Source: Parvularcula dongshanensis
GTDB taxonomy: Bacteria > Pseudomonadota > Alphaproteobacteria > Caulobacterales > Parvularculaceae
Reading direction: 5' to 3'
Length of the DNA: 64,000 nucleotides
Assembly (NCBI RefSeq): GCF_014199615.1
Contig: NZ_JACHOB010000007.1
Span: 62,001-126,000, forward strand
The position numbers were made by a program, and so were the translations under genes. Every line of letters begins with the position of its first letter. Position 1 is the stretch's first letter. The notes under the pieces are model-generated. The model was not told the DNA's origin, ran no database searches, and worked only from the letters and a program-made list of their open reading frames with translations. Below are positions 1 to 64,000 of this stretch, piece by piece.

Positions 1-3000
1 CTACGACTGCTACTCGCGTTGCAGCTCCCTTGGAACGACCATGGTTCGTACTGCGCCTCCGGTCGCAGCCGCCTGAGATCGCGAGGGCATGGCTCGACCA
101 AGCGCGCATCGAGACCTCTGTCGCGGTGCCAGGTGGCGTCCTGATCGACGATTTGCCGCCAGAACTCTTCGTGGTGGGAGACGCCCTTACAAGACTCGCA
201 GATGGTCTTCGTACCGACGACGTGCCATTCATCGTCACATCAGGTCTGCCGCCGGAATTAGCGAACCGCGACCGACTTGGCCTGCCAGCAGATGCCGTCC
301 ATCGCGTTCCGGAATTGACGGAAGCCGAGGTCGCAAGCCTGGTCGAACTCGCCGGTGGCGACCCCGTCCTTTGGGCGAAGTACGTGTACCTCTCCAGCGG
401 CGGAGGGCATCCGCAGCTCGCGCAGGCACTCACGATCGACCTGCGAGACAGAGGGTGGCCATTGGAAGAGGTGCAAAGCCTCGACGCGTTGCTCGGCGTC
501 AACGCCGGGCTCGAAGCCACCAGAGAGGTTGCCCGTCGGCGGTTGATGACGTCGCTCTGCGACGAGCATCGGGCGATGCTGTACCGGTCCAGCATCGTCA
601 TCGGGACGGTCACAAACGACATCAGGTCGGCCATCGCCGGGGTCAGCCCCGCGGTGCGCTTTCCGGGCGATGCAGCGACCGCCCTATCAGGCTCCTGGTT
701 AGAGCCAGCGTCGAACGGCTACCGGGTCTCTCCGCTCGTCAGCCGGGCCGGTCATCAAGGGCTCGGGCAGGGGGAGGTCGTCGCCACCCATGCGGCAGTT
801 GCTAGAAGCCTCGTGGAGGGGCCACAGATCGAAGGTGGCGACATTCCGAGGATCATCGTTCACGGGTTGGCGGGGGACGCGGAAGACGTCCTGTCATTCA
901 TCAGCATGGGGCTGCTCACGCTCTATCACGACGAAGCTAAGCGGTTGGCCGTTATCGCGCCGATGGCGACTCTTCGTACCGATCAGCCGCTGCACCGCCG
1001 GTCGCCTTACGTAGCAGCGATGCTGCGGGCCGCACAGCTTTTCCTGGCCGCAGCCGACGAAGATCAGTCAGTGACAGGATTCCGCGAGATCGAAGCGGCC
1101 TTCAACGACGAAGTAGAGGCGATTGAGGCATCAGACCTCCGAGATATGCTACGCGCGCTCATCGGGTCAAAAGTTCTTCTGTGTGCTGGCTACGCCGCTA
1201 AGTCAGAGAACTTTGTCGACACTCTTGAGCGGATGGCGGAAACACCTAGCGAGTTGCCCAAAACTATAGAAGGACCCGACGGTGAGGCGCTCGAAATCAC
1301 GCCCTTCCTGGCCTCGTTCCAAGTATCTGGAAGCCCATCGGTTGAAGCCGCAACGCAAGCTATCCATTCGCTCCTTGAAAGCGATAGCGAAACGGCTTCG
1401 GACGTTCTCACGCTCCTCCGCGAGCCGGTCTACGACTTCTACGTAAGCCTCCTGACCCCATGGAGCAGGGCGGTGAAATCGGGGGATCCGTTGAACGACG
1501 CCGCTACTGACGCTTACGTCGGTCTAGCAGAGGCATTGCAGGATGCAGGACATAAAAAACTAGCCACGCTGGGCTTTTGCGCAGCCGCAACCGCAGCTGA
1601 CGAAACCAATGGCGATCAGGACCGCGCTCTGACCATCCTCGACAAGGCGAATGTCTACGCCGCCGACGACCCTGAAATCCTTCGCGTTCGATCCAGAGTT
1701 CTCCTTCACGCCGACCGGATCGACGAGCAGCTCGCCCTCGTCGAAGACGATCTTGACAAGCTCGCCAGCAACAATCCGATCGCGGCAGCGTTCTTCTTAA
1801 GGGAGGTCGCGATCGGACAGAGCCGAAACGACCGTCCCGCCGATGCTGCAGCGACGCTACTAAAGGCTGTTGAGAAGGGCGGAGGAAAGATCGGCTTACC
1901 ACTGAAGGCGTGCCTTCTAGTCGATGCTGGTGTCGAGTTCTGGCGGGCTGGACAGGTAGCGAGTGCGATCGCTCCTCTCGGACGAGGCTACGAGGTGACA
2001 TGTGAGATGTCGGCTGACGTGGGACCGCAGGAAGCCGCAGCGATCCGGCTATGCGGCGCGCAGATCTGTTTAATTTGGAGTCAAGCGAAGGGTGGTTCAC
2101 GGCCTATCGATTCACAGGACGTTCCCGGTCCAGCATTCGCGAGTGCGAACTACGACAACGCGAAGATGGCAGACTTTCGGCCTGTCGCCGGGGCGGCGCC
2201 GGTTTACATGCTCGCTGACCTGGAGCGACGAGCTGGACAGGAAGCCGAGTACGCTCAACGCAGAGATACGCTGCCGATAGACGAGCGGCTGCCGCTCTAT
2301 GACGTCTTATGCGCGACAGAAGAGATAATCGAGTCAGTCCGCGAGTTGGATGTCGAACGGTTTAAGCAATTCGTTCCGACTGCATCCCTTCTATCCTTAC
2401 TGCCGAGAACCCCGGCAGACCAGGAGCTCGGTGACCCAGGTGAGTTCATGACCGGTGGAGGTCTCTTGTCGCGGGACCTTACCGATGTGGAGCAACACAT
2501 CAGACAGGAAGCCGCAGCGACGTTCGCGATGCAGATCGCTCTGCGACTTCTCGCTCACAGATCCGGCGTCGGGATAGCCTCTCTTCTGACCGATCTGCGT
2601 GCGGCGACACCGCCGCTCGTATCCGATGTCCTTGATGTCGCGTTCCAAGGAAAGGTCGCAACGATCGACGACACGCTCGTCACGGCATCAGTTACTCAGG
2701 CAGCCTCCCTCGGAGTCCTGACAATGGCAGTGTCCGGGCACAAAATCCGAGTCGAGTTCATTGCCGAGGCGTTCCTGAGGCTCTTTGAAACGATGAGATC
2801 GTCGCCGAACGCCGACCTTCTGCTGAGCGATGTGTTCGAAGTGGCAAGAACAGTGCTACCTGGAGCGTTAGAGGAGCAGAGTTTCTTGCTGCGGAACCCA
2901 GTCCGAGCAATACCCGCAATCAACGAAGTGCTGAAACAGCAGGGCACGGACAAACTGCGGATAAGTGATTTGCTGTTGCTCCTTATCGACGCAACTGGGC

Positions 3001-3047
3001 TTAGAATTGCTGCTGAGTTTCGTGAGATGATCAGATCATATGCATGA
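1..3047 (+). CDS. STAND-type NTPase, C-terminal part (5' end outside window)
   Basis: The frame is open to base 1 without a stop. A TTG at 30 is the first usable start, but the protein almost certainly begins upstream. The visible N-terminus carries a hydrophobic stretch ending in an acidic pair (GGVLIDDLPP) that looks like a Walker B strand. It is followed by a sensor-like strand (VPFIVTSGLPPE) and a helical segment with SGGGHPQLAQAL, the GxP/winged-helix feature of STAND ATPases. The P-loop would lie upstream of the window. The remaining 700 or so residues are helical and TPR-like, without catalytic motifs. Members of this class act as ligand-sensing switches, including anti-phage sensors. 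The defence role is inference, as is any link to the antitoxin-like gene 100 bp downstream. Base composition is less GC-rich than the replicon core. Confidence 0.6.
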   Translation, partial: TTATRVAAPLERPWFVLRLRSQPPEIARAWLDQARIETSVAVPGGVLIDDLPPELFVVGDALTRLADGLRTDDVPFIVTSGLPPELANRDRLGLPADAVHRVPELTEAEVASLVELAGGDPVLWAKYVYLSSGGGHPQLAQALTIDLRDRGWPLEEVQSLDALLGVNAGLEATREVARRRLMTSLCDEHRAMLYRSSIVIGTVTNDIRSAIAGVSPAVRFPGDAATALSGSWLEPASNGYRVSPLVSRAGHQGLGQGEVVATHAAVARSLVEGPQIEGGDIPRIIVHGLAGDAEDVLSFISMGLLTLYHDEAKRLAVIAPMATLRTDQPLHRRSPYVAAMLRAAQLFLAAADEDQSVTGFREIEAAFNDEVEAIEASDLRDMLRALIGSKVLLCAGYAAKSENFVDTLERMAETPSELPKTIEGPDGEALEITPFLASFQVSGSPSVEAATQAIHSLLESDSETASDVLTLLREPVYDFYVSLLTPWSRAVKSGDPLNDAATDAYVGLAEALQDAGHKKLATLGFCAAATAADETNGDQDRALTILDKANVYAADDPEILRVRSRVLLHADRIDEQLALVEDDLDKLASNNPIAAAFFLREVAIGQSRNDRPADAAATLLKAVEKGGGKIGLPLKACLLVDAGVEFWRAGQVASAIAPLGRGYEVTCEMSADVGPQEAAAIRLCGAQICLIWSQAKGGSRPIDSQDVPGPAFASANYDNAKMADFRPVAGAAPVYMLADLERRAGQEAEYAQRRDTLPIDERLPLYDVLCATEEIIESVRELDVERFKQFVPTASLLSLLPRTPADQELGDPGEFMTGGGLLSRDLTDVEQHIRQEAAATFAMQIALRLLAHRSGVGIASLLTDLRAATPPLVSDVLDVAFQGKVATIDDTLVTASVTQAASLGVLTMAVSGHKIRVEFIAEAFLRLFETMRSSPNADLLLSDVFEVARTVLPGALEEQSFLLRNPVRAIPAINEVLKQQGTDKLRISDLLLLLIDATGLRIAAEFREMIRSYA

Positions 3048-3147
3048 ACGGCACGGCATGGACGGTCAGATAGTATCCACCTGCTGGTCGACGTGAGATG
3101 ATAAACGACTGGCCATCTCATCAACGCCATACGGGTAGGGCACGGAC

Positions 3148-3771
3148 ATGGATCCCATCGATAGCAAACCCAAACGCGACCATAACACTTCTAGACCGTT
3201 AGCATTCCCCGCCTCGTTGACGCTCAAAGTCGATGCCGATGGTCGCCTGCCGTTGCCGAAGGGCGTTCTCATGCTGACCAGTCTCCAGCCCGGCGGCGAG
3301 GTCGCGATCAGTAGCGGCCCAGCCGGCACGCTTTTCGTCCGGCCGCTCCCAACGGACCATCCGGCGGGTAGTGGGTCGCACTCGATCGCGCACAACCTGA
3401 GCGAAGCCAGCGCAGATCGGCTCCATGCCGTCCTTGCTGAATGCGGAGGCGTCGGCTCTCTGCGGACGCAGCAGGCCGCCGACATCCTTGGGACCCATCC
3501 GGAAGAGCTCGCGCAGACTGCCGGCCTGTTGGCGATCGAGAGCACCTCGACAGAGACAGGCGAGCAGAACCGCCTCGCCAGGCTTCTGCGGATCATCGTA
3601 GCAGTTGCGACGTGGTACGGCGACGAGACGTTGTTGCCTGCGTACGCGTGGTATCGGACCGAGCGGCTCGAGGGGTTTCGAAACAAAACTGCGGCTGAGT
3701 TGGTCCGCACGGGCTACGGCCATGCGGTCATCGACTATCTGGACGGCGTCGCGGACGGCGGACGCGGATGA
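3148..3771 (+). CDS. Antitoxin-like fusion: AbrB-type N-terminus plus MbcA/ParS (DUF2384) C-terminus
   Basis: The protein has 207 residues. Residues 23-66 (LTLKVDADGRLPLPKGV onward) resemble a swapped-hairpin AbrB/MazE DNA-binding fold. The last 55 residues, with WYGDETLLPAYAWYRTE and a terminal AELVRTGYG..VIDYL pattern, match the toxin-binding domain of Xre/MbcA/ParS antitoxins. In that family the antitoxin neutralises a downstream RES-domain NAD-degrading toxin. No RES gene follows here. A tiny ORF overlapping the stop ends after nine codons, and an insertion sequence begins 59 bp downstream. A RES toxin does exist at 35.8 kb, but it has its own antitoxin. AbrB in place of the usual Xre helix-turn-helix is unusual. 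The domain calls are made by eye. Confidence 0.6.
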   Translation: MDPIDSKPKRDHNTSRPLAFPASLTLKVDADGRLPLPKGVLMLTSLQPGGEVAISSGPAGTLFVRPLPTDHPAGSGSHSIAHNLSEASADRLHAVLAECGGVGSLRTQQAADILGTHPEELAQTAGLLAIESTSTETGEQNRLARLLRIIVAVATWYGDETLLPAYAWYRTERLEGFRNKTAAELVRTGYGHAVIDYLDGVADGGRG

Positions 3772-3830
3772 TGCGAGCAAACCGCTCGCAGCAGTAGCTT
3801 CGTCGCAAGTCAGATGCTCCGTAAGCGAAC

Positions 3831-3861
3831 TGTTTGCGACAAGCTGCATTGTGCGACCGAG
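3831..3861 (+). repeat. Left terminal inverted repeat of the ISNCY element
   Basis: Contains GCGACAAGCTGCATTGTGCGAC. Read outward-in, it aligns with the reverse complement of 5544-5574 at 23 of 31 positions. Confidence 0.65.
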
Positions 3862-3862
3862 C

Positions 3863-5461
3863 TCAACGTCCTGGCCTACCGAAGCTTTTGTGCTTCGCTC
3901 GGCGCTCCGCCGACCGAGCCAGTCTAGCCTCTCGCGGCCGCTGTTTCGCCGTAGGCGGAGCTGGCTCGAGCGGTTCCAACAGCACGTTCTCGGACGCAGC
4001 GGCGTCTGGGGTCGTCTGAGCTGGCTTGCTGCGGGCGTTTAGGATTTGCCGAGCCTGCTCGACCGCCGAAAGCGAAGGCTCAGACGGCGCTGCTGTTGCC
4101 GCTGCCTCGGCTTCACGCTGCCGCTTCGCCTGTTTCAACTTGAGGATCGAGGTCCCGTTGGCGTGACCCTGCCTCCGACCGTTGCTCACGTAACCATTCT
4201 TCGCCGACGGGCGATAGGTCGCCGGTGCTGGCATGTTGTCCCGCTGCGCCTTGATCCGTTCGACGGCGGCGGTGAGATGCTTGTTCTCGGTGATGGACGT
4301 ATGAAGCGTCCGCCCCTGGCGTTTATCGAACTGCTTGAAGGGCAACGACGCGCCCTTCCATCGGACCTCGATCCGCCCGTCTGCGTAGTCGTGGACGTCG
4401 ACCCACTTACCAGGCAGACCATCGCTGACCTCGTTGCGCTCTAGGATCACCAGTGTGTTGTCGTGGCGGAGGGTAATGTCCTTGGTCACCCGCCGTTGGG
4501 ACTTTACGCAGAGAACCTCGCGGAGCCGGTACGGGGGTTGGGCGAGCGGCCGATGCAGGTCGTCGGACTTCGCAGGCGGCTTCGCAAAGCGGTCGTTGTA
4601 GGCTGTGACGAACGTCTTCGCGTAAGCGTTGCCTGCCTGCATGTCGTCGATGCCTTCCAGGCGAAGCAGCTTGACGAGCCGGTCCTGCAAAGTCCGGTTC
4701 GCGCGTTCGACACGCCCCTTCGCCTGCGGGGTGTCCGCACAGATGATCTCGATCGACAGCTCCGACATGGCCCGCCCGAACTGCGTCATCCCATGACCCG
4801 ACTTCTGGCTCTTCCGGCCCAGACGGAAGACCGTATGCTTGTCCGAGTAGAACGCGAGCGGGCGACCGTGCGTCGTCAGATACGCCTCGGTCGCGTCGAA
4901 GTAGGACGCCGTGCTCTCGGACTCGCAGAAGTGCAGGTGCAGCAGGCGGCTGGTCGCGTCGTCGACGAAGACGATCAGGCTGCAGGACGGTCCCCGATCC
5001 TCGAACCACCGATGGGGCGAACCGTCGATCTGGACGAGCTCGCCCACGCGCTCACGGCGCAAGCGGGGCTGGTGGATGCGACGCCGAGCCTTGCGCGTCG
5101 TCCACATGCCTTCTGCGATCATCCACTTGCGCAGCGTCTCCTTGCTGACCGTGACGCCGTCGCGATCGGCCAGCATCTCGGCCGCGAGCGTCGGACCGAA
5201 GTCATCGTACTGCCGGCGAACCAGGCCGAGGATGTACTCGCGCTTGTCATCGTCGAGCTTCCGGTTGGACGGCCGACCGCGAAGGCCGTGTCCGAAGCTG
5301 GCGGCGCCGTGTGTCTTCAGCTTCGCCGCTATGCGGAAGACCGTCCGCTCCGATACGCCGAGGATTGAAGCCGCGTCCGCTGGCTTCAATCGGCCGGCCT
5401 GCATCTGCCCGATGGTCTCTATGCGTTTCAGTTCTCGTTCGCTCATGATAACCAGGCCCAT
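3863..5461 (-). CDS. ISNCY-family DDE transposase
   Basis: Catalyses transposition of the surrounding element. The N-terminus holds a helix-turn-helix (ADAASILGVSERTVFRI, about residues 29-45). The rve/RNase H core follows, with catalytic residues recognisable in QIDGSPHRW (first Asp), FYSDKHTVF (second Asp) and GRVERANRTLQ (Glu). A basic C-terminal tail of about 120 residues is Ala- and Arg-rich. I chose the ATG at 5461 because a GGGAGAG Shine-Dalgarno lies about 6 bp upstream. An in-frame ATG at 5521 would add 20 residues without a ribosome site. The frame is intact, so the element may be active. Confidence 0.9.
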   Translation of the reverse strand: MGLVIMSERELKRIETIGQMQAGRLKPADAASILGVSERTVFRIAAKLKTHGAASFGHGLRGRPSNRKLDDDKREYILGLVRRQYDDFGPTLAAEMLADRDGVTVSKETLRKWMIAEGMWTTRKARRRIHQPRLRRERVGELVQIDGSPHRWFEDRGPSCSLIVFVDDATSRLLHLHFCESESTASYFDATEAYLTTHGRPLAFYSDKHTVFRLGRKSQKSGHGMTQFGRAMSELSIEIICADTPQAKGRVERANRTLQDRLVKLLRLEGIDDMQAGNAYAKTFVTAYNDRFAKPPAKSDDLHRPLAQPPYRLREVLCVKSQRRVTKDITLRHDNTLVILERNEVSDGLPGKWVDVHDYADGRIEVRWKGASLPFKQFDKRQGRTLHTSITENKHLTAAVERIKAQRDNMPAPATYRPSAKNGYVSNGRRQGHANGTSILKLKQAKRQREAEAAATAAPSEPSLSAVEQARQILNARSKPAQTTPDAAASENVLLEPLEPAPPTAKQRPREARLARSAERRAKHKSFGRPGR

Positions 5462-5543
5462 GTCGCTCTCCCGTGACTGGACAGGGGAGGCTGACATTTC
5501 TAAGTTGATACCTGATGACAATTCTACGTTGCTGCTACACCAT

Positions 5544-5574
5544 CTCAGTCGTACAATGATAATTGTCGAAAACG
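5544..5574 (-). repeat. Right terminal inverted repeat of the ISNCY element
   Basis: Partner of 3831-3861. The conserved cores are TCGACAA and CATTGTACGAC when read inward on the minus strand. Confidence 0.65.
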
Positions 5575-5697
5575 CATTTTAGTAGGCCGATGGTCCGCCA
5601 AATCGCGGGGCGTGTATCCAGATTTCAAGTCCGCAGTGAAAAAACAACAGTGCCGTCAATCATAGGTAGTTGACGAGGCTCTCGAAATCGTAGCCTA

Positions 5698-5718
5698 CTT
5701 CCCTGTAACGCAGGGAAG
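5698..5718 (+). promoter_or_regulatory. Hairpin overlapping the RHS gene ribosome binding site
   Basis: The 8-bp arms CTTCCCTG and CAGGGAAG are perfect and enclose the loop TAACG. The 3' arm runs into the Shine-Dalgarno AGGGAAGGGG nine bases before the ATG at 5728, so folding would hide the ribosome site. Translational control is inference. Confidence 0.4.
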
Positions 5719-5727
5719 GGGAACGCC

Positions 5728-8700
5728 ATGCGATTGCAATTTGTCGCCACTAGCGCTGTTGTGCTCTTTACGGCTTTGTCCGTTCTCGGACCAAACCAAT
5801 CCACAGCACAGCCCGGGCAATGGGGTACTGAGACCAAGGAGGCGCCCGACTGGACCGAGCGGCACAAGCCCAACCTGGGGCTGACGCCGCACGACGAGAC
5901 TCTTCTTGGCGATGCGATCGACCTTCAGTCGGGACGCCTCAGCTTCGAGCACGTTGATGTCTCTATCGCTGGCAACTCCGACCTGCCGGTCGAGATCCGA
6001 CGTCGCCTCAACCCGAGCCAGATGCAGAGTGGCGACTTCGCCGACTGGCGGCTCGCGATCCCAACGATCTCAACGAAGATCCTCGCCGATGAGTGGATAG
6101 CGAACACCCGCTGGGGAAAGCAACGTTGCTCCGCTAGCCTCGCGTCTCAGCTTCCTGAGGCCAATTGGCCCAAGCGCGGGACCAACAGTGCACCGCCTGC
6201 GATCCTACCATCGCATTACAGCGATGGCGTGCTTCTCGATGTCCCGGGCCGAGCTTCAGGTCAGCTTCTCGATAAGTGGACACCTGGTCCCAACCCCACG
6301 GCCACGAAAGGGTGGCCAGCTGCTGCGAAGAAGGTAACGGCGGATGGTTGGTACTTCACCTGCCTGACGAACATTGATGGCGCCGGAACGGAAGGCTTCA
6401 TCGGACACGCCCCGAACGGCGACACCTATCGCTTCGATGTCGTTGTGAAGAGCAACTCCCGTGCCTCTGAGTTCGATACTTGGACCGTTCAGTGGGAAGG
6501 CGGGTCACCTCAGGAAGTGATCTACCGAGAGGTTGGCGTCTACTACGATACACTCGCCGTGTCGCGGGTTGAGGACGTCAACGGCAACTGGGTCGAATAC
6601 AAGTATGACAACAACGGCTGGTTGACACGCATTGAGTCGAACGACGGACGGATAATATCGATCAACCGTACAAGTCACTTCATAGACAGCGTGACTTCTA
6701 ATCCAGGCAATGCCGGCGCGGCTCGCACCTGGTCTTATGACTACATGTCCAAGAGCGTGGCGATGTACGATACCTACGCCGCGACACCGGGATGGGGTAC
6801 TCGGTATGAAACTTGGTCGACCCTAGGCGCGGTCACCCTTCCCGACGGTCGTAAGTGGTCGCTCGACCTTGCCAACCTACAAGCTCGCGCCGTTCCGGGC
6901 GGTAACAACTGCAAGCAGAAGACGAAGACCGTCAGCGTTACGCATCCGGATGGTGTCAAAGGCACGTTCACTATCGCGGAGGTCGCGCTTCACCTCGGAA
7001 TGGGTGCTACGGGACAGACGGGCCCTTACTGCCCTAACTCCACCGGTGGTCAGTACCCTACTGCGCAGCTGACTGACGTCATGGCGGCGACGAAGAAGAC
7101 GCTATCGGCGGCAGGCGTTCCGACGGCGACTTGGACGTACAGCTACGTTACAGACAACGATGAGACCGAAACGACTATCATCGCGCCTGACAACTCGAAG
7201 CGCGTCCTCTACTATCCGACGCCCTACTCCTTCTCGGTCGCGCGCAACCACGACAACCTGCGCCGCGAGGAGCTGTTCTCCTCGGCTAGCGCGGCGAGTC
7301 CGCTCGAGACGAAGGATTATACGTACATACTAGAGCCGGAGGCTGCGGGATCGACCTTCGTCTCCAACCCGGTGAAAGACGTCTTTCAATCCGTACGCAA
7401 GCGAGACACGGCCATTACGCGGGGCGCAGATTGGTACAAGACGCGAAACACATACGCGATGGACCGCAGTCTCGCGACCTACAGCTGGGGCTTCCCGACC
7501 AAGGTCGAGCAGTGGTCGAACACTGCGGGAGATACGGCGGGCAAGCGCTACACGGACACGACCTACATTCACAAGAAGGACAAGTGGGTTCTTGGGCTGT
7601 CGGACACGGTCGAGCGCAACGGAAAGCTCTTCGACGACTACGATTACGACAGCCTGGGTCGGGTCACAAAGCACAAGCGGTTCGGGGCCACGGACGCGTA
7701 CACAGTTGCGACCTACGGCTACCATACTGGGGACTATCAGCTCGGTGCGCTCTACACGGTCACGGACGCGCTCGGCCGGACCACGAAGCTGCACAACTAT
7801 TACCGTGGCACGCCGAAGGTCGTGGAGCGGGCGGACGGCACGACGCTGAGCCGTGTCATGGACGACAACGGCTGGCTGACGTCGTTCACGGACGCGATGA
7901 ACGTGACGACTGGCTACGCCTACGATTCCATGGGCCGGCTGAAGAAGATCACTCGGCCGGGAAGCTGGGAGCCGACGGTGATCAGCTACTCAGGGCTCGG
8001 CTCCGGCATCGTGCAGACGGTGACGCGTGGCGCGCTCGAGACGCAGACGACTTACGACGCCATGCTGCGCCCAATCTTGGTACGGACTCGCTCGATCGAC
8101 GGGGGTCGTGGGGGTGCTACCCTTTACACCAAGACCGCCTACGACGCGCTTGGGCGGGCGGCGTTCACGTCGCTGCCTTCAAATTCAGCCTCACCGACCA
8201 AAGGCGTCTACACGGACTACGACGCGCTCGGCCGGCCGACCTACGTCCGCGAGCGGGCGAGCGCGTCAGGCACGATCTACGCTCAGACGCACCATAGCTA
8301 CCTCGACGGTAATCTGGCCATCGTGCAGGACCCCGAGGGCCACCTCACGTACACCTACAAGAAGGGGTGGGGCGGGCCGGATGATGGGGTGGTCAAGCTG
8401 ATCGACGACGTGGAAGTTGAGGGCGGCGTCCATACGATCCTCCGTCGCACTTCAATGTCTTACGATCCGTGGGGCAACCTAAGGACCGCGAAGCAATCGG
8501 GCCCCGATGGTGGCGGCGGTCAGGTCGCACAGACGCAGAAGTACCGCTACGACGATAAGCTGCAGCTCTGCCGACACTGGACGAACGAGACCGGCTCGCG
8601 CCTCTACCGCTACTACCCCGATAGCAGCTTGCAGTATGAGGCACCTCTGCCGGGCGTCTGGGAAGACACTTGCGGCACGCTACCGGCCGATCGGATCACG

Positions 8701-10569
8701 CGCACCTACACCCTACTCGCCGAGCTGAAGAAGGTCGACTACTCCGACACCACGCCCGACACGAACTACACCTATTGGCCGGACGGCAGCCTGCGCTACG
8801 TCCTACGGGGCGGCATCGACTGGCACTACGACTACTGGTGGATCGGCGACGAGGCGCTTCTCAAGACCGAACTTCTCAACGTAGACGGGCGCACCTACAC
8901 GACGCAGCGTGGCTTCGCGACGGACGGCGCAACGACGTCGACGGTCTTTCCGACGGGCTTGAAGGTTGGTTACGCCCCTGACGCTTACGGTCGCCCGAAG
9001 ACTGCGCAGAAGTGGGCCAGTGACTACTACGCGCGCAACCTCTCCTACCGCGAGAACGGCCTGCTCGCGCACCTCGAGTACGCCAACGGCTACGTCCTCG
9101 ACCAGCACCTGAACGAGCGGCAGCAGCTGTGGCGCAAGCACATCAAGAACGCGACGACTTACGCTCTGTCGATGGGCTGGGAGGGCTATGACAAGAACGG
9201 CCGCGTCACGAACATCGACGACTACACGAACCGGAGCAATGACCGAGACTTCGGTTACGACGGGCTTGGACGTCTGACCGACGCGCACGGCCCCTGGGGG
9301 CAGGGCTTCTACACCTACGACGCGCTCGGCAACCTTCGGCAGAAGAAGCTCGGGGCCAAGACGGTCGATCTTGAGTACACCGGGACGAACCGTCTGTGGC
9401 GCTACAAGGGCGCCTACCAGGGCAGCTCGACGAACGGGGCGTGGCGAGGCTTCGGCTATGACGGCCGCGGCAACGTTAAGAGCGACGGTCTCAACGCCTT
9501 CGAGTACGACCTGTCGGACCAGCCGTTCAAGTTCACAGGTCAAGGGAGGGGCTCGGTCTACCGCTACGACGGTCACAAGCGTCGAGTTAAGCAAACGCGC
9601 GACAATGGCGAGGTGATCTACTCAGTCTACACGATGGACGGCACGCTCGTGCATCGCGATCAGATCAAGCCGAACGGGACGCGCAATCGGACCGACTACG
9701 TCCGAGCGGGGGGCGAGCTGGTCACGAAGGTAACGAACGGCACCCCGACCTACATGCACAACGACCACCTCGGTACGCCGGTCGCTGCAACGGACGCGGC
9801 GGGCACAGTCCTATGGACGGAACTCTCTACGCCCTACGGCGAGGAGTGGTCGCGGTCCGGCGGCTGGAACGACGATGCGGGCTTTACGGGCCACGTCGAC
9901 GACGAGGACACGGACCTCACCTACATGCAGGCCCGATACTACAACCCTATCGTCGGGCGGTTCTACGCGAACGACCCGCTACGCTTCTCGGTGTTGCGAC
10001 CAGAAACCTTCACCCGATACGCCTACGTCGGGGGAGACCCGATCAATGTCACCGACCCCGATGGCGAATGTCCCTGGTGTGTGGTTGGCGCTTTCGTAGG
10101 CGGTGGCTTACAACTCATCGATGAGGTTAGGAGCGGCAAATTGGACCTAAGCGACGGTATTCAGCGATCAGACCTTCAAGCAGGCGCAAGAGTTGCGCTC
10201 GCATCTGGCGCTGGCGCTTTAGGCGTTGGCACGGGCGCGAAGATTCTCGGAAGCGCTACCACAGTTGCAGGCCGAGCCGTTACTGGGGCAATTGGAGGAG
10301 GTCTTGGTGGTGGTATTGCTGAAAGTGGAAATCAGATCGGCGACGTAAGTGCAGGACGTTCAACGGTCGGTGAGGCAGTTAATAGTGTGGCAAAAGCCGC
10401 TACGATCGGCACGGTAACTGGCGGTGTCGGTGGAAAGGTTTCGAGTTTAGGAAGTACCCAAGTTGACGAGATGGTCACGGGTATAAGTACGTATTCTGGC
10501 ACTGTCGAAAGTATTTCAAGTTCAGCAGCAGACGCTAAAGAAGTGCCGGTCGATCCGGACAAGAACTAG
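5728..10569 (+). CDS. Secreted RHS/YD-repeat protein with RHS core and variable C-terminus
   Basis: 1613 residues. A Sec signal peptide (hydrophobic residues 6-22, cleavage near STAQ) precedes a 500-residue N-terminal region. Many YD repeats follow (YDSLGRVTKH, YDALGRAAF, YDALGNLRQK and others) that would build a beta-cocoon. The RHS-associated core near residues 1340-1450 includes GRFYANDPL and the junction YAYVGGDPINVTDPDGECPW. Beyond this lie about 165 residues of Gly/Ala-rich sequence without a recognisable nuclease, deaminase or ADP-ribosyltransferase motif. In the family the C-terminal tip is a swappable toxin released into neighbouring cells. Here the tip may be uncharacterised or truncated. 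A strong AAGGGGAA ribosome site supports the ATG. No type VI secretion genes are nearby, and the Sec signal argues against that route. Confidence 0.9.
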   Translation: MRLQFVATSAVVLFTALSVLGPNQSTAQPGQWGTETKEAPDWTERHKPNLGLTPHDETLLGDAIDLQSGRLSFEHVDVSIAGNSDLPVEIRRRLNPSQMQSGDFADWRLAIPTISTKILADEWIANTRWGKQRCSASLASQLPEANWPKRGTNSAPPAILPSHYSDGVLLDVPGRASGQLLDKWTPGPNPTATKGWPAAAKKVTADGWYFTCLTNIDGAGTEGFIGHAPNGDTYRFDVVVKSNSRASEFDTWTVQWEGGSPQEVIYREVGVYYDTLAVSRVEDVNGNWVEYKYDNNGWLTRIESNDGRIISINRTSHFIDSVTSNPGNAGAARTWSYDYMSKSVAMYDTYAATPGWGTRYETWSTLGAVTLPDGRKWSLDLANLQARAVPGGNNCKQKTKTVSVTHPDGVKGTFTIAEVALHLGMGATGQTGPYCPNSTGGQYPTAQLTDVMAATKKTLSAAGVPTATWTYSYVTDNDETETTIIAPDNSKRVLYYPTPYSFSVARNHDNLRREELFSSASAASPLETKDYTYILEPEAAGSTFVSNPVKDVFQSVRKRDTAITRGADWYKTRNTYAMDRSLATYSWGFPTKVEQWSNTAGDTAGKRYTDTTYIHKKDKWVLGLSDTVERNGKLFDDYDYDSLGRVTKHKRFGATDAYTVATYGYHTGDYQLGALYTVTDALGRTTKLHNYYRGTPKVVERADGTTLSRVMDDNGWLTSFTDAMNVTTGYAYDSMGRLKKITRPGSWEPTVISYSGLGSGIVQTVTRGALETQTTYDAMLRPILVRTRSIDGGRGGATLYTKTAYDALGRAAFTSLPSNSASPTKGVYTDYDALGRPTYVRERASASGTIYAQTHHSYLDGNLAIVQDPEGHLTYTYKKGWGGPDDGVVKLIDDVEVEGGVHTILRRTSMSYDPWGNLRTAKQSGPDGGGGQVAQTQKYRYDDKLQLCRHWTNETGSRLYRYYPDSSLQYEAPLPGVWEDTCGTLPADRITRTYTLLAELKKVDYSDTTPDTNYTYWPDGSLRYVLRGGIDWHYDYWWIGDEALLKTELLNVDGRTYTTQRGFATDGATTSTVFPTGLKVGYAPDAYGRPKTAQKWASDYYARNLSYRENGLLAHLEYANGYVLDQHLNERQQLWRKHIKNATTYALSMGWEGYDKNGRVTNIDDYTNRSNDRDFGYDGLGRLTDAHGPWGQGFYTYDALGNLRQKKLGAKTVDLEYTGTNRLWRYKGAYQGSSTNGAWRGFGYDGRGNVKSDGLNAFEYDLSDQPFKFTGQGRGSVYRYDGHKRRVKQTRDNGEVIYSVYTMDGTLVHRDQIKPNGTRNRTDYVRAGGELVTKVTNGTPTYMHNDHLGTPVAATDAAGTVLWTELSTPYGEEWSRSGGWNDDAGFTGHVDDEDTDLTYMQARYYNPIVGRFYANDPLRFSVLRPETFTRYAYVGGDPINVTDPDGECPWCVVGAFVGGGLQLIDEVRSGKLDLSDGIQRSDLQAGARVALASGAGALGVGTGAKILGSATTVAGRAVTGAIGGGLGGGIAESGNQIGDVSAGRSTVGEAVNSVAKAATIGTVTGGVGGKVSSLGSTQVDEMVTGISTYSGTVESISSSAADAKEVPVDPDKN

Positions 10570-10607
10570 TTATTTCAGCCTTCTTACCAGAGGATCTAGC
10601 CAAAGAG

Positions 10608-10790
10608 ATGAAAGATTTTCTATTTGTTGCACTTTGGAACCTTCCGGTGCTGTTTGTTGTTCTATTCGTGTCATATTTCTGGTCGGGTGCTGGAATAGTA
10701 GAAGCCTTCTCGGCTGGTACACTAACATATTGCTTAGTCCTGATTCCGTTTGGCTATCTGCGGTGGAGGCACGCTTCAAGAAAATTGTAA
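10608..10790 (+). CDS. Small two-helix membrane protein, candidate RHS immunity protein
   Basis: 60 residues with two predicted transmembrane helices (about 4-25 and 31-50) separated by a short loop, and a basic tail (RWRHASRKL). It starts 38 bp after the RHS stop on the same strand, and its base composition is far lower in GC than its neighbours. Both traits are typical of recently exchanged RHS toxin-tip/immunity cassettes. No family is recognised. The immunity role rests on position and composition alone; a membrane immunity protein would fit a pore-forming or membrane-acting toxin. Confidence 0.5.
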   Translation: MKDFLFVALWNLPVLFVVLFVSYFWSGAGIVEAFSAGTLTYCLVLIPFGYLRWRHASRKL

Positions 10791-12011
10791 TTCTCGCTGG
10801 GTATGATTCGTTCTGTTCCTCTGCTATTCAATGAAACAATGATTAGCGTAATGTTGATGCTAAGTTGAATTGTTGGGTAGGCAAACAAGAGCAGCGTTAG
10901 CTTCCGGTTTCTACTCTGTAGTTCGGTTCTAGCGATGTTCTCCTAGTGCTGCGAAGCTAACGTGCCCAACCCGGTCATGGCAACGGTGCTGCAGCTACTT
11001 TGTACTTTCGGGAACGGTTTATGATCGGGGTTCTCAGAGTCTTCGTATAGCCGCGACAGGTTCCTGCGGCGGCAAACCTGATTTCTGCGCAGCTCGCTGT
11101 TACGGCAAATTTCTCGGATTTCGGCGTTCACAACACCTTCTGGCCCAGTCTGCAGAAGGGCCTTGTGCTCGTCTTCTCGTTCAGCTCACTGCTCCGCTTC
11201 CGCACGGTAGGACGGCTCGTTTGCCGCGCGAACGACTGCCGCGCCTCGCCTCCCTAAGAGATCGCCGCACGCGTCGAGTCTAGCGATCGGCGTCCTGGGA
11301 ACAGATACCCTCTCGTGCGACCTGGTGCGACGACAAGGAATCTACTGGGCGTCTCAACGTCAAACGGGGTGTCGACGTGACGGTGGCGGTTCCTACACCC
11401 CACGTTTCGTTCGTAACCGGAGTCCAGGGTTGTTGCTACCGCTCGTCGGCCCAAGGAGCGCGCCTGCTTCTGCTAATGATCGGGGTAATGAGGACCGTGC
11501 TAACAGGGTACGTCGCCAGCAGCGCGAACGGCGTCCAACTTCGGCCGACTTCTTCGCGACGCCCTTCGCTTCGGGGTCCGAACTGCTAGCATGACGACTA
11601 TCTTGCAACCACATCCGAATCCTCGACCTCCGCGAGGAGGTCGAGAGGTTAGAAGCGGAAGGCGACGCGTTCGACTGAACGCGAACGGACCGGATCAGGC
11701 CCCAACCGAGGGCGAGGTCGCTTGGCTACGGACCGAAGGCCTTGCAATCCTGGCGCTGGTCGAAGGGCCGATCGGTTCGACGTTCGACGCTCGTTTGACG
11801 GCGTTTGGTCGAGGGGCCCTCGCCTTGGTTCGCGGGAGAGGGTGCAGCGTGACCCCGCTTCCAAGGAGGACGAACGCTCGTTTGAGGTTGATTCGCAATT
11901 AGGCCGCGAACGGTGCTGCGGGTTCGCCACTTAGTGGCCGAGGCGCTCAAGTCGGACTCAGGGCCGTCGCTCGGTCCGTGATCGACGTCGAGAACGGCGC
12001 CTAGGCCTTCG
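10791..12011 (+). other. Gene-poor region of about 1.2 kb
   Basis: No frame shows a recognisable product, convincing ribosome site or conserved motif. Composition is mixed: AT-richer at the left end, GC-rich near 11.6-11.9 kb. Short open frames on both strands look like chance. It may hold decayed DNA from RHS cassette exchange. Confidence 0.4.
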
Positions 12012-12029
12012 CCTAACCCTCGAGTTAGG
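12012..12029 (+). promoter_or_regulatory. Inverted repeat upstream of imuA
   Basis: CCTAAC-N6-GTTAGG ends 28 bp before the imuA start. It is not the alphaproteobacterial LexA box (GTTC-N7-GTTC), which I looked for and did not find. Operator function is speculative. Confidence 0.25.
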
Positions 12030-12057
12030 AGTTGGTTCTAGCTTCTGATCCGACCCG

Positions 12058-12651
12058 ATGTCTGCCGCCGCTACCACCCTTCCCGACCTCCGCTGTCGGC
12101 GCTTGCACGAAGCAACAGGTCCGGCGAGCGCCTTGCTCAGCTTCCTCTTCGCCAGCCGCTGGAAGGGAAACGTGGTCCTGACCGGCGAGCGTAGAGACGT
12201 TGCCAGTTTCGATCCGAACGGCACCGCTGGTCTCATCGATCCGTCCCGCCTCCTGGTTGCCACCTCGGGCGACCGGAAGGACGCACTCTGGTCGATCGAG
12301 ACCAGCCTTCGCTCCGGGGCGGCGAACGTTGTGATGGGGGTGCTCGATCGCGGGCCGGACCTCACGGAGAGCCGCCGACTGATGCTGGCGGCGGAAGCCG
12401 GCGGCACGACCTGCCTCCTTACCGTGCGTGAGCCCGTGAGCAATTGCGCCGCGGAGACACGCTGGCGCGCGCGCTTCGCCCCTGTGGAAAGCTTTGAGTC
12501 GTCCCGCCTCGTTTGCGAGCTCTATAAGAACAAACGTGGAACGAGTGGGATGGTCTTCGATGTCAGGGTCGAGCGGCAGACGGGTGATGGCGGTCTACCT
12601 GCCGCGCCTGCCCCTCGACCGTCTGAGGCGGGCGGGCCAACCGGGCGCTGA
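12058..12651 (+). CDS. imuA: ImuA, SOS mutagenesis accessory protein
   Basis: 197 residues, of the RecA-like ImuA family that works with ImuB and DnaE2 in damage-induced translesion synthesis. The fold is RecA-like without a Walker A motif. Recognisable elements are the N-terminal LRCRRLHEATGPASALLSFLFA segment (positions 12-33), GLIDPSRLLVAT, the alternating hydrophobic strand NVVMGVLD, and the late RWRARF...LVCELYKNKRG segment. Assignment rests mainly on its place as first gene of imuA-imuB-dnaE2, supported by these motifs. The 3' end overlaps imuB by about 65 bp, implying translational coupling. SOS control is expected, but no canonical LexA site is visible. Confidence 0.85.
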   Translation: MSAAATTLPDLRCRRLHEATGPASALLSFLFASRWKGNVVLTGERRDVASFDPNGTAGLIDPSRLLVATSGDRKDALWSIETSLRSGAANVVMGVLDRGPDLTESRRLMLAAEAGGTTCLLTVREPVSNCAAETRWRARFAPVESFESSRLVCELYKNKRGTSGMVFDVRVERQTGDGGLPAAPAPRPSEAGGPTGR

Positions 12652-14128
12652 CGGCCTCTTCGCGGTCACCCGCGAGGAGCGATCGGCCGTCCGACTCGCC
12701 GTCCTGTCTGACGAAGCGCTCGCCCTCGGCCTAACCCCCGGCATGACCTTCGCCGACGCGCGCGCCCTCGCCGCCGACCTCCTCACCGTCCCTGAGGATC
12801 AGGGGCGCGATGCGCAGCTCCTCGCCTCTATGCAGCGGTACTGCGGGCGGTACACGCCCGCCGCGGCGCGGGACGGGGCGGACGGCCTCGTCCTCGACGT
12901 CACCGGGTGCGCCCACCTCTTCGGCGGCGAGGCGGTGATGATCGTCCAGGTGGCGGAGGACCTCGCAGAGCTCGGCGTCAGCGCCCGGCTCGCCCTCGCC
13001 GACACGCGCGGGGCGGCGCGCGCGGTCGCGCGGTGGGGGATCAGCGCAGAGGCGCCGTCGCGCAGTGACGCAGATGCGCACCCGAGCGGTCGCGCAACCG
13101 CGCAAACGCGCATCGTACCGGTCGGCGGCGTCCGCGAGGCGGTCGGCAGCCTGCCCGTCGACGCGGTCGCGGTGCCGAAGGATGCCGTGACGATGCGGCG
13201 CCTCGGCCTGACCGTCATCGCCGACCTCTACCGGATCCCGTCCGCGCAGCTCGCCAAGCGCTTCGGGCTCGCCTTCGTCGAGCAGCTGGACGCGGTCCTC
13301 GGCCGGACGCCGGATCCGGTGACGCCGGAGAAGGCGCTGTCCTCCTTCTCCGCAAGGCTGTCCCTGCCCGATCCCATCGGCCTCGAGGCGGACGTCGCGG
13401 AGGGCGTCCGCCGCCTGACGGCGCAGGTCTGCAAGCGCCTCGAGGAGGCCTCGCACGGTGCGAGGGCTCTCCGGCTCGAGGTCAGCCGCGCGGACCACAC
13501 CTCGGAAGCGCTGACGATCGGCCTCGCCTGGCCGTCGCGGGATCCCGATCTGATAGGTGGCCAGTTTCGGCCACGCCTCGCGAAGCTCGACGCGCGGACC
13601 GGGATCGACGTCCTCCGCCTCATCGCCACCGTCACCGAGCCCTACACCGGCAAGCAGCACGGCTTCGCTGCCGAGGCGCAGACCAAGGGCGACATGGCGA
13701 GCCTGGTCGCGTCCTTGGGCAACCGGATCGGCTTCGACCGGGTCCAGAGCTTCGTGCGCGGCGACAGCCACCTCCCCGAGCGAAGCTTCGCGATGGTCGC
13801 GCCGCACGAAGCGGAGGCTGCAACCTCAGCGAACGCCTTCGCCTTCGATCGCCCGCGGCCCCTGCAGGCGGTCCCCCTCGAACGCGCGGAGGTGACTGAG
13901 CCCGGCCGCCCTCCCCGCGCCTTCCGCTGGCGGGGCCGCAGCTTCCGCGCGCAGCGTGCCGAGGGGCCCGAGCGGATCGCGCCCGAGTGGTGGCGCGACG
14001 ATCCCAACTGGGCGTCCGGCACGCGGGACTACTGGCGTGTGCAGACCGAGGAGGGCGAGCGGCTCTGGCTCGCGACGCTCGCGGCCTCGAAGACGCCGGA
14101 CTGGTACGTCGCCGGCGTCTTCGCCTGA
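12587..14128 (+). CDS. imuB: ImuB, catalytically inactive Y-family polymerase homologue
   Basis: About 513 residues. The start at 12587 gives MAVYLPRLPLDRLRR, the usual ImuB N-terminus; a longer open frame from 12494 is less likely. The palm-like segment GLVLDVTGCAHLFGGEA is diagnostic for ImuB. The Y-family catalytic carboxylates are not conserved, as expected for a scaffold protein that links ImuA, DnaE2 and the beta clamp. An HhH region (LGLTVIADLYRIPSAQLAKRFG) and a little-finger-like domain follow. The C-terminus has the ImuB-typical tract FRWRGRSFRAQRAEGPERIAPEWWR (aromatic and basic), ending DYWRVQTEEGERLWLA. It overlaps imuA and lies 6 bp from dnaE2. Confidence 0.92.
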   Translation: MAVYLPRLPLDRLRRAGQPGADGLFAVTREERSAVRLAVLSDEALALGLTPGMTFADARALAADLLTVPEDQGRDAQLLASMQRYCGRYTPAAARDGADGLVLDVTGCAHLFGGEAVMIVQVAEDLAELGVSARLALADTRGAARAVARWGISAEAPSRSDADAHPSGRATAQTRIVPVGGVREAVGSLPVDAVAVPKDAVTMRRLGLTVIADLYRIPSAQLAKRFGLAFVEQLDAVLGRTPDPVTPEKALSSFSARLSLPDPIGLEADVAEGVRRLTAQVCKRLEEASHGARALRLEVSRADHTSEALTIGLAWPSRDPDLIGGQFRPRLAKLDARTGIDVLRLIATVTEPYTGKQHGFAAEAQTKGDMASLVASLGNRIGFDRVQSFVRGDSHLPERSFAMVAPHEAEAATSANAFAFDRPRPLQAVPLERAEVTEPGRPPRAFRWRGRSFRAQRAEGPERIAPEWWRDDPNWASGTRDYWRVQTEEGERLWLATLAASKTPDWYVAGVFA

Positions 14129-14134
14129 GGCGCC

Positions 14135-17100
14135 GTGGCCTACGCGGAGCTCGGCGCGACGAGCTGCTTCACCTTCCTGACGGGCGCGTCCCGGACCGAG
14201 GAGCTCGTGCTGCAGGCGGCCGAGCTCGGGCTGCCCGCGATCTCGATCCCCGACCGCAACACCTTCGCCGGCATCGTCCGCGGCTGGGACCAGGCGCGGC
14301 AGGTCGGCGTCGCTTACGTGGTCGGCGTCCGGCTCGTCTTCACGGACGGACCGGACGTCCTCGCCTGGCCGAAGGACCGCGCCGCCTACGGACGACTCTG
14401 CCGGCTCCTGACGATCGGCAAACGAAGGGCCATCAAGGGCGAGTGCGAGCTTCGCTTCTTGGACCTCTTGGGTTGGTGCGAAGGCTCGGTCCTCGGCGCG
14501 GTGACGGAGGACGAACAGATCCTGCGCTTGCTCCGGAAGGCGGTCGGCCGCGACGCCTTTGCCTTGCTCGCGCCGCGCTACGACGGCCTCGACGCGCAGC
14601 GTTGGGAACGGATCGCCCGGGCGGCCGAGGCCGCCCGGGTCCCCCTCCTCGCGATCGGCGATCCCCTCCTCCACCGGGGCGGGCGGAAGCCGCTCGCGGA
14701 CGTCATGACCTGCATCCGCGAAGGGGTCAGGATCGATCAGCTCGGCACGCGCGCTCTTCTCAACGCCGAGCGGCGCCTGAAGAGCCCCTTCGCCATGCGC
14801 CGCCTCTACCGCGACTACCCCGAGGCCTGCGCGACAACGCTCGAGGTGGTCCGCCGCTGCACCTTCTGCCTCTCCGAGCTCCGCTACGAGTACCCCGACG
14901 AGGTGACGGACGGGCAGGACCCGCTCGAACGGTTGAGGGACCGCGTCGAGACCGGCGTCCGCGACCGCTACCCGGGCGGGGCGCCCCTCAAGGTCCAGCA
15001 GCTGATCGCGAAGGAGCTGACCCTCATCGAGGAGATGGGCTATGCGCGCTACTTCCTGACGGTCGACGAGGTCGTCCAGTACGCGCGGTCGCGGGGCATC
15101 CTCTGCCAGGGCCGGGGATCGGCCGCCAACTCCGTCGTCTGCTACGTCCTCGGCATCACCTCGGTCCCGCCGGACCTCATCGGCATGCTCTTCGAGCGCT
15201 TCGTCTCGAAGGAGCGGAACGAGCCGCCGGACATCGACGTCGACTTCGAGCACGAGCGGCGGGAAGAGGTGATACAGCACCTCTACGAGCGCTTCGGCCG
15301 TCACCGGGCGGGGCTCTGCTGCACCGTCATCCACTTCCGGGGGAAGGCTGCGATCCGGGAGGTCGGCAAGGCGATGGGGCTGTCCGACGACGTCATCACC
15401 CGCCTCATGTCGCAGAGCTGGGGCTGGATGGCCGAGCCGCCGACCGACGAACGGGTCACCGCCCTCGGCATCGACCTTCGCGACCGTCGGATCCGCCTGA
15501 CGCTCGAGCTCGCCCGCGAGCTCGTCGGCTTCCCCCGGCACCTCTCTCAGCACCCTGGCGGCTTCGTCCTGACGCGCGGCCGGCTCGACGAGATCGTGCC
15601 GATCGAGAACGCGGCGATGGAGGACCGGACCGTCATCGAGTGGGACAAGGACGACATCGACGTCATCGGCATGCTGAAGATCGACGTCCTCGGCCTCGGC
15701 ATGCTGTCGGTGATCCGAAAGGCCATGGACCTCGTCGCGCGCTGGAAGGGCACACGGTACGACCTTGCGACGCTCCCGAAGGAGTGCCCCCTCGTCTACG
15801 AGCAGATCTCCAAGGGCGACACGGTCGGCCTCTTCCAGGTCGAGAGCCGGGCGCAGATGGCCTTCCTGCCGAAGATGCGGCCGCGAACCTTCTACGACCT
15901 CGTCGTCGAGGTGGCGGTGATCCGGCCGGGCCCGATCCAGGGCGGGATGATCCACCCCTACCTCCGGCGCCGCCGCGGCGAGGAGCCCGTCACCTACGCC
16001 TCCCCGGACCTCGAGCCCGTCCTCTCGCGCACCCTCGGCGTGCCCCTCTTCCAGGAGCAGGCGATGCAGCTCGCGATGACCGTCGCCGGCTTCGACCCCG
16101 GCGAGGCCGACGCGCTGCGCCGCGCGCTGTCGTCCTTCCGGGGCGACGGCTCGATCACGGCCTTCAAAGACCGGTTCCTCGCCGGCTCGGAGGCGAAGGG
16201 CTACACCCGCGACTTCGCAGAGCAGACCTTCGCGCAGATCGAAGGCTTCTCCGGCTACGGCTTCCCCGAGAGCCACGCCGCCTCCTTCGCCATGCTTGCC
16301 TACGCGTCGGGCTGGCTTCGGCGGCACCACCCGGCGTGCTACCTCGCCGCGATCCTCAACTCGCAGCCCATGGGCTTCTACGCGCCTGCGCAGCTCGTCC
16401 GCGACGCGGAGAGCCACGGCGTCACCGTCCTGCCGATCGACCTCAACGCGAGCTTCTGGGACTCGTCCCTCGAGCCCGGGCCGCGCGGCGACCTCGCCGT
16501 GCGGCTCGGCTTCCGCCTGATCAAGGGCCTCTCGGAAGAAGATGGCCGCCTCCTTGTCGACGCGCGCGGCAATGGCTACGGCGACGTCGTCTCGGTCTGG
16601 CGCCGAGCGGGTCTCGGCAAGCGGGCGCTCGGCAAGCTCGCCGACGCGGACGCCTTCGCCTCGCTCGGCCTCACGCGGCGGCAAGCGCTTTGGGACGCGA
16701 CGGCCGTCCAGGACCTGAAGCCCCTCCCCCTACTCGGTGACCTCGAAGCCGACGAAGGCCCCCTCCCCGCCCTGCCGGACCTGACCCACGGCGAGACCGT
16801 CGCCCTCGACTACGTCACGAACCGCGTCAGCCTCCGCGACCATCCGGTGCGCCTCGTCCGGCCCGAACTGCCGAAGCGCTGCGTCAAGGCGAGCGCGCTC
16901 GCAGACCTCCCCCACGGACGGCTCGTCACCCTCGCCGGCGGCGTCATCTGCCGACAGCGCCCCGGCACCGCGTCGGGCGTCGTCTTCCTCACGCTCGAGG
17001 ATGAGGACGCCGTCGCCAACGTCGTCGTGTGGCCGAAGGTGATGGAGCGGCACCGCGCCGAGGTGATCCGGGGACGCCTCCTCGTCGTCAGCGGCGAGGT

Positions 17101-17344
17101 GCAGCGCGACGGTCCGGTCGTCCACCTCGTCGCGCACCAGATCCTCGACCGCTCTGACCTCTTCGACGCCCTTGCGGACTTCGGTCCTGACGGCCGGCTC
17201 GACCCTACGTGGTCCTCGGCCGACCATGCCCGGACCGGGGTGCCGGGATCGCGGCGTGACGCAGGGCGGCCGAAGGAGGCGCCCACCGTCGGCCACCCCC
17301 GCGATCAGGGGCAGCGGCTCCTCGTCGCGCGGGACTTCCGCTGA
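14135..17344 (+). CDS. dnaE2: Error-prone DNA polymerase III alpha subunit DnaE2 (ImuC)
   Basis: 1069 residues with a GTG start, 6 bp after imuB. An N-terminal PHP domain (YAELGATSCFTFLTGAS) leads into the C-family polymerase core. Catalytic aspartates lie in PDIDVDFEHERREEV. Other signature segments are CQGRGSAANSVVCYVLGIT, QHPGGFVLT, DVLGLGMLSVIRKAM, GLFQVESRAQMAFLPK, FQEQAMQLAM and GYGFPESHAASFA. A C-terminal OB fold (VTLAGGVICRQRPGTASGVVFLTLED) and the ending LLVARDFR match DnaE2 rather than replicative DnaE. Length is typical. It performs the actual translesion synthesis in the ImuABC mutasome. A 950-codon open frame on the opposite strand is a GC-bias artefact. Confidence 0.96.
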   Translation: MAYAELGATSCFTFLTGASRTEELVLQAAELGLPAISIPDRNTFAGIVRGWDQARQVGVAYVVGVRLVFTDGPDVLAWPKDRAAYGRLCRLLTIGKRRAIKGECELRFLDLLGWCEGSVLGAVTEDEQILRLLRKAVGRDAFALLAPRYDGLDAQRWERIARAAEAARVPLLAIGDPLLHRGGRKPLADVMTCIREGVRIDQLGTRALLNAERRLKSPFAMRRLYRDYPEACATTLEVVRRCTFCLSELRYEYPDEVTDGQDPLERLRDRVETGVRDRYPGGAPLKVQQLIAKELTLIEEMGYARYFLTVDEVVQYARSRGILCQGRGSAANSVVCYVLGITSVPPDLIGMLFERFVSKERNEPPDIDVDFEHERREEVIQHLYERFGRHRAGLCCTVIHFRGKAAIREVGKAMGLSDDVITRLMSQSWGWMAEPPTDERVTALGIDLRDRRIRLTLELARELVGFPRHLSQHPGGFVLTRGRLDEIVPIENAAMEDRTVIEWDKDDIDVIGMLKIDVLGLGMLSVIRKAMDLVARWKGTRYDLATLPKECPLVYEQISKGDTVGLFQVESRAQMAFLPKMRPRTFYDLVVEVAVIRPGPIQGGMIHPYLRRRRGEEPVTYASPDLEPVLSRTLGVPLFQEQAMQLAMTVAGFDPGEADALRRALSSFRGDGSITAFKDRFLAGSEAKGYTRDFAEQTFAQIEGFSGYGFPESHAASFAMLAYASGWLRRHHPACYLAAILNSQPMGFYAPAQLVRDAESHGVTVLPIDLNASFWDSSLEPGPRGDLAVRLGFRLIKGLSEEDGRLLVDARGNGYGDVVSVWRRAGLGKRALGKLADADAFASLGLTRRQALWDATAVQDLKPLPLLGDLEADEGPLPALPDLTHGETVALDYVTNRVSLRDHPVRLVRPELPKRCVKASALADLPHGRLVTLAGGVICRQRPGTASGVVFLTLEDEDAVANVVVWPKVMERHRAEVIRGRLLVVSGEVQRDGPVVHLVAHQILDRSDLFDALADFGPDGRLDPTWSSADHARTGVPGSRRDAGRPKEAPTVGHPRDQGQRLLVARDFR

Positions 17345-17479
17345 GACGGCTGTAACCGCCTAGCTTGCGATCGACAGGTGCTCTTCCGGGAACGGGCGCT
17401 GCAGCGCCTTCGCCTCGGTCCAGTCGTAGCTTGTGTACTTAGCCCAAAGATTCGCTCCGCCTCACCTAGGAATTTGAAA

Positions 17480-17523
17480 ATGGAAGGGAGGTTGGATTCT
17501 AAATCTAAACCATCTCCCTCCAT
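17480..17523 (+). promoter_or_regulatory. Imperfect hairpin upstream of the hybrid kinase
   Basis: ATGGAAGGGAG pairs with CTCCCTCCAT (one bulge), and the inner GGTT/GATT tracts pair as well. It ends 28 bp before the kinase start. There is no U-tract, so it looks like a leader structure or operator rather than a terminator. Confidence 0.3.
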
Positions 17524-17551
17524 GTAGGCTGAAAGCTTGGAGGGCGTGGTT

Positions 17552-20380
17552 ATGTCTGCGATCGAAAAGGACAACCACGCTCGTTCGTTAAGCGACGTGA
17601 AAAGCTACGCCGTCTGTATGCTCGACCCCGTCGGCATCATTCAGACGTGGAACACCGGCGCCGCGCGCATCAAAGGCTACAGTGCCGACCAGATCGTAGG
17701 TCAGCACTTCTCCTGCTTCTACCCACACGAAGGACAAGTCGCTCGCGAGCCGCAGAAAGCGCTCGAAGAAGCGATCAAGACCGGTGAGTACGAAGCGCAA
17801 GGTTGGCGTATCCGCCGCGACGGACAGCTATTCTGGGCCTCGGTCGTAATAAGCCCGAACTACGACGATAATGGCGAACTCATCGGCTTCATCAAGATCA
17901 CCCGCGACTGCTCTGCAGAGCGGGATGCGCATGAGGCCCTATCCCGCTCCGAGCGTAGCTTTCGTCTGCTCGTTCAGGGTGTGACCGACTACGCGATCTA
18001 CATGCTTGATCGCGACGGGCGGGTCGCGAGCTGGAACGCGGGCGCGGAGCGCGCCAAAGGCTATGAGGCCGACGAGATCATCGGACGCCACTTCTCTTGC
18101 TTCTATCCGCCGGACAGTCAGGCCACGGGTGATCCTGCACAGGCTCTGGAGACCTCGCTTCGCACTGGCACGTTCGAGGCCGAGGGCTGGCGCGTGCGCA
18201 AGGATGGCACGCGCTTCTGGGCCATGGTCGTCATCGATCCCGTCTACGACGAAGACGGCACGCTCATGGGCTTCGCCAAGATCACCAAGGACTGCACCGA
18301 ACGAAATGAGGCCGAAAAGACAGCGCTTGAGACGGCCGAAGGGTTCAGGCGGCTCGTCGAGGGGGTGACCGACTACGCGATCTACATGCTCGACCCCGGA
18401 GGTCACGTGCAGAACTGGAACGAGGGCGCTCAGCGGGCGAAGGGTTACGAGGCGTCCGAGATCGTCGGCCGGCACTTCTCGGCCTTCTACGCCGAGGAGG
18501 ACCGTGAGGCGGGCCTGCCCCAGAAGGCGCTCGCCGAAGCCCGAGAGAAGGGCAAGTTCGAGGCGCAGGGTTGGCGCTACCGCAAGGACGGCACGCGCTT
18601 TTGGGCGAGCGTCGTGATCGACCCGATCTACCACGAGGGCGAGCTGCTCGGCTTCGCCAAGATCACGCGTGACTTCACTGATCAGAAGCAGAGCCAGGAG
18701 AAGGTCGAGAGGCTCCTCGAAGAGCAGCGCGAGACGTCGCGAGAACTCGAGGTCGCCCTCGAAGTCGCTCGTGCAGCCAGCGTCGCTAAGTCCGCCTTCC
18801 TCGCCAACATGAGCCACGAGATCCGCACGCCGATGAACGGCGTCTTAGGCATGGCCGAGCTGCTCGTGCAGGCCGAACTTGGCGCGCGCGAACGCATGTT
18901 CGCCGAGACGATCTACAAGTCGGGCAACGCGCTCCTAACCGTCATCAACGACGTGCTCGACTTCTCGAAGATCGAGGCGGGCAAGATCGAACTCGACCCC
19001 GTCCCCTTCGACCTACGCGGCGCCGTCGAGGACGTCGCAACGCTGCTCGCGGCGACTGCGCACGAGAAGGGGATCGAGATCGCCGTAAGGTGCGATCCGG
19101 CCCTGCCAGCCATGGTCGAGGGCGATGCCGGCCGGTTCCGTCAGATCATCACCAATCTAGCTGGCAATGCGGTGAAGTTCACGCCTGAGGGGCACGTCCT
19201 CATCTGTGTTGTCCCAGGTGCGGACAGGAACTGGCGCGTCGAGGTCACGGACACGGGCATCGGCATACCGGCGGACAAACTGGACAGCATCTTCGACGAG
19301 TTCGCGCAGGTCGAAGAGACGACGACGCGCGACTTCGGCGGTACGGGGCTCGGCCTCGCAATCACGCGTCGCCTGGTTCAACTGATGGGTGGAGAGGTCG
19401 GGGTGAACTCTAAGCTTTCCAAGGGGTCGACCTTCTGGATCGAACTGCCATTGAGCGCTGCAAACGATGCCGAGGCCGTACCACGGGGCGAGGCCAAGCT
19501 GTACGGCCGCAAAGTGCTGCTGGTCGACGACGTCTCGATCAACTTGGACATTTTGGAGGAACATTGCGTCGCGTGGGGCCTGACCTGCGTTCGGGCCGAG
19601 AGCGGTGCGGAGGCGATCGCCCTGCTCGAACAAGCGGCGGATACGACCGAGCCGTTTGAGGCAGTGCTGCTTGACTACCATATGCCCGAGATGGACGGCT
19701 TGGCCGTGGCGGAGCACATCGCCAATACCGAAGCGTTGGACCCGACGAAAATCATCGTCTTGTCGTCGGTAGACAACGATATTGCGATCAGCGCCTTCCG
19801 CGCACACGGGGCCTCGGACTATCTCATCAAGCCGGTGCGGTCCGGCCAACTTTACACCGTGCTTACCTCCGCCTTTGGGCTGAAGGGGCCGGTTGCCGCG
19901 AAGACGAAGCGACGGACAGGCAAGGCCCCCGCCGAGATGGTTGCGGCGGAGGTGCCTCGCCGCCGCGTGCTGGTCGCCGAAGACAACGAGGTCAACCAGC
20001 TGGTCCTGCAAAATCTGCTTGGTGAGGACCACTACGAGTTCACGTTCGCGGACGACGGCGCGGCCGCCTACGATGCCTTCTGCGCCGGTCAGTTCGATGT
20101 CGTGCTGATGGACCTCTCTATGCCGAAGATGGACGGCATGGAGTCGACTAAGCACATTCGGGCCTACGAGACGAAGAAGGGCACCGAGCCGACGCCGATT
20201 ATCTGCCTTTCGGCCCACGCGCTCGCCAGTCACCGTGAGCGGTGCCTCGCTGCCGGCATGAACGACTACCTCAGTAAGCCGATCAAAGCTGATGAGCTGC
20301 GTGAGATGATTGATCGGTGGGCACCAGGACAGACGGGGCAAAGTCGACGCAATAGACCGCGACGAGCCCGCAGCAGCTAG
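17552..20380 (+). CDS. Hybrid sensor histidine kinase: three PAS, HisKA, HATPase, two receiver domains
   Basis: About 942 residues, no transmembrane helix, so cytoplasmic. Three consecutive PAS domains (roughly residues 15-125, 140-250, 265-375) are strikingly alike, each carrying variants of YAIYMLD, GRHFSCFY, EAQGWR, KDGTRFWA and GFAKITRD. A coiled coil (residues 385-415) leads to the H-box NMSHEIRTPMNG, N-box LAGNAVKFT and G-boxes DTGIGIP and GTGLGL. Receiver 1 has LLVDD, LLDYHMPEMDG and the late Lys in IKPVR. Receiver 2 has VAEDNEVNQ, LMDLSMPKMDG and SKPIK, so both look phosphorylatable. The ATG at 17552 is chosen because GGAGGG lies 8 bp upstream. There is no adjacent response regulator or output gene. 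Confidence 0.95.
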   Translation: MSAIEKDNHARSLSDVKSYAVCMLDPVGIIQTWNTGAARIKGYSADQIVGQHFSCFYPHEGQVAREPQKALEEAIKTGEYEAQGWRIRRDGQLFWASVVISPNYDDNGELIGFIKITRDCSAERDAHEALSRSERSFRLLVQGVTDYAIYMLDRDGRVASWNAGAERAKGYEADEIIGRHFSCFYPPDSQATGDPAQALETSLRTGTFEAEGWRVRKDGTRFWAMVVIDPVYDEDGTLMGFAKITKDCTERNEAEKTALETAEGFRRLVEGVTDYAIYMLDPGGHVQNWNEGAQRAKGYEASEIVGRHFSAFYAEEDREAGLPQKALAEAREKGKFEAQGWRYRKDGTRFWASVVIDPIYHEGELLGFAKITRDFTDQKQSQEKVERLLEEQRETSRELEVALEVARAASVAKSAFLANMSHEIRTPMNGVLGMAELLVQAELGARERMFAETIYKSGNALLTVINDVLDFSKIEAGKIELDPVPFDLRGAVEDVATLLAATAHEKGIEIAVRCDPALPAMVEGDAGRFRQIITNLAGNAVKFTPEGHVLICVVPGADRNWRVEVTDTGIGIPADKLDSIFDEFAQVEETTTRDFGGTGLGLAITRRLVQLMGGEVGVNSKLSKGSTFWIELPLSAANDAEAVPRGEAKLYGRKVLLVDDVSINLDILEEHCVAWGLTCVRAESGAEAIALLEQAADTTEPFEAVLLDYHMPEMDGLAVAEHIANTEALDPTKIIVLSSVDNDIAISAFRAHGASDYLIKPVRSGQLYTVLTSAFGLKGPVAAKTKRRTGKAPAEMVAAEVPRRRVLVAEDNEVNQLVLQNLLGEDHYEFTFADDGAAAYDAFCAGQFDVVLMDLSMPKMDGMESTKHIRAYETKKGTEPTPIICLSAHALASHRERCLAAGMNDYLSKPIKADELREMIDRWAPGQTGQSRRNRPRRARSS

Positions 20381-21041
20381 GGTCCCTTAGTCCGTTACCT
20401 CATAGCCTGCTGGACTTGCCTTCACATAGAAGGCTCGCGGTTTTCCTTATCACGCGCGAAAGCTTCATTAGGTCGAACCCCGAGAAAAAAAGTGGGCTCA
20501 ACTCTGCCTACCGATCAAGTGATGGTAGACCGACTTTCGCACGACCTATTCATTTGCCTCTGGCCCTGATCAGACCATCGATTGCATATCGGTTCGAAGT
20601 GACTGGGTTCAGTCCGTGATGATAAGGGCAACGTGCAGCGCATCTTCGGCGGCCTCGCCTGCGCGAGCCTCCATGGCGAGTTCAGGTCATTTACCCTGTC
20701 TGACAGCCGGAAGCTGAGGCGGCGGGGTTCCGTACTCATCGTCCCGAGCCTCGCCCCTCCGATCCCGAGCTCTGCTGTGTGTACGTCATTTCTGAAGATC
20801 GGAATTTCTTCCCGGCAGCGATCGGCCTTCCCAGTGCGCGCACCCATCCTGTCGACCCCCTCCTAGCTGGAGAGCAGAATTGGAACGTTAGAGATGACCG
20901 GGCACGTCCCCCGACTGGACTCCTCATTGAGCTTCGGTCGGACGCGCTGCCGGTAGAGTCACGCGGTAACCGTCTGTCTTCGTGAATCTTCAATGGTCAG
21001 CTTGCAAGACGCCGTGGTAACGAGTTGGGACTCGGGGGGGA
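20381..21041 (+). other. Gene-less interval of 660 bp
   Basis: No supported coding frame. It holds two AT-richer patches (20.45-20.6 kb) and the ribosome site of the next gene at its right end. I recognise no repeats or RNA genes. Confidence 0.4.
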
Positions 21042-23984
21042 ATGGCCATGAAGATAAGTGCGGTGTGTGCGGTGCTCGCGCTCGGCGGCCCTGTCGCCGT
21101 GTCGGCCCAGGACCTAACCATCGCGCCCGTGCCGTCGTGGGTTCTGCCCATCGAGGCTGCGTCGGACGCGCCTGCTAGCGGCGAAGCGCTGACCATCCTT
21201 GCCTACGACATGCAGACGCACTTCGGAAAAGACGTCACCGAAACCTTCCAAGCCTCACGCCTTCGGATCGAGACGCCCGAGGGTCTGCAGATCGGGAACG
21301 TCGCCCTCGGATGGAGCCCAGCCACCTCGACCCTTACCGTGCATGAGCTCGCGATCGAACGCGACGGCACGATCATCGACGTCCTGGGCGACGGTGACAC
21401 CTTCCGAGTGGTCGATGCTGAACCGCAGCTCGGCCAGGCGATGATGTACGGCATCAAGACTGCGACCTCGCAGGTCCAGGGCCTGCGGGTCGGCGATACG
21501 CTGCACCTCGCCTACTCGATCGCCGAGGCCGACCCCCTCATCGGCGCGATCGCAAGCGACTTCCTCCCGCGGCCGGAGCTGCCGGTAGGACGCGCTCGTT
21601 TTAGATACGTCTGGGACAAGGACGTCGAAGCACGCTGGCGGACCGTCGGCGACCTTGGAGCCGCCGCCCCGTCGAAGCGGGACAGTCGGGACCTCGTCCT
21701 TGAGGTGGGCAAAGCGGACTACGAGGAGATGCCTGCCGCCGCCCCGCCGCGCGCCGTGCTGACCCCCCGCTTCGAGCTCAGCGCGTTCGAAGACTGGGAA
21801 GCGGTCACCCGCCTGTTCGACGGAGTCTACGAAGGCGCAGCTCAGATCGAGCCCGGCTCCGACCTCGCAGCAGAGAGCGAGCGCATCAAAAAGGTCAGCA
21901 TGGACCCGCGCGTCCGCGCGGACTTGGCACTCGACCTCGTGCAGGACCAGGTCCGCTACCTGTTCAGCGCGCTCGAAGTCGGCGGCTACGCCCCGGCCTC
22001 GGCGCAGACGGTTTGGGAGAAGCGGTTCGGTGACTGCAAGGGGAAGACAGCCCTCCTCCTCGCGCTTCTTCGCGACCTCGGCATCGACGCGGTGCCAGCG
22101 TTCGTGAGCAGCAGCGCAGGCGACGCTCTTCCGGACCTTTTCCCAACGCCACGCGCCTTCGATCACGTCATCGTCCGCGCTCATATCGGCGGTAAGACCT
22201 ACTGGCTCGACGGGACGGAACAGGGCGGAGCGGTCGCGGACGCCGACCTCTCCGGCTACCGCTTCGCGCTGCCGGTGACCTTAGGAAGAGACGAGCTCGT
22301 TCCGATCGAAGGTCTGCCGACGACCAAACCCATCCGTGAGGTTGAAATAGACGTCGACGCACGCGAAGGGCTCGGCGGCCCCCTCCCCGTCACGATCGAG
22401 GAGAGGTTGAACGGCCCCTTCGCGCAGGCGGTCCGGCTCTCCGTGCCGCTCGGACAGGAACAACGCGAACGCCAACTCTGGTTCCTGTTCAGCGACCTCG
22501 ACGCCAGTTTCGATTGGGACGAGATCGAGATTGACGCGCCGCCTACCGGGGCTGCCCTTGTCGTCGCGAAGGGAAGCGTCACGCTCGCCAAACGGGGGGA
22601 CTCCCTCGCCCGCAGCTACGTCGTACCGGGGGGCGAACTCGGTTGGTCACCTAAAGGCATGCAGGAAGAGGACGAGAAGCGGACTCTTCCTTGGTTTCAC
22701 GGGCAGAGGGGCACCAGTACGTTCAGGACGACGATTCACCTTCCTGTCGACGACGTCTTCTACCTTGATGGTCTCAACACCGAGACGGAAGCCGCGGGCC
22801 TTTCGCTCTCACGGCAGACAACGATCTCTGACAGTAAGCTCGTCATGGACGCTCGCTGGACGGCGGTGACGCGTGAGATCCCTGCCGCCGAGATCGGTGA
22901 TGCGGTCAGCCTTCTGCAGAAAGCCTACTGGAACGAGCCAACCTTCACTGCGAACCCAGACGCAACGGCCCAGAAGCAGTCGCCTGCGGAGCAATCCTCG
23001 CTCGCGACCCGGCAGCCGACCGACTTCGACGGCTTCTACCAGCGGGGCGGTGTCTACCTCGAATCGAACCGCTATCAGGAAGCTGTCGACGATTACGACG
23101 CGGCGCTCGCTCTTAATCCGTCGTCCGTCTCGGCGAAGTCCGACCGTGCCATGGCACTGATCTGGCTCGATCGTACGGAGGAGGCCGAGCGGGATTTGAA
23201 CGCTGCCCTCGCGCAAGATCCTGAGAACTGGGTTGCCCTGCATGGGCTCGGCGTCATCCACACGCAGCGCGGAGAGTTCGAGGCCGCGGTGGCACGTCTG
23301 ACCGAAGCGCTCGACGTGAAGCCAAGCGACGACTTCGCCCGGCGGTGGCGTGTGCATGCTTATCAGCGGGCGGATCGCATCGACGACGCGTTGGCGGACG
23401 TCGATTATCTGCGGCGCAAGTGGCCTGCCGACGTCTCGCTGATCGGCATGAAGGTGGGCCTGCTGTTGGACGCTCAGAGGGCGGACGACGCCCTTGCCAT
23501 GATCGATGATGCCCTCACTGAGAAACCGTCAGCCTGGCTTCACGCCTCGCGTGCAGAGGTCCTCGGAAAGCTCGAACGCGTCGACGACGCGCTTGCCGCC
23601 TTCGACGACGCGGTCGCGCTCGACGGGGGAAGCCCAGGGCTGTGGAACCAACGGTGCTGGTTCAAGGGCACGCACAACTTGGCGCTGACCTCGGCACTCG
23701 AAGATTGTGAAAGGGCCCTTAGCTTGGCGCCGGACAATCCTGCCTTTCTCGACAGCCGGGGCTTGGTACATCTGCGCCTCGGCCAACTCGAGAAGGCGCT
23801 CGCCGACTACGACGCGGCACTAGCGAAGGCGCCCGAGCTGCCAGCGTCCCTCTACGGGAGGGGCCTTGTTAAGGCGGCGATGGGCAACGAGGACGGCGCG
23901 CGAAGCGACGTTCGCGCGGCGCGGGATGCCTCGCCTGCGGTCGAGGATGAGTTCAAGGGTTACGGACTCGCAGCGCGCTTTTGA
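21042..23984 (+). CDS. DUF3857 / transglutaminase-like / TPR periplasmic protein
   Basis: 980 residues. The short signal peptide has cleavage near VSAQD. A DUF3857 beta-sandwich (residues 40-200) is followed by a transglutaminase-like cysteine-protease fold with the triad visible: Cys332 in RFGDCKGKT, His in AFDHVIVRAH and Asp in YWLDGTEQ. The last 330 residues are six or more TPR units (FYQRGGVYLESNRYQEAVDDYDAALALNP and similar). The family is common in Bacteroidetes and Alphaproteobacteria; the substrate is unknown. A GGGGGGG tract precedes the ATG at 21042; an ATG two codons later is equally possible. It appears monocistronic. Confidence 0.9.
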   Translation: MAMKISAVCAVLALGGPVAVSAQDLTIAPVPSWVLPIEAASDAPASGEALTILAYDMQTHFGKDVTETFQASRLRIETPEGLQIGNVALGWSPATSTLTVHELAIERDGTIIDVLGDGDTFRVVDAEPQLGQAMMYGIKTATSQVQGLRVGDTLHLAYSIAEADPLIGAIASDFLPRPELPVGRARFRYVWDKDVEARWRTVGDLGAAAPSKRDSRDLVLEVGKADYEEMPAAAPPRAVLTPRFELSAFEDWEAVTRLFDGVYEGAAQIEPGSDLAAESERIKKVSMDPRVRADLALDLVQDQVRYLFSALEVGGYAPASAQTVWEKRFGDCKGKTALLLALLRDLGIDAVPAFVSSSAGDALPDLFPTPRAFDHVIVRAHIGGKTYWLDGTEQGGAVADADLSGYRFALPVTLGRDELVPIEGLPTTKPIREVEIDVDAREGLGGPLPVTIEERLNGPFAQAVRLSVPLGQEQRERQLWFLFSDLDASFDWDEIEIDAPPTGAALVVAKGSVTLAKRGDSLARSYVVPGGELGWSPKGMQEEDEKRTLPWFHGQRGTSTFRTTIHLPVDDVFYLDGLNTETEAAGLSLSRQTTISDSKLVMDARWTAVTREIPAAEIGDAVSLLQKAYWNEPTFTANPDATAQKQSPAEQSSLATRQPTDFDGFYQRGGVYLESNRYQEAVDDYDAALALNPSSVSAKSDRAMALIWLDRTEEAERDLNAALAQDPENWVALHGLGVIHTQRGEFEAAVARLTEALDVKPSDDFARRWRVHAYQRADRIDDALADVDYLRRKWPADVSLIGMKVGLLLDAQRADDALAMIDDALTEKPSAWLHASRAEVLGKLERVDDALAAFDDAVALDGGSPGLWNQRCWFKGTHNLALTSALEDCERALSLAPDNPAFLDSRGLVHLRLGQLEKALADYDAALAKAPELPASLYGRGLVKAAMGNEDGARSDVRAARDASPAVEDEFKGYGLAARF

Positions 23985-23988
23985 GACT

Positions 23989-24011
23989 GATCCCCGTTCG
24001 TGGCGGGGATC
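23989..24011 (+). terminator. Hairpin 5 bp after the DUF3857 gene
   Basis: GATCCCCG and CGGGGATC are perfect 8-bp arms around TTCGTGG. There is no U-tract, so intrinsic termination would be weak. Position favours a transcript end. Confidence 0.45.
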
Positions 24012-24237
24012 GCAACGCGCATCAGCGTCGGTCAGAAGGAGGCGAGGCGAGCCGGATGAGATCATGCTGGGGACGCCAACGGCGAGGCTGGCCACCACTG
24101 CAGAGGCGGGCGTTTCACTCACGCTAAGGTCAATACGGGCATGGGTATTGCGGGTGCCGAATGGTGGGCGTCGGGACCGGCGCGTCGGGCTCGCCCGTCG
24201 TATTGAGCGCGAGCGAGCCGTCCTTCTCTCGCTTGAG

Positions 24238-24425
24238 GTGAGGGCGCCCCAGTCGAGCAGAACGATCTCGCGGTCGCCGTCTTTGTTGGGGCGGACGATC
24301 GGGGCGGCGCGTCGCGGGTAGCGGGCCGCCTCGCCGAGGTTGCCGGTCAGGTCGAGCTCCTGTCCGACCGAGCACGCCTCGAGCAGCTCGTTGGCGGCCG
24401 CCCGAAGACGGTGGTGATTGCAGAT
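24238..24425 (-). pseudogene. Fragment of a SRAP (YedK/HMCES-type) protein
   Basis: Minus-strand translation gives ICNHHRLRAAANELLEAC through APIVRPNKDGDREIVLLDWG, about 62 codons. SRAP proteins begin MCN with a catalytic Cys2 and show an A-x-V-R then WG pattern at this spacing. Here the initiator is ATC instead of ATG, and similarity stops after the WG, where the frame breaks. The family crosslinks to abasic sites in single-stranded DNA. The fragment cannot be functional as it stands. Confidence 0.5.
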
Positions 24426-24695
24426 CGGCCGACGATGCCATCCGTGATCGCCCTCTGTCGCGAGACGCCGGGTCGAAGGTACGCTTCGATCCAGCCCCTG
24501 CGACGCCCGCTCTCCGCTGGACGCCCGGGCCCCGTGCGCTCTCTCTTCTTAGCCTTCGCGCCGTGGCCGCGACAGACAGGAGCTCGACCGACCTGCGTCG
24601 GACCTTGCGCCTCGAGCGTCGAAACGGCGTGCCAGCGCGAAGACCTCCCTGCGCTTACGATCCGGGACCCGGTGCGAAGGGAAGCACCCTTCTCC

Positions 24696-24812
24696 CGATT
24701 CATCCCCGCGGGTGCGGGGAGCACACTGACGGGTACGAAGAGGCTGTCAACGCCGCCGGTTCATCCCCGCGGGTGCGGAGAACGTGTTCCACGCACCCGC
24801 GGGGATGAACCG
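24696..24812 (+). CRISPR. Relic type I-E CRISPR array: two direct repeats, one spacer, one inverted repeat
   Basis: Repeat 1 (24696-24724) and repeat 2 (24757-24785) are 29 nt long and share the I-E core TTCATCCCCGCGGGTGCG. They differ at four or five positions, all but one near the 3' end. They flank a single 32-nt spacer (24725-24756), giving the exact 61-nt period of type I-E arrays. A third copy at 24784-24812 is in opposite orientation and abuts repeat 2, forming a long palindrome. It matches the consensus at 28 of 29 positions. No cas genes and no leader are visible nearby. Confidence 0.8.
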
Positions 24813-25241
24813 CGAAAGCCCCGCCTGTGCCCGCCGCCAGAAGCGCCTCGTTGCGCGTCGCGCGCGGCGCCCCGACCTCAATCGCTTAAGTCGCCTAGGC
24901 GGCGTCGTCGGCCGTGAGGCCGTAGCGTTCCGCGATCGGCAGGGCTGGCCCACCCTGGCTCGGGGCCGCGTCGTGATCGGGAGGCGACGGATTGCCTCCC
25001 ATGCGCAAGCGCTCGCTCGTGCGCACCAACCAGGACTGCCGCCGCCGCGCGCTCCCTGTTCTCGTTGGGGAGCGGGGGAAGTGCCGCACAAGGGGCAGCG
25101 AGGACGAAGCTCGTCGTCGCGCCCCGCCCTCGTCTCGCTACGCCCGGATCTTGGCCTGGGGGATGGGAATTCCGGGCTTATGTAACAGAAGCACCAACGC
25201 AAAGCCCTACAACGTCAGCGCTTTAGTGCGAGGTCGCCGAT
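24813..25241 (+). other. Decayed region right of the CRISPR relic
   Basis: No intact gene. On the minus strand, about 24900-25010 ends a frame with coding-like composition (...ERYGLTADDAA then stop), which may be the 3' remnant of a lost gene. I cannot assign it. Confidence 0.3.
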
Positions 25242-25709
25242 ATGGAACGACCGAACACCGTAGCGGGCTTGCTAGCGAAGCGTGACGAGCTGAGGTGGGA
25301 TCTCGCCGAAGCCGAGAAGGTGGCGAAGGCCCTTCGCATCAACATCGATCATATCGACGCGACGCTGCGGCTGTTCGATGGAAACGGAACGCCGCCGCGT
25401 TTGCGGGGGGCGGCGGTTGCTCACCGTGCCAAGCGCGGCGAGCTGCAGCGCTTCGTCCTCCGTCAGCTACGAGAAGCGGAAGGCCCTCTAACCTCCTAGG
25501 CCATTACAAAGGCTTGGGTTAGAGAACGGGGCCTCTCCACAGATCACGAGACGTTCGTGCTTCTCAGGAAGCGCACCGGAGCCTGCCTGACGAAGCTACG
25601 ACAGACTGGGACCGTCGAGCGCGTTGATGGCAAGGGAGAGTACGCAGGATGGCAGCTTCGCCGCCCTAGTTCATTACCCTCGCTAAGCTTTAATCGCTGG
25701 CGGCTTTGA
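25242..25709 (+). pseudogene. Hypothetical protein interrupted by an in-frame TAG
   Basis: The frame runs from ATG 25242 through a TAG at 25497-25499 and on to TGA at 25707, 155 codons in all. The first 85 codons have a coiled-coil start (RDELRWDLAEAEKVAKALRINIDHIDATLRLFD). The part after the TAG (AITKAWVRERGLSTDHETFVLLRKRTGACL...) continues the same alphaproteobacterial small-protein family, in which GPLT is normally followed by such a helix-turn-helix-like tail. The stop therefore truncates the protein. Other genes here use TAG as a real stop, so recoding is unlikely. Confidence 0.6.
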
Positions 25710-26244
25710 CTGCCTTCATCATGTCAATGAACATGACAGGGTGATCGCGTTCTTCGTTTTCTGGAGTGTCGATCATAACAAAACCCGCCTTCTTATAGAA
25801 GCCGACCGACTGCCTCTTGGAGTCAACCACAATGAACCTACACCCTACTGTAGGGCAGACATTGGCTTCTGTGACGCCAAGGGCGAGATCCACCAAGGCG
25901 CTTCCCAATCCAGAGCCTTGATGGTCTTTTGCCACTGCAAGCCTGGCTATCTTAACGGCAGGATAGTGATCGTATCGGTACTGTACGTCGTTACCGTCCG
26001 GAAGAGAGGGCTCGCCATTCTCCGATATATCTACTTGCCCACAGACAAGAGTAATGTAGCCAACAACTTTTGACCGCAAGAAGGCAGCGTAGGTTCTAGC
26101 AAGGCTCGCATCTTGATACTTCTTCGCTTCTTTCTGCAAGAATGTTTTCAGAGGGGTGAATGCAGCGTCACCAAGAGAAAGGCCGGTGAGCTTATCACCG
26201 GCCTTAATAGCCCTGATGACGACTTCGTCGTCGGTGTCTGGCAA
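25690..26244 (-). CDS. GNAT acetyltransferase, putative toxin of a TA pair
   Basis: 184 residues with a TTG start 6 bp after the upstream partner gene. The GNAT core is clear: strand 4 KIARLAVAKDHQGSGLGSALVDLAL carries the acetyl-CoA pyrophosphate-binding Q-G-x-G-L/G loop, and the C-terminal SVGFYKKAGFV segment is motif B. It resembles TacT-type toxins that acetylate aminoacyl-tRNA more than ribosomal-protein acetylases, given its partner. Base composition is markedly lower in GC than the replicon core, suggesting transfer. The 3' end overlaps the end of the convergent interrupted gene by 20 bp. Confidence 0.8.
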   Translation of the reverse strand: MPDTDDEVVIRAIKAGDKLTGLSLGDAAFTPLKTFLQKEAKKYQDASLARTYAAFLRSKVVGYITLVCGQVDISENGEPSLPDGNDVQYRYDHYPAVKIARLAVAKDHQGSGLGSALVDLALGVTEANVCPTVGCRFIVVDSKRQSVGFYKKAGFVMIDTPENEERDHPVMFIDMMKAVKAASD

Positions 26245-26250
26245 ACCGTA

Positions 26251-26445
26251 CTACTTGGCTTTTGCAGTCTTCAGCTTGAAAGAAGCGGAGCCAGTATCGC
26301 GAAGTTGGCTTGCGAGGGCACGCCCCTCGCGCACGGACTCAATCGCAGCGGCGTTCGGTCGGCCGTACTGAGCCTGACGACGGAACTTCGCGCCGTCTTC
26401 TTCGGTGAGCACCACCCTACCGAATGAGTGCGAATGTATGGCCAT
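26251..26445 (-). CDS. Small protein upstream of GNAT gene, putative antitoxin
   Basis: 64 residues starting at the ATG behind a strong GGAGGGAG ribosome site. The sequence is SFGRVVLTEEDGAKFRRQ...YGRPNAAAIESVREG, then a basic tail KLKTAKAK. It is first in a two-gene minus-strand unit with the acetyltransferase, 6 bp apart, the usual order of antitoxin then toxin. A palindrome 69 bp upstream could be its operator. It is not a standard DUF1778 ribbon-helix-helix antitoxin. The role is inferred from context. Confidence 0.55.
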   Translation of the reverse strand: MAIHSHSFGRVVLTEEDGAKFRRQAQYGRPNAAAIESVREGRALASQLRDTGSASFKLKTAKAK

Positions 26446-26513
26446 AACATCTCCCTCCGAACGTACCTTGCTCCGCGCCCTCTAGCACCAAGTTAGAAAG
26501 CGCAAACGGTTAA

Positions 26514-26527
26514 ATCGACGTGTCGAT
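26514..26527 (-). promoter_or_regulatory. Palindrome upstream of the GNAT pair
   Basis: ATCGAC-GT-GTCGAT, perfect 6-bp arms, within an AT-richer patch 69 bp upstream of the small partner gene. Candidate autoregulatory operator. Confidence 0.35.
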
Positions 26528-26570
26528 GTTCCCGCTTTACGGCGTGGCCGATCAACCACGCAACGAATGT

Positions 26571-26600
26571 GCCCCCTATGTGCGAGTTTGCATAGGGGGC
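26571..26600 (-). repeat. Stem-loop with 10-bp perfect arms
   Basis: GCCCCCTATG and CATAGGGGGC around a 10-nt loop, between the GNAT pair and the IS1595 relic. No U-tract on either strand. It could be a terminator for the relic transposase gene or an old element end. Confidence 0.4.
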
Positions 26601-26629
26601 GCGGTGTCACGTTCCTGAACCCTTTCCCC

Positions 26630-27540
26630 TTACGCTGCACTTTCCCAGTATCCACACCAGGTCTGGCTGACCGGCGCGCCTAGCGCGAGGCCAAGCGCCC
26701 GCCCGGCGAGCTTCCTGTTGTCCTCACGGCGGTGATCTTCGAGCCGGGCGGCGTGCCCAGCGTACTGGTGAAGTACTTCGCGCTAACGGGGTGATGCTGG
26801 CCCTGCACCATGCGGCGGAAGGCGGGAGAAGAATGACTCCGCTTGGTTAGTGCAGGCACCCGGGATCGAAAACGCTTTCTGATGGGTCACGCGGCGTGCG
26901 TCATAGAAGCCGTGCAGCTGATCCCAGTGCGAGGCTTTGTCAGCGTGAAGGATCGAACCGGCTTCGACGCGCTCGGCAGCAAAGCGGACGCCTTGGGCTT
27001 CGGCCATCGCTACGGTCGTGAGGGTCCGGCCGCCACGCTGACGAGCGGCGCCGACGACGCGGCGCTTGCCGTTCTGGTGACGCGCTAGGCGGCGGTCGCG
27101 GCAGTTCTCTTTCCGGTTCGCCTGACGTAGCTTGCCGCCGAAATAGGCGCCGGCGATCTCGACTTCGCCGCGCAGGATTATGGAGCGCGTCTAGGCGCTC
27201 ATGGCCTCGCGGACCAATGCGCCAGCACGAAGGCCGTTTTGAACTGCAGGTCAAGATTACGGCTCAGGTGCACCGCACTCAGGCCCTTGGCCCCGTTCAC
27301 GACGAGAAGGATCCCCGCCAGAAGGTCGGTGAAGGCCAGTTTGCGGCTATGGAACATCGTGCCGCTCGTGACCGAGAACTGCTGATGGCACGCCTTGCAC
27401 TTGAACTTGCGGCGGGTCGCGATCGAGTAGGCTTCGTCGTGCTCGCAACGAGGGCAAACCGGCGCACCATCCGTCGCGGGCCAGCGGACCTTGCAGAACG
27501 TCTCATACGCCTTGCCCCGCCAGCCTTGCAGATGGCTTCG
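26630..27540 (-). pseudogene. IS1595-family transposase, multiply frameshifted
   Basis: Piecing minus-strand frames together gives an N-terminal zinc ribbon (CPRCEHDEAYS...RRKFKCKAC), then QQFSVTSGTMFHSRKLAF, GILLVVNGAKGLSAVHLSRNLDLQFKTAFVLAH, a middle portion, DKASHWDQLHGFY and CTNQAESFFSRLRRM, and finally an ending GAPVSQTWCGYWES. These are hallmark segments of IS1595 transposases. The segments sit in different frames with stops between them, so at least three frameshifts have occurred. I saw no terminal repeats with confidence. Confidence 0.8.
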
Positions 27541-27568
27541 AGGCGCAGGAGAAAAGGAAGTGCGGTGC

Positions 27569-27627
27569 TATATCGTTGATGCCAACGATATATGGCTAGA
27601 TGGCCTCTATGTCAACGCTTAGCGTTG
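27569..27627 (+). promoter_or_regulatory. Pair of inverted repeats upstream of the Xre gene
   Basis: 27569-27592 has 10-bp perfect arms TATATCGTTG and CAACGATATA around ATGC. 27613-27627 has CAACGC-TTA-GCGTTG. Both contain CAACG/CGTTG half sites in opposite arrangements, 40-90 bp before the regulator start. Autoregulation is a reasonable inference. Confidence 0.5.
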
Positions 27628-27665
27628 GCCTTGATGCAGAAAGTTGGCCACGCTACTTCCGTACT

Positions 27666-27896
27666 ATGCTCTCTCCTCCTCTGTGCCGCGCGGCGCGCGG
27701 TTGGCTCGGTTGGTCACAGTCTCAGCTCGCCGAGAAGGCGGGCGTGAGCCAATCGACGGTGCGCGACTTCGAGGCCGGGCGGCGGGTGCCGATCGGTAAT
27801 AACATGAAGTCACTACAGCACGCGTTCGAAGATGCAGAGATCGTCTTCATGGTAGACGAAGAGGGTCGGGCGGTCGGACTCAACGGACCGCTCTAG
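27666..27896 (+). CDS. Xre-family helix-turn-helix regulator
   Basis: 76 residues from the ATG at 27666; an upstream in-frame start at 27600 would overlap the second palindrome. The helix-turn-helix is textbook: ARGWLGWSQSQLAEKAGVSQSTVRDFEAGRRVP. The C-terminal FEDAEIVFMVDEEGRAVGL is a small dimerisation hairpin common in this family. It converges with a broken hypothetical gene, sharing the last few bases. No toxin partner is adjacent. Confidence 0.85.
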   Translation: MLSPPLCRAARGWLGWSQSQLAEKAGVSQSTVRDFEAGRRVPIGNNMKSLQHAFEDAEIVFMVDEEGRAVGLNGPL

Positions 27897-28727
27897 TCTT
27901 CGTCCGGCGAAGGCAGCTCGGAAGGCGTTAGCTCAGTCGGGTCGTCAACGTCGAACACGGCGTGCACCTCGACGAGGTGGTAGACGAGCAACCGTTCCCC
28001 ATAATGCTCATAGATCAGGGGTACAAGGAAGCCCTTACGGTAGATGTTGTCTTCTGCCTCAGCGATCTCGTGCTTGATCCGCTCTTCGGCGTAGTCGGAC
28101 TGGTAGACGATCGGACGAGGTTGGTCGGTCAGGGCTGGTATGACGACCTTATGGCCTGATCGCCTACCGCGCTTCCCGTCGCCAACGTTCGTTTGCCAGA
28201 ACCGCATGATGACCTGCTCATGGGTCTCGTGGGTCACGTCCGGCTTCCGCTGCAGTTGGGCACGCATCACGCGGCCTACAATCAACAGCCGCGTCACCGG
28301 TCTGAATGCTAATGTGCACCTCTCGCTTCTAGCCGTCCGGCTTCTCAGTCGACCCGCGGTAGGCGATCTGCAGCTTGCCGTCTGTGTCTTGGGCAATCGG
28401 CCTGAGAATGTCGGCGACCTGCGATAGCTCCCGCTTCGTCATATCCGCGGCCGCCGATTAGCCGTCAGGACCGCGCAGAGATGTCAGGCGACGCGTTAGC
28501 CGCTTGGTGAAGTCGCGCGTAATGAGGACCTGATCCATCACGCCAATGGCGGTCGCGACGAACTCTATGATGATTGAGCTTTGGCGGATCGACTTAATGT
28601 AGAAGCGCGAGGTGCTCTCAGCGTCCGGCGCGTTCTCGTGGATGAAGTCGTCGTATTGGTTCGCCAACGAACCCAATAGGTCACCTAGCTCACGAACCTC
28701 GATCGGTTCAGCGAGATCGATGTCCAC
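27893..28727 (-). pseudogene. Broken hypothetical gene in three segments
   Basis: Reading the minus strand from 28727, an 89-codon segment (MDIDLAEPIEVRELGDLLGS...) ends at TAA 28458. The same frame then continues (TKRELSQVADILRPIAQDTDGKLQI...) to TAG 28329. A shifted frame overlapping from about 28300 carries MRAQLQRKPDVTHETHEQVIMRFWQTN and the rest to 27893. From memory of similar alphaproteobacterial hypothetical proteins, these three parts belong to one protein of about 275 residues, so one nonsense and one frameshift mutation are implied. Function is unknown. The alternative is two separate small intact genes. Confidence 0.5.
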
Positions 28728-29167
28728 CTCTAATTAGGCCCCAGCCTCGTCCATATGCCTACGGTAGCGAAGTTCGCTCACGTTACCAGCCCTCCATTCG
28801 GGTGGCCGGTCCGCTAGGTGCGTTTGCTACATAAGGCGGGGGGATCCTCATCCCTCGCCGCGCTTCCCGCCGGGCGCTCACGCCTGCGACGACCTCGATG
28901 CCGCGCGCAATGACGACTCCGCTCCGACCTCCATCGGCGCCAGACGCTCGGAGAGCCGCGTCACGGCCCCCCGCAACGTTGACCTCGATCGTCAGGGCCA
29001 CCTCTTCTCCTCCAAAGTTCAGGGGCATCGTCGAACCCGGGTCGAACGCAGTCATCTCATCGTCGATAAGGAAGCATTATCGACGGTCAGAACTCTGCGT
29101 CGAGACGCCCTGCACAAATCAAGCTGACGGCGCTAAGCTTGACACTTCCCCCTCCCCTGGAGCCCTC
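28728..29167 (+). other. Interval of 440 bp without a supported gene
   Basis: On the minus strand a GGAGGAGAAGAG ribosome-like site precedes a GTG at 29001 and a 72-codon frame to 28783. It has no recognisable motif, and I do not call it. The right end contains the CTGGAG ribosome site of the next gene. Confidence 0.35.
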
Positions 29168-30253
29168 TTGTCCGACGCCCCCTTCGCCCTCCCCCCGATG
29201 ACGGTGCCGCAGTGGCAGAGCGCGGCGTCGTCGATCGCGGCGATCGGCGCCCTGTCGGCCCGCCTCGGCGAGGCCCACGCCGCCTCTCCCCTGGCGCCGC
29301 TCCTTAAGCACCGGTTCGCCTACCAATCCGCCCTTCGCCTCGCCTCCCGCGCACGGACCCCCGACCATGCGGGCGCCTACGCCCGTCTCTACGGCGTGCC
29401 CCGGGGGGCGAACGCGCCCTCCCCCGCCGACCTTGGCGCTGCACGCGACGCCGAGGTGTTGATGGCCGAGTTCCTCGCGACGGCCGCGACCGACGCCTCA
29501 CCCGCCGGGACGCCCCGACCGGCGGGTCCGGGCGTCTCAGCGTTGCTGCCGGAGGGCCTCGAGGAGCAGTCGGCTCGCCGCGGCGCCCCGCCCCTCCTCG
29601 CCGTCGCCGAGAGCCTGCGACGCGTCCTCGGCGGAACGCCGGTCCCGCAGGCGGGCCTCGCCGCGCTCACGGTCCTGAGCCGCGAAGGCTACCTTCCGAC
29701 CCCGCCGCCGCCGATCGGCTGGCGAGTGCCCCGCCCCCGTCCCGAGGGGGCGTGGAACGTGACGGCCCTTCGCCGGCTCGCGGGCGCGCTCGGCGAGGCG
29801 AACGCGCTCCTGACGGCGGTCCACGCCTTCCACCGCGACGCCGTCGCGGCGACGCGCGACCTTCGGTCGGACAGTGCCGCCCGCCCTCTCCTCCCGGCGC
29901 TCGCCGCCCTCCCCGTCGTCACGCAGCGAATCGGGACCGCGACCTTCGGCCTCTCGGCCCAGACCTTCCAGACCGCGATCGGCCGCCTCGTCGAGCGCGG
30001 CGTGGCGCGCGAACTCACCGGGCGTCGGAAGTGGCGCGTCTGGGCGGCGAACGATCTTCGCCTCGCGCCGGTCCTCGACGCAGCCGAGGGTGTCGCTATG
30101 GCGCCGACCTCGACCACGGCCCCCCTCCGCGCGCTCGGTCCCCTCCCCCCGATCGACTGGTCGCGTCACGACGAGGCCCTCGCAGCGGCCATCGCCGCCG
30201 CCGACGCGCTCCTGGCGCGCGCCCGCCCCGAGGACGCCGCGCCCAAATCCTGA
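29168..30253 (+). CDS. Winged-helix replicon protein, DUF1612-like
   Basis: About 361 residues from a TTG at 29168 with CTGGAG 6 bp upstream; the frame is open further left but without a ribosome site. It is helical and Ala/Arg-rich, with an N-terminal YQSALRLASRARTPDHAGAYARLYG segment. The C-terminal domain (LLPALAALPVVTQRIGTATFGLSAQTFQTAIGRLVERGVARELTGRRKWRVWAA) is a winged helix of the type found at the end of DUF1612 and some Fic proteins. Such proteins are common on rhizobial and other alphaproteobacterial plasmids, with unknown role. It converges on parB, which supports membership of the replicon backbone. Confidence 0.6.
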   Translation: MSDAPFALPPMTVPQWQSAASSIAAIGALSARLGEAHAASPLAPLLKHRFAYQSALRLASRARTPDHAGAYARLYGVPRGANAPSPADLGAARDAEVLMAEFLATAATDASPAGTPRPAGPGVSALLPEGLEEQSARRGAPPLLAVAESLRRVLGGTPVPQAGLAALTVLSREGYLPTPPPPIGWRVPRPRPEGAWNVTALRRLAGALGEANALLTAVHAFHRDAVAATRDLRSDSAARPLLPALAALPVVTQRIGTATFGLSAQTFQTAIGRLVERGVARELTGRRKWRVWAANDLRLAPVLDAAEGVAMAPTSTTAPLRALGPLPPIDWSRHDEALAAAIAAADALLARARPEDAAPKS

Positions 30254-30349
30254 ACGATTATTAATCTAAGGGGCGACCGCGCGCGCGTTCGGACGGCGGG
30301 CCGATCGGCTCGGTCGCCGTCCTCGCCCGCCGCGGCAGGATCGGACCCG

Positions 30350-31378
30350 CTAGTCCATCTTCGGGAGCCGCTTCTTGATCTCCTTCAGCGTCTCGGCGGT
30401 CGACGCGGTCGGCGCGAGGGGGACGCGGAAGGTCATGTACTTCCGCCCCCGCTCGACCTCGACGAGGAGTTGTCCATCGGGCGCGGTGACCCGCTCCGGC
30501 GCCGCGCGCTTCGCCTTCTGCCGCTGGGGCGCCGCCCCCGCCGCGAGGAGCTCTGTTTGAACTGTCCGCGCGTCGTAGCGCGCCCCTCCCCCTTCGCGTC
30601 GGGCTTGCCGCTGGGCCTCCGCGATCTCGCTCGCGCGCGTGACGATGCGCGTCCGCGCGGCGTCCTCGTTCAGGAGCGGCGCGAGGGCGGTCGCCGCCCG
30701 AAGCGTGATCTCGGTCGACACCGGGAAGGCCGCGACGACCTCGTCCGGCAGCCCCGCGAGGTTCAGGTAGTGCCGAAGCTTACCGCGGGACATGCCGACC
30801 TTTTCGGCCATACGCAGCACCGTTCCCCCGTAGAACTCTTCGAGTGCCGAGGCGTAGTCCCGCGCGCGCTCGTACTCGCTGATGTCCTGCCGACCCCGGT
30901 TCTCGGCGTCGGAGGCGAGGAACGCCTCCTCGTCCTCCATCCGCCGGACCTCGACGAGGTAGAGGATGTCCGTCCGCTTCTCCTGCGTCCGGAGGTAGGT
31001 CACCGCGAAGTGGCGCCGGGCCCCTGCGATGACCTCGAACTCGTAGCCCGCCGGATCGTTCTTGAGCGGCCGCGCGATCGCCGGCGTCGTCTGCTGACCC
31101 TTGGCGCGGATGTCGTCGATAAGCTCGGCGCAGTTCTCCGGCGTCAGGAGGTCGTAGAACCGGTTGTGCCGGCGCCACATCCGGCACTGCTCCGGCAGCA
31201 CCGTCCGGAGCGACGCGGACCGCATCCGGCCCGTCGCGACCTGGTTCGCGACGTTCTGGCGGTCCTCGAAGACGCTCACGCCCCGGCGCCTCGGCTTCTC
31301 CCGTTCGGTGCCCCCCTCCCCTGCGCCGACGTCAAGTCCTTCGAGGGCGTCGTTGAGCGCCCCAAGCCGCTTGTTCAT
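30350..31378 (-). CDS. parB: ParB-family centromere-binding partition protein
   Basis: 342 residues. The ParB/sulfiredoxin-like N-domain has GARRHFAV at residues 119-126, in the place of the CTP-binding GERRxxA box. A helix-turn-helix follows (MAEKVGMSRGKLRHYLNLAGLPDEV, about 190-214). The C-terminal 60 residues after a charged linker likely dimerise. It loads on parS and stimulates ParA for replicon segregation. It lies 184 bp downstream of parA on the same strand, with the candidate parS palindrome between them. The sequence is closer to plasmid SopB/RepB types than to chromosomal ParB. Confidence 0.9.
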   Translation of the reverse strand: MNKRLGALNDALEGLDVGAGEGGTEREKPRRRGVSVFEDRQNVANQVATGRMRSASLRTVLPEQCRMWRRHNRFYDLLTPENCAELIDDIRAKGQQTTPAIARPLKNDPAGYEFEVIAGARRHFAVTYLRTQEKRTDILYLVEVRRMEDEEAFLASDAENRGRQDISEYERARDYASALEEFYGGTVLRMAEKVGMSRGKLRHYLNLAGLPDEVVAAFPVSTEITLRAATALAPLLNEDAARTRIVTRASEIAEAQRQARREGGGARYDARTVQTELLAAGAAPQRQKAKRAAPERVTAPDGQLLVEVERGRKYMTFRVPLAPTASTAETLKEIKKRLPKMD

Positions 31379-31537
31379 CCCTTCGTTCCTCGCTTCTCAG
31401 CAGCGAAAGCTTGCGTCCGGATCAACGGGCCTGCAAGCCAGGAGCGCGCCGGCACCGCGCGTTCCTGACCGCCTACCCCTGCCCTTCGCTTACTTCGCCA
31501 ATTCCGTCATTCTTGAGTGATTTCCGTCGCTTACATG

Positions 31538-31559
31538 GAGTGGCCACGCGTGGCCACTC
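31538..31559. repeat. Perfect 22-bp palindrome, candidate parS
   Basis: The half site GAGTGGCCACG is followed directly by its exact reverse complement, with no spacer. It lies 3 bp past the parA stop and 160 bp before the parB start. I noticed no other copy in the window. It does not match the chromosomal parS consensus TGTTTCACGTGAAACA. Confidence 0.6.
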
Positions 31560-31562
31560 GCC

Positions 31563-32735
31563 TCAAGCCGCGCCCTGTGCCCTCAACTGGCCCTGGTGGC
31601 TGCGCCACGTTCCTCGCACCAAGCCCTCAAGCTCTCCCATCACCTTGTCGAGGTTCGCCCGGCACCTCTTATACGTCTGGTTGCTCGGCCCGGTGTACTC
31701 GTAGACCGTCCGCAGCTCCGCCGAGGCGGTGTTGTACTCTGAGGAGTCGATCAGCGCCGTCGGCAGGATGTCAGTACCGAACACCTTTTTCATTCCCTCC
31801 CGGATGACCTTCTGCGCACGCTTGTTCTCGTCAACCCGGGACGCCAGCACCTGCACGAACTGGAAGTCGGTCTCGAACCCTCTCTTCTCGAGGGTCTCGA
31901 GGACGTCGACGAGCATGGTGAGGAACGTCACCGTGGAGCCGTAGTCGACGACCGCCGGCGGCGTCGGGATGACGAGGGCCGAGGCGGCCCGAAGCGCGTT
32001 GAGCGAGATCATGCCGAGCGCCGGGGGCGGGTCGAGGATGACGACGTCGTAGTCGTACTTGATGTCGTCGATGCCCGCCTTCAGGGACTCGAAGCGGTTC
32101 GCCGGGTCCTCGCCGCCGGCCGCGATCGCGTACTCAGCGTTGTAGAGTCCGAGGCTCGCCGGGATCAGGTGGAGACCCTCCCAGTAGGTCTCGCGGACGG
32201 CGTAGCGCAGGTCCGGGGCCTCGTGGAGAAGGAAGGGGAGGGCGGTGTCGTCCTCGTCGAGGTCGTGCGCGGGGTTGAGGCCGAAGAGGAGGGTCGCGCT
32301 GGCCTGGGGGTCGATGTCCGCCAGCAGCACGCGGTAGCCGCGGAGAGCGAAGTACTGCGCCGCGTGGACGCTGTTGGTCGACTTCCCGACGCCGCCCTTG
32401 AAGTTCTGGAACGCGATCACGACCGGCTCTTCGTGGTCCTGCCGGTAGGGACGCGTGCCGAAGAGGTCCCGCATCCGGTTGACGTCGGAGAGCGTGTAGC
32501 CGGCGCGGTTCCCACTCTGCCGCTTCTCAGGTGTGGGCAGGTCGCCCTCGCTCTCCGCCCGGCGGATGGTGTTCTCCGACCGGCCGACGAGCTTCGCTGC
32601 CTCGCGGACGCTGAAGCGAAGGTCGAGCGTCTTCCCTGCGTCCTCGAGAGCGAGTTGCTCGCCGACGAGGTCCATCAAACGGCTCGCCCGCGCCTGAATG
32701 GTGCGAATCTGATCGAGCTCTACGCTCTCACTCAT
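31563..32735 (-). CDS. parA: ParA-family partition ATPase with N-terminal helix-turn-helix
   Basis: 390 residues from the ATG at 32735, chosen because GAGGAC lies just upstream; an ATG at 32804 would add 23 residues without a site. An N-terminal DNA-binding region (FSVREAAKLVGRSENTIRRAESEGDLP, residues 41-67) marks a type Ia ParA that also represses its own operon. The deviant Walker A motif FKGGVGKSTNS is at 112-122, switch I DIDPQASATL follows, and the Walker B strand reads VVILDPPPAL. The C-terminal TYKRCRANLDKVMGEL is typical of plasmid ParA/SopA/RepA. It is transcribed with parB and divergently from repC. Confidence 0.93.
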   Translation of the reverse strand: MSESVELDQIRTIQARASRLMDLVGEQLALEDAGKTLDLRFSVREAAKLVGRSENTIRRAESEGDLPTPEKRQSGNRAGYTLSDVNRMRDLFGTRPYRQDHEEPVVIAFQNFKGGVGKSTNSVHAAQYFALRGYRVLLADIDPQASATLLFGLNPAHDLDEDDTALPFLLHEAPDLRYAVRETYWEGLHLIPASLGLYNAEYAIAAGGEDPANRFESLKAGIDDIKYDYDVVILDPPPALGMISLNALRAASALVIPTPPAVVDYGSTVTFLTMLVDVLETLEKRGFETDFQFVQVLASRVDENKRAQKVIREGMKKVFGTDILPTALIDSSEYNTASAELRTVYEYTGPSNQTYKRCRANLDKVMGELEGLVRGTWRSHQGQLRAQGAA

Positions 32736-32774
32736 GCTGTCCTCGTCTCGGCTCGCAGCGTCTCTTGACAGAAA

Positions 32775-32841
32775 GTTAAGACTTAAGGCTCTCTTAACGA
32801 TCATGGTCGACTTTTTGGCTCGTTCGGCCTAAAAGTCGACC
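32775..32841. repeat. Two inverted repeats upstream of parA
   Basis: 32775-32798 has GTTAAGA-N10-TCTTAAC. 32805-32841 has perfect 11-bp arms GGTCGACTTTT and AAAAGTCGACC, extended by GGC/GCC after a one-base mismatch around a 7-nt centre. Their position 40-106 bp before the ParA start suggests an autorepression operator or part of the centromere/origin. Confidence 0.55.
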
Positions 32842-33276
32842 GCTAACCGCTGGATCCCCGAAATGTTGCATCGGTTCGAGAATCGGAGCGGTTGTAACGA
32901 GGCCTACCAGAAGCCCGGTGCGAGAGGCGAGGAGCGACGATGACAGAAGGGGCGACCACCACCGCTGACTCCTGTGCTCGCCACGCCTCCCCGTGCCGCC
33001 GCCCCGACCCCGCGCGTGCTCCTCTTTGTATCAGCAGCGCGGCCGCCGCGCAGCCGGTTCGAGCCGCCTCGCCGCCTCGAAGTCTCGTGCAGCCGCGCGT
33101 GTCCCCCGCCTCTCGTTCCGGCGTCGGCGAGGGGAGGGGGGCCGCTTCGTCGGATCGCCACTCCGCCCCAACGCCCTGCCGCGCCGCCCCCTCGTCGTGC
33201 GGCCGACCCGCCAGCAACCGGCGCTCGCCGCCGATCGCGCTTCTCCTGACGGGAGGCCTCGTCATGACCGGGTAGA

Positions 33277-33302
33277 AAAAAGGCCCCGCCGAGGCGGGGC
33301 CG
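33277..33302 (-). terminator. Intrinsic terminator on the minus strand
   Basis: GGCCCCGCC-GA-GGCGGGGCC, followed on the minus strand by six U. It is well formed, yet no minus-strand gene lies upstream of it before repC's own leader. Confidence 0.75.
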
Positions 33303-33506
33303 GAAAGGTGATGCGACCAAGAAAGGGCCGTCCTCAAACTCACCCTCACCGTACGCCTTTCCCTCGACACCCGCAAGTAACGCGCGCGTCCGGCGCCGAA
33401 GAGCCGCCGTGACGCCGCGACTAAGGTCGCGCGCGGCATCGTCCCGCGCGAACGGGCCGTCACGCCGGCGGTACGCGAAGAAGGAAGGGACAGGAAAGCA
33501 CGCACG

Positions 33507-33528
33507 AAAAACCCCGCCGGAGGCGGGG
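33507..33528 (-). terminator. Second intrinsic terminator on the minus strand
   Basis: CCCCGCC-TCC-GGCGGGG, followed by five U on the minus strand, 125 bp upstream of the repC start codon. It is in the right place to end a short RNA antisense to the repC leader. Confidence 0.7.
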
Positions 33529-33652
33529 CTTCCCAGAGTCTGGTTGGGGTACGTCCCCGATTTGGCGATCACAGGCCTACACCAACCGATTCGCGCTGGC
33601 AACGAAAATCGCACTACCGGTGCCACGGGAATCGTGCATCCTGACGACATAC

Positions 33653-34912
33653 ATGTCAGTACACGGAAAGACAGGAACTCGTCGCTACGACGAGACGATG
33701 GCGCGCGCGCGCCTCTACGCCGAGGCCTTCGAAGGCACGGGCCTCAAACCCGGGAAGATCCTCGCGAACTGCAAGCGCGTCCGCTCGGCGCTCGGCTACA
33801 GCCTTTCGGCGGAGAAGGTGCTCGACACGCTCTTCCGGTTCACGCGGCCGATCGACTGGGAGGAGGGGAGCCCAATCGGTCCCGTCGTCTGGCCCTCGAA
33901 CGACGAGCTCATCGAGCAGACGCACCTTCAGAAGCGAACGGTGCAGGCCTGTCTGCGGCAGCTCATCCGCGTCGGGCTCATCTGCCCGGTCGATAGCGCG
34001 AACGGGAAACGGTACGGAACGAGGGATCGGACGAGCGGGCACATCCTGCGGGCCTACGGCTTCTCCCTCGCTCCCTGCGGCACGCGCTACGTCGAGTTCG
34101 CCGAGCTCATCGAGGAGATGGACGCCCGGAAGGCCGAGCGCCGCGCTCTCCGCTCGGCCTTCGGCAGCCTCTGCCGGGACGTCCGCATGATCTGCACGGC
34201 CGAAGTCGAGGTCGGCGCCGCGCAGTTCCGCGACTGGCTGGAAGAGACCGAGCGCCTCGCCGAGCGGGCTCGGCGCACGCGCACGCTCGACGCCCTGAAG
34301 GACCTCGTCGCTCGGGTCACGACGATCGTCGCTCAGGCCCGGGCCGCGTTCGATCAACAGGCCGATCTGGATTGCCGGCCGAAAACTGCCGAACGAAACG
34401 AAGAAACGACACCCTTGGGTGAATCGAATGGCACCCACATTACAACTACAACGCAGACTCAACCCTACGGGGTTACTGTAGGTCTCTTCGGAAGAGGGAG
34501 TGGTCGGACCGATCGCACCCTCCTCCGGCATCGGGACATGCTGGAAGGCGAGATCGACGATCATAAGATCACCGCTGCCATGGCTTTCGAGCTCCTGGTC
34601 GAACCCTCCCTTTGGGCGCGAGAGCGTCCCGATCACTGGGCGGTCATCGAAGGGGAGGTCGAGGCGATCGTCGCCAAACGCTCACTGCCCCACAGCCTCT
34701 GGTCCGACCTCCGCGAGGTGGCGGGGCGGCGCGGCGCGGTCCTGTCGATCCTGATCGCCGAACGCCGGGCCCTCCGCGGGGACGTCCAGAACTTCGGCGG
34801 CTACGTTCGGTCCATGATGCGCCGCGCCGCCGAGGGGCAGCTCCGGCTCGGGGGAAGCGTCTACGGCGAACTCGACCGGGCGAAGTCGGACCGAGTACCC
34901 GTTCATGCGTAA
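33653..34912 (+). CDS. repC: RepC-type plasmid replication initiator
   Basis: About 419 residues from the ATG at 33653. The N-terminal domain has a winged helix (VVWPSNDELIEQTHLQKRTVQACLRQLIRVGLI, then DSANGKRYGTRD), as in RepC of alphaproteobacterial repABC plasmids. The C-terminal domain (SLWSDLREVAGRRGAVLSILIAERR, then GGYVRSMMRRAAEGQLRLGGSVYG) matches the RepC C-domain ending in a Gly-Tyr-hydrophobic-Arg pattern. The low-GC middle (Thr/Gln/Asn-rich, about residues 240-285) is where RepC genes usually hold the origin. Unlike repABC, it is divergent from the ParA/ParB genes rather than third in their operon. The reading is firm; the family assignment is by eye. Confidence 0.85.
   Translation: MSVHGKTGTRRYDETMARARLYAEAFEGTGLKPGKILANCKRVRSALGYSLSAEKVLDTLFRFTRPIDWEEGSPIGPVVWPSNDELIEQTHLQKRTVQACLRQLIRVGLICPVDSANGKRYGTRDRTSGHILRAYGFSLAPCGTRYVEFAELIEEMDARKAERRALRSAFGSLCRDVRMICTAEVEVGAAQFRDWLEETERLAERARRTRTLDALKDLVARVTTIVAQARAAFDQQADLDCRPKTAERNEETTPLGESNGTHITTTTQTQPYGVTVGLFGRGSGRTDRTLLRHRDMLEGEIDDHKITAAMAFELLVEPSLWARERPDHWAVIEGEVEAIVAKRSLPHSLWSDLREVAGRRGAVLSILIAERRALRGDVQNFGGYVRSMMRRAAEGQLRLGGSVYGELDRAKSDRVPVHA
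34370..34490 (+). other. Low-GC segment inside repC, possible origin
   Basis: About 120 bp, clearly AT-richer than the flanks, encoding the Thr-rich linker of RepC. In repABC plasmids the origin lies in such a segment within repC. A small inverted repeat (CCTAC...GTAGG) is present. Origin function is inference. Confidence 0.35.
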
Positions 34913-35285
34913 GGACCACTGCTTGTCGTTTGGGGCGAGCCGTACAGCGCAAGACCAAACCTGCTGTTGGATCACTACCGCACGGCTCGCTGACTTCGGC
35001 CGAGAACCTTCGCAGGAACTCGTCGAGGCGAACGCCGAACAGCTGGGCCACGACCGGCGCATCGATCAGAGGCTGATCAGGCAGTTGCGCGGTGCGATCG
35101 GGCGCCGCTGGGCCGCAGTCGCGGCGATCACCGGAGCGCCCATGACTGACCGCTGGCAGGTCCGAAACGAGGGCAGCGACCTCAGGCGGATGCTCGAGGT
35201 TGCGCGGACGGGCGAGCTGCGTATGGACCGCACCGTCTCGGGCCTCGTCCGCGCTGCAGAAGCCGGGGAGGGAGACATAGCGTGA
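34905..35285 (+). CDS. Possible small gene coupled to repC
   Basis: The ATG overlaps the repC stop (ATGCGTAA). The frame ends at 35285, giving 126 codons without recognised motifs. The second half (LRRMLEVARTGELRMDRTVSGLVRAAEAGEGDIA) has coding-like composition, the first half less so. The promoter-like tract of the toxin-antitoxin pair follows immediately. It could also be non-coding spacer. Confidence 0.25.
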   Translation: MRKDHCLSFGASRTAQDQTCCWITTARLADFGREPSQELVEANAEQLGHDRRIDQRLIRQLRGAIGRRWAAVAAITGAPMTDRWQVRNEGSDLRRMLEVARTGELRMDRTVSGLVRAAEAGEGDIA

Positions 35286-35303
35286 CGGCCAGGCCCTCGC
35301 AGC

Positions 35304-35349
35304 TTGACTTGCCATTTGGCGGGATAAATCGTATGTTTTGCCAATATGA
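35304..35349 (+). promoter_or_regulatory. Promoter/operator of the Xre-RES toxin-antitoxin pair
   Basis: An AT-rich island after GC-rich DNA. It has TTGACT at 35304 and the overlapping TTGCCA at 35309, the latter 17 bp from TATGTT at 35332. TTGGC and GCCAA half sites (35317 and 35338) form an inverted pair around the -10 region, consistent with autorepression by the antitoxin. Confidence 0.45.
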
Positions 35350-35365
35350 ATCTGCGAGGTTTCTG

Positions 35366-35791
35366 GTGCCCGCTCTCGAACTCGTTCACACGCGGCCGGA
35401 CGCGCCTGCACGCCCGCCCGTCGGCGGCATGAGCGACGATGACGCCGCGGCGGCCGCGCGGGCCGTCTTGGGCCTCTTCGCCCAATGGGGGGTAACCGAC
35501 GCTGACGCTTGCGTGCTGCTCGGCGGCATCGGGTCGCGCAGCTGGGCCCGGTGGAAGAAGGGCGAGCCACCCCGGCTCGGCCGGGATCTGCGTGCCCGGA
35601 TGTCGAACCTCCTCGGCATTCACAAGGCGCTGCGGATCGTCTTCCGCGAGCCCGAGCGCGGCTACGCCTGGATCGGGCGCCCAAACGAGGCGTTCGGGGG
35701 CCGGTCCGCTCTGGACGTGATGAAGGGGGGCGAGTTGACCGACCTCATGCGCGTGCGCGCCTACCTCGACGCCGAACGGGGAGGATGGTGA
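35366..35791 (+). CDS. Xre/MbcA/ParS-type antitoxin (DUF2384)
   Basis: About 141 residues from a GTG at 35366 with GAGGT 5 bp upstream and the promoter island before it; the frame is open further left to 35282. The helix-turn-helix part covers GLFAQWGVTDADACVLLGGIGSRSWARWKKGEPP. The C-terminal toxin-binding domain reads MSNLLGIHKALRIVFREPERGYAWIGRPNEAFGGRSALDVMKGG, the classic DUF2384 sequence. It neutralises the RES toxin encoded next, with which it overlaps by 7 bp. As the first addiction module after repC it probably stabilises the replicon. Confidence 0.9.
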   Translation: MPALELVHTRPDAPARPPVGGMSDDDAAAAARAVLGLFAQWGVTDADACVLLGGIGSRSWARWKKGEPPRLGRDLRARMSNLLGIHKALRIVFREPERGYAWIGRPNEAFGGRSALDVMKGGELTDLMRVRAYLDAERGGW

Positions 35792-36492
35792 AGGACACGC
35801 CGTCGGTCGCGCGTGTCGGCTGGACGACGGCGCACCGGATCGTCCGTTCCTTGTACCCCCCAATCGCTCTCTTCGAGGACATCGCGGACCCAGCGGATTG
35901 GGAAGCGCTCGCGCGCGCGGAGGCCGCGACCAACCCTCGCGTGAACGAGACGATCGGAAGGCTCGATGCCGTCCCGCCCGAACGGCGGGTGTCGGGGGAG
36001 GGGGCAAGCTTCGTCATGGCGCCCTTCACGCACGTCTCGACCGATCGGCCGAGCCGGTTCACCAACGGCACCTACGGCGTCTACTACGCTGGCGACCGCA
36101 TCGAGGTCGCCCTGTTCGAGACCATCCACCACCACGAGCAGTTCATGCGGCGGACCGAAGAGGCCCCCGGCTGGACCTCGCAGTTCAGGGAACTGGTCGG
36201 CTCGTTGGAAGCGAACCTGCATGACCTTCGCGGAAGCGGGTTCAAGGACTGTCTCGAACCGGACGATTACGGCGTAGCTCAAGGCCTCGCGAGGCGCCTT
36301 CGAGCGGAAGGGTCGGATGGGCTCGTCTATCCTAGCGTCCGCTATCCGGACGGCGAGGCGGTCGCGGCCTTCTGGCCAGACGTCGTCGGCCTGCCGGTCC
36401 AGGCTCGCCACTACGCCTATCATTGGGACGGGGGGCGGGTCGACCTCGTCCGTGACGAAGGGAGCGGCGAGACGTTTGCGGTCAGTGAGTGA
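35785..36492 (+). CDS. RES-domain NAD-degrading toxin
   Basis: 235 residues from the ATG at 35785 (GGGGAGG just upstream). The RES signature is present: Arg in RPSRFTNGTYGVYYAGD, Glu in VALFETIHHHEQF, and Ser in GLVYPSVRYPDGEAVAAFWPD, followed by the family ending HYAYHWDGGRVDLVRD. RES toxins (MbcT, ParT) cleave NAD+ or transfer ADP-ribose and are toxic unless bound by their Xre partner. Length is normal, and no residue loss is evident. Confidence 0.92.
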   Translation: MVKDTPSVARVGWTTAHRIVRSLYPPIALFEDIADPADWEALARAEAATNPRVNETIGRLDAVPPERRVSGEGASFVMAPFTHVSTDRPSRFTNGTYGVYYAGDRIEVALFETIHHHEQFMRRTEEAPGWTSQFRELVGSLEANLHDLRGSGFKDCLEPDDYGVAQGLARRLRAEGSDGLVYPSVRYPDGEAVAAFWPDVVGLPVQARHYAYHWDGGRVDLVRDEGSGETFAVSE

Positions 36493-36530
36493 TAGGGACA
36501 AGCGCACTGCGCGATACGTTGGCTCAGGCC

Positions 36531-36808
36531 AGAACTGCCCTCGCGGTCGAGAGCGAAGTCGTGCTCGTCTTCGCCACGCAGTGGACGACGGAGTTGGCCG
36601 AATAACCAGGACGGGCTGGTCGCCGCCGTCGTCAAGGCGAACGAGGGCACGATCTTGATTCTTAGCGCCGGGGTCTCGCCTTCACGCCCTAGGTAGCGAC
36701 GTCGCCGGCATCCCCTAGGCTTCGTTTCTTGGCGGGTTCGACCTGTTGGGTCACCAGCAAGAGACCTACCCGGCTAGCCAGGACCAATTGCTGCAAACCC
36801 AGTCACCC
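36531..36808 (+). pseudogene. Degenerate GH3 beta-glucosidase fragment
   Basis: Translation in shifting frames gives LAVESEVVLVFATQWTTE, NQDGLVAAVVKANEGTILIL and YPASQDQLLQTQSP. These match, in order and spacing, AAESDIVLVFATQWATE, NDQDALIAAVAEANDRAVVVL and FPASREQLPRTQHP of the intact GH3 enzyme at 56.2-58.4 kb. Nucleotide similarity is visible as well (GTGCTCGTCTTCGC-ACGCAGTGG). Stops and frameshifts make it non-functional. It shows that a second GH3 copy once stood here. Confidence 0.8.
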
Positions 36809-37152
36809 ATGACGCGCGAGCGCGCCTTCTTTGCCTAGGGGTTTCAGGTCTAAGCGCAAGCTTCGCCGACCGATGAGGCCGGTTGCCCTTCAAATTGTAG
36901 CAGGCAGGACCTTAGCGAACAGCAGTAAGGCGCCTGCACCAGCCGTTCAGTGGCGAACATCGGATGACCGAACGTATCCAGAAGCGGACAGTCGCAGCGG
37001 GACGGTCGGATCGCAGGCTTGATGTGCCGTATCGTACCGGTCGGACGACAGGTTCGTGAGAAGGACGGATGGCGTTGTAGCGGGACAGCGAGATTTGATC
37101 ACCGCCGGACGAGCGGGCGAGGGAACCTCCCCGCCTTCATCGGAGCGAGGTC
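36809..37152 (+). other. Spacer of 340 bp
   Basis: No gene or repeat recognised between the GH3 relic and the permease gene. The last 80 bp are coding-like only in the permease frame. Confidence 0.3.
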
Positions 37153-37230
37153 ACGGTTGCCTACCTCATCGAGGCCTCACCCTACGTCGCGATCGGCTTC
37201 GCCGCGCAGCTAATCGACGGCGCTCTCGGC

Positions 37231-37914
37231 ATGGCGTTCGGCGTCATCTCGTCCACCTTGCTCATCGGGCTCGCCGGCGTCTCACCGGCACAGGCCTCGG
37301 CCAGCGTCCACCTCGCCGAAGTCTTCACGACCGGCGCGCCGGGTGCCAGTCACGCCATCCTGCGCAACATCGATTGGCGGCTCTTCGTCCGCCTCGCCAT
37401 CCCCGGCGTCGTCGGCGGCGTCCTCGGCGCCCACGTCCTGTCCTCGATCGACGCCAGCGCGACGCGGCCCGTCGTCATGCTGTACCTCGCGGCAATCGGC
37501 CTAGTCATGCTCTACCGGGCCTGGCGCTTCCCGCCCAAGAAGTTCGAGGACCCGCGCCTGGTCGCGCCGATCGCCACGGCGGGTGGCTTTCTAGACGCTG
37601 CGGGTGGCCGGGGGGTGGGGTCCGTCGTCACGTCCAACCTGCTCATCCAAGGCAGCGAGCCGCGGAAGACCATCGGCACGGTCAACGCGTCCGAGTTCGT
37701 CCTTACCTTGTCCGTCTCCGTCACCTTCATCGCGACCATCGGTTTCGACGCGTTCACGCGAGCGACCGTCGGCCTCTTGCTGGGCGGCGTGGTAGCCGCG
37801 CCGTTCGAGCCACTGATGGCTAGCGCGATCAGCCCGCGTTGGCTCCTCCTGCTCGTCGGCGCCGTCATCCTGATCACGAGCACCTACGCCATCGCGCAGG
37901 TTCTGTCGGTCTAG
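37231..37914 (+). CDS. TauE/SafE-family membrane permease
   Basis: 227 residues from the ATG at 37231, with six or so transmembrane helices; the paired TauE motifs are SVHLAEVFTTG and GTVNASEFVLT. The subfamily normally begins about 25 residues earlier with a helix carrying QLIDGALGMAFG. That sequence is present in frame from about 37153 (VAYLIEASPYVAIGFAAQLIDGALG), but the frame has no ATG, GTG or TTG there. Either a rare start (ACG at 37153) is used or the start has been mutated. The central GGGGWGP loop of relatives reads GGRGVGS here. Family members export or import sulfonates or sulfite-type anions; the substrate is not known. Confidence 0.85.
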   Translation: MAFGVISSTLLIGLAGVSPAQASASVHLAEVFTTGAPGASHAILRNIDWRLFVRLAIPGVVGGVLGAHVLSSIDASATRPVVMLYLAAIGLVMLYRAWRFPPKKFEDPRLVAPIATAGGFLDAAGGRGVGSVVTSNLLIQGSEPRKTIGTVNASEFVLTLSVSVTFIATIGFDAFTRATVGLLLGGVVAAPFEPLMASAISPRWLLLLVGAVILITSTYAIAQVLSV

Positions 37915-37918
37915 CAGC

Positions 37919-38143
37919 TCAGAGCTCGTCCGCCCGGGGGTCAGCGACTGCTAGAGGCGGAGGAGGGACGGGGGCCTGGTCGGCTCGGAAGCCCAGTCCC
38001 TCGGTCAGAAGAGCCACATGCCCTCGAGGCGCGTACGACGCGGTCCGAGGAATCCACGTCTTCCATGCGTCGTAGCCCGAAGTCCTGACCGCCGCCGTGA
38101 ACCGGGGCAGGGGGGCAGCGGGTGGGAGGTTCATGCGGACCAC
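37919..38143 (-). CDS. Possible small protein after the DUF465 gene
   Basis: 74 codons from a GTG with GGAAGAG upstream, 13 bp after the DUF465 stop on the same strand. Basic and Pro-rich, no recognised domain (FTAAVRTSGYDAWKTWIPRTA). Position and ribosome site are the only support. Confidence 0.3.
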   Translation of the reverse strand: MVRMNLPPAAPLPRFTAAVRTSGYDAWKTWIPRTASYAPRGHVALLTEGLGFRADQAPVPPPPLAVADPRADEL

Positions 38144-38156
38144 GGCGCTCTTCCGA

Positions 38157-38366
38157 TTACGCCGTTACGGGGCGGCGGGCGGACCCGTTCAGCTCACGAC
38201 GCCGCTCGTGACACTGCTGCTTCAGGCGGAGCTTCTGCCGCTTCAGCGTCTGAAGCAGGAGGGTGTCGGGCAACGGACGGCGCGCTTCCTCGTGTATAGC
38301 TTCGTCGAGCTCGCGATGCCGACGCTCACTGGCGGCGAGATAGCGGTCGTGGATTGCGGTCGTCAC
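38157..38366 (-). CDS. DUF465 (YdcH-like) small helical protein
   Basis: 69 residues from a GTG behind a consensus AGGAGG, which decides the start over an ATG at 38423. The sequence RHRELDEAIHEEARRPLPDTLLLQTLKRQKLRLKQQCHERRREL has the DUF465 layout: helix, short loop with a Pro, then a Lys-rich K-x-x-K-L-x-L-K helix. The family is widespread in Alphaproteobacteria with unknown role. Confidence 0.85.
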   Translation of the reverse strand: MTTAIHDRYLAASERRHRELDEAIHEEARRPLPDTLLLQTLKRQKLRLKQQCHERRRELNGSARRPVTA

Positions 38367-38500
38367 TGAAACCTCCTCTCGTTGGGACGAGGGAAAGGTG
38401 GGGAAGGGCCGCGACCGCGGCACTAGGGCGAAGGCCGCTTTGGTAATAGTCTTACGCTATCGGCCATCGTACTATCGCCTGGCACTTGCTAATGAACGGC

Positions 38501-39421
38501 ATGCCCTCCGACCCGACGATCCGGCAGCTGCGATACCTGACTGCGCTTGCCTCCTGCCTTAGCTTTCGCAAAGCCGCTGAGCGGTGCGGAATCAGTCAGC
38601 CTTCCCTGTCCGCTCAGCTGAAAGCGCTTGAGACGTCTCTGGGTGTCAGGTTGGCGGAGAGGGGCTCAGGTTCTGTCGTCCTGACGCCGGTCGGTCGTGA
38701 GGTCGCCGCGACCGCGATCGATGTTCTCGACCGGGTCGACGCCTTGGTCGGGCTCGCCTCGCGTGGACCGCTCACGGGAGTGCTTCGTCTCGGCGTCAAG
38801 CCCACGCTTGGCCCCTACCTCATGCCACACGTGGTGAGGCGACTGCACGCGACCCATCCCGACCTTCGCCTCTTCGTCCGCGAAGCGCCGCCGATCGATT
38901 TGGAGCGCGAGTTGATCGAGGGAGTGCACGACGTCGTTCTCGCCCAGTTGCCGCTCGCCTCGGCGGAGGTCGAGAGCGTCCGGCTCTTTCGAGAACCGCT
39001 CCTCCTCGCGGTCGCGAGCGACCATCCGCTCGCGCGGCAGGAGCGTTTCGACCCAGGCGACCTGAAGGGCTTGGACGTCTTGACGCTTAGCCCCCGCTAT
39101 CACCTACACGAGCAGGTGCTGCGCCTCTGCGAGGAGAACGAGGCCACCCTTCGACGCGACTACGAGGGCACCAGCCTCGACGCCCTCCGGCAGATGGTCG
39201 GGATGGGGTTGGGCGTGACCTTCCTGCCAGCGCTCTACGTCGCCTCGGAAGTCCGAGGGGAGGGGGACGTTGCCGTGCTCAAGCCCGCCAGGGCCGGCCT
39301 TCACCGGTCGATCGGTCTGGGATGGCGCCGTGCGTCGGGCAACCACGAGGCCTACGAGGCATTGGGGGATGCCGTCACAGCGGTCGCGGCGGAGCTTCCG
39401 CACCTGTCGCTGGAGCGCTGA
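38501..39421 (+). CDS. LysR-family regulator, OxyR-like without the peroxidatic cysteine
   Basis: About 306 residues; ATG 38501 gives the usual PSDPTIRQLRYL start, with ATG 38492 as an alternative. The N-terminal winged helix is typical (RKAAERCGISQPSLSAQLKALE). The effector domain matches OxyR most closely (PTLGPYLMPHVVRRL, then GTSLDALRQMVGMGLGVTFLPALYV). At the redox site OxyR has GHCLRDQ with Cys199 and a second Cys208. Here the first Cys is replaced by Tyr200 (RYHLHEQ), while Cys210 remains. A peroxide disulfide switch is therefore unlikely. The target genes are unknown; the export operon 0.8 kb downstream is a candidate. Confidence 0.88.
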   Translation: MPSDPTIRQLRYLTALASCLSFRKAAERCGISQPSLSAQLKALETSLGVRLAERGSGSVVLTPVGREVAATAIDVLDRVDALVGLASRGPLTGVLRLGVKPTLGPYLMPHVVRRLHATHPDLRLFVREAPPIDLERELIEGVHDVVLAQLPLASAEVESVRLFREPLLLAVASDHPLARQERFDPGDLKGLDVLTLSPRYHLHEQVLRLCEENEATLRRDYEGTSLDALRQMVGMGLGVTFLPALYVASEVRGEGDVAVLKPARAGLHRSIGLGWRRASGNHEAYEALGDAVTAVAAELPHLSLER

Positions 39422-39488
39422 TTCCGAAGCTGTCGGTCGGTATCCTGGTGACGCGCGACCGACAGCTTCGGACAGTGTTGCCGAGGGG

Positions 39489-39803
39489 TCAGCCGTCGTT
39501 CGACGGATCCTCTTGTGCTGCGAACTCTACAGATTCGGCATCAACGGGTTGTTGTGCACGAGCGTAGCGATGCGGGTGATGCTGCGGGCCTCGCGGCGCG
39601 GCGCGTTCGACGGAGCGGGTCCGTTCGGTAACTTCAGCCTTCGTCGGCTGTGGCGACGACATGACGTGCCGCGGCGAAGAACGGGCGCCGGTGTCGGTCT
39701 GCGCCAAGGCAGGCGATAGGGTCAGCGGAAGCGCGACGGAAGTAGCGGCGAGTAGCGTCGCTAGCGGGCGACGCGCATCTGGTGAGTTGGATAGCAATGT
39801 CAT
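39489..39803 (-). CDS. Small secreted protein of unknown function
   Basis: 104 residues from the ATG at 39803, which has GAGG 5 bp upstream; an ATG at 39821 is also in frame. A convincing signal peptide (RRPLATLLAATSVALPLTLSPALAQ) is followed by a polar tail rich in Arg, Pro, Gln and His, without Cys. No family is recognised. It lies opposite to and upstream of the export operon. Whether it is a substrate is unknown. Confidence 0.45.
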   Translation of the reverse strand: MTLLSNSPDARRPLATLLAATSVALPLTLSPALAQTDTGARSSPRHVMSSPQPTKAEVTERTRSVERAAPRGPQHHPHRYARAQQPVDAESVEFAAQEDPSNDG

Positions 39804-40194
39804 GAAGACCTCGTTTCCCATTGCTCGAAGACGATGGTCAGGACATGGTCGTAAACTCAGAGACGACTAGACCGATAGGAACTTCCTATAACCCGTTGAG
39901 GTGCTTCGGCAGCGCAGGCTCGTTTGGCGGAATCTCGCCGGTGAATCGCGATTGCGGAACGACCGCTCTAGGAGGGTCGATAGCGGCGATGCCAGCAGTC
40001 GATAGGAATAGGCTATCAGGGTTGGCAAGCAGCCCGAACCACCTAGGTGGCAGCCGACGAAGCGTGTCGACTCCATCAACAACTACTCCAGCGAGCGGGC
40101 AGGTTCCGGTCCGCAGCGAGAGGCTCGACTATGACCCAAATTCCCGCCGGTCCGCTCGCTCCGGCGCCGGCTGCTCGCCCCGCGATAGCCTAGC
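39804..40194 (+). other. Divergent intergenic region before the export operon
   Basis: 390 bp, AT-richer than the flanks on the left; no gene or strong repeat recognised. It probably carries promoters for the small secreted protein (minus) and the export operon (plus). Confidence 0.35.
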
Positions 40195-41937
40195 ATGGTG
40201 CAGCACGAGATCCCGAGTGCCCGTCGCGTTCTAGAGCTCGTCTGGCAAACGCTGAGCCCGGAGCGCCGTTACCTTTGGCTGGCGGTGATCTACGGCGTCG
40301 GCATCAGCTTGCTCTCGCTGGCAACGCCAATCGCGGTGCAGGTCCTCATTAACACCGTGGCCTACACGGGCCTGACCACACCGCTCGCCGTGCTGACGAT
40401 CGCGCTCTTCGGCCTGCTTCTGACCTGGGCACTGCTGAACGCTCTTCGCGTTCACCTCGTCGAGATCTTCGCGCGCCGGTTCTACGCACGCTGCGTGGCT
40501 GCGATCGCCTTGCGCACCGTCTACGCGAAGAACCCGTTCTTCGCCGACGAGGGCCAGACCGCACTCTTCAACCGCTACTTCGACATCCTCGGCGTACAGA
40601 AAGCCGTTCCGGTTCTCGTCATCGGCGGCTTCACCGTGCTGCTTCAAGCGTCGGTCGGGTTCGTGCTCGTCTCGTTCTACCACCCCTACTTCTTCGTGTT
40701 CGTGGCCGTGATCGTCGCGGCGATCTGGTTGATCTGGCTAGTCTGGGGCGCCTCTGCGATCAGGACGGCGGTCGCGTTGAGCGTCTCGAAGCATCGCACG
40801 GCGGCGTGGATCGAGGGGCTTGGCGGGTCGAACGGCTACTTCAAGTCCGACCGGCACGTGACCTTCGCCCTGCATCGTACCGAGGAGGTCACGGCTGCCT
40901 ACGTTGACGCTCACAAGCGCCACTTTCGGCGTCACTTCGCTCAGACCGTAAGCTTCCTCGTGCTGTACGCCGCGGCGAATGCGACGTTGCTTGGCCTAGG
41001 TGGTTGGCTGGTCATCCAGGGACAGCTGACGCTGGGGCAACTCGTCGCCGCCGAGCTCGTCCTGTCGGCGGCCTTCTACGGCGTCGCGCAGCTTGGGACT
41101 TACCTGAACTACTTCTACGACCTCTGCGCCGCCTGCGAGGAGTTGTCCTTGTTCGAGGCCGTCGATGAGGAGGACTTCGTCAGTACGCTGCCTCCCTCCC
41201 GGACGAGCGCCGAGCTGGTCTTCGACAGCGTGCGCGGCGATGCACGGGGCCTGCCGGCCTTACTCGACTTCGTCATTCCCTCCGGAACGACCGTGCAGGC
41301 CGCGGCCAGCCTCCACGGAACTCAGCGCCTCTTCACCAACCTCCTCAAGCGTTTCGAGGAGCCGCGCGGCGGAACGCTGACACTGGGCGGAGACGACATT
41401 ACAGCGACGGAGGTGCACGTTCTTCGTCGGGAGATCGTCGTCCTGGACCGGCCGAGCATGGTCGAGATGACCATTCGCCAGTACCTCGCGCTCTCGCGCG
41501 ACGGCGTTTCCTCATCGGACATGCTGAACGCGATCCGCGACGTCGGCCTCGCAGGCGTGATCGAGAGCCTCGAGCGCGGCCTCGACACGTCCCTCAGCTC
41601 GACGGGGTGGCCGCTGGCGGTCAGCGAGATCATGCGACTGAAGCTAGCCGCCGCCATCCTCTCCAAGCCGCTGATCCTCATCTTGAACCAGCTCTACGAC
41701 ACCGTTCCCGATCACATGCTGCGTCGCGCCATCGAGGCTTTAAAGCAGGCGTGCGGCGGCACCGTTGTCGTCTTCACCAACCGAGCGCACGATCTCGGAG
41801 CGGACAGCTACCTCTACCTCGAGCCCGAGCGGCAACGCCTCTACACCGACTACGCCGCCTTCGAGGAAGCGCAGCTCGGTCAGGAAGCCTTGACTGGGTC
41901 CCAACGAACCGGCGCCAACTCCTTCGAAACGGTCTGA
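40195..41937 (+). CDS. ABC exporter-like protein with fully degenerate ATPase domain
   Basis: 580 residues: an ABC type 1 exporter membrane domain (six helices, residues 25-310) joined to a nucleotide-binding-domain fold (residues 338-560). The fold is still recognisable by order and spacing, but every catalytic motif is lost. Walker A reads AAASLHGTQR (369-378) instead of GxxGxGKS. The Q-loop has Asp (VVLDRPS). The signature is PLAVSEIMR instead of LSGGQ. Walker B reads LILILNQLYD, with Asp to Asn and Glu to Gln. The H-loop His is Asn (FTNRA). As a homodimer it could not hydrolyse ATP. It is first of a tight operon with an HlyD adaptor (3 bp gap) and a TolC-like channel. The reading frame is intact, so the loss looks selected rather than decayed. 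Confidence 0.88.
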   Translation: MVQHEIPSARRVLELVWQTLSPERRYLWLAVIYGVGISLLSLATPIAVQVLINTVAYTGLTTPLAVLTIALFGLLLTWALLNALRVHLVEIFARRFYARCVAAIALRTVYAKNPFFADEGQTALFNRYFDILGVQKAVPVLVIGGFTVLLQASVGFVLVSFYHPYFFVFVAVIVAAIWLIWLVWGASAIRTAVALSVSKHRTAAWIEGLGGSNGYFKSDRHVTFALHRTEEVTAAYVDAHKRHFRRHFAQTVSFLVLYAAANATLLGLGGWLVIQGQLTLGQLVAAELVLSAAFYGVAQLGTYLNYFYDLCAACEELSLFEAVDEEDFVSTLPPSRTSAELVFDSVRGDARGLPALLDFVIPSGTTVQAAASLHGTQRLFTNLLKRFEEPRGGTLTLGGDDITATEVHVLRREIVVLDRPSMVEMTIRQYLALSRDGVSSSDMLNAIRDVGLAGVIESLERGLDTSLSSTGWPLAVSEIMRLKLAAAILSKPLILILNQLYDTVPDHMLRRAIEALKQACGGTVVVFTNRAHDLGADSYLYLEPERQRLYTDYAAFEEAQLGQEALTGSQRTGANSFETV

Positions 41938-41940
41938 TCC

Positions 41941-42954
41941 ATGCCATTCCGTGACCAACATATCGGCCACTTCCAGACGCTCGCCTCCATACGGCCTCCG
42001 CGCCTCATCGTCGCCGTTGCGCTGATGCTGACGCTCGCCGTCGCGATGTTAGTGCTGCTCCTCACCTTCACCCCCTGGGTGCAGACGACCAGCGGTCCAG
42101 GTGTCGTGTCGACGCGAGACCCGAACGACCGCGTGCAGGAGATCAACGCCCTTGTCTCCGGTCGTATCGACCGCTGGTACGTTCGTGATGGCGACCGGGT
42201 GGCGGCGGGTGATCCGATCGTGCGGATCGCGGACAACGATCCGCAACTGATCGAGCGGCTCTCGCGCGAACGCGAGCAGCTGACGGCCGGCCGCGATGCC
42301 GCCCGGGCGGCGCTGCGCACCGCGCAGATCGATCTCGAACGTACGCGGGGGCTCTTCGAGGATGGCCTCGCCGCACGGCGGGACTTCGAAGCGGCGGCGA
42401 TCCGGGTCGAGGACATGCGTGCGAGCCTCGCTGCTGCTGAGGCATCGATCGAGAGGCAGGAGACGGAGCTGTCGCGGCAGTCCGTTCAGACTGTGAGGGC
42501 GCCTCGGGAGGGCACCATCCTCCGGATAAACGGTGGCGCCTCGGCAACCTACGTCTCCGCCGGCGATCCCGTTGCCATGTTCCAACCCGAAGGCGCCGAA
42601 CGCGTGGTCGAGCTCTACGTCGACGGACGCGACGTGGCGCTGGTGGCACCGGGACGTCGGGTCATGCTGGAGTTCGAAGGATGGCCCGCGGTCCAGTTCT
42701 CCGGTTGGCCATCAGTTGCCGTGGGGACCTTCCCAGGACGCGTGCTGAGCATCGACCCAACAGCGCAGCCTGACGGACGCTTCCGTGTCCTCGTAGCTGA
42801 AGGCGACGAGACGCCTTGGCCGGGACCAGAGTTCGTGCGCTTCGGTGCCTCCGCACGCGGATGGGTGCTGCTAGACGAGGTAAGGCTCGGCTACGAGCTG
42901 TGGCGTCAGCTGAACAACTTCCCCCCGCAATACTCGACAGGCACCACGTCATGA
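41941..42954 (+). CDS. HlyD-family membrane fusion protein
   Basis: 337 residues. One N-terminal transmembrane helix (residues 22-44) anchors a periplasmic adaptor: a lipoyl half (VQEINALVSGRIDRWYVRDGDRVAAGDPIVRI), a coiled-coil hairpin (residues 98-180, ERLSREREQLTAGRDAAR onward), the second lipoyl half (VRAPREGTILRI) and a beta-barrel. It would connect the inner-membrane partner upstream with the outer-membrane channel downstream. It starts 3 bp after the ABC gene and overlaps the channel gene by 4 bp (ATGA). Confidence 0.92.
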   Translation: MPFRDQHIGHFQTLASIRPPRLIVAVALMLTLAVAMLVLLLTFTPWVQTTSGPGVVSTRDPNDRVQEINALVSGRIDRWYVRDGDRVAAGDPIVRIADNDPQLIERLSREREQLTAGRDAARAALRTAQIDLERTRGLFEDGLAARRDFEAAAIRVEDMRASLAAAEASIERQETELSRQSVQTVRAPREGTILRINGGASATYVSAGDPVAMFQPEGAERVVELYVDGRDVALVAPGRRVMLEFEGWPAVQFSGWPSVAVGTFPGRVLSIDPTAQPDGRFRVLVAEGDETPWPGPEFVRFGASARGWVLLDEVRLGYELWRQLNNFPPQYSTGTTS

Positions 42955-44366
42955 AGGGGATCGTAGCGGCCCTTCTGGTCCTCGCCCTCGCCGTGTCACG
43001 TGCCTACGCACAGGCCGAGGCCCCCCTCTACCCCGAAGACGTAGCCATCTCAGCTGCGCGGCACTACCCAGCCGTCCTGGCCGCCATCGCCGAGCGTAGG
43101 GGCGCGGCGGGCGAGCTCTTATCTGCAAGGGGAGCGTTCGACGTAGTCGTCACGGCGGAAGGACGGGCGCGCACGGCTGGCTACTACAGCGGCGACTTCG
43201 GCCAGGTGAAGGTGGAGCGGCCGCTCGGTGGCTTCGGCGCGAAGGCCTACGCGAGCTACCGGCTCTCCGACGGCACGTTCCCGATCTACGAGGACGAGGC
43301 TTACACGAACAAGAGCGGCGAGGCGAAGATCGGTGTGCTCTTCTCGCTGTTGCGCGACCGCACGATAGACGATCGGCGGGCCGGCATCGCAGAGGCACGG
43401 CTAGGCCTCCAGCAAGCGGAACTCGAGGTGCGCCTTACCAGGCTCGCGGTTCAGCGGGAGGCGCTGCTGGCGTACCACAGATGGGTCGCGCGTGGGCGGG
43501 AACTCAGTGTCTACGAGGACCTTTTGGAGCTAGCCGAAGAGCGGATCGAAGGTCTGGAAGAGGAGGTGCGCCGGGGGGCTCGCGCCGCGATATTCCTGAC
43601 CGAGAACGCGCAGAACCTCACGCGTCGACGGGAACTGGCCGCGACGGCGCGACGCGACCTCGCCCTCGCGGCGAACGACCTTGCTCTGTACCTGCGGACG
43701 GAAGAGGGGCGCATGCTGACGCCCGACAGGTCGCAGATTCCCAAGAGGCTGCCGGAGGTCGCCCCGGCTGCCACACCGGACGTCGCGGCGATTACGGGCG
43801 AACGGCCCGAGTTGGCGCTACTGAACCTCGCCGCCGAGCGTGCTAGCCTCGCGCTTGCCCTCGCGGAGAACGAACTCCGTCCGCGTCTCGACACCGTGTT
43901 CGAGGTAGCACAGGACTTCGGACCCGTTGCGGAGGGCGGCTTGAGCCGCGACGAGGGCGAGATCATCGCCGGTCTGCGCTTCGAGCTTCCTCTCGGTCGG
44001 CGAGGCGCACGCGGAAGAGTGGCTGCGGCGGACGCGCAGCGCGATCGAACTAACCAAGAGCTCCGCCTGGCGCGTGATCGAATCCTCGCCGAACTGACCG
44101 AGGTCGTGCTCGACCTCGAAACGTCAGGAGAGCTGCTAGAGCTTGCGATGCAGGAAGTAAGGCAGGCTGAAACGATGCGAGCCGCGGAACAACGACGCTT
44201 CGCGGCCGGCGCGTCCGACTTCTTCTTACTGAACTTGCGAGAAGAAGCGCTCGCGGACGCTCGCGTACGCCTCGCGCGCGCGAAGCTGGCTCGGTCGGCT
44301 TCGCGCGTCACATACGACGCGGCCGTCCTCGATGAGGAAGCCCTTGGCCTGACGGCAGCGCAGTAG
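42951..44366 (+). CDS. TolC-family outer-membrane efflux protein
   Basis: 471 residues from the ATG overlapping the HlyD stop. The signal peptide has cleavage near AYAQAEA. Two homologous halves of long amphipathic helices (LGLQQAELEVRLTRLAVQREALLAYH and ERASLALALAENELRPRLD) plus beta strands (DVVVTAEGRARTAGYYSG, IIAGLRFELPLGRRGARGR) fit the trimeric channel-tunnel fold. Third gene of the export operon. Confidence 0.9.
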   Translation: MKGIVAALLVLALAVSRAYAQAEAPLYPEDVAISAARHYPAVLAAIAERRGAAGELLSARGAFDVVVTAEGRARTAGYYSGDFGQVKVERPLGGFGAKAYASYRLSDGTFPIYEDEAYTNKSGEAKIGVLFSLLRDRTIDDRRAGIAEARLGLQQAELEVRLTRLAVQREALLAYHRWVARGRELSVYEDLLELAEERIEGLEEEVRRGARAAIFLTENAQNLTRRRELAATARRDLALAANDLALYLRTEEGRMLTPDRSQIPKRLPEVAPAATPDVAAITGERPELALLNLAAERASLALALAENELRPRLDTVFEVAQDFGPVAEGGLSRDEGEIIAGLRFELPLGRRGARGRVAAADAQRDRTNQELRLARDRILAELTEVVLDLETSGELLELAMQEVRQAETMRAAEQRRFAAGASDFFLLNLREEALADARVRLARAKLARSASRVTYDAAVLDEEALGLTAAQ

Positions 44367-44620
44367 CAGCATGCCCGGTCCGCTCGGTCGTGCCGCTCCT
44401 GCGCTGCCGACACGGCGGCCCAGCTGCCACCGAGAACCATCCGTCCGCGTCTGTTCGGGTATGGGGCGTAGGATCGGCCGCTTAGCCTTCTAACCTTCAG
44501 CACGAACACGATCCCGGACGGCTGCGTCGGCGGCAGGGAAAGGATCGAGAACGACGAGAGGCCCAAGGACTTCCTAAGCACCAACAACCCGCAACATCGC
44601 CGACGACGCGCGAACCAGCG

Positions 44621-44657
44621 TGCTCTTCGGTCGCGACAAGCTCGCGACCGAAGAGCA
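44621..44657. repeat. Inverted repeat with 16-bp perfect arms
   Basis: TGCTCTTCGGTCGCGA and its exact complement are separated by CAAGC. No U-tract on either side. It is too long for chance in 64 kb and lies in a gene-less stretch. A recombination site, transcript-end structure or small structured RNA are all possible. Confidence 0.6.
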
Positions 44658-44910
44658 GTGTGTGGACCTGATCGGTGAGTGCGAGCTTCTTCTTCATCCA
44701 ACGATCGCAGGCCATGGGCAGACCGTCGGCAAGGAAGGATCGTCCAATGTGCAGAAGCGTCGGCTGATCTCCCCCCCGGGTAGGTCGGCCGGGAGGCACG
44801 ACCGGCGCGAAGGTTGTCTCGGCACGGCCCTATACGCGGTCGGGAACCAGACCTTCTCGGACGGGGCAGGATTGCCTAGGCTCTAGCCCCCGTTGTAACG
44901 GCCGTTTTTG

Positions 44911-44973
44911 CGCCTACAGCGCGACTTCTACCCAACCACAGAGCTCTTGTTCCAGAGCGTTCACTGATCGGCG
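44911..44973 (-). pseudogene. Remnant of a second integrase N-terminus
   Basis: Minus-strand TLWNKSSVVG, a stop, then KSR parallels the start of the integrase pseudogene at 45767-45830 (TPWN-stop-GKLVGQKSPLKAQ). The two stretches are in the same orientation and agree at about three quarters of positions. Only about 60 bp are recognisable. Confidence 0.5.
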
Positions 44974-45223
44974 CTGGCGTGTTCTTTGTACCTGCGCGCT
45001 TAAAAGTTGCATGCCGCTTAGGACTCGAACCTCGCCGTGCTTGCGGCGCTTTCCGCCAGTCTAACGCTGTGGCGCTTACTATCGTGACCTCAGGCCGGAT
45101 CGGTAAGTCGCTGCTTCATGCCGTAGAACAGGCTAAGAGATAGGGTTGCGGGGTGGAGCAAGCACTCGAACCCGTTTCGACCTCTTCTTCGTCGGTATAG
45201 TGTCGGCTACTGCGCCCACGCAG

Positions 45224-45824
45224 CTACAGCTCAAGCCCTTCTGACATCGCGAGCGCGTCCTCCACTTCGACGCCGAGGTAGCGGACCGTGCTGTCGATCT
45301 TTGCGTGACCAAGAAGTAGCTGGATGGCTCGCAGGTTGCCGGTCTTGCGGTAGAGGAGGGTGACCTTCGTTCGGAGCAGCGAGTAGGTGGCATAGGCGGA
45401 GGAAGGCAGGCCGATCGCTTCGGTCCAGTCCTGGACGAGCCGGGCATACTGCCGGGTAGGCAGGTGCTCACCCTTCCTCTTGCGGCTCGGGAACAGCCAG
45501 TCATGTGCCCTCAGGCCCTTCCGCTCGACCCATGCTGCGATCACCTTCCGCGTCGGCTCGGTCAGCTCGAACTGGACGGGAGACGACGTCTTCGACTGCA
45601 CCACCTTAGCGCGGGCGAGGGGCTCGGTGCCACGGCAGACGTCCGAGGCTCGCAAGCACACGAGGTCGCAGCCGCGTAGCTTGCTGTCGAGGGCTAGGTT
45701 GAAGAGCGCGCGGTCGCGTACCTTGCTCGCCATGTTCAGACGGACCCGGATCTCTCAAACTGCCTGCGCCTTCAGCGGCGACTTCTGGCCGACCAGCTTG
45801 CCCTAATTCCAGGGCGTTCGCTGA
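45224..45824 (-). pseudogene. Tyrosine recombinase with two N-terminal nonsense codons
   Basis: The minus-strand frame reads TPWN, TAG (45803), GKLVGQKSPLKAQAV, TGA (45755), EIRVRLNMASKVRDRALFNLALDSKLRGCDLV, then an uninterrupted 169 codons to 45224. In relatives the TAG stands at a Lys (WNKGK) and the TGA at a Trp (W-x-IR-R). The catalytic region keeps the first Arg (SKLRGCDL), the second (YSLLRTK, with Tyr for the usual His) and GHAKIDSTVRYLG. An ATG at 45733 could still express the C-terminal 169 residues, but these lack the N-terminal part. Confidence 0.75.
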
Positions 45825-45931
45825 CCGGCGACCCTCGGTCTTGCCTGATCCATCGATCTCTCCCGCGACATGCGGTGCAAGATCGGGGCCCGACGAAGCG
45901 ATCGACGTGATAACTTATAAATGGATATCGG

Positions 45932-46954
45932 TCAGACGACGCCTTTCCCGACCTGTACCATCTGACTCTGCGCGTGCGCACCGAACTCAACGTCGACGTC
46001 GAGGAACGTCCCGATCGTCCTGACGTTCGTGTGGAAGTGGGAGGATAGCACGGTGGCGGTGAAGCGTCCTCCAGCGAGCAGTGCCAGCGGCAGAAGCAGC
46101 TGGTCGGCGAGATGCTCTGACACGGTACCATCTCCGGAAAGATAGGCGCGCGCCTCGTCCGCCGCGCGGCGGGCGACGGTCTCTGCCTTCACGCCGTAGC
46201 GGCCGAGCTCGCTGAAGACCTCCGTATGCGCCTCATGCTCGGCGTATACCTGAACGACATTGCCCGGGCCCGGGCCGTCGCAGGTGACGTGCCGCACGGC
46301 GTCTTCGCTTAGCGCCAGCGCGTCGCGAAGGACGGCGATCTCTCGCTCGCAAATGTCGCTGCGCAGGTTCGCCCGCAGCGCCTCCGCGGTCACACTCACG
46401 ATGGCGCCCCGCTCGCACAGATCGAGTGGGGCGGGTGCATCGAGCGGCGCGATGGTCGCCGTCCACTCGCCGCCGGCGGCGGGGTAGAAGCCGCGGCGGA
46501 CGAGGGAGGTGTCGACTCTTGCTCCTACCGCGCGAAGCGGCGGCAGGAAGGCGTGCGTGACGAAGTCTAGCGTCGGCGCGCTCATGGTGTGCGTGCCGCC
46601 GCACAGGCGGAGCGTGCTCGGCTCGTCGGCGGCGAGCAGGATGGGCAGCAAGGTTTGAAAGACGAGCGTCGTCGCGCCGGCGGTGCCGACGTCGAAGGCG
46701 AACTCGCCGCCGCGCGGCTCACCCGGCGTGAAGGCGAGTTCCGTCGAGCCAAGCTGCCCGCCGACGGCCTTGCCGCCGCAAACGGCAGCGGCCGCATGGA
46801 CGCAGGTCAGGTGCTGCCGCATCAGTCCCGGCTTCTTTCGTCCGGAACGGATATTCTTGATGCGGAACGCCTGCCCCGTGCAGGCGGACAGGCTCAGCGC
46901 GCTGCGTAGAACCTGTCCGCCGCCTTCGCCCTCGCTACCGTCGATGGTGATCAT
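45932..46954 (-). CDS. rtcA: RNA 3'-terminal phosphate cyclase
   Basis: 340 residues. Converts RNA 3'-phosphate ends to 2',3'-cyclic phosphates using ATP. The N-terminus IDGSEGEGGGQVLRSALSLSACTG is the RtcA signature. GTAGATTLVFQTLLPILL, the insert region, and the adenylated His in SEHLADQLLLPLAL near residue 292 are all present. It is second gene of rtcBA, 58 bp after rtcB, with a hairpin in the gap. Regulation would be by the divergent RtcR. Confidence 0.95.
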   Translation of the reverse strand: MITIDGSEGEGGGQVLRSALSLSACTGQAFRIKNIRSGRKKPGLMRQHLTCVHAAAAVCGGKAVGGQLGSTELAFTPGEPRGGEFAFDVGTAGATTLVFQTLLPILLAADEPSTLRLCGGTHTMSAPTLDFVTHAFLPPLRAVGARVDTSLVRRGFYPAAGGEWTATIAPLDAPAPLDLCERGAIVSVTAEALRANLRSDICEREIAVLRDALALSEDAVRHVTCDGPGPGNVVQVYAEHEAHTEVFSELGRYGVKAETVARRAADEARAYLSGDGTVSEHLADQLLLPLALLAGGRFTATVLSSHFHTNVRTIGTFLDVDVEFGAHAQSQMVQVGKGVV

Positions 46955-46982
46955 CTTCGCCCCCTTGCGGCCGTCGTAGGAA

Positions 46983-47006
46983 CGCAGCCCGATAAAGAGG
47001 GCTGCG
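46983..47006 (-). other. Hairpin between rtcB and rtcA
   Basis: CGCAGCCC and GGGCTGCG, 8-bp perfect arms around an 8-nt AT-rich loop. No U-tract. It may stabilise or attenuate the rtcBA message. Confidence 0.45.
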
Positions 47007-47012
47007 TCAGTA

Positions 47013-48230
<1,218 letters not shown>

Positions 48231-48399
48231 CCTGGTCTCCTTCGGGTGGGATGGGACCGAGGCGACATCACCGACGCCCCGATCCCGTCGGTGGCGCGGG
48301 GCCGGATCGCCCCGCCTTGTCCCGTAACCGCCGACTAATGAAGGATGACCGACCGCTCGGGGCGACGAAACCGGAAAGTGCAATTCTAGCTAATATACT

Positions 48400-48416
48400 G
48401 TTATCATGTTGATAAC
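48400..48416. promoter_or_regulatory. Palindrome between rtcB and rtcR
   Basis: GTTATCA-TGT-TGATAAC, perfect 7-bp arms, in the middle of a 110-bp AT-rich island between divergent genes. Candidate RtcR binding site. I could not find a convincing sigma-54 -24/-12 element facing rtcB: TTGCA is present, but the GG element is not. Confidence 0.45.
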
Positions 48417-48500
48417 GAGCAATCGACCGAGTCCATTCCGAACGCTATGCTATCTTTGAAGATCGTCTCTTATCTTATATTATAACCAGCGCCCCAACCC

Positions 48501-50090
48501 ATGAAGCGACACGTCCTCATCTCCGCCATCGGCACGACGCTCGACGTCGGGAAGGGCCCCGATCGCTGGTCGCGCTGGCGTCCGACCGTGTCGTTGCATC
48601 AGCACGAGGACCTGCTGATCGAGCGGACGATCCTTCTCTACGGCCGACGCGCCACGACGCTCTCGAAGCTCCTCGCCGACGACATCGCCCTCGTCTCGCC
48701 GGAGACCGAGGTCGAGCGCGTGCTCTTCGACCCGCGCGACCCCTGGGACTTCGAGGAGGTGTACGAGGCGCTCTCCGCTTTCGCACGGGAGAGGGACTTC
48801 GACCCGGCCGCCGACGACACGCTGATCCACCTCACCACGGGCACGCACGTTTTCCAGATCTGTGCCTTCCTGCTGGCGGAGAGCCGGCACATCCCTGGCA
48901 AGCTGATCCAGTCCAGCCCGCCCGCGAAGAAGGAGGCCCTGCCGGGGAACTACTCGATCATCGACCTCGACCTCTCCCGGTACGACCGGCTCGCCCAGCG
49001 CTTCGAGTCGGAGCGGGAGGAGGGGACGAGCTTCCTCCGTGGCGGAATCGAGACGCGGAACGCGGCCTACGGCGCGATGATCGACCGGATGGAGAAGGTC
49101 GCCGTTCGCTCGACCGCGCCGCTTCTGCTGACCGGACCCACGGGCGCGGGGAAGTCCGTGCTGGCGCGCCGCCTGTACGAGCTGAAGCGGGCGCGGCACG
49201 TCGTCGAAGGCGAGTTCGTGCGGCTGAACTGCGCGACGCTTCGCGGCGAGGAGACGGTCCCGCAACTCTTCGGGCAGAAGCGCGGCTGGCACGGCGCCGC
49301 CTCCGAGCGCCGCGGGCTGTTGCGCGCCGCGGACAAAGGCGTCCTATTCCTCGACGAGATCGAGCAGCTCGGCCCGGACGACCAGGCGTTGCTGCTCGAC
49401 GCGGTGGAGACGGGACGCTTTTACCCGCTGGGGGCGGACCGACCGAGCGAGAGCCGCTTCCAGCTGATCGCGGGTACCTCCGAGAATTTGGCTCGCCTCG
49501 TGGCGGACGGCAGTTTTCGCGCCGACCTCTACGCACGTCTCAACCTCTGGACCTTCCGCCTGCCCGGCCTCGCCGAGCGGCGGGAAGACATCGAGGCTAA
49601 CTTGGAGCTGGAGCTGACCAAGGCGACCAGAGAGGCGGGCGGGAAGATCGCGCTCGCCGCCGACGCCCGCGCGGCCTACTTGCGCTTTGCGACCGACCCT
49701 GCCGCGCCGTGGAGCGGCAACTTTCGCGACCTCGCCGCCTCCGCCAGCCGCATGGCGACGCTGGCCGAGCGCGGCCGCGTCACCAAAGGCCTGGTCGAGG
49801 AGGAGTGCGCCCTCCTCAGGCGGCAATGGGCGGGGACGGCCCGCGACGAGGACGCAGACGTCATTGCAGCCGCGATAGGCGATCCGGAGGCGGCATCGCG
49901 GCTCGATCGGTTCGACCTGGTCCAACTCGCTGACGTGATCCGCGTCTGCCAGACGTCACGCACGCTCTCCGAAGCAGGACGAGTCTTGTTCGCGGCCTCT
50001 CGCAAGAAGAAGGCAAGCGCGAACGACGCGGACCGGTTGAAGAAGTACCTCGCTCGGTTCGGTCTGGAGTTCGGCGAACTCTCGGTCTGA
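48501..50090 (+). CDS. rtcR: RtcR, CARF-like/AAA+ regulator of rtcBA with altered GAFTGA loop
   Basis: 529 residues. The N-terminal ligand-sensing domain (residues 1-180) is the CARF-like domain of RtcR, with the HLTTGTHVFQIC strand-loop. The AAA+ domain has Walker A GPTGAGKS (212-219), Walker B VLFLDEIE (281-288) and the RtcR-typical RADLYARLNLWTFRLPGLAERREDIE. The C-terminus ASANDADRLKKYLARFGLEF is the RtcR helix-turn-helix end. In sigma-54 activators the loop between these motifs is GAFTGA. Here the site reads GQKRGWHGAASERR, lacking the Phe-Thr and one residue. Contact with sigma-54 is therefore doubtful. Divergent from rtcBA. Confidence 0.9.
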   Translation: MKRHVLISAIGTTLDVGKGPDRWSRWRPTVSLHQHEDLLIERTILLYGRRATTLSKLLADDIALVSPETEVERVLFDPRDPWDFEEVYEALSAFARERDFDPAADDTLIHLTTGTHVFQICAFLLAESRHIPGKLIQSSPPAKKEALPGNYSIIDLDLSRYDRLAQRFESEREEGTSFLRGGIETRNAAYGAMIDRMEKVAVRSTAPLLLTGPTGAGKSVLARRLYELKRARHVVEGEFVRLNCATLRGEETVPQLFGQKRGWHGAASERRGLLRAADKGVLFLDEIEQLGPDDQALLLDAVETGRFYPLGADRPSESRFQLIAGTSENLARLVADGSFRADLYARLNLWTFRLPGLAERREDIEANLELELTKATREAGGKIALAADARAAYLRFATDPAAPWSGNFRDLAASASRMATLAERGRVTKGLVEEECALLRRQWAGTARDEDADVIAAAIGDPEAASRLDRFDLVQLADVIRVCQTSRTLSEAGRVLFAASRKKKASANDADRLKKYLARFGLEFGELSV

Positions 50091-50458
50091 TGACGGCGTC
50101 GGTCCGGCCGGACGATCAGCCAGGAAGCAGGGCTTGGAGCGAAAGATCGCTATGTCCGCTTCTGCGCCTTTGCGGCCGCGAGTAGGAGACCTTAGTCTGC
50201 AAGGTCCTTGTGCTACCGCCTACTCTTCTTGAGTGGTCCGACCGCCATGTTTGTGACGCAGCGATTGAGGCGCTTGGGGCTAACCGGTGAGGTCGGCTCA
50301 CGATCCAAGGCAGACCGATTGGGATAGCTCAAGACCATCTGATAACGTGGCCCTGACTGTTATCACTGGTGAGCCGCAGCTTATGCACTTGGTCTAGGCA
50401 CTTGGTCCAGCCGTTTCTAGATGGTATGGTTATTCATCGATCGAACCTGGACCGTCCG
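50091..50458 (+). other. Intergenic region with repeats upstream of the Phd/PIN pair
   Basis: No gene. 50340-50365 has TGATAAC-N12-GTTATCA, the same heptamers as the rtcB/rtcR palindrome in reverse order. 50385-50410 has two tandem copies of GCACTTGGTCYAG. The tandem repeat lies 49 bp before the antitoxin start and could be its operator. Confidence 0.45.
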
Positions 50459-50782
50459 ATGCCGACGACTGCCGAACCTCTACCCCCCACCGAAGAACGA
50501 GCCTCGAGCGGGCCCGACCTCATCGTCCGAGTCGCCGATGCGAAGGCCCGGCTGTCGGAGCTGATTCAGCGGGCCGAGCGCGGTGACCGAGTCGTTATCG
50601 CTCGCGGCGACACGCCGGTAATCGAGCTAGTACCTCTACCGAGAGCGAAGCGCGCGTTCGGCACGCTCTTAGCGCGCGTGCCGGGCCTCGATCTCGTTGC
50701 CGTTCACGCTGTAGCGGAGGACGACTGGACGGAGGGCGAGCTCGAAGCGTTCGAGGGCGACCTTGAGAACGAGCTGCGTTGA
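50459..50782 (+). CDS. Phd/YefM-type antitoxin
   Basis: About 107 residues from the ATG at 50459. The core IVRVADAKARLSELIQRAERGDRVVIARGDTPVIELVPL is the Phd/YefM DNA-binding dimer fold. The acidic C-terminus (EDDWTEGELEAFEGDLENEL) would wrap the toxin. Followed 12 bp later by a PIN toxin gene. Confidence 0.88.
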   Translation: MPTTAEPLPPTEERASSGPDLIVRVADAKARLSELIQRAERGDRVVIARGDTPVIELVPLPRAKRAFGTLLARVPGLDLVAVHAVAEDDWTEGELEAFEGDLENELR

Positions 50783-50794
50783 GCGGGTTGAGTC

Positions 50795-51181
50795 GTGACA
50801 ACCCTCGTCATCGACACGAACGCGCTGATCTTTGCCGCAACCAACTCACCGAAGCTGACGGCGCGTGCTCGAGCGACGATGGAGGAAGGAGGCAACCTCC
50901 TGCTCGCCTCAACGGCCTCCGTCTACGAGGTTGGCAACAAGCACTGCTTAGGGAAGATGCCGTTCAGCGCGACCGCTTTCCACGGCTCGTGTCTCGACCT
51001 CGGTGTGCTCTTCCGAGCACCAAGCGTCGCCGTCATGCAGCTCGCAGCGGAACTTGAATGGGAGGAGCGCGACCCATGGGACCGGATCATCGCCGCGACC
51101 GCCATCGACCTTGCCGGCGGACAGGTGGTCACGCGCGATGAAGCGTTCGACCATCTCGCGGGGATCGAGCGGGTCTGGTAG
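50795..51181 (+). CDS. PIN-domain ribonuclease toxin (VapC-like)
   Basis: 128 residues with a GTG start. The PIN acidic residues are visible: Asp in LVIDTNALIF, Glu in VYEVGNK, Asp in RDPWDRIIAATA and Asp in VVTRDEAF. The layout is that of VapC toxins paired with Phd-type antitoxins, which cleave tRNA or rRNA. Length is normal, so the pair is probably functional. Confidence 0.9.
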   Translation: MTTLVIDTNALIFAATNSPKLTARARATMEEGGNLLLASTASVYEVGNKHCLGKMPFSATAFHGSCLDLGVLFRAPSVAVMQLAAELEWEERDPWDRIIAATAIDLAGGQVVTRDEAFDHLAGIERVW

Positions 51182-51184
51182 CTG

Positions 51185-51586
51185 ATGCCAAGTGACCGCA
51201 AGCAGTTCGCTGAGTGGTTCAGCGGGTTCACCAACTGGCTCTGTCCCACCTGCGGCAGGGGCATACTTGCTGCCCCTGAACTCGAAACTAGTCCGGTCCC
51301 GCTTCAGATCGTCGAAGGCGTACGGAGCGAGTCGGCCTTCGTCATCCAGCCCCGCCGATGGATCGTTGAGCGAACCTTCGTCTGGCTCGGGCGGAAGCGC
51401 AGGTTCCGGAAGGACGCAAACAGCATCACCGCCGCCGGGTTCCCTCTACGCTGCCGCCGCCACGCCTCTTCCCCGGCGCAACGCTCGGCCCTCATGACTT
51501 CTCGCGTGGACCTTACGCTTGGCCTTCGTCGTCGCGACTTGCCTACTTCACGGCGCAAGCGTGGCGACGGGCCGGTGCTGCTTTGA
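51185..51586 (+). pseudogene. Chimera of a truncated zinc-ribbon gene start and an IS5 transposase end
   Basis: The first 30 codons (MPSDRKQFAEWFSGFTNWLC... then CPTCGRG) look like the start of a DUF4145-type protein with its Cys pair. From about 51310 the same frame carries FVIQPRRWIVERTFVWLGRKRRFRKD, the conserved C-terminal region of IS5-family transposases including the catalytic Glu in VERTF. Neither part is complete. An IS insertion followed by deletion explains it. Confidence 0.55.
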
Positions 51587-51626
51587 CAAGGTGGTGAAGC
51601 GGTCGTTTCCACATAGGTATCGAAGA

Positions 51627-52706
51627 ATGGCCATTCGATCACTCGCCACGCGCTTTGGCGCGGTCGTCATCGTTCTAGGCAACGCAGCTATGTCCGAGCC
51701 CGCCGTGAGGGCCACGCCCGACGCTTTCTGGATCGATCACTTCGATGACGCGCCCGATGGATGGACCACCCAGACAGGTTCGGGCGAGGCAGTCGCCGCC
51801 TTCGCAGCTAAGGACGGCGTCGGCGTGCTAGAGATCGACGCGACTGCGGATGAGCGGAACGTCTGGTGGGCGATCATGCGCCACCGTATCGCGCCGCCGC
51901 TGCACGTGACCGCGATGCGCGACCGGGCGGTCCGGATTACTGCACGCGTCCGGACGGACTCCGCTCCACGCCGTATCAACATGCACGTCAATCACACGAG
52001 CACGACGGACTTCCATTCGCACCTCAAGGAGTACGATCTCGCCGAGGCTGGCACCTGGTACGAGGTCTCGATGACCACGGACGGCTTCTCTCCCGGCGAG
52101 GAGGACGAGGTCTTCGTTCAGATCGCCGCGATGGACTGGGGCACGCGGACCTACCGCTTGGAGGTGGACTGGATCACGGCCGAGCTGATCGATCCGCGCG
52201 ACGCGCCTCCGGACCTCGGCATGCCGCTCGCCTACCGGCCTCACCTGCCCCCGCCGGCGGTCTGGCCCCGATCGGTCGCAGCGGACCTGAAGGCTGGCTC
52301 ACGCGCCCCGCAGCTCGCAGTTGGAAAGGGTGTCGTCACGCGACTCGACTTTCCGTCAGAGGCGTTTGCGGGGGTGCGGGGCTGGGGTCTGCTGACACTG
52401 ACGACACGCTCTCTGTCGCCGCCACCGGACGGCGACGACCCCGATAACGGCCTCGTTCGGATCCGCGAGGTGCTGGCAGAAGGTGACCGCGTCGTCGAGC
52501 AAACGGTGATCGACTTCCGCCCCGCCGCCCCAGGCGGGGTCTCAGCGGTACCGATCAACCCAGCCGTAATGGCGCGTCTCGCCTCGGGCCGAACCAGCGG
52601 ATTGATGCTTTCCCCCCTGGGGGACATCGAGGCGGCCTTCGATGCCGAAACGTCCGCGCAGCTCCACATGAGCGACGCTGTGGCCGAACCGGGGCCGGGT
52701 CGGTAA
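51627..52706 (+). CDS. Secreted protein of unknown function, glycan-locus associated
   Basis: About 359 residues from the ATG at 51627. The signal peptide has cleavage near AAMSEP or VRATPD. A jelly-roll-like first half (FDDAPDGWTTQTGSGEAVAAF..., later DWGTRTYRLEVDWITAELID) resembles carbohydrate-binding beta-sandwich modules. The second half has another beta-rich region with a PPPDGDDPDNGLVRIREVL loop. No catalytic motif is recognised. It is first in a run with an RraA-like secreted protein and two GH3 enzymes, so glycan binding is a reasonable guess. Confidence 0.7.
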   Translation: MAIRSLATRFGAVVIVLGNAAMSEPAVRATPDAFWIDHFDDAPDGWTTQTGSGEAVAAFAAKDGVGVLEIDATADERNVWWAIMRHRIAPPLHVTAMRDRAVRITARVRTDSAPRRINMHVNHTSTTDFHSHLKEYDLAEAGTWYEVSMTTDGFSPGEEDEVFVQIAAMDWGTRTYRLEVDWITAELIDPRDAPPDLGMPLAYRPHLPPPAVWPRSVAADLKAGSRAPQLAVGKGVVTRLDFPSEAFAGVRGWGLLTLTTRSLSPPPDGDDPDNGLVRIREVLAEGDRVVEQTVIDFRPAAPGGVSAVPINPAVMARLASGRTSGLMLSPLGDIEAAFDAETSAQLHMSDAVAEPGPGR

Positions 52707-52741
52707 GCCGTCCGCAACAACAAGTTCGGGAGGATCGATTG

Positions 52742-53569
52742 GTGACCTTGACCCTGCGCACAGGGGCTGCCGTCCTTGCCCTGCTCGGCGCCGCAAACGC
52801 TCAGCAAGAAGCTGATCGTAGCGGGCAGAGCTTCATGCCGACTGAAGTCTTCACGGCGGACGAGGACCGAGCGATCCTGGACGCGTTCGAGGGACTGCGC
52901 GTCGCCGACGTCTCGGACGGGATGGACTTCGTCGGCCTGCCGGACACGGGGCTGATGGATCCCGAGATCGCGCCGCTGTGGAAGGATACCGACGATTACG
53001 CGCACCGGTTCATCGGCATCGCGGTCACTGCCCGCTACGTGCCGACGCAGAACCCTATTGAGGGTGGCGATCTATCTTACGACGACTACCGCGCCTGGGA
53101 GGGTAGTTGGTACAACGAGAGGTCGCCGGAGCCCTTCGTGCCGCTGATCCGTGAAGGCTCGGCGCTCGTCCTCGATGAGGCACCGCGGGCCGACGTCGGC
53201 TCTATCGGCTCGTACAACATCCTGGCATGGCAACTGGCGGGCGCGGTCGGAATCGTCACGAACGGCACGGCGCGCGACACGGACGAGATCATCACCCAGG
53301 AGGTCCCGCTCTACTATCGCGGCCCGGGGCGGGGGATCAGGCCCGGGCGCAACGAGATCGAGAGCGTGAACATGCCGGTCGTCGTTGGCGGCGTGCTGGT
53401 ACGCCCTGGCGACGTCGTAGTCGGGGATGGCGACGGGGTGATCGTCGTGCCGCGCGGCGTGGCGACGCGGGTCGCAGAGTTCGCCCATCGCATCCTGGAG
53501 GGAGACAAGTCGGGCCGCCGCCAGCTCTACGAAGAGGCGGGGCGGGAAGCAGACGCCTCGCTTCAGTGA
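52742..53569 (+). CDS. Secreted RraA-family protein
   Basis: About 275 residues; GTG 52742 or TTG 52739 behind GGGAGGA. A signal peptide (TLRTGAAVLALLGAANAQQ) precedes an RraA/HMG-aldolase-like domain. Its features are RVADVSDGMDFVGLP, then GSYNILAWQLAGAVGIVTNGTARDTDEI, and VVVGGVLVRPGDVVVGDGDGVIVVP. Relatives are cytoplasmic aldolases (4-hydroxy-4-methyl-2-oxoglutarate) or RNase E inhibitors. Export to the periplasm is unusual and points to a different substrate. The long insert between residues 75 and 140 is specific to this type. Confidence 0.8.
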   Translation: MTLTLRTGAAVLALLGAANAQQEADRSGQSFMPTEVFTADEDRAILDAFEGLRVADVSDGMDFVGLPDTGLMDPEIAPLWKDTDDYAHRFIGIAVTARYVPTQNPIEGGDLSYDDYRAWEGSWYNERSPEPFVPLIREGSALVLDEAPRADVGSIGSYNILAWQLAGAVGIVTNGTARDTDEIITQEVPLYYRGPGRGIRPGRNEIESVNMPVVVGGVLVRPGDVVVGDGDGVIVVPRGVATRVAEFAHRILEGDKSGRRQLYEEAGREADASLQ

Positions 53570-53699
53570 TCGGTCTCCGGTCAGTCTGGAGCGTGAAGGG
53601 CTTTGGCCCTTGCGGCGTGGTCGCCGTTAGCCGCCACGCGGACCTGACGCATCGATCCTCGTTCGCATAAAAACTAAACGAGCCCATGGGAGGGTCCTC

Positions 53700-56201
53700 A
53701 TGCTACGAAAAGCTTTGAGGCGATCGATGCTCGCCGGGACGGCGCTGCTGTGCGGCGCGGTCCAGGCCGCCGAGCCGCCCGTCCATCCCGAAACCTGGCC
53801 CGCCGCAGAGAGTCCAATCGGGATCAACCCGGCGGTCGAAGCTCGGATTGATGAGCTGCTGGGCCGAATGAACGTGGAGGAGAAGGTCGGGCAGGTCGTG
53901 CAGCCTGAGATGAAGTCCGTCACGCCGGACGACGTGCGCGCCTATCACATCGGCAGCGTCGAGAACGGTGGCGGGTCCGTCCCGAACGGCGACAAGCACG
54001 CCTCACCGGAGGACTGGATCTCGATGATCGACGCCTACTGGGAAGCCTCGGTCGACGTCGAAGAGGGCGCCGTCCGCATTCCAATGATGTGGGCGACCGA
54101 CGCCGTCCACGGACACAACAACGTCTACGGCGCGACGCTCTTCCCCCACAATATCGGCCTTGGCGCCGCCCGCGACCCGGACCTCGTCCGCCGGATCGGC
54201 GAAGCGACGGCGAAGGAGGTGCGAGCGCTCGGCATGGACTGGTCCTTCGCTCCGACGCTCGCCGTCGTCAGGGACGACCGCTGGGGGCGCACCTATGAGA
54301 GCTACTCCGAGAACCCTGAGATCGTTGCGCTTTACGCTGACGCAATGGTGCGAGGTCTGCAGGGTGAAGGCGAGACCTTCCTCGACCCCGATCATGTCGT
54401 CTCTACGGCCAAGCACTACCTCGGCGACGGCGGGACCGACGGGGGGCGCGACCAGGGGGACAACCCGGCGCCCGAGGCTCGGCTGCGTGATTTCGGCGGG
54501 GCAGGCTATCCGCCTGCAATCTCCGCAGGGACGCAGGCCGTCATGGCGAGCTTTTCCAGCTGGCAGGGGACGAAGCTGCACGCCCATAAGGGGCTTCTCA
54601 CCGACGTCCTGAAGGAGAGGATGGGTTTTGATGGCATCCTGTTCGGCGACTGGAACGCCCACGGCCAGATCCCAGGCTGCACGAACGGAAACTGCCCCGA
54701 CGCGCTTCTCGCCGGCCTCGACATGTACAACGTTCCACAGGACTGGAAGGAGCTCCACGGCAACCTCGTCGCGCAGGTCGAGGACGGCACGATCCCGATG
54801 AACCGGCTCGACGACGCGGTTCGGCGCATCCTCCGAGTGAAGTTCCGCGCGGGCACCTTCGACCAGGGATTGCCGTCGAGCCGACCCCATGCGGGCGACG
54901 AGACCCTTTTGGGCGCGCCGGCCCACCGCGCCATCGCGCGCGAGGCGGTTCGCAAGTCGCTCGTCCTGCTGAAGAACGATGCGGGCGTGCTGCCGATCGA
55001 ACCCACCGGGCGGTTGCTCGTCGCAGGCGCAGGCGCGGACGACATCGGCAAGGCGTCCGGCGGCTGGACGCTGAGTTGGCAGGGCGACGACAACACGAAC
55101 GAGGACTTCCCCGGCGCGACCTCAATCTGGGCGGGCCTGCGCGACGCCGTCGAGGAAGCGGGCGGCACCGCGGTCTTCAGCGCCGATGGCAGCTTCAAGG
55201 AGAAACCCGACGCGGCCGTCGTCGTCTTCGGTGAGCACCCCTACGCTGAGTTCCAAGGCGACCAAGCCGACGTCGCGTTGCACACTGAGAACGAGGAAAG
55301 CCTGCAAGTGCTTCGTGCACTGAGGGAAGCCGGCGTCCCGACGGCGGCGGTGCTGATCTCCGGCCGGCCGCTCTACGTGAACGAGCAGATCAACGCCGCG
55401 GACGCGTTCGTCGCCGCTTGGCTGCCGGGCAGCGAGGGGGCGGGCGTCGCGGACGTGCTCTTGGCCGCGCCGGGCGGCGCCGTCCGCCACGACTTCAACG
55501 GCAAGCTGTCATTCTCCTGGCCGCGTCGGCCGGGCCAGACGCCTCTGAACGTCGGCGACGAGGGATACGATCCGCAATTCGCCTACGGCTACGGGCTTAC
55601 CTACGAAGATGACATCATGCTGGGACAGCTCGACGAAGCCGAGGTGCCGGTCGACGATGCGCCTCCTGGCGTCTTCCTCACCGAGGGGCGGGGGCGCAAC
55701 GGCTTCGCGCTGTCGATCGGCGATGAGCAGGCGCCGCACATCGCGGTGGTCGGGAAGAGGGTGGCGACCTATGGCAGCGAGTCGCTAACGCTGACCGCCA
55801 TCGACCGGGATCGGCAGGAGGACGCCTGGGCGGTGCGGTGGTCCGGGCGGGGCGAGGCCTGGTTGGAGCTCAGCGCCGAAGAGCCGATCGATCTCACTCG
55901 CGAGGCCAACGGCGCTATGGTCCTAGCCGTCTCAATGAGGCTCGACGTGGCGCCGGGCGGAGCGGTCATGCTTGGCGTTGGCGGCGAAGATTCTGTCATG
56001 CTCGACGTAACCGATCGCGTGAAACGTCTGCCGGACGGGTGGTCGGAACTACGTGTGCCGCTGCGCTGCTTCGGCGAGAACGGCGCGGCCCTGGACGACG
56101 TCACGACCGTCCTGCGCCTTCAAACCGAACACCCCCTGACGATAGGCTTGTCGGACGCGACCATCGCCGAGACGAGCGCTTCCGACTCCTGCCCGAACTG
56201 A
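53700..56201 (+). CDS. Glycoside hydrolase family 3, exo-beta-glucanase type
   Basis: 833 residues with a signal peptide (cleavage near VQAAEP) and a strong GGGAGGG site. The (beta/alpha)8 domain has KVGQVVQPEM, MMWATDAVHGHNN, APTLAVVRDDRWGRTYES and STAKHYLGDGGT; the nucleophile Asp317 lies in DGILFGDWNAHGQI. The alpha/beta sandwich domain (RKSLVLLKNDAGVLPI, SGRPLYVNE, DAFVAAWLPGSEG) holds the acid/base region. A C-terminal beta-rich extension of about 170 residues may bind sugar. This is the ExoP/1,3-1,4-beta-glucan exohydrolase branch. It lies 19 bp from the next GH3 gene. Confidence 0.95.
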   Translation: MLRKALRRSMLAGTALLCGAVQAAEPPVHPETWPAAESPIGINPAVEARIDELLGRMNVEEKVGQVVQPEMKSVTPDDVRAYHIGSVENGGGSVPNGDKHASPEDWISMIDAYWEASVDVEEGAVRIPMMWATDAVHGHNNVYGATLFPHNIGLGAARDPDLVRRIGEATAKEVRALGMDWSFAPTLAVVRDDRWGRTYESYSENPEIVALYADAMVRGLQGEGETFLDPDHVVSTAKHYLGDGGTDGGRDQGDNPAPEARLRDFGGAGYPPAISAGTQAVMASFSSWQGTKLHAHKGLLTDVLKERMGFDGILFGDWNAHGQIPGCTNGNCPDALLAGLDMYNVPQDWKELHGNLVAQVEDGTIPMNRLDDAVRRILRVKFRAGTFDQGLPSSRPHAGDETLLGAPAHRAIAREAVRKSLVLLKNDAGVLPIEPTGRLLVAGAGADDIGKASGGWTLSWQGDDNTNEDFPGATSIWAGLRDAVEEAGGTAVFSADGSFKEKPDAAVVVFGEHPYAEFQGDQADVALHTENEESLQVLRALREAGVPTAAVLISGRPLYVNEQINAADAFVAAWLPGSEGAGVADVLLAAPGGAVRHDFNGKLSFSWPRRPGQTPLNVGDEGYDPQFAYGYGLTYEDDIMLGQLDEAEVPVDDAPPGVFLTEGRGRNGFALSIGDEQAPHIAVVGKRVATYGSESLTLTAIDRDRQEDAWAVRWSGRGEAWLELSAEEPIDLTREANGAMVLAVSMRLDVAPGGAVMLGVGGEDSVMLDVTDRVKRLPDGWSELRVPLRCFGENGAALDDVTTVLRLQTEHPLTIGLSDATIAETSASDSCPN

Positions 56202-56220
56202 CAATCACGAGGTCGCCATC

Positions 56221-58440
56221 ATGCTTACTTCCTTCGCAGCGCTTACGATCGCAGCGCACCTCCACACCGCCGACCCCCAAACGGGCGGACAGGCCGGGCC
56301 GCAGCCCTCGGTCGAACGCGCCGACCAGCCGTGGATGAACGCCTCCTCGTCGCCCGACGAGCGGGCAAGCGCGCTGGTCGCCGAGATGACGCAGGAGGAG
56401 AAGCTGACGCTTGTCTTCGGCTACTTCGGCACGGACTTTCCCCCCGACGACTACGAGGCGCCCGAAGAGGCTCGGCAGGGCTCGGCGGGCTACGTGCCTG
56501 GCATTCCCCGTCTTGGCGTGCCGCCACAGTGGCAGACCGATGCTGGCGTCGGGGTCGCGACGCAGGGCGGGGCGGCTAAGAAGCGGGAGCGTACGGCACT
56601 GCCTTCGGGCATCGCGACCGCGGCGACGTGGAACCCCAACCTCGCCTACAAGGCCGGCGCGATGATCGGGTCCGAAGCGCGCTCCTCGGGCTTCAACGTC
56701 ATGCTGGCGGGCGGCGTGAACCTGCTGCGCGAGGCCGAGAACGGACGCAACTTCGAGTATGGCGGCGAGGACCCCCTTCTAGCAGGCACGATCGTTGGTG
56801 CGCAGATCGCGGGCATTCAGTCCAACCGCATCATCTCCACCATCAAGCACTTCGCGGTGAACGATCAGGAGACGGACCGGTCGGGCGGTAACTCGGTGGC
56901 GGACGATGCGGCCTTGCGCGTCTCCGACCTCTTAGCTTTCGAGTTCGCCTTCGAGCAGGCGGACCCCGGCGCCGTCATGTGCGCCTACAATCAGGTGAAC
57001 GGCACGTTCTCTTGCGAGAACGAGTACCTGCTGACCAAGGTCCTGCGCGAGGACTGGGACTATCGCGGCTACGTGCTGTCGGACTGGGGCGCGGTTCACA
57101 GCACGGTCGCCGCGGCGAATGCCGGGCTGGAGCAGGAGTCGGGCTTCCCCTTCGACGACGAGCCCTACTTCGGCGAGCCGCTGAAGCGCGCAGTTTCCGA
57201 GGGTACTGTCCCTCAGGCCCGCCTCGACGAGATGGTCACACGGATCGTCCGGACAATGATCGATAAGGGCCTGTTCGACGATCCCGTCGAGATAGAGGAG
57301 ATCGACTTCGATGCCCATGCAGCGATAACTCAAGCTGGCGCTGCCGAGGGGGCGGTCCTGCTCAAGAACGAGGGCGGCATCCTGCCGCTCTCGCCGGACG
57401 CCGCCTCTATCGCCGTCATCGGCGGACACGCGGACAAGGGCGTCCTGTCGGGCGGCGGCTCCTCACAGGTCTACCCCGTCGGCGGGAACGCCGTGCCGGG
57501 TCTCGAGCCGACGAGCTGGCCTGGGCCGGTCGTCTACTACCCCTCCTCGCCGCTCGAAGAGATCAGGCGCCGCGCGCCGGACGCGGAGGTCCGCTTCGTC
57601 TCGGGCGAGGACGTGGAGGCGGCCGCTGCCCTCGCAGCCGAGAGCGACATCGTGCTCGTCTTCGCGACGCAGTGGGCGACGGAGTCTGAGGACACGACGC
57701 TCGAACTACCGAACGACCAGGACGCGCTGATCGCCGCCGTCGCCGAGGCGAACGACCGCGCGGTCGTGGTACTCGAAACGGGCGGGCCGGTCCTCATGCC
57801 CTGGGCGGGAGACGTCGCCGGCATCCTCGAAGCATGGTTCCCTGGCACGGAGGGCGGCGCGGCGATCGCCGACTTGCTGTTCGGCGTGGTGAACCCGTCG
57901 GGCCACCTACCAGCGACCTTTCCGGCCAGCCGGGAGCAGCTGCCCCGGACACAGCATCCGCAGCCTGGGGACGTGATCTACGACGAAGGGGCGGCGGTCG
58001 GCTACAAGTGGTACGACGCCAACGGCCTCGAGCCGTTGTTCCCGTTCGGGCACGGCCTCAGCTACACGGCGTTCGCCTATGACGGGCTCGAGGCGGCGGC
58101 AGCCGGACAGGGCGTCAGCGTTCGCTTCACCGTGACGAACCGAGGCGAACGGGCCGGGAAGGACGTAGCGCAGGTCTACGTCGCCGGCAGCGGGTGGGAG
58201 GCACCCAAGCGGCTCGGCGCATACGAGAAGGTCGAGCTTGAGGCCGGCGACAGCACGCAGGTCGAGCTTTCGGTCGACCCACGCCTTCTGGCGACTTGGA
58301 ACGCGGACGGGGGCGGATGGATTACCACTGCGGGCGAGTATCGCATTCTGCTCGGCACGTCGTCCGTCGACATCGTCGGGACGGCGACGGTAGAGCTGTC
58401 GGCGAGCACGCTGCCGGCGAGCTACGATCCGCCCCAATAA
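56221..58440 (+). CDS. Glycoside hydrolase family 3 beta-glucosidase
   Basis: 739 residues from the ATG behind GAGGT. A short signal-like N-terminus is followed by GH3 domain 1 with KHFAVNDQETDR and the nucleophile Asp288 in GYVLSDWGAVHS. Domain 2 includes AEGAVLLKNEGGILPL, GGGSSQVYPVGG and DIVLVFATQWATESED. A C-terminal fibronectin III-like domain (VSVRFTVTNRGERAGKDVAQVYV) completes the usual beta-glucosidase layout. It would release glucose from oligosaccharides made by the upstream GH3. A decayed partial copy of the middle of this gene stands at 36.5 kb. Confidence 0.94.
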   Translation: MLTSFAALTIAAHLHTADPQTGGQAGPQPSVERADQPWMNASSSPDERASALVAEMTQEEKLTLVFGYFGTDFPPDDYEAPEEARQGSAGYVPGIPRLGVPPQWQTDAGVGVATQGGAAKKRERTALPSGIATAATWNPNLAYKAGAMIGSEARSSGFNVMLAGGVNLLREAENGRNFEYGGEDPLLAGTIVGAQIAGIQSNRIISTIKHFAVNDQETDRSGGNSVADDAALRVSDLLAFEFAFEQADPGAVMCAYNQVNGTFSCENEYLLTKVLREDWDYRGYVLSDWGAVHSTVAAANAGLEQESGFPFDDEPYFGEPLKRAVSEGTVPQARLDEMVTRIVRTMIDKGLFDDPVEIEEIDFDAHAAITQAGAAEGAVLLKNEGGILPLSPDAASIAVIGGHADKGVLSGGGSSQVYPVGGNAVPGLEPTSWPGPVVYYPSSPLEEIRRRAPDAEVRFVSGEDVEAAAALAAESDIVLVFATQWATESEDTTLELPNDQDALIAAVAEANDRAVVVLETGGPVLMPWAGDVAGILEAWFPGTEGGAAIADLLFGVVNPSGHLPATFPASREQLPRTQHPQPGDVIYDEGAAVGYKWYDANGLEPLFPFGHGLSYTAFAYDGLEAAAAGQGVSVRFTVTNRGERAGKDVAQVYVAGSGWEAPKRLGAYEKVELEAGDSTQVELSVDPRLLATWNADGGGWITTAGEYRILLGTSSVDIVGTATVELSASTLPASYDPPQ

Positions 58441-58499
58441 TTCGGGTCTGTCGGCTCGCCTCAGGGACGCGGGCGGGCCGGCAGCTCAGCGATGCCCGG

Positions 58500-59100
58500 G
58501 CTGCCGGTCCGGAGGTTCGGCGCGGCCAGCTTTCGCGTAGCGGTCGATATCCCAAAGCCCATCGGCCGAGAAAGCGAGACGGGCCTGCGCGCCGAGCCCG
58601 TCGTCCATCTGCTCGCCCGTCCGTGCGCCGACAGGGCCGACGTCACGCGGGGGGAGGGCGCAGCGCCTAGGCGATCGCCATCTGCATGAAGCTCCGCCCG
58701 CGCCTAGATTCGTTCGGCGACCTGGTCTGGCCGAGATTCTCGCCGCTCAGCATGCAGTCGCTGAACGAGCCGTCGGCACCAGCGTGAGCCTCGTCGGGCG
58801 TCCCGTTCAGGCACTTGCCTGTCAGGAGGTCCTGGGCCAGCGGCGAGAAGCCGATGCAGCCCACGCCGAGCGCTCTGAGCGTGTCCAGGAGCCCGTCCTC
58901 GATCCAACGGTTGAGCATGGAGTAGCTCGGCTGATAGATCAGGAGCGGTACGCCTCCCTCCGCGAGGAGCGAGGCGGCTCGCCGTGTGAGTTCCGGTTAG
59001 TAGGAGTTGATGCCGACGTAGGGTGCCTTGCCCTGCCAGGGGATTTGAGCGAGCGCCCCGACGGTCTCCTTGAGCGGCGTCGTTGGGTCGACCTGATGCG
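58500..59100 (-). pseudogene. Aldo-keto reductase (YghZ-like), decayed
   Basis: Minus-strand segments in shifting frames: VDPTTPLKETVGALAQI...YVGINSY, then a TAA; ELTRRAASLLAEGG...LIYQPSYSMLNRWIEDGLLDTL; GVGCIGFSPLAQDLLTGK; and a last part GARTGEQMDDGLGAQARLAFSADGLWDIDRY. This order is that of YghZ-type L-glyceraldehyde-3-phosphate reductases. At least one nonsense codon and two frameshifts are present, and the N-terminal third is missing. Confidence 0.75.
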
Positions 59101-59366
59101 ATTACAAAATGTAGGATCTCGCGTGAGTAAGACTCCGCCTCGCTGGGTTTCCCTATGTCCTCCGGGCCCTGCCGTTTGCGTTCAAGCTGCTTCCGTTACA
59201 AGCTCGATCCGAACATACAGTCGGGACCACTGCGAAGGAGACAGGATACTGTACATGTTCTAAAATGGAGGTCGTACCGGAAGGCGATCTTACCTATCCA
59301 GTCTGGGAAAAGGCTGGCTTTCGGAAACCTGCAATTGAAACATCAACCGGGTGTCAAAACTGAATT
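59101..59366 (+). other. Spacer between the reductase relic and the cupin gene
   Basis: No gene, repeat or RNA recognised. Lower GC than the glycosidase block. Confidence 0.3.
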
Positions 59367-60371
59367 TCAGACCTTAGTCATCAAGCTTCTCGCTAGCGCC
59401 GTGCGAAGCTGGCGGATCATGGTATCGTCCAACTCGCCCATCACACCGCGCCGCTCAGGCGGCAGGTAGTCGGCAACGGGGCCGTTCTCTTCGAAGATGT
59501 AGTGATCGAACATCGCCTTCCATGCCGCGCGCTGAGCGGGGGGAAGCTGCCGAATGGTGATCATCGCGTGCATCAGCACGTCGCGCGGATGACCGCTGAC
59601 CTTGCCGTCGGGTTGCCACCAGTAGTTCACGAGGATGTTGACGTCGTCAAACGCTTCGACGTGGTGCCACCAAAGGTAGGGGACGTAGAGGGCATCTCCC
59701 GGCTCAAGGTCTGCGACTAGCGAATGCGCCAGCGCTTCGTCGAAGCGGGGGAATTTCTCCCGGTCGGGGTTGCGGAAATCCACCATGCTGATCGTCGCCC
59801 GGGCTGGCGTCAGCTCGAACGGACCCTGATAGAGGTTCGAGACTTGGTCCGGGGGGAAGAGGGTGAAGCGCCGTCGGCCCGCGGTGCAGCAGGCGACGTT
59901 CTCCGAGTGGTCGTGATGCGCAGCGACGATCGCGCGGTTCCCGATCCAGATGCGCGGTTCGACCGGCTCGTCATGGAGCGGCATAGGATGCGCTTCCTCG
60001 AAGCCGGGAAGGTTCTGCCGTACAGGAACTGATTGGACCGCCATGGCTGGCGCATCACTTCGGCCGGCGGCGTTGGCAAGGAAGTCGAGCGCAGCGCTCA
60101 GCCGGGCATCGCCGTGCTTGAAGGTGAAGCCTGTGACGTCCTCGTTGTAGAAGAACCTTCCCTTGAGTTCCGGCGGTGCCAGCATGGTCGTCAGGCTATG
60201 CCCTCGGTCGAACTGCCGGAGGTAGTTCAGGACCGCTTTGTGCGATTGCAGAGCCGCCTGCACGATCGGCCAGTCGCGAACGAGGCCGCGAAAGATCGCC
60301 GGCTCGCCAATCTCCAAGACCTGGCGCAAGGCCGCCGGATTCGTCGCGCCGCTTGAGGTAACTCGTTTCAT
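59367..60371 (-). CDS. Cupin-like (JmjC-type) protein, TonB-receptor associated
   Basis: 334 residues behind a perfect AGGAGGG site. The cupin_8/JmjC fold: N-terminal PAIFRGLVRDWPIVQA, the iron-binding HxD in VAAHHDHSENVACC, GRRRFTLFPPDQVSNLY, and the distal His in DALYVPYLWWHHVEAF. Such proteins are 2-oxoglutarate/Fe(II) oxygenase-like and often stand next to SusC-like TonB receptors and flavin halogenases in Caulobacter and Xanthomonas sugar loci. The substrate is unknown. Divergent from the receptor gene. Confidence 0.9.
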   Translation of the reverse strand: MKRVTSSGATNPAALRQVLEIGEPAIFRGLVRDWPIVQAALQSHKAVLNYLRQFDRGHSLTTMLAPPELKGRFFYNEDVTGFTFKHGDARLSAALDFLANAAGRSDAPAMAVQSVPVRQNLPGFEEAHPMPLHDEPVEPRIWIGNRAIVAAHHDHSENVACCTAGRRRFTLFPPDQVSNLYQGPFELTPARATISMVDFRNPDREKFPRFDEALAHSLVADLEPGDALYVPYLWWHHVEAFDDVNILVNYWWQPDGKVSGHPRDVLMHAMITIRQLPPAQRAAWKAMFDHYIFEENGPVADYLPPERRGVMGELDDTMIRQLRTALARSLMTKV

Positions 60372-60733
60372 AAACCCTCCTAATCTGGGGCAAGGGAGAA
60401 GGATGCTATACTTAGCGCCAGTCTTCCTGACGTAACTTCAAAGCCACACCAACCGAAGAGGGTGAAACGCTCGCACATTTATGCGCGGCGAGGCTTGCCT
60501 TTCCGGTGAAACGGCGAGAGTCTAGTGATGAACGCCAACGCGCGCTCGGGGCTGGAAGCGTACCCAGCTGAACCGTTAGAGTTCAGAAGGTATTGAAAAG
60601 GCATACTTGTTAGACTCGAAACCTGCGACTGACATCGCCCGAGTCACTTTAAACTCGTAGCTATCCGATCCCGAATCAACTTGTGCGTGAAACGACGTTG
60701 CATCGTTGTGGTGTGGCGGTTGAGAACATATCG
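60372..60733. promoter_or_regulatory. Divergent control region, cupin gene / TonB receptor
   Basis: 360 bp, AT-richer than the glycosidase block, no gene. AACGA-N7-TCGTT at 60691-60707 (27 bp before the receptor ATG) is an imperfect palindrome of the general LacI-operator kind. Both genes are probably controlled here in response to sugar. No regulator gene is in the window. Confidence 0.4.
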
Positions 60734-63700
60734 ATGAAGGGGATTAGATCGTTGGCTCACTCGCGTAGGTGGATGATGGGGACTGCGTCATGCGTTGCCG
60801 TTGGTACGGCTGTGCTCGGATTTGCGCCGCTCGGGGCGCTCGCCCAAGATGATGTCGATGAAATCGAGAATGTCGACGACATCGACAACGCCACGCCTGA
60901 TGATTCCGACGTCATCGTCGTTACAGGGGTTCGCAGTTCGCTTAAATCCGCACAGGACATCAAGCGTAACGCTGATACTATCGTCGACTCTATCACCGCG
61001 ACGGACATAGGCTCCTTCCCTGACAAATCGGTCGCCGAAGCTCTGCAGCGCGTCGCAGGCGTTACGGTTAGTAGGTTCGCTGCCTCCGGTGACACGGCAC
61101 ACTTCTCGGCGGAGCCGTCAGGGGTTATTGTTCGCGGTCTTCAACAAGTTCGATCTGAGTTTAACGGCAGGGATTCGTTCTCGGCCAACTCGTCGCGTGG
61201 TCTCTCTTTCGGGGACGTATCGCCTGAGCTCATGGGCGGGGTCGACACGTATAAGAATCAGATGGCTGAACTGATCGAAGGCGGCATCGCGGGCACAGTC
61301 AATCTCCGGACGCGAACTCCTTTTGATCAGCCGGGGCAACTGATATCAATCTCCGGAAGTGCAAATTACAACGATCTCGCGGAGTCGGTAACACCGGAAG
61401 TCTCCGGTTTGTATTCGAACCGTTTTGAGACCAGTATTGGCGAGTTCGGGATACTGGCGAACGTTGCCTATTCTAAGGTGAACACCCGCACGGAGGGCGT
61501 TCAGCTCTACCGCATGTGGTTGGCTGAGGATGTGTTCCAAGATGGCCTTACTTATCTTCCCGAGCGGCACATCCTCCGAGATAACGAATATGATCGCGAG
61601 CGGACCGGCGTCGCATTGGCCGGACAATGGCAAGACAACGACCGTAAGTGGCTCGCCACACTTCAGTACAACCGATCAGAATATCAGAACGCCTGGGAGG
61701 AGTATGTCCTCGAGGCGGCGTATGGTGCGGATATCTCCTATAGCCGAGCCTTGGACTACACGGTTACCCCCGGCGAAGCGATTGCTCGGTACGACACAAT
61801 TCCGCAAGCCTTGCTCGGTACCAACCTAACGTTCGATGAAGACGGATTCCTGCAAACAGGGACTTTGGTTGGCGACAACACCTCCTGGACGGGCAATCCA
61901 GATCCCAACGCAGGGGACTGGACGGGCTACTTTGCTCTTCTCGACAGCGGGGAACCTCTCTTTACCCAATGCTACAATTGGCAAGGATGCTACGGACAGT
62001 ATTCGACTGATCGAGGTGAAAATCCGGTTAGCCCACTATCGCAACGAGGTGCGAGGTTCGGGACACGCACCCGTTCGAACAATAACAAGAACGTCACGCA
62101 GGATATCGGCTTCAATTTGAAGTACGCGCCAACTGACCGGTTGCGGTTCAACTTCGATGCGCAGTGGATCGACGCCTCTGTCGATAACTACGACATCGAG
62201 ATTGCGTTCGAGACCTATGCTCAGCAGGCCGTCGACTACACGGGTGATCTACCAGTTCTGACGCTCGAGACACCGCCGAACATGGGGGTCACGAACGGCT
62301 ATCTCGAGCGGCCTGACAGCTACCGCTATCAGTACGTTATGGATCATATCGAGGAGAGCACGGGTGAAGAGTACGCTTTTCGTGGTGACGCTGAATACGA
62401 TATCGACAATGGGTGGCTGAGCTCGATCAAAGTCGGTACTCGATACGCTAATCGTCAGCAGGATATTCAGAACTCAGCTTACAACTGGCAAAGCATGGGG
62501 GCTGCAACCTGGCAGGCCCGAGGCCACATCTACAATATCAATCGGTTCGATCCGCCTGCGGACTTCGGCAATTATGCCGCACGGCGGCCCTTGCCGGATG
62601 GCTCGACTGTCGACGGTCCTCCCGGCATAAACTTCAACGGTTACCCAGATACCCTCGACCGCCGCCTGTGGGACGGAGGCTTCTTTGGCGGCGGCCTTCT
62701 CAACGGCGCAAACGCTTTCATGTTCTTCGACATGGACGTCGCTCAGGACAAGGAGCAACTCGCGGGCGCCCTAGGGGCGAGCGCACTCGGCTTCGATATT
62801 GCCGGGGCTGGGTGGGATCCAATCTGCTCGAATACGGGGGATCGGATCGATGAGGTGGCCGGTACCTGCTACACGCCCGCGGAACTTGCGAACGTCGAAG
62901 AAGAAACCTATGCTGGCTATGCGCAGCTTAATTTCGGCGGCTCCGAAGCGCAGCTTTTCGGAGTACCTTTCTCTGGAAACATTGGTGTCAGGTACGTCCA
63001 CACTATCAACTCGTCCTCTGGAGGCATCGATCTTCCGCAACTGGGTAACGACCTCTTTCAGGACCTTGATCTCAGCGGCACGATTGAACCTGATGAGCGG
63101 GCAGTCGATAATGTCATCTGCGTTCCGAACCCGCCACGTGAAGTAACTGGACCTGATGGTGAGCCCACAGGCGAAGTGCTGCCGCCCGAGATTCCGTTTA
63201 GCAACGGCTGTTACCTCAGTGAGGACGACATCCGCTTCTCTCTCGGAGGTAGCTCGCTCACGACAGCCGAAGCGAAACACGATCACTGGCTGCCAAGCGC
63301 GAACATCAAGTTCGATCTTACGGATGAGTTCATCCTCCGATTTGCTGCGTCACGAGCGATGTCAAGACCGGACTTCGGGCAGCTGCGGAACTACGCCAGT
63401 ATCGGTGTTAGCCTTCCTTCAAACGAGGGCGATCCGAGTTACATCACAGACGAGAATGGAGAAATCATAGGGATCGATCCGATCTATACCGCATCGGGCC
63501 AGAATCCCTACCTTGAGCCTGTTACTGCAGATCAGTTCGACGTCTCTTTCGAATGGTACTTCTCGGACGTAGGATCGTTTACGCTCGCTGGCTTCTATAA
63601 GAAGTTCCACGACTATATTCAGACTGACCGGTACAACCGCGAAGTTACGGTAAACGGAATAACTCGGACCGTTGATACGCGTGGTCCGATCAACGGCGAT

Positions 63701-64000
63701 GGAGCGTCGATCAAGGGCTTCGAGGTCGCTTATCAAACGTTCTTCGATTTTCTGCCGACACCCTTAGATGGATTCGGGGTACAGGCGAACTACTCTTACA
63801 TCGACAACAGTGGCATCCAGAACACCCAACCGGCTGCGACGGCTGGGGAGGGTACCGAACAGTTCTCAGGCGGCACTTACGAAACGGGTGCACTTGAGGG
63901 TCTGTCCGAGCATGCCTACAACCTCGTCGGTCTGTACGAAAAAGGTCCATTCGCAGCCCGGCTCGCCTACAACTGGAGATCTGAATATCTTGTCACAGTC
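60734..64000 (+). CDS. TonB-dependent receptor (runs off right edge)
   Basis: The frame is open from the ATG at 60734 to the window end, 1089 codons so far. Signal peptide (cleavage near GALAQDD); an acidic segment with DVIVVTGVRSSLKSAQDIKR marks the TonB-box/plug boundary. The plug has SITATDIGSFPDKSVAEALQRVAGV, VIVRGLQQVRSEFNGRD and MAELIEGGIAGTVNLRTRTPF. Barrel strands follow up to NYSYIDNSG and LAYNWRSEYLVTV. Receptors of this length and plug type import oligosaccharides in Caulobacterales and Xanthomonads. The base composition is clearly lower in GC than the GH3 genes. Confidence 0.95.
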   Translation, partial: MKGIRSLAHSRRWMMGTASCVAVGTAVLGFAPLGALAQDDVDEIENVDDIDNATPDDSDVIVVTGVRSSLKSAQDIKRNADTIVDSITATDIGSFPDKSVAEALQRVAGVTVSRFAASGDTAHFSAEPSGVIVRGLQQVRSEFNGRDSFSANSSRGLSFGDVSPELMGGVDTYKNQMAELIEGGIAGTVNLRTRTPFDQPGQLISISGSANYNDLAESVTPEVSGLYSNRFETSIGEFGILANVAYSKVNTRTEGVQLYRMWLAEDVFQDGLTYLPERHILRDNEYDRERTGVALAGQWQDNDRKWLATLQYNRSEYQNAWEEYVLEAAYGADISYSRALDYTVTPGEAIARYDTIPQALLGTNLTFDEDGFLQTGTLVGDNTSWTGNPDPNAGDWTGYFALLDSGEPLFTQCYNWQGCYGQYSTDRGENPVSPLSQRGARFGTRTRSNNNKNVTQDIGFNLKYAPTDRLRFNFDAQWIDASVDNYDIEIAFETYAQQAVDYTGDLPVLTLETPPNMGVTNGYLERPDSYRYQYVMDHIEESTGEEYAFRGDAEYDIDNGWLSSIKVGTRYANRQQDIQNSAYNWQSMGAATWQARGHIYNINRFDPPADFGNYAARRPLPDGSTVDGPPGINFNGYPDTLDRRLWDGGFFGGGLLNGANAFMFFDMDVAQDKEQLAGALGASALGFDIAGAGWDPICSNTGDRIDEVAGTCYTPAELANVEEETYAGYAQLNFGGSEAQLFGVPFSGNIGVRYVHTINSSSGGIDLPQLGNDLFQDLDLSGTIEPDERAVDNVICVPNPPREVTGPDGEPTGEVLPPEIPFSNGCYLSEDDIRFSLGGSSLTTAEAKHDHWLPSANIKFDLTDEFILRFAASRAMSRPDFGQLRNYASIGVSLPSNEGDPSYITDENGEIIGIDPIYTASGQNPYLEPVTADQFDVSFEWYFSDVGSFTLAGFYKKFHDYIQTDRYNREVTVNGITRTVDTRGPINGDGASIKGFEVAYQTFFDFLPTPLDGFGVQANYSYIDNSGIQNTQPAATAGEGTEQFSGGTYETGALEGLSEHAYNLVGLYEKGPFAARLAYNWRSEYLVTV

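Follow-up and report, generated by a model that had tools for sequence, protein, structure and literature searches.

ABC-type membrane domains that work without ATP have otherwise been found in LmrA, full-length or artificially cut, and in the NBD-less SbmA-like proteins. The SbmA-like transporters (SLiPTs) are related to the ABC membrane domain and driven by protons; they have lost the NBD and the coupling helices, act in import, and carry a ladder of glutamates (PMC13316013). For LmrA of Lactococcus lactis, the published work describes ethidium-proton symport by the protein without its NBD, with abrogation of the delta-pH dependence by E314A in TM6, as well as a working ATPase in the full-length protein, where deletion of the Walker A lysine inhibited ion transport too (PMC2704374).

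NBDs with replaced catalytic residues occur in TM287/288, TmrAB, TAP, and Pdr5. To our knowledge, degenerate-site heterodimeric ABC exporters of this kind keep one complete site, and LmrA has no HlyD/TolC operon. HlyB/LapB-type exporters of type I secretion and related peptide exporters have a membrane domain followed by an NBD and work with HlyD and TolC partners.

The window analyzed here, a stretch of DNA of 64,000 nucleotides, encodes a pseudo-ABC exporter half (Table 1) that resembles each of these systems in part. The family to which it belongs shares domain order and partners with the HlyB/LapB-type and peptide exporters; unlike them, it has replaced ATPase motifs and a glutamate in TM6. 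It resembles SLiPTs such as SbmA and BacA in its ABC-exporter-related membrane domain and in an independence from ATP that is shown for the SLiPTs and would apply here by inference, and it differs from them in having an NBD, partly kept loop residues, and one invariant glutamate. In the window protein itself, the NBD and coupling helices have not been lost as in SLiPTs, and the membrane domain has no glutamate ladder. The likeness to LmrA is one of homodimeric ABC exporter type and of a glutamate in TM6, functional in LmrA (E314) and a candidate here (E287), the two being matched by helix only, whereas the ATPase of LmrA works and the motifs of the window protein are replaced; by analogy, the Walker A result in full-length LmrA would count against a simple parallel with the pseudo-ABC family. 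A search of the open-access literature, with subscription papers and preprints outside its scope, found no paper describing this family.

The window protein and its replaced ATPase motifs

The frame opens with ATG and runs for 580 residues on the plus strand with no internal stop, so that the stops which the first-pass annotation had named as a sign of simple decay are absent from 40195-41937. A helical N-terminal portion precedes a C-terminal ABC NBD, giving the order of an ABC-type membrane domain and then an ABC NBD fold. Pfam ABC_tran aligns over model positions 28-132 of 137 with 18.2 bits against a cut-off of 25, and the gene is one of 31 ABC_tran places in its own genome while lying below that cut-off. 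The Pfam ABC membrane model gave no match to the window protein itself but recognized 26 of the 27 sequences in alignment A2. In NCBIfam, the nearest models are of the HlyB, bacteriocin-exporter, and PrtD types, with scores far under their cut-offs: TIGR01846 (HlyB) spans residues 24-528 (E 6.6e-22), a likeness to ABC exporters over about the full length, and the T1SS model score of 77.6 bits does not reach the curated cut-off of 725.55 bits. Among solved structures, the family profile scored highest with ABCB1 (169 bits), but over part 250-532 only, and HlyB gave the best whole-chain match (130 bits, residues 16-548).

A predicted model of the NBD only, built from three sequences, is of moderate confidence (pLDDT 70, pTM 0.71); fold searches with it returned ABC exporter NBDs, with a best PDB E of 3e-14 and TM scores of 0.72-0.82 by query length among the 50 matches listed. 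The full-length model has low confidence (pLDDT 57) and still returned ABC exporters in Foldseek; because of that low confidence the direction of E287 is not readable from it and the position of this residue in space was left unused. The claim that frame and fold order are kept agrees with the open reading frame and with the predicted ABC fold of the NBD, and the non-ABC fold that would have spoken against the first-pass annotation did not appear in the structure check it called for.

Table 1. Positions within the window of the pseudo-ABC gene, its altered motifs, and the associated genes.
Feature	Position	Strand	Basis or remark
Pseudo-ABC exporter half, 580 aa	40195..41937	+	ORF, family scans, alignment A2, NBD model and fold search
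Membrane domain, about residues 1-328; degenerate NBD, about residues 338-560			Domains of the 40195-41937 protein
E287 codon, glutamate in TM6	41053..41055	+	Glu in 82/82 family sequences
Former Walker A, residues 368-382	41296..41340	+	K to Q377, S/T to R378
Former Q-loop, residues 414-424	41434..41466	+	Q to D418, then R419-P420
Former LSGGQ signature, residues 471-481, GWPLAVSEIMR	41605..41637	+	Alignment with own-genome exporters
Former Walker B end, residues 494-499	41674..41691	+	D to N498, E to Q499
Former H-loop, residues 525-530	41767..41784	+	H to N529
HlyD-type periplasmic adaptor, 337 aa	41941..42954	+	Pfam HlyD_3 and HlyD_D23
TolC-type outer membrane channel, 471 aa	42951..44366	+	Pfam OEP, E 6e-28 (run on 42954-44363)
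OxyR-like LysR regulator, likely cassette-linked	38486..39421	+	NCBIfam best match; recurrence near cassette

The reference columns of five exporters from the same genome hold K, S/T, Q, SGG, D, E, and H. At these places the window protein has Q377, R378, D418, LAVSE (residues 474-478, set against LSGGQ by alignment with the same-genome exporters), N498/Q499, and N529, bearing out the earlier statement that all five ATPase motifs are replaced; none of the Walker A, Q-loop, LSGGQ, Walker B, and H-loop motifs of an ATP-hydrolyzing exporter is present. Without Walker A and signature there is no ordinary ATP site, which upholds the related claim that a homodimer could not use ATP, and these residues indicate that catalysis of ATP by the protein's own NBD has almost certainly been lost. 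Chance loss is excluded because relatives have the same losses (82 sequences counted).

An old family with shared losses

The window protein was set beside 81 relatives, drawn from genomes and plasmids of Pseudomonadota and Bacteroidota. Counting its own genome each time, close relatives occur in 9 of 61 near genomes and in at least 15 of 299 genomes of the order, at least 3 of 385 of the class, and at least 11 of 398 of the phylum; another class has them in at least 8 of 229 genomes, including the already known G991 and G684. One further order yielded matches at E 1e-120 or better in at least 58 of 140 genomes, or at least 59 at a limit of 1e-45, and the corresponding figures for the order of G991 are at least 6 and at least 19 of 200, where the weaker matches carry ordinary residues at all 15 fetched loci. 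The large genome searches scored no more than the top few candidates in each genome, which makes their prevalence figures lower bounds. Named records with relatives comprise one Gammaproteobacteria assembly, one Sphingomonadales assembly, 15 Sphingomonadales plasmids (12 records fetched), and seven plasmid records of Persicobacter, Aureibacter, and Riemerella (Bacteroidota; four fetched), and 0 of 73 candidate stretches on viral contigs is a relative. In Novosphingobium aromaticivorans DSM 12444, the homologue is SARO_RS19820 on plasmid pNL2. One of three relatives, L003, was dropped because it scores 19.7 bits with the family profile and matches at 27% over a span of 147 residues, and L121, L142, and L143 were omitted as repeats of L054, L056, and L062. 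The motif and E287 counts do not include the truncated L070 or 29 further matches in the 140-genome order, which had no locus.

For reference we used 24 ordinary exporters, 20 of them matches to the HlyB model and four from the window's own genome; the 20 were chosen as frames with Walker A and SGG, and all 20 fetched loci gave one, so the set is a non-random sample. The trees and the pairwise comparisons are based on 44 rows of the family, with L029, L034, L068, L069, L070, and 34 later-found members set aside. These trees, built by a quick method with SH-aLRT as their sole support measure, separate the family from the 24 ordinary exporters with support of 100 for the whole protein, 100 for the membrane domain, and 99 for the NBD, and the window gene groups with Sphingomonadales sequences. 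The pseudo-ABC exporter family is real, old, and widespread.

The losses are shared throughout. All 82 sequences lack the Q-loop glutamine, the glycine pair of LSGGQ, and the Asp-Glu pair of Walker B, while the Walker A lysine is kept in 11, all of them outlying members, the Walker B aspartate in 33, mainly in the order with 58 of 140 genomes, the catalytic glutamate in 6, and the H-loop histidine in 3. Within a core of 41 sequences, the Walker A lysine, first signature glycine, Walker B aspartate, and H-loop histidine are kept in none and the catalytic glutamate in three. A homologue with all motifs intact, which the first-pass annotation had held to be damaging to its reading, is thus not found among the 82; it had also asked whether the losses recur in homologues and whether these retain the operon, and both are the case (Q-loop glutamine in 0/82, HlyD adjoining in 80/83). 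Five outliers (L054, L063, L064, L065, and L122) have a near-normal Walker A, others having only the lysine, and from their residues these five might still bind nucleotide. L054 and L122 have neither the LSGGQ glycine pair nor the catalytic glutamate, with Asp-Asp in L122, and could possibly be ATP binders without ordinary catalysis. That signature and Q-loop are absent from the whole sample and Walker A from most of it suggests, as far as present states reflect past ones, that Walker A was lost later.

Comparison of the window gene with eight same-genus or same-family copies gave dN/dS of about 0.14-0.24 for the membrane domain and 0.17-0.50 for the NBD, computable in seven of the eight comparisons and with synonymous sites near saturation. 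A simple decay of an ABC exporter gene in the window's lineage would fit a protein without any catalytic motif, but it is exceedingly improbable in view of an open frame under purifying selection, like losses across 82 sequences, of which the 44 on the trees form one group, and an operon that has been kept.

The two halves of the protein are conserved in the reverse of the ordinary order. The membrane domain is the better conserved half in all 946 pairs of the 44 family members (666/666 core, 21/21 outlier, and 259/259 outlier-core pairs), whereas among the 24 ordinary exporters the NBD is the better conserved half in 275 of 276 pairs. Where two membrane domains share 40-50% identity, the NBDs average 0.29 in the family (198 pairs) versus 0.55 in ordinary exporters (13 pairs). 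For the two Persicobacter copies, whose Walker A is near-normal, identity is 92% between the membrane domains and 57% between the NBDs. Judged by these identities, constraint has shifted away from the NBD and onto the membrane domain. This pattern bears on the idea that the NBD has kept or gained another ligand (a nucleotide, a metabolite, or a protein) and serves as a regulatory sensor of the export step. Old-site residues conserved in the core (R378, D418-R419, and a G-x-P-L-S stretch) and the near-normal Walker A surviving in outlying lineages speak for such a sensor, but an NBD that is the less conserved half in every pair, together with the absence of the Walker A lysine from 41/41 core sequences, makes it quite unlikely.

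The HlyD/TolC cassette and its neighbors

The tight coupling to HlyD and TolC genes noted at first pass is evident in a 3-nt gap between the stop of the ABC gene, ending at 41937, and the HlyD ATG at 41941, and in an ATGA overlap of the TolC ATG at 42951 with the HlyD TGA at 42952-42954. An inner-membrane transporter, an adaptor, and a channel are encoded in one operon, as expected of a tripartite assembly and of an HlyB-like exporter with HlyD and TolC encoded alongside. Across all loci, HlyD directly follows the ABC gene in 80 of 83. Order and strand of ABC, HlyD, and TolC are the same in 46 of the 46 three-gene loci among 49 examined, the exceptions being L002, at a contig end, and L068 and L070, with an IS3 transposase immediately downstream; at 34 further loci, HlyD lies next to the ABC gene in all 34 and a TolC piece is present in 32. 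L068 and L070 are plasmid copies in which no HlyD or TolC gene was found, and the ABC frame of L070 is truncated. Pairwise identities of the ABC, HlyD, and TolC proteins correlate at 0.92-0.93 over 1035 pairs, and the adaptor frame measures 329-384 aa in 37 of 46 loci and 418-451 in 8, with one longer.

The gene content of this cassette also bears on the option, raised in the first-pass annotation, that the window protein is the degenerate half of a heterodimer whose catalytic ABC exporter is encoded elsewhere. Degenerate sites are common, in 21 of 29 human non-homodimeric ABC transporters (PMC7756269), the window's own genome has other full-length ABC exporters, and a generic housekeeping exporter is a conceivable partner on sequence grounds. 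Like TM287/288, TmrAB, TAP, and Pdr5, the window protein has an NBD with replaced catalytic residues; unlike them, it keeps zero complete sites, and no dedicated partner gene was seen at the 49 loci. With both Walker A and LSGGQ gone, neither composite ATP site could be completed by a partner, and pairing with a catalytic subunit is for that reason very unlikely. The cassette contains no second ABC gene at any of these loci, 6 of the 49 fetched stretches include, in scattered places, a gene whose NBD pattern is intact, the cassette is found on plasmids too, and the other six family-profile matches in the same genome reach at most 76 bits versus 912. The option of a partner elsewhere is accordingly disfavored.

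Apart from the three cassette genes, a LysR regulator recurs. The window's LysR protein has OxyR as its best NCBIfam match, below the cut-off (196.5 vs 329 bits), and 10 of 49 loci have an OxyR-like LysR gene no more than about 0.8 kb from the cassette, be it upstream, divergent, or downstream, a count that leaves out weaker LysR matches at other loci. At what we take to be the two OxyR redox cysteine positions, the ten linked proteins have a cysteine at the first in 0/10 and at the second in 6/10, the window's included. The OxyR redox cysteine pair is thus missing, and since the first cysteine is absent in all ten, the cassette LysR is probably not the usual peroxide sensor.

Only HlyD, TolC, and LysR looked like true shared cassette genes among the 25 largest neighbor clusters, the remainder being mostly overlapping frames or genes in few loci. 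An SDR oxidoreductase lies near the cassette in six loci and what is presumably a glutathione-transferase-like protein in four. Upstream of the cassette, L001 encodes two related small basic proteins (3718-4086 and 4664-5074, minus strand) with repeats such as PGKQGPF and PWIGAPGKKRRP; they are possible secreted substrates, and no other proteins of this type came up when the window and the loci collected by then were searched by pattern. In the window, a 110-aa frame with a signal-peptide-like start lies between the LysR and ABC genes (39489-39821, minus strand), and by eye 45932-50090 holds minus-strand frames resembling RtcA and RtcB together with a plus-strand frame resembling a sigma-54 activator, presumably an RNA-repair set.

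Candidate mechanism and implications

The residues of the membrane domain that stay constant give some indication of how such a protein may work. The E287 column holds no glutamate in the 24 ordinary exporters (V, L, S, M, and others), nor in the 15 nearest-scoring ordinary exporters, which have Asn or Gln in 15/15, and E287 is the sole acidic membrane-domain position identical in all (48/48). Position D130, which the alignment assigns to the first intracellular loop, holds Asp or Glu in 44/44, and Q49, Q151, R127, K199, W205, and Y308 are invariant too in the 44 sequences. Polar residues are invariant within predicted helices of the membrane domain. Intracellular-loop residues common to ordinary exporters are partly kept, for example R127 and K217. 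In the profile alignment E287 falls on a phenylalanine of ABCB1, which we take to be a drug-pocket residue of TM6, and it could bind a cationic substrate instead of a coupling ion.

Our preferred reading, to which we give a rough probability of 0.5, is an ABC-derived tripartite exporter whose own NBD does not hydrolyze ATP, which is most likely driven by an ion gradient, and in which the NBD serves as a scaffold. In this mechanism a transporter related to the HlyB and peptide-exporter kind of ABC protein would have given up ATP hydrolysis. The homodimer would move its substrate through alternating access of the membrane domain, and the kept membrane domain, adaptor, and channel, together with the TM6 carboxylate, point to such export without ATP. 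An ion gradient would be the drive, for which we see an even chance, and the TM6 residue E287 is our candidate for the site that takes up the proton or cation; a single invariant glutamate is far less than the ladder of SbmA and, on the sequences compared, would speak against ion coupling through E287.

The pseudo-NBD would act as the dimer scaffold. In ordinary NBDs, the Walker A Ser/Thr and the Q-loop Gln hold Mg2+. Residues 378 and 418, which occupy these two former ligand positions, pair a basic with an acidic side chain in 32 of the 41 members of the core (Fisher p 0.003, uncorrected for shared ancestry), and from this pairing an R378-D418 salt bridge may replace the metal and hold the empty site together.

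The retained membrane domain also weighs on a reading without active export, in which the protein anchors the adaptor and channel, or forms a gated conduit or facilitator, and the drive is a substrate gradient or another machine. A rapidly evolving NBD and a cassette kept with HlyD and TolC are compatible with such a role, but the strong conservation of the membrane domain and its invariant polar helix residues seem to exceed the needs of an anchor, and we consider it somewhat unlikely. Of the three readings offered in the first-pass annotation, then, working without ATP at the protein's own NBD fits best, whereas the catalytic partner is not favored, with no second ABC gene in the cassette at 49 loci.

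For ion-gradient-driven export with an inert NBD, a further and more tentative step, which we hold somewhat short of probable, is that the family represents a natural and widespread class of ABC-derived tripartite exporters switched from ATP hydrolysis to an ion gradient, with the NBD kept as a scaffold and the TM6 glutamate arriving with the loss of LSGGQ and before that of Walker A.

Annotations as "ABC transporter ATP-binding protein" mislead for the pseudo-ABC family. The family keeps the NBD minus its chemistry and includes lineages with Walker A and a candidate coupling residue, and in this way makes the energizing of ABC transporters testable. If the proposed switch is true, a path from primary to secondary transport would have been caught in steps.
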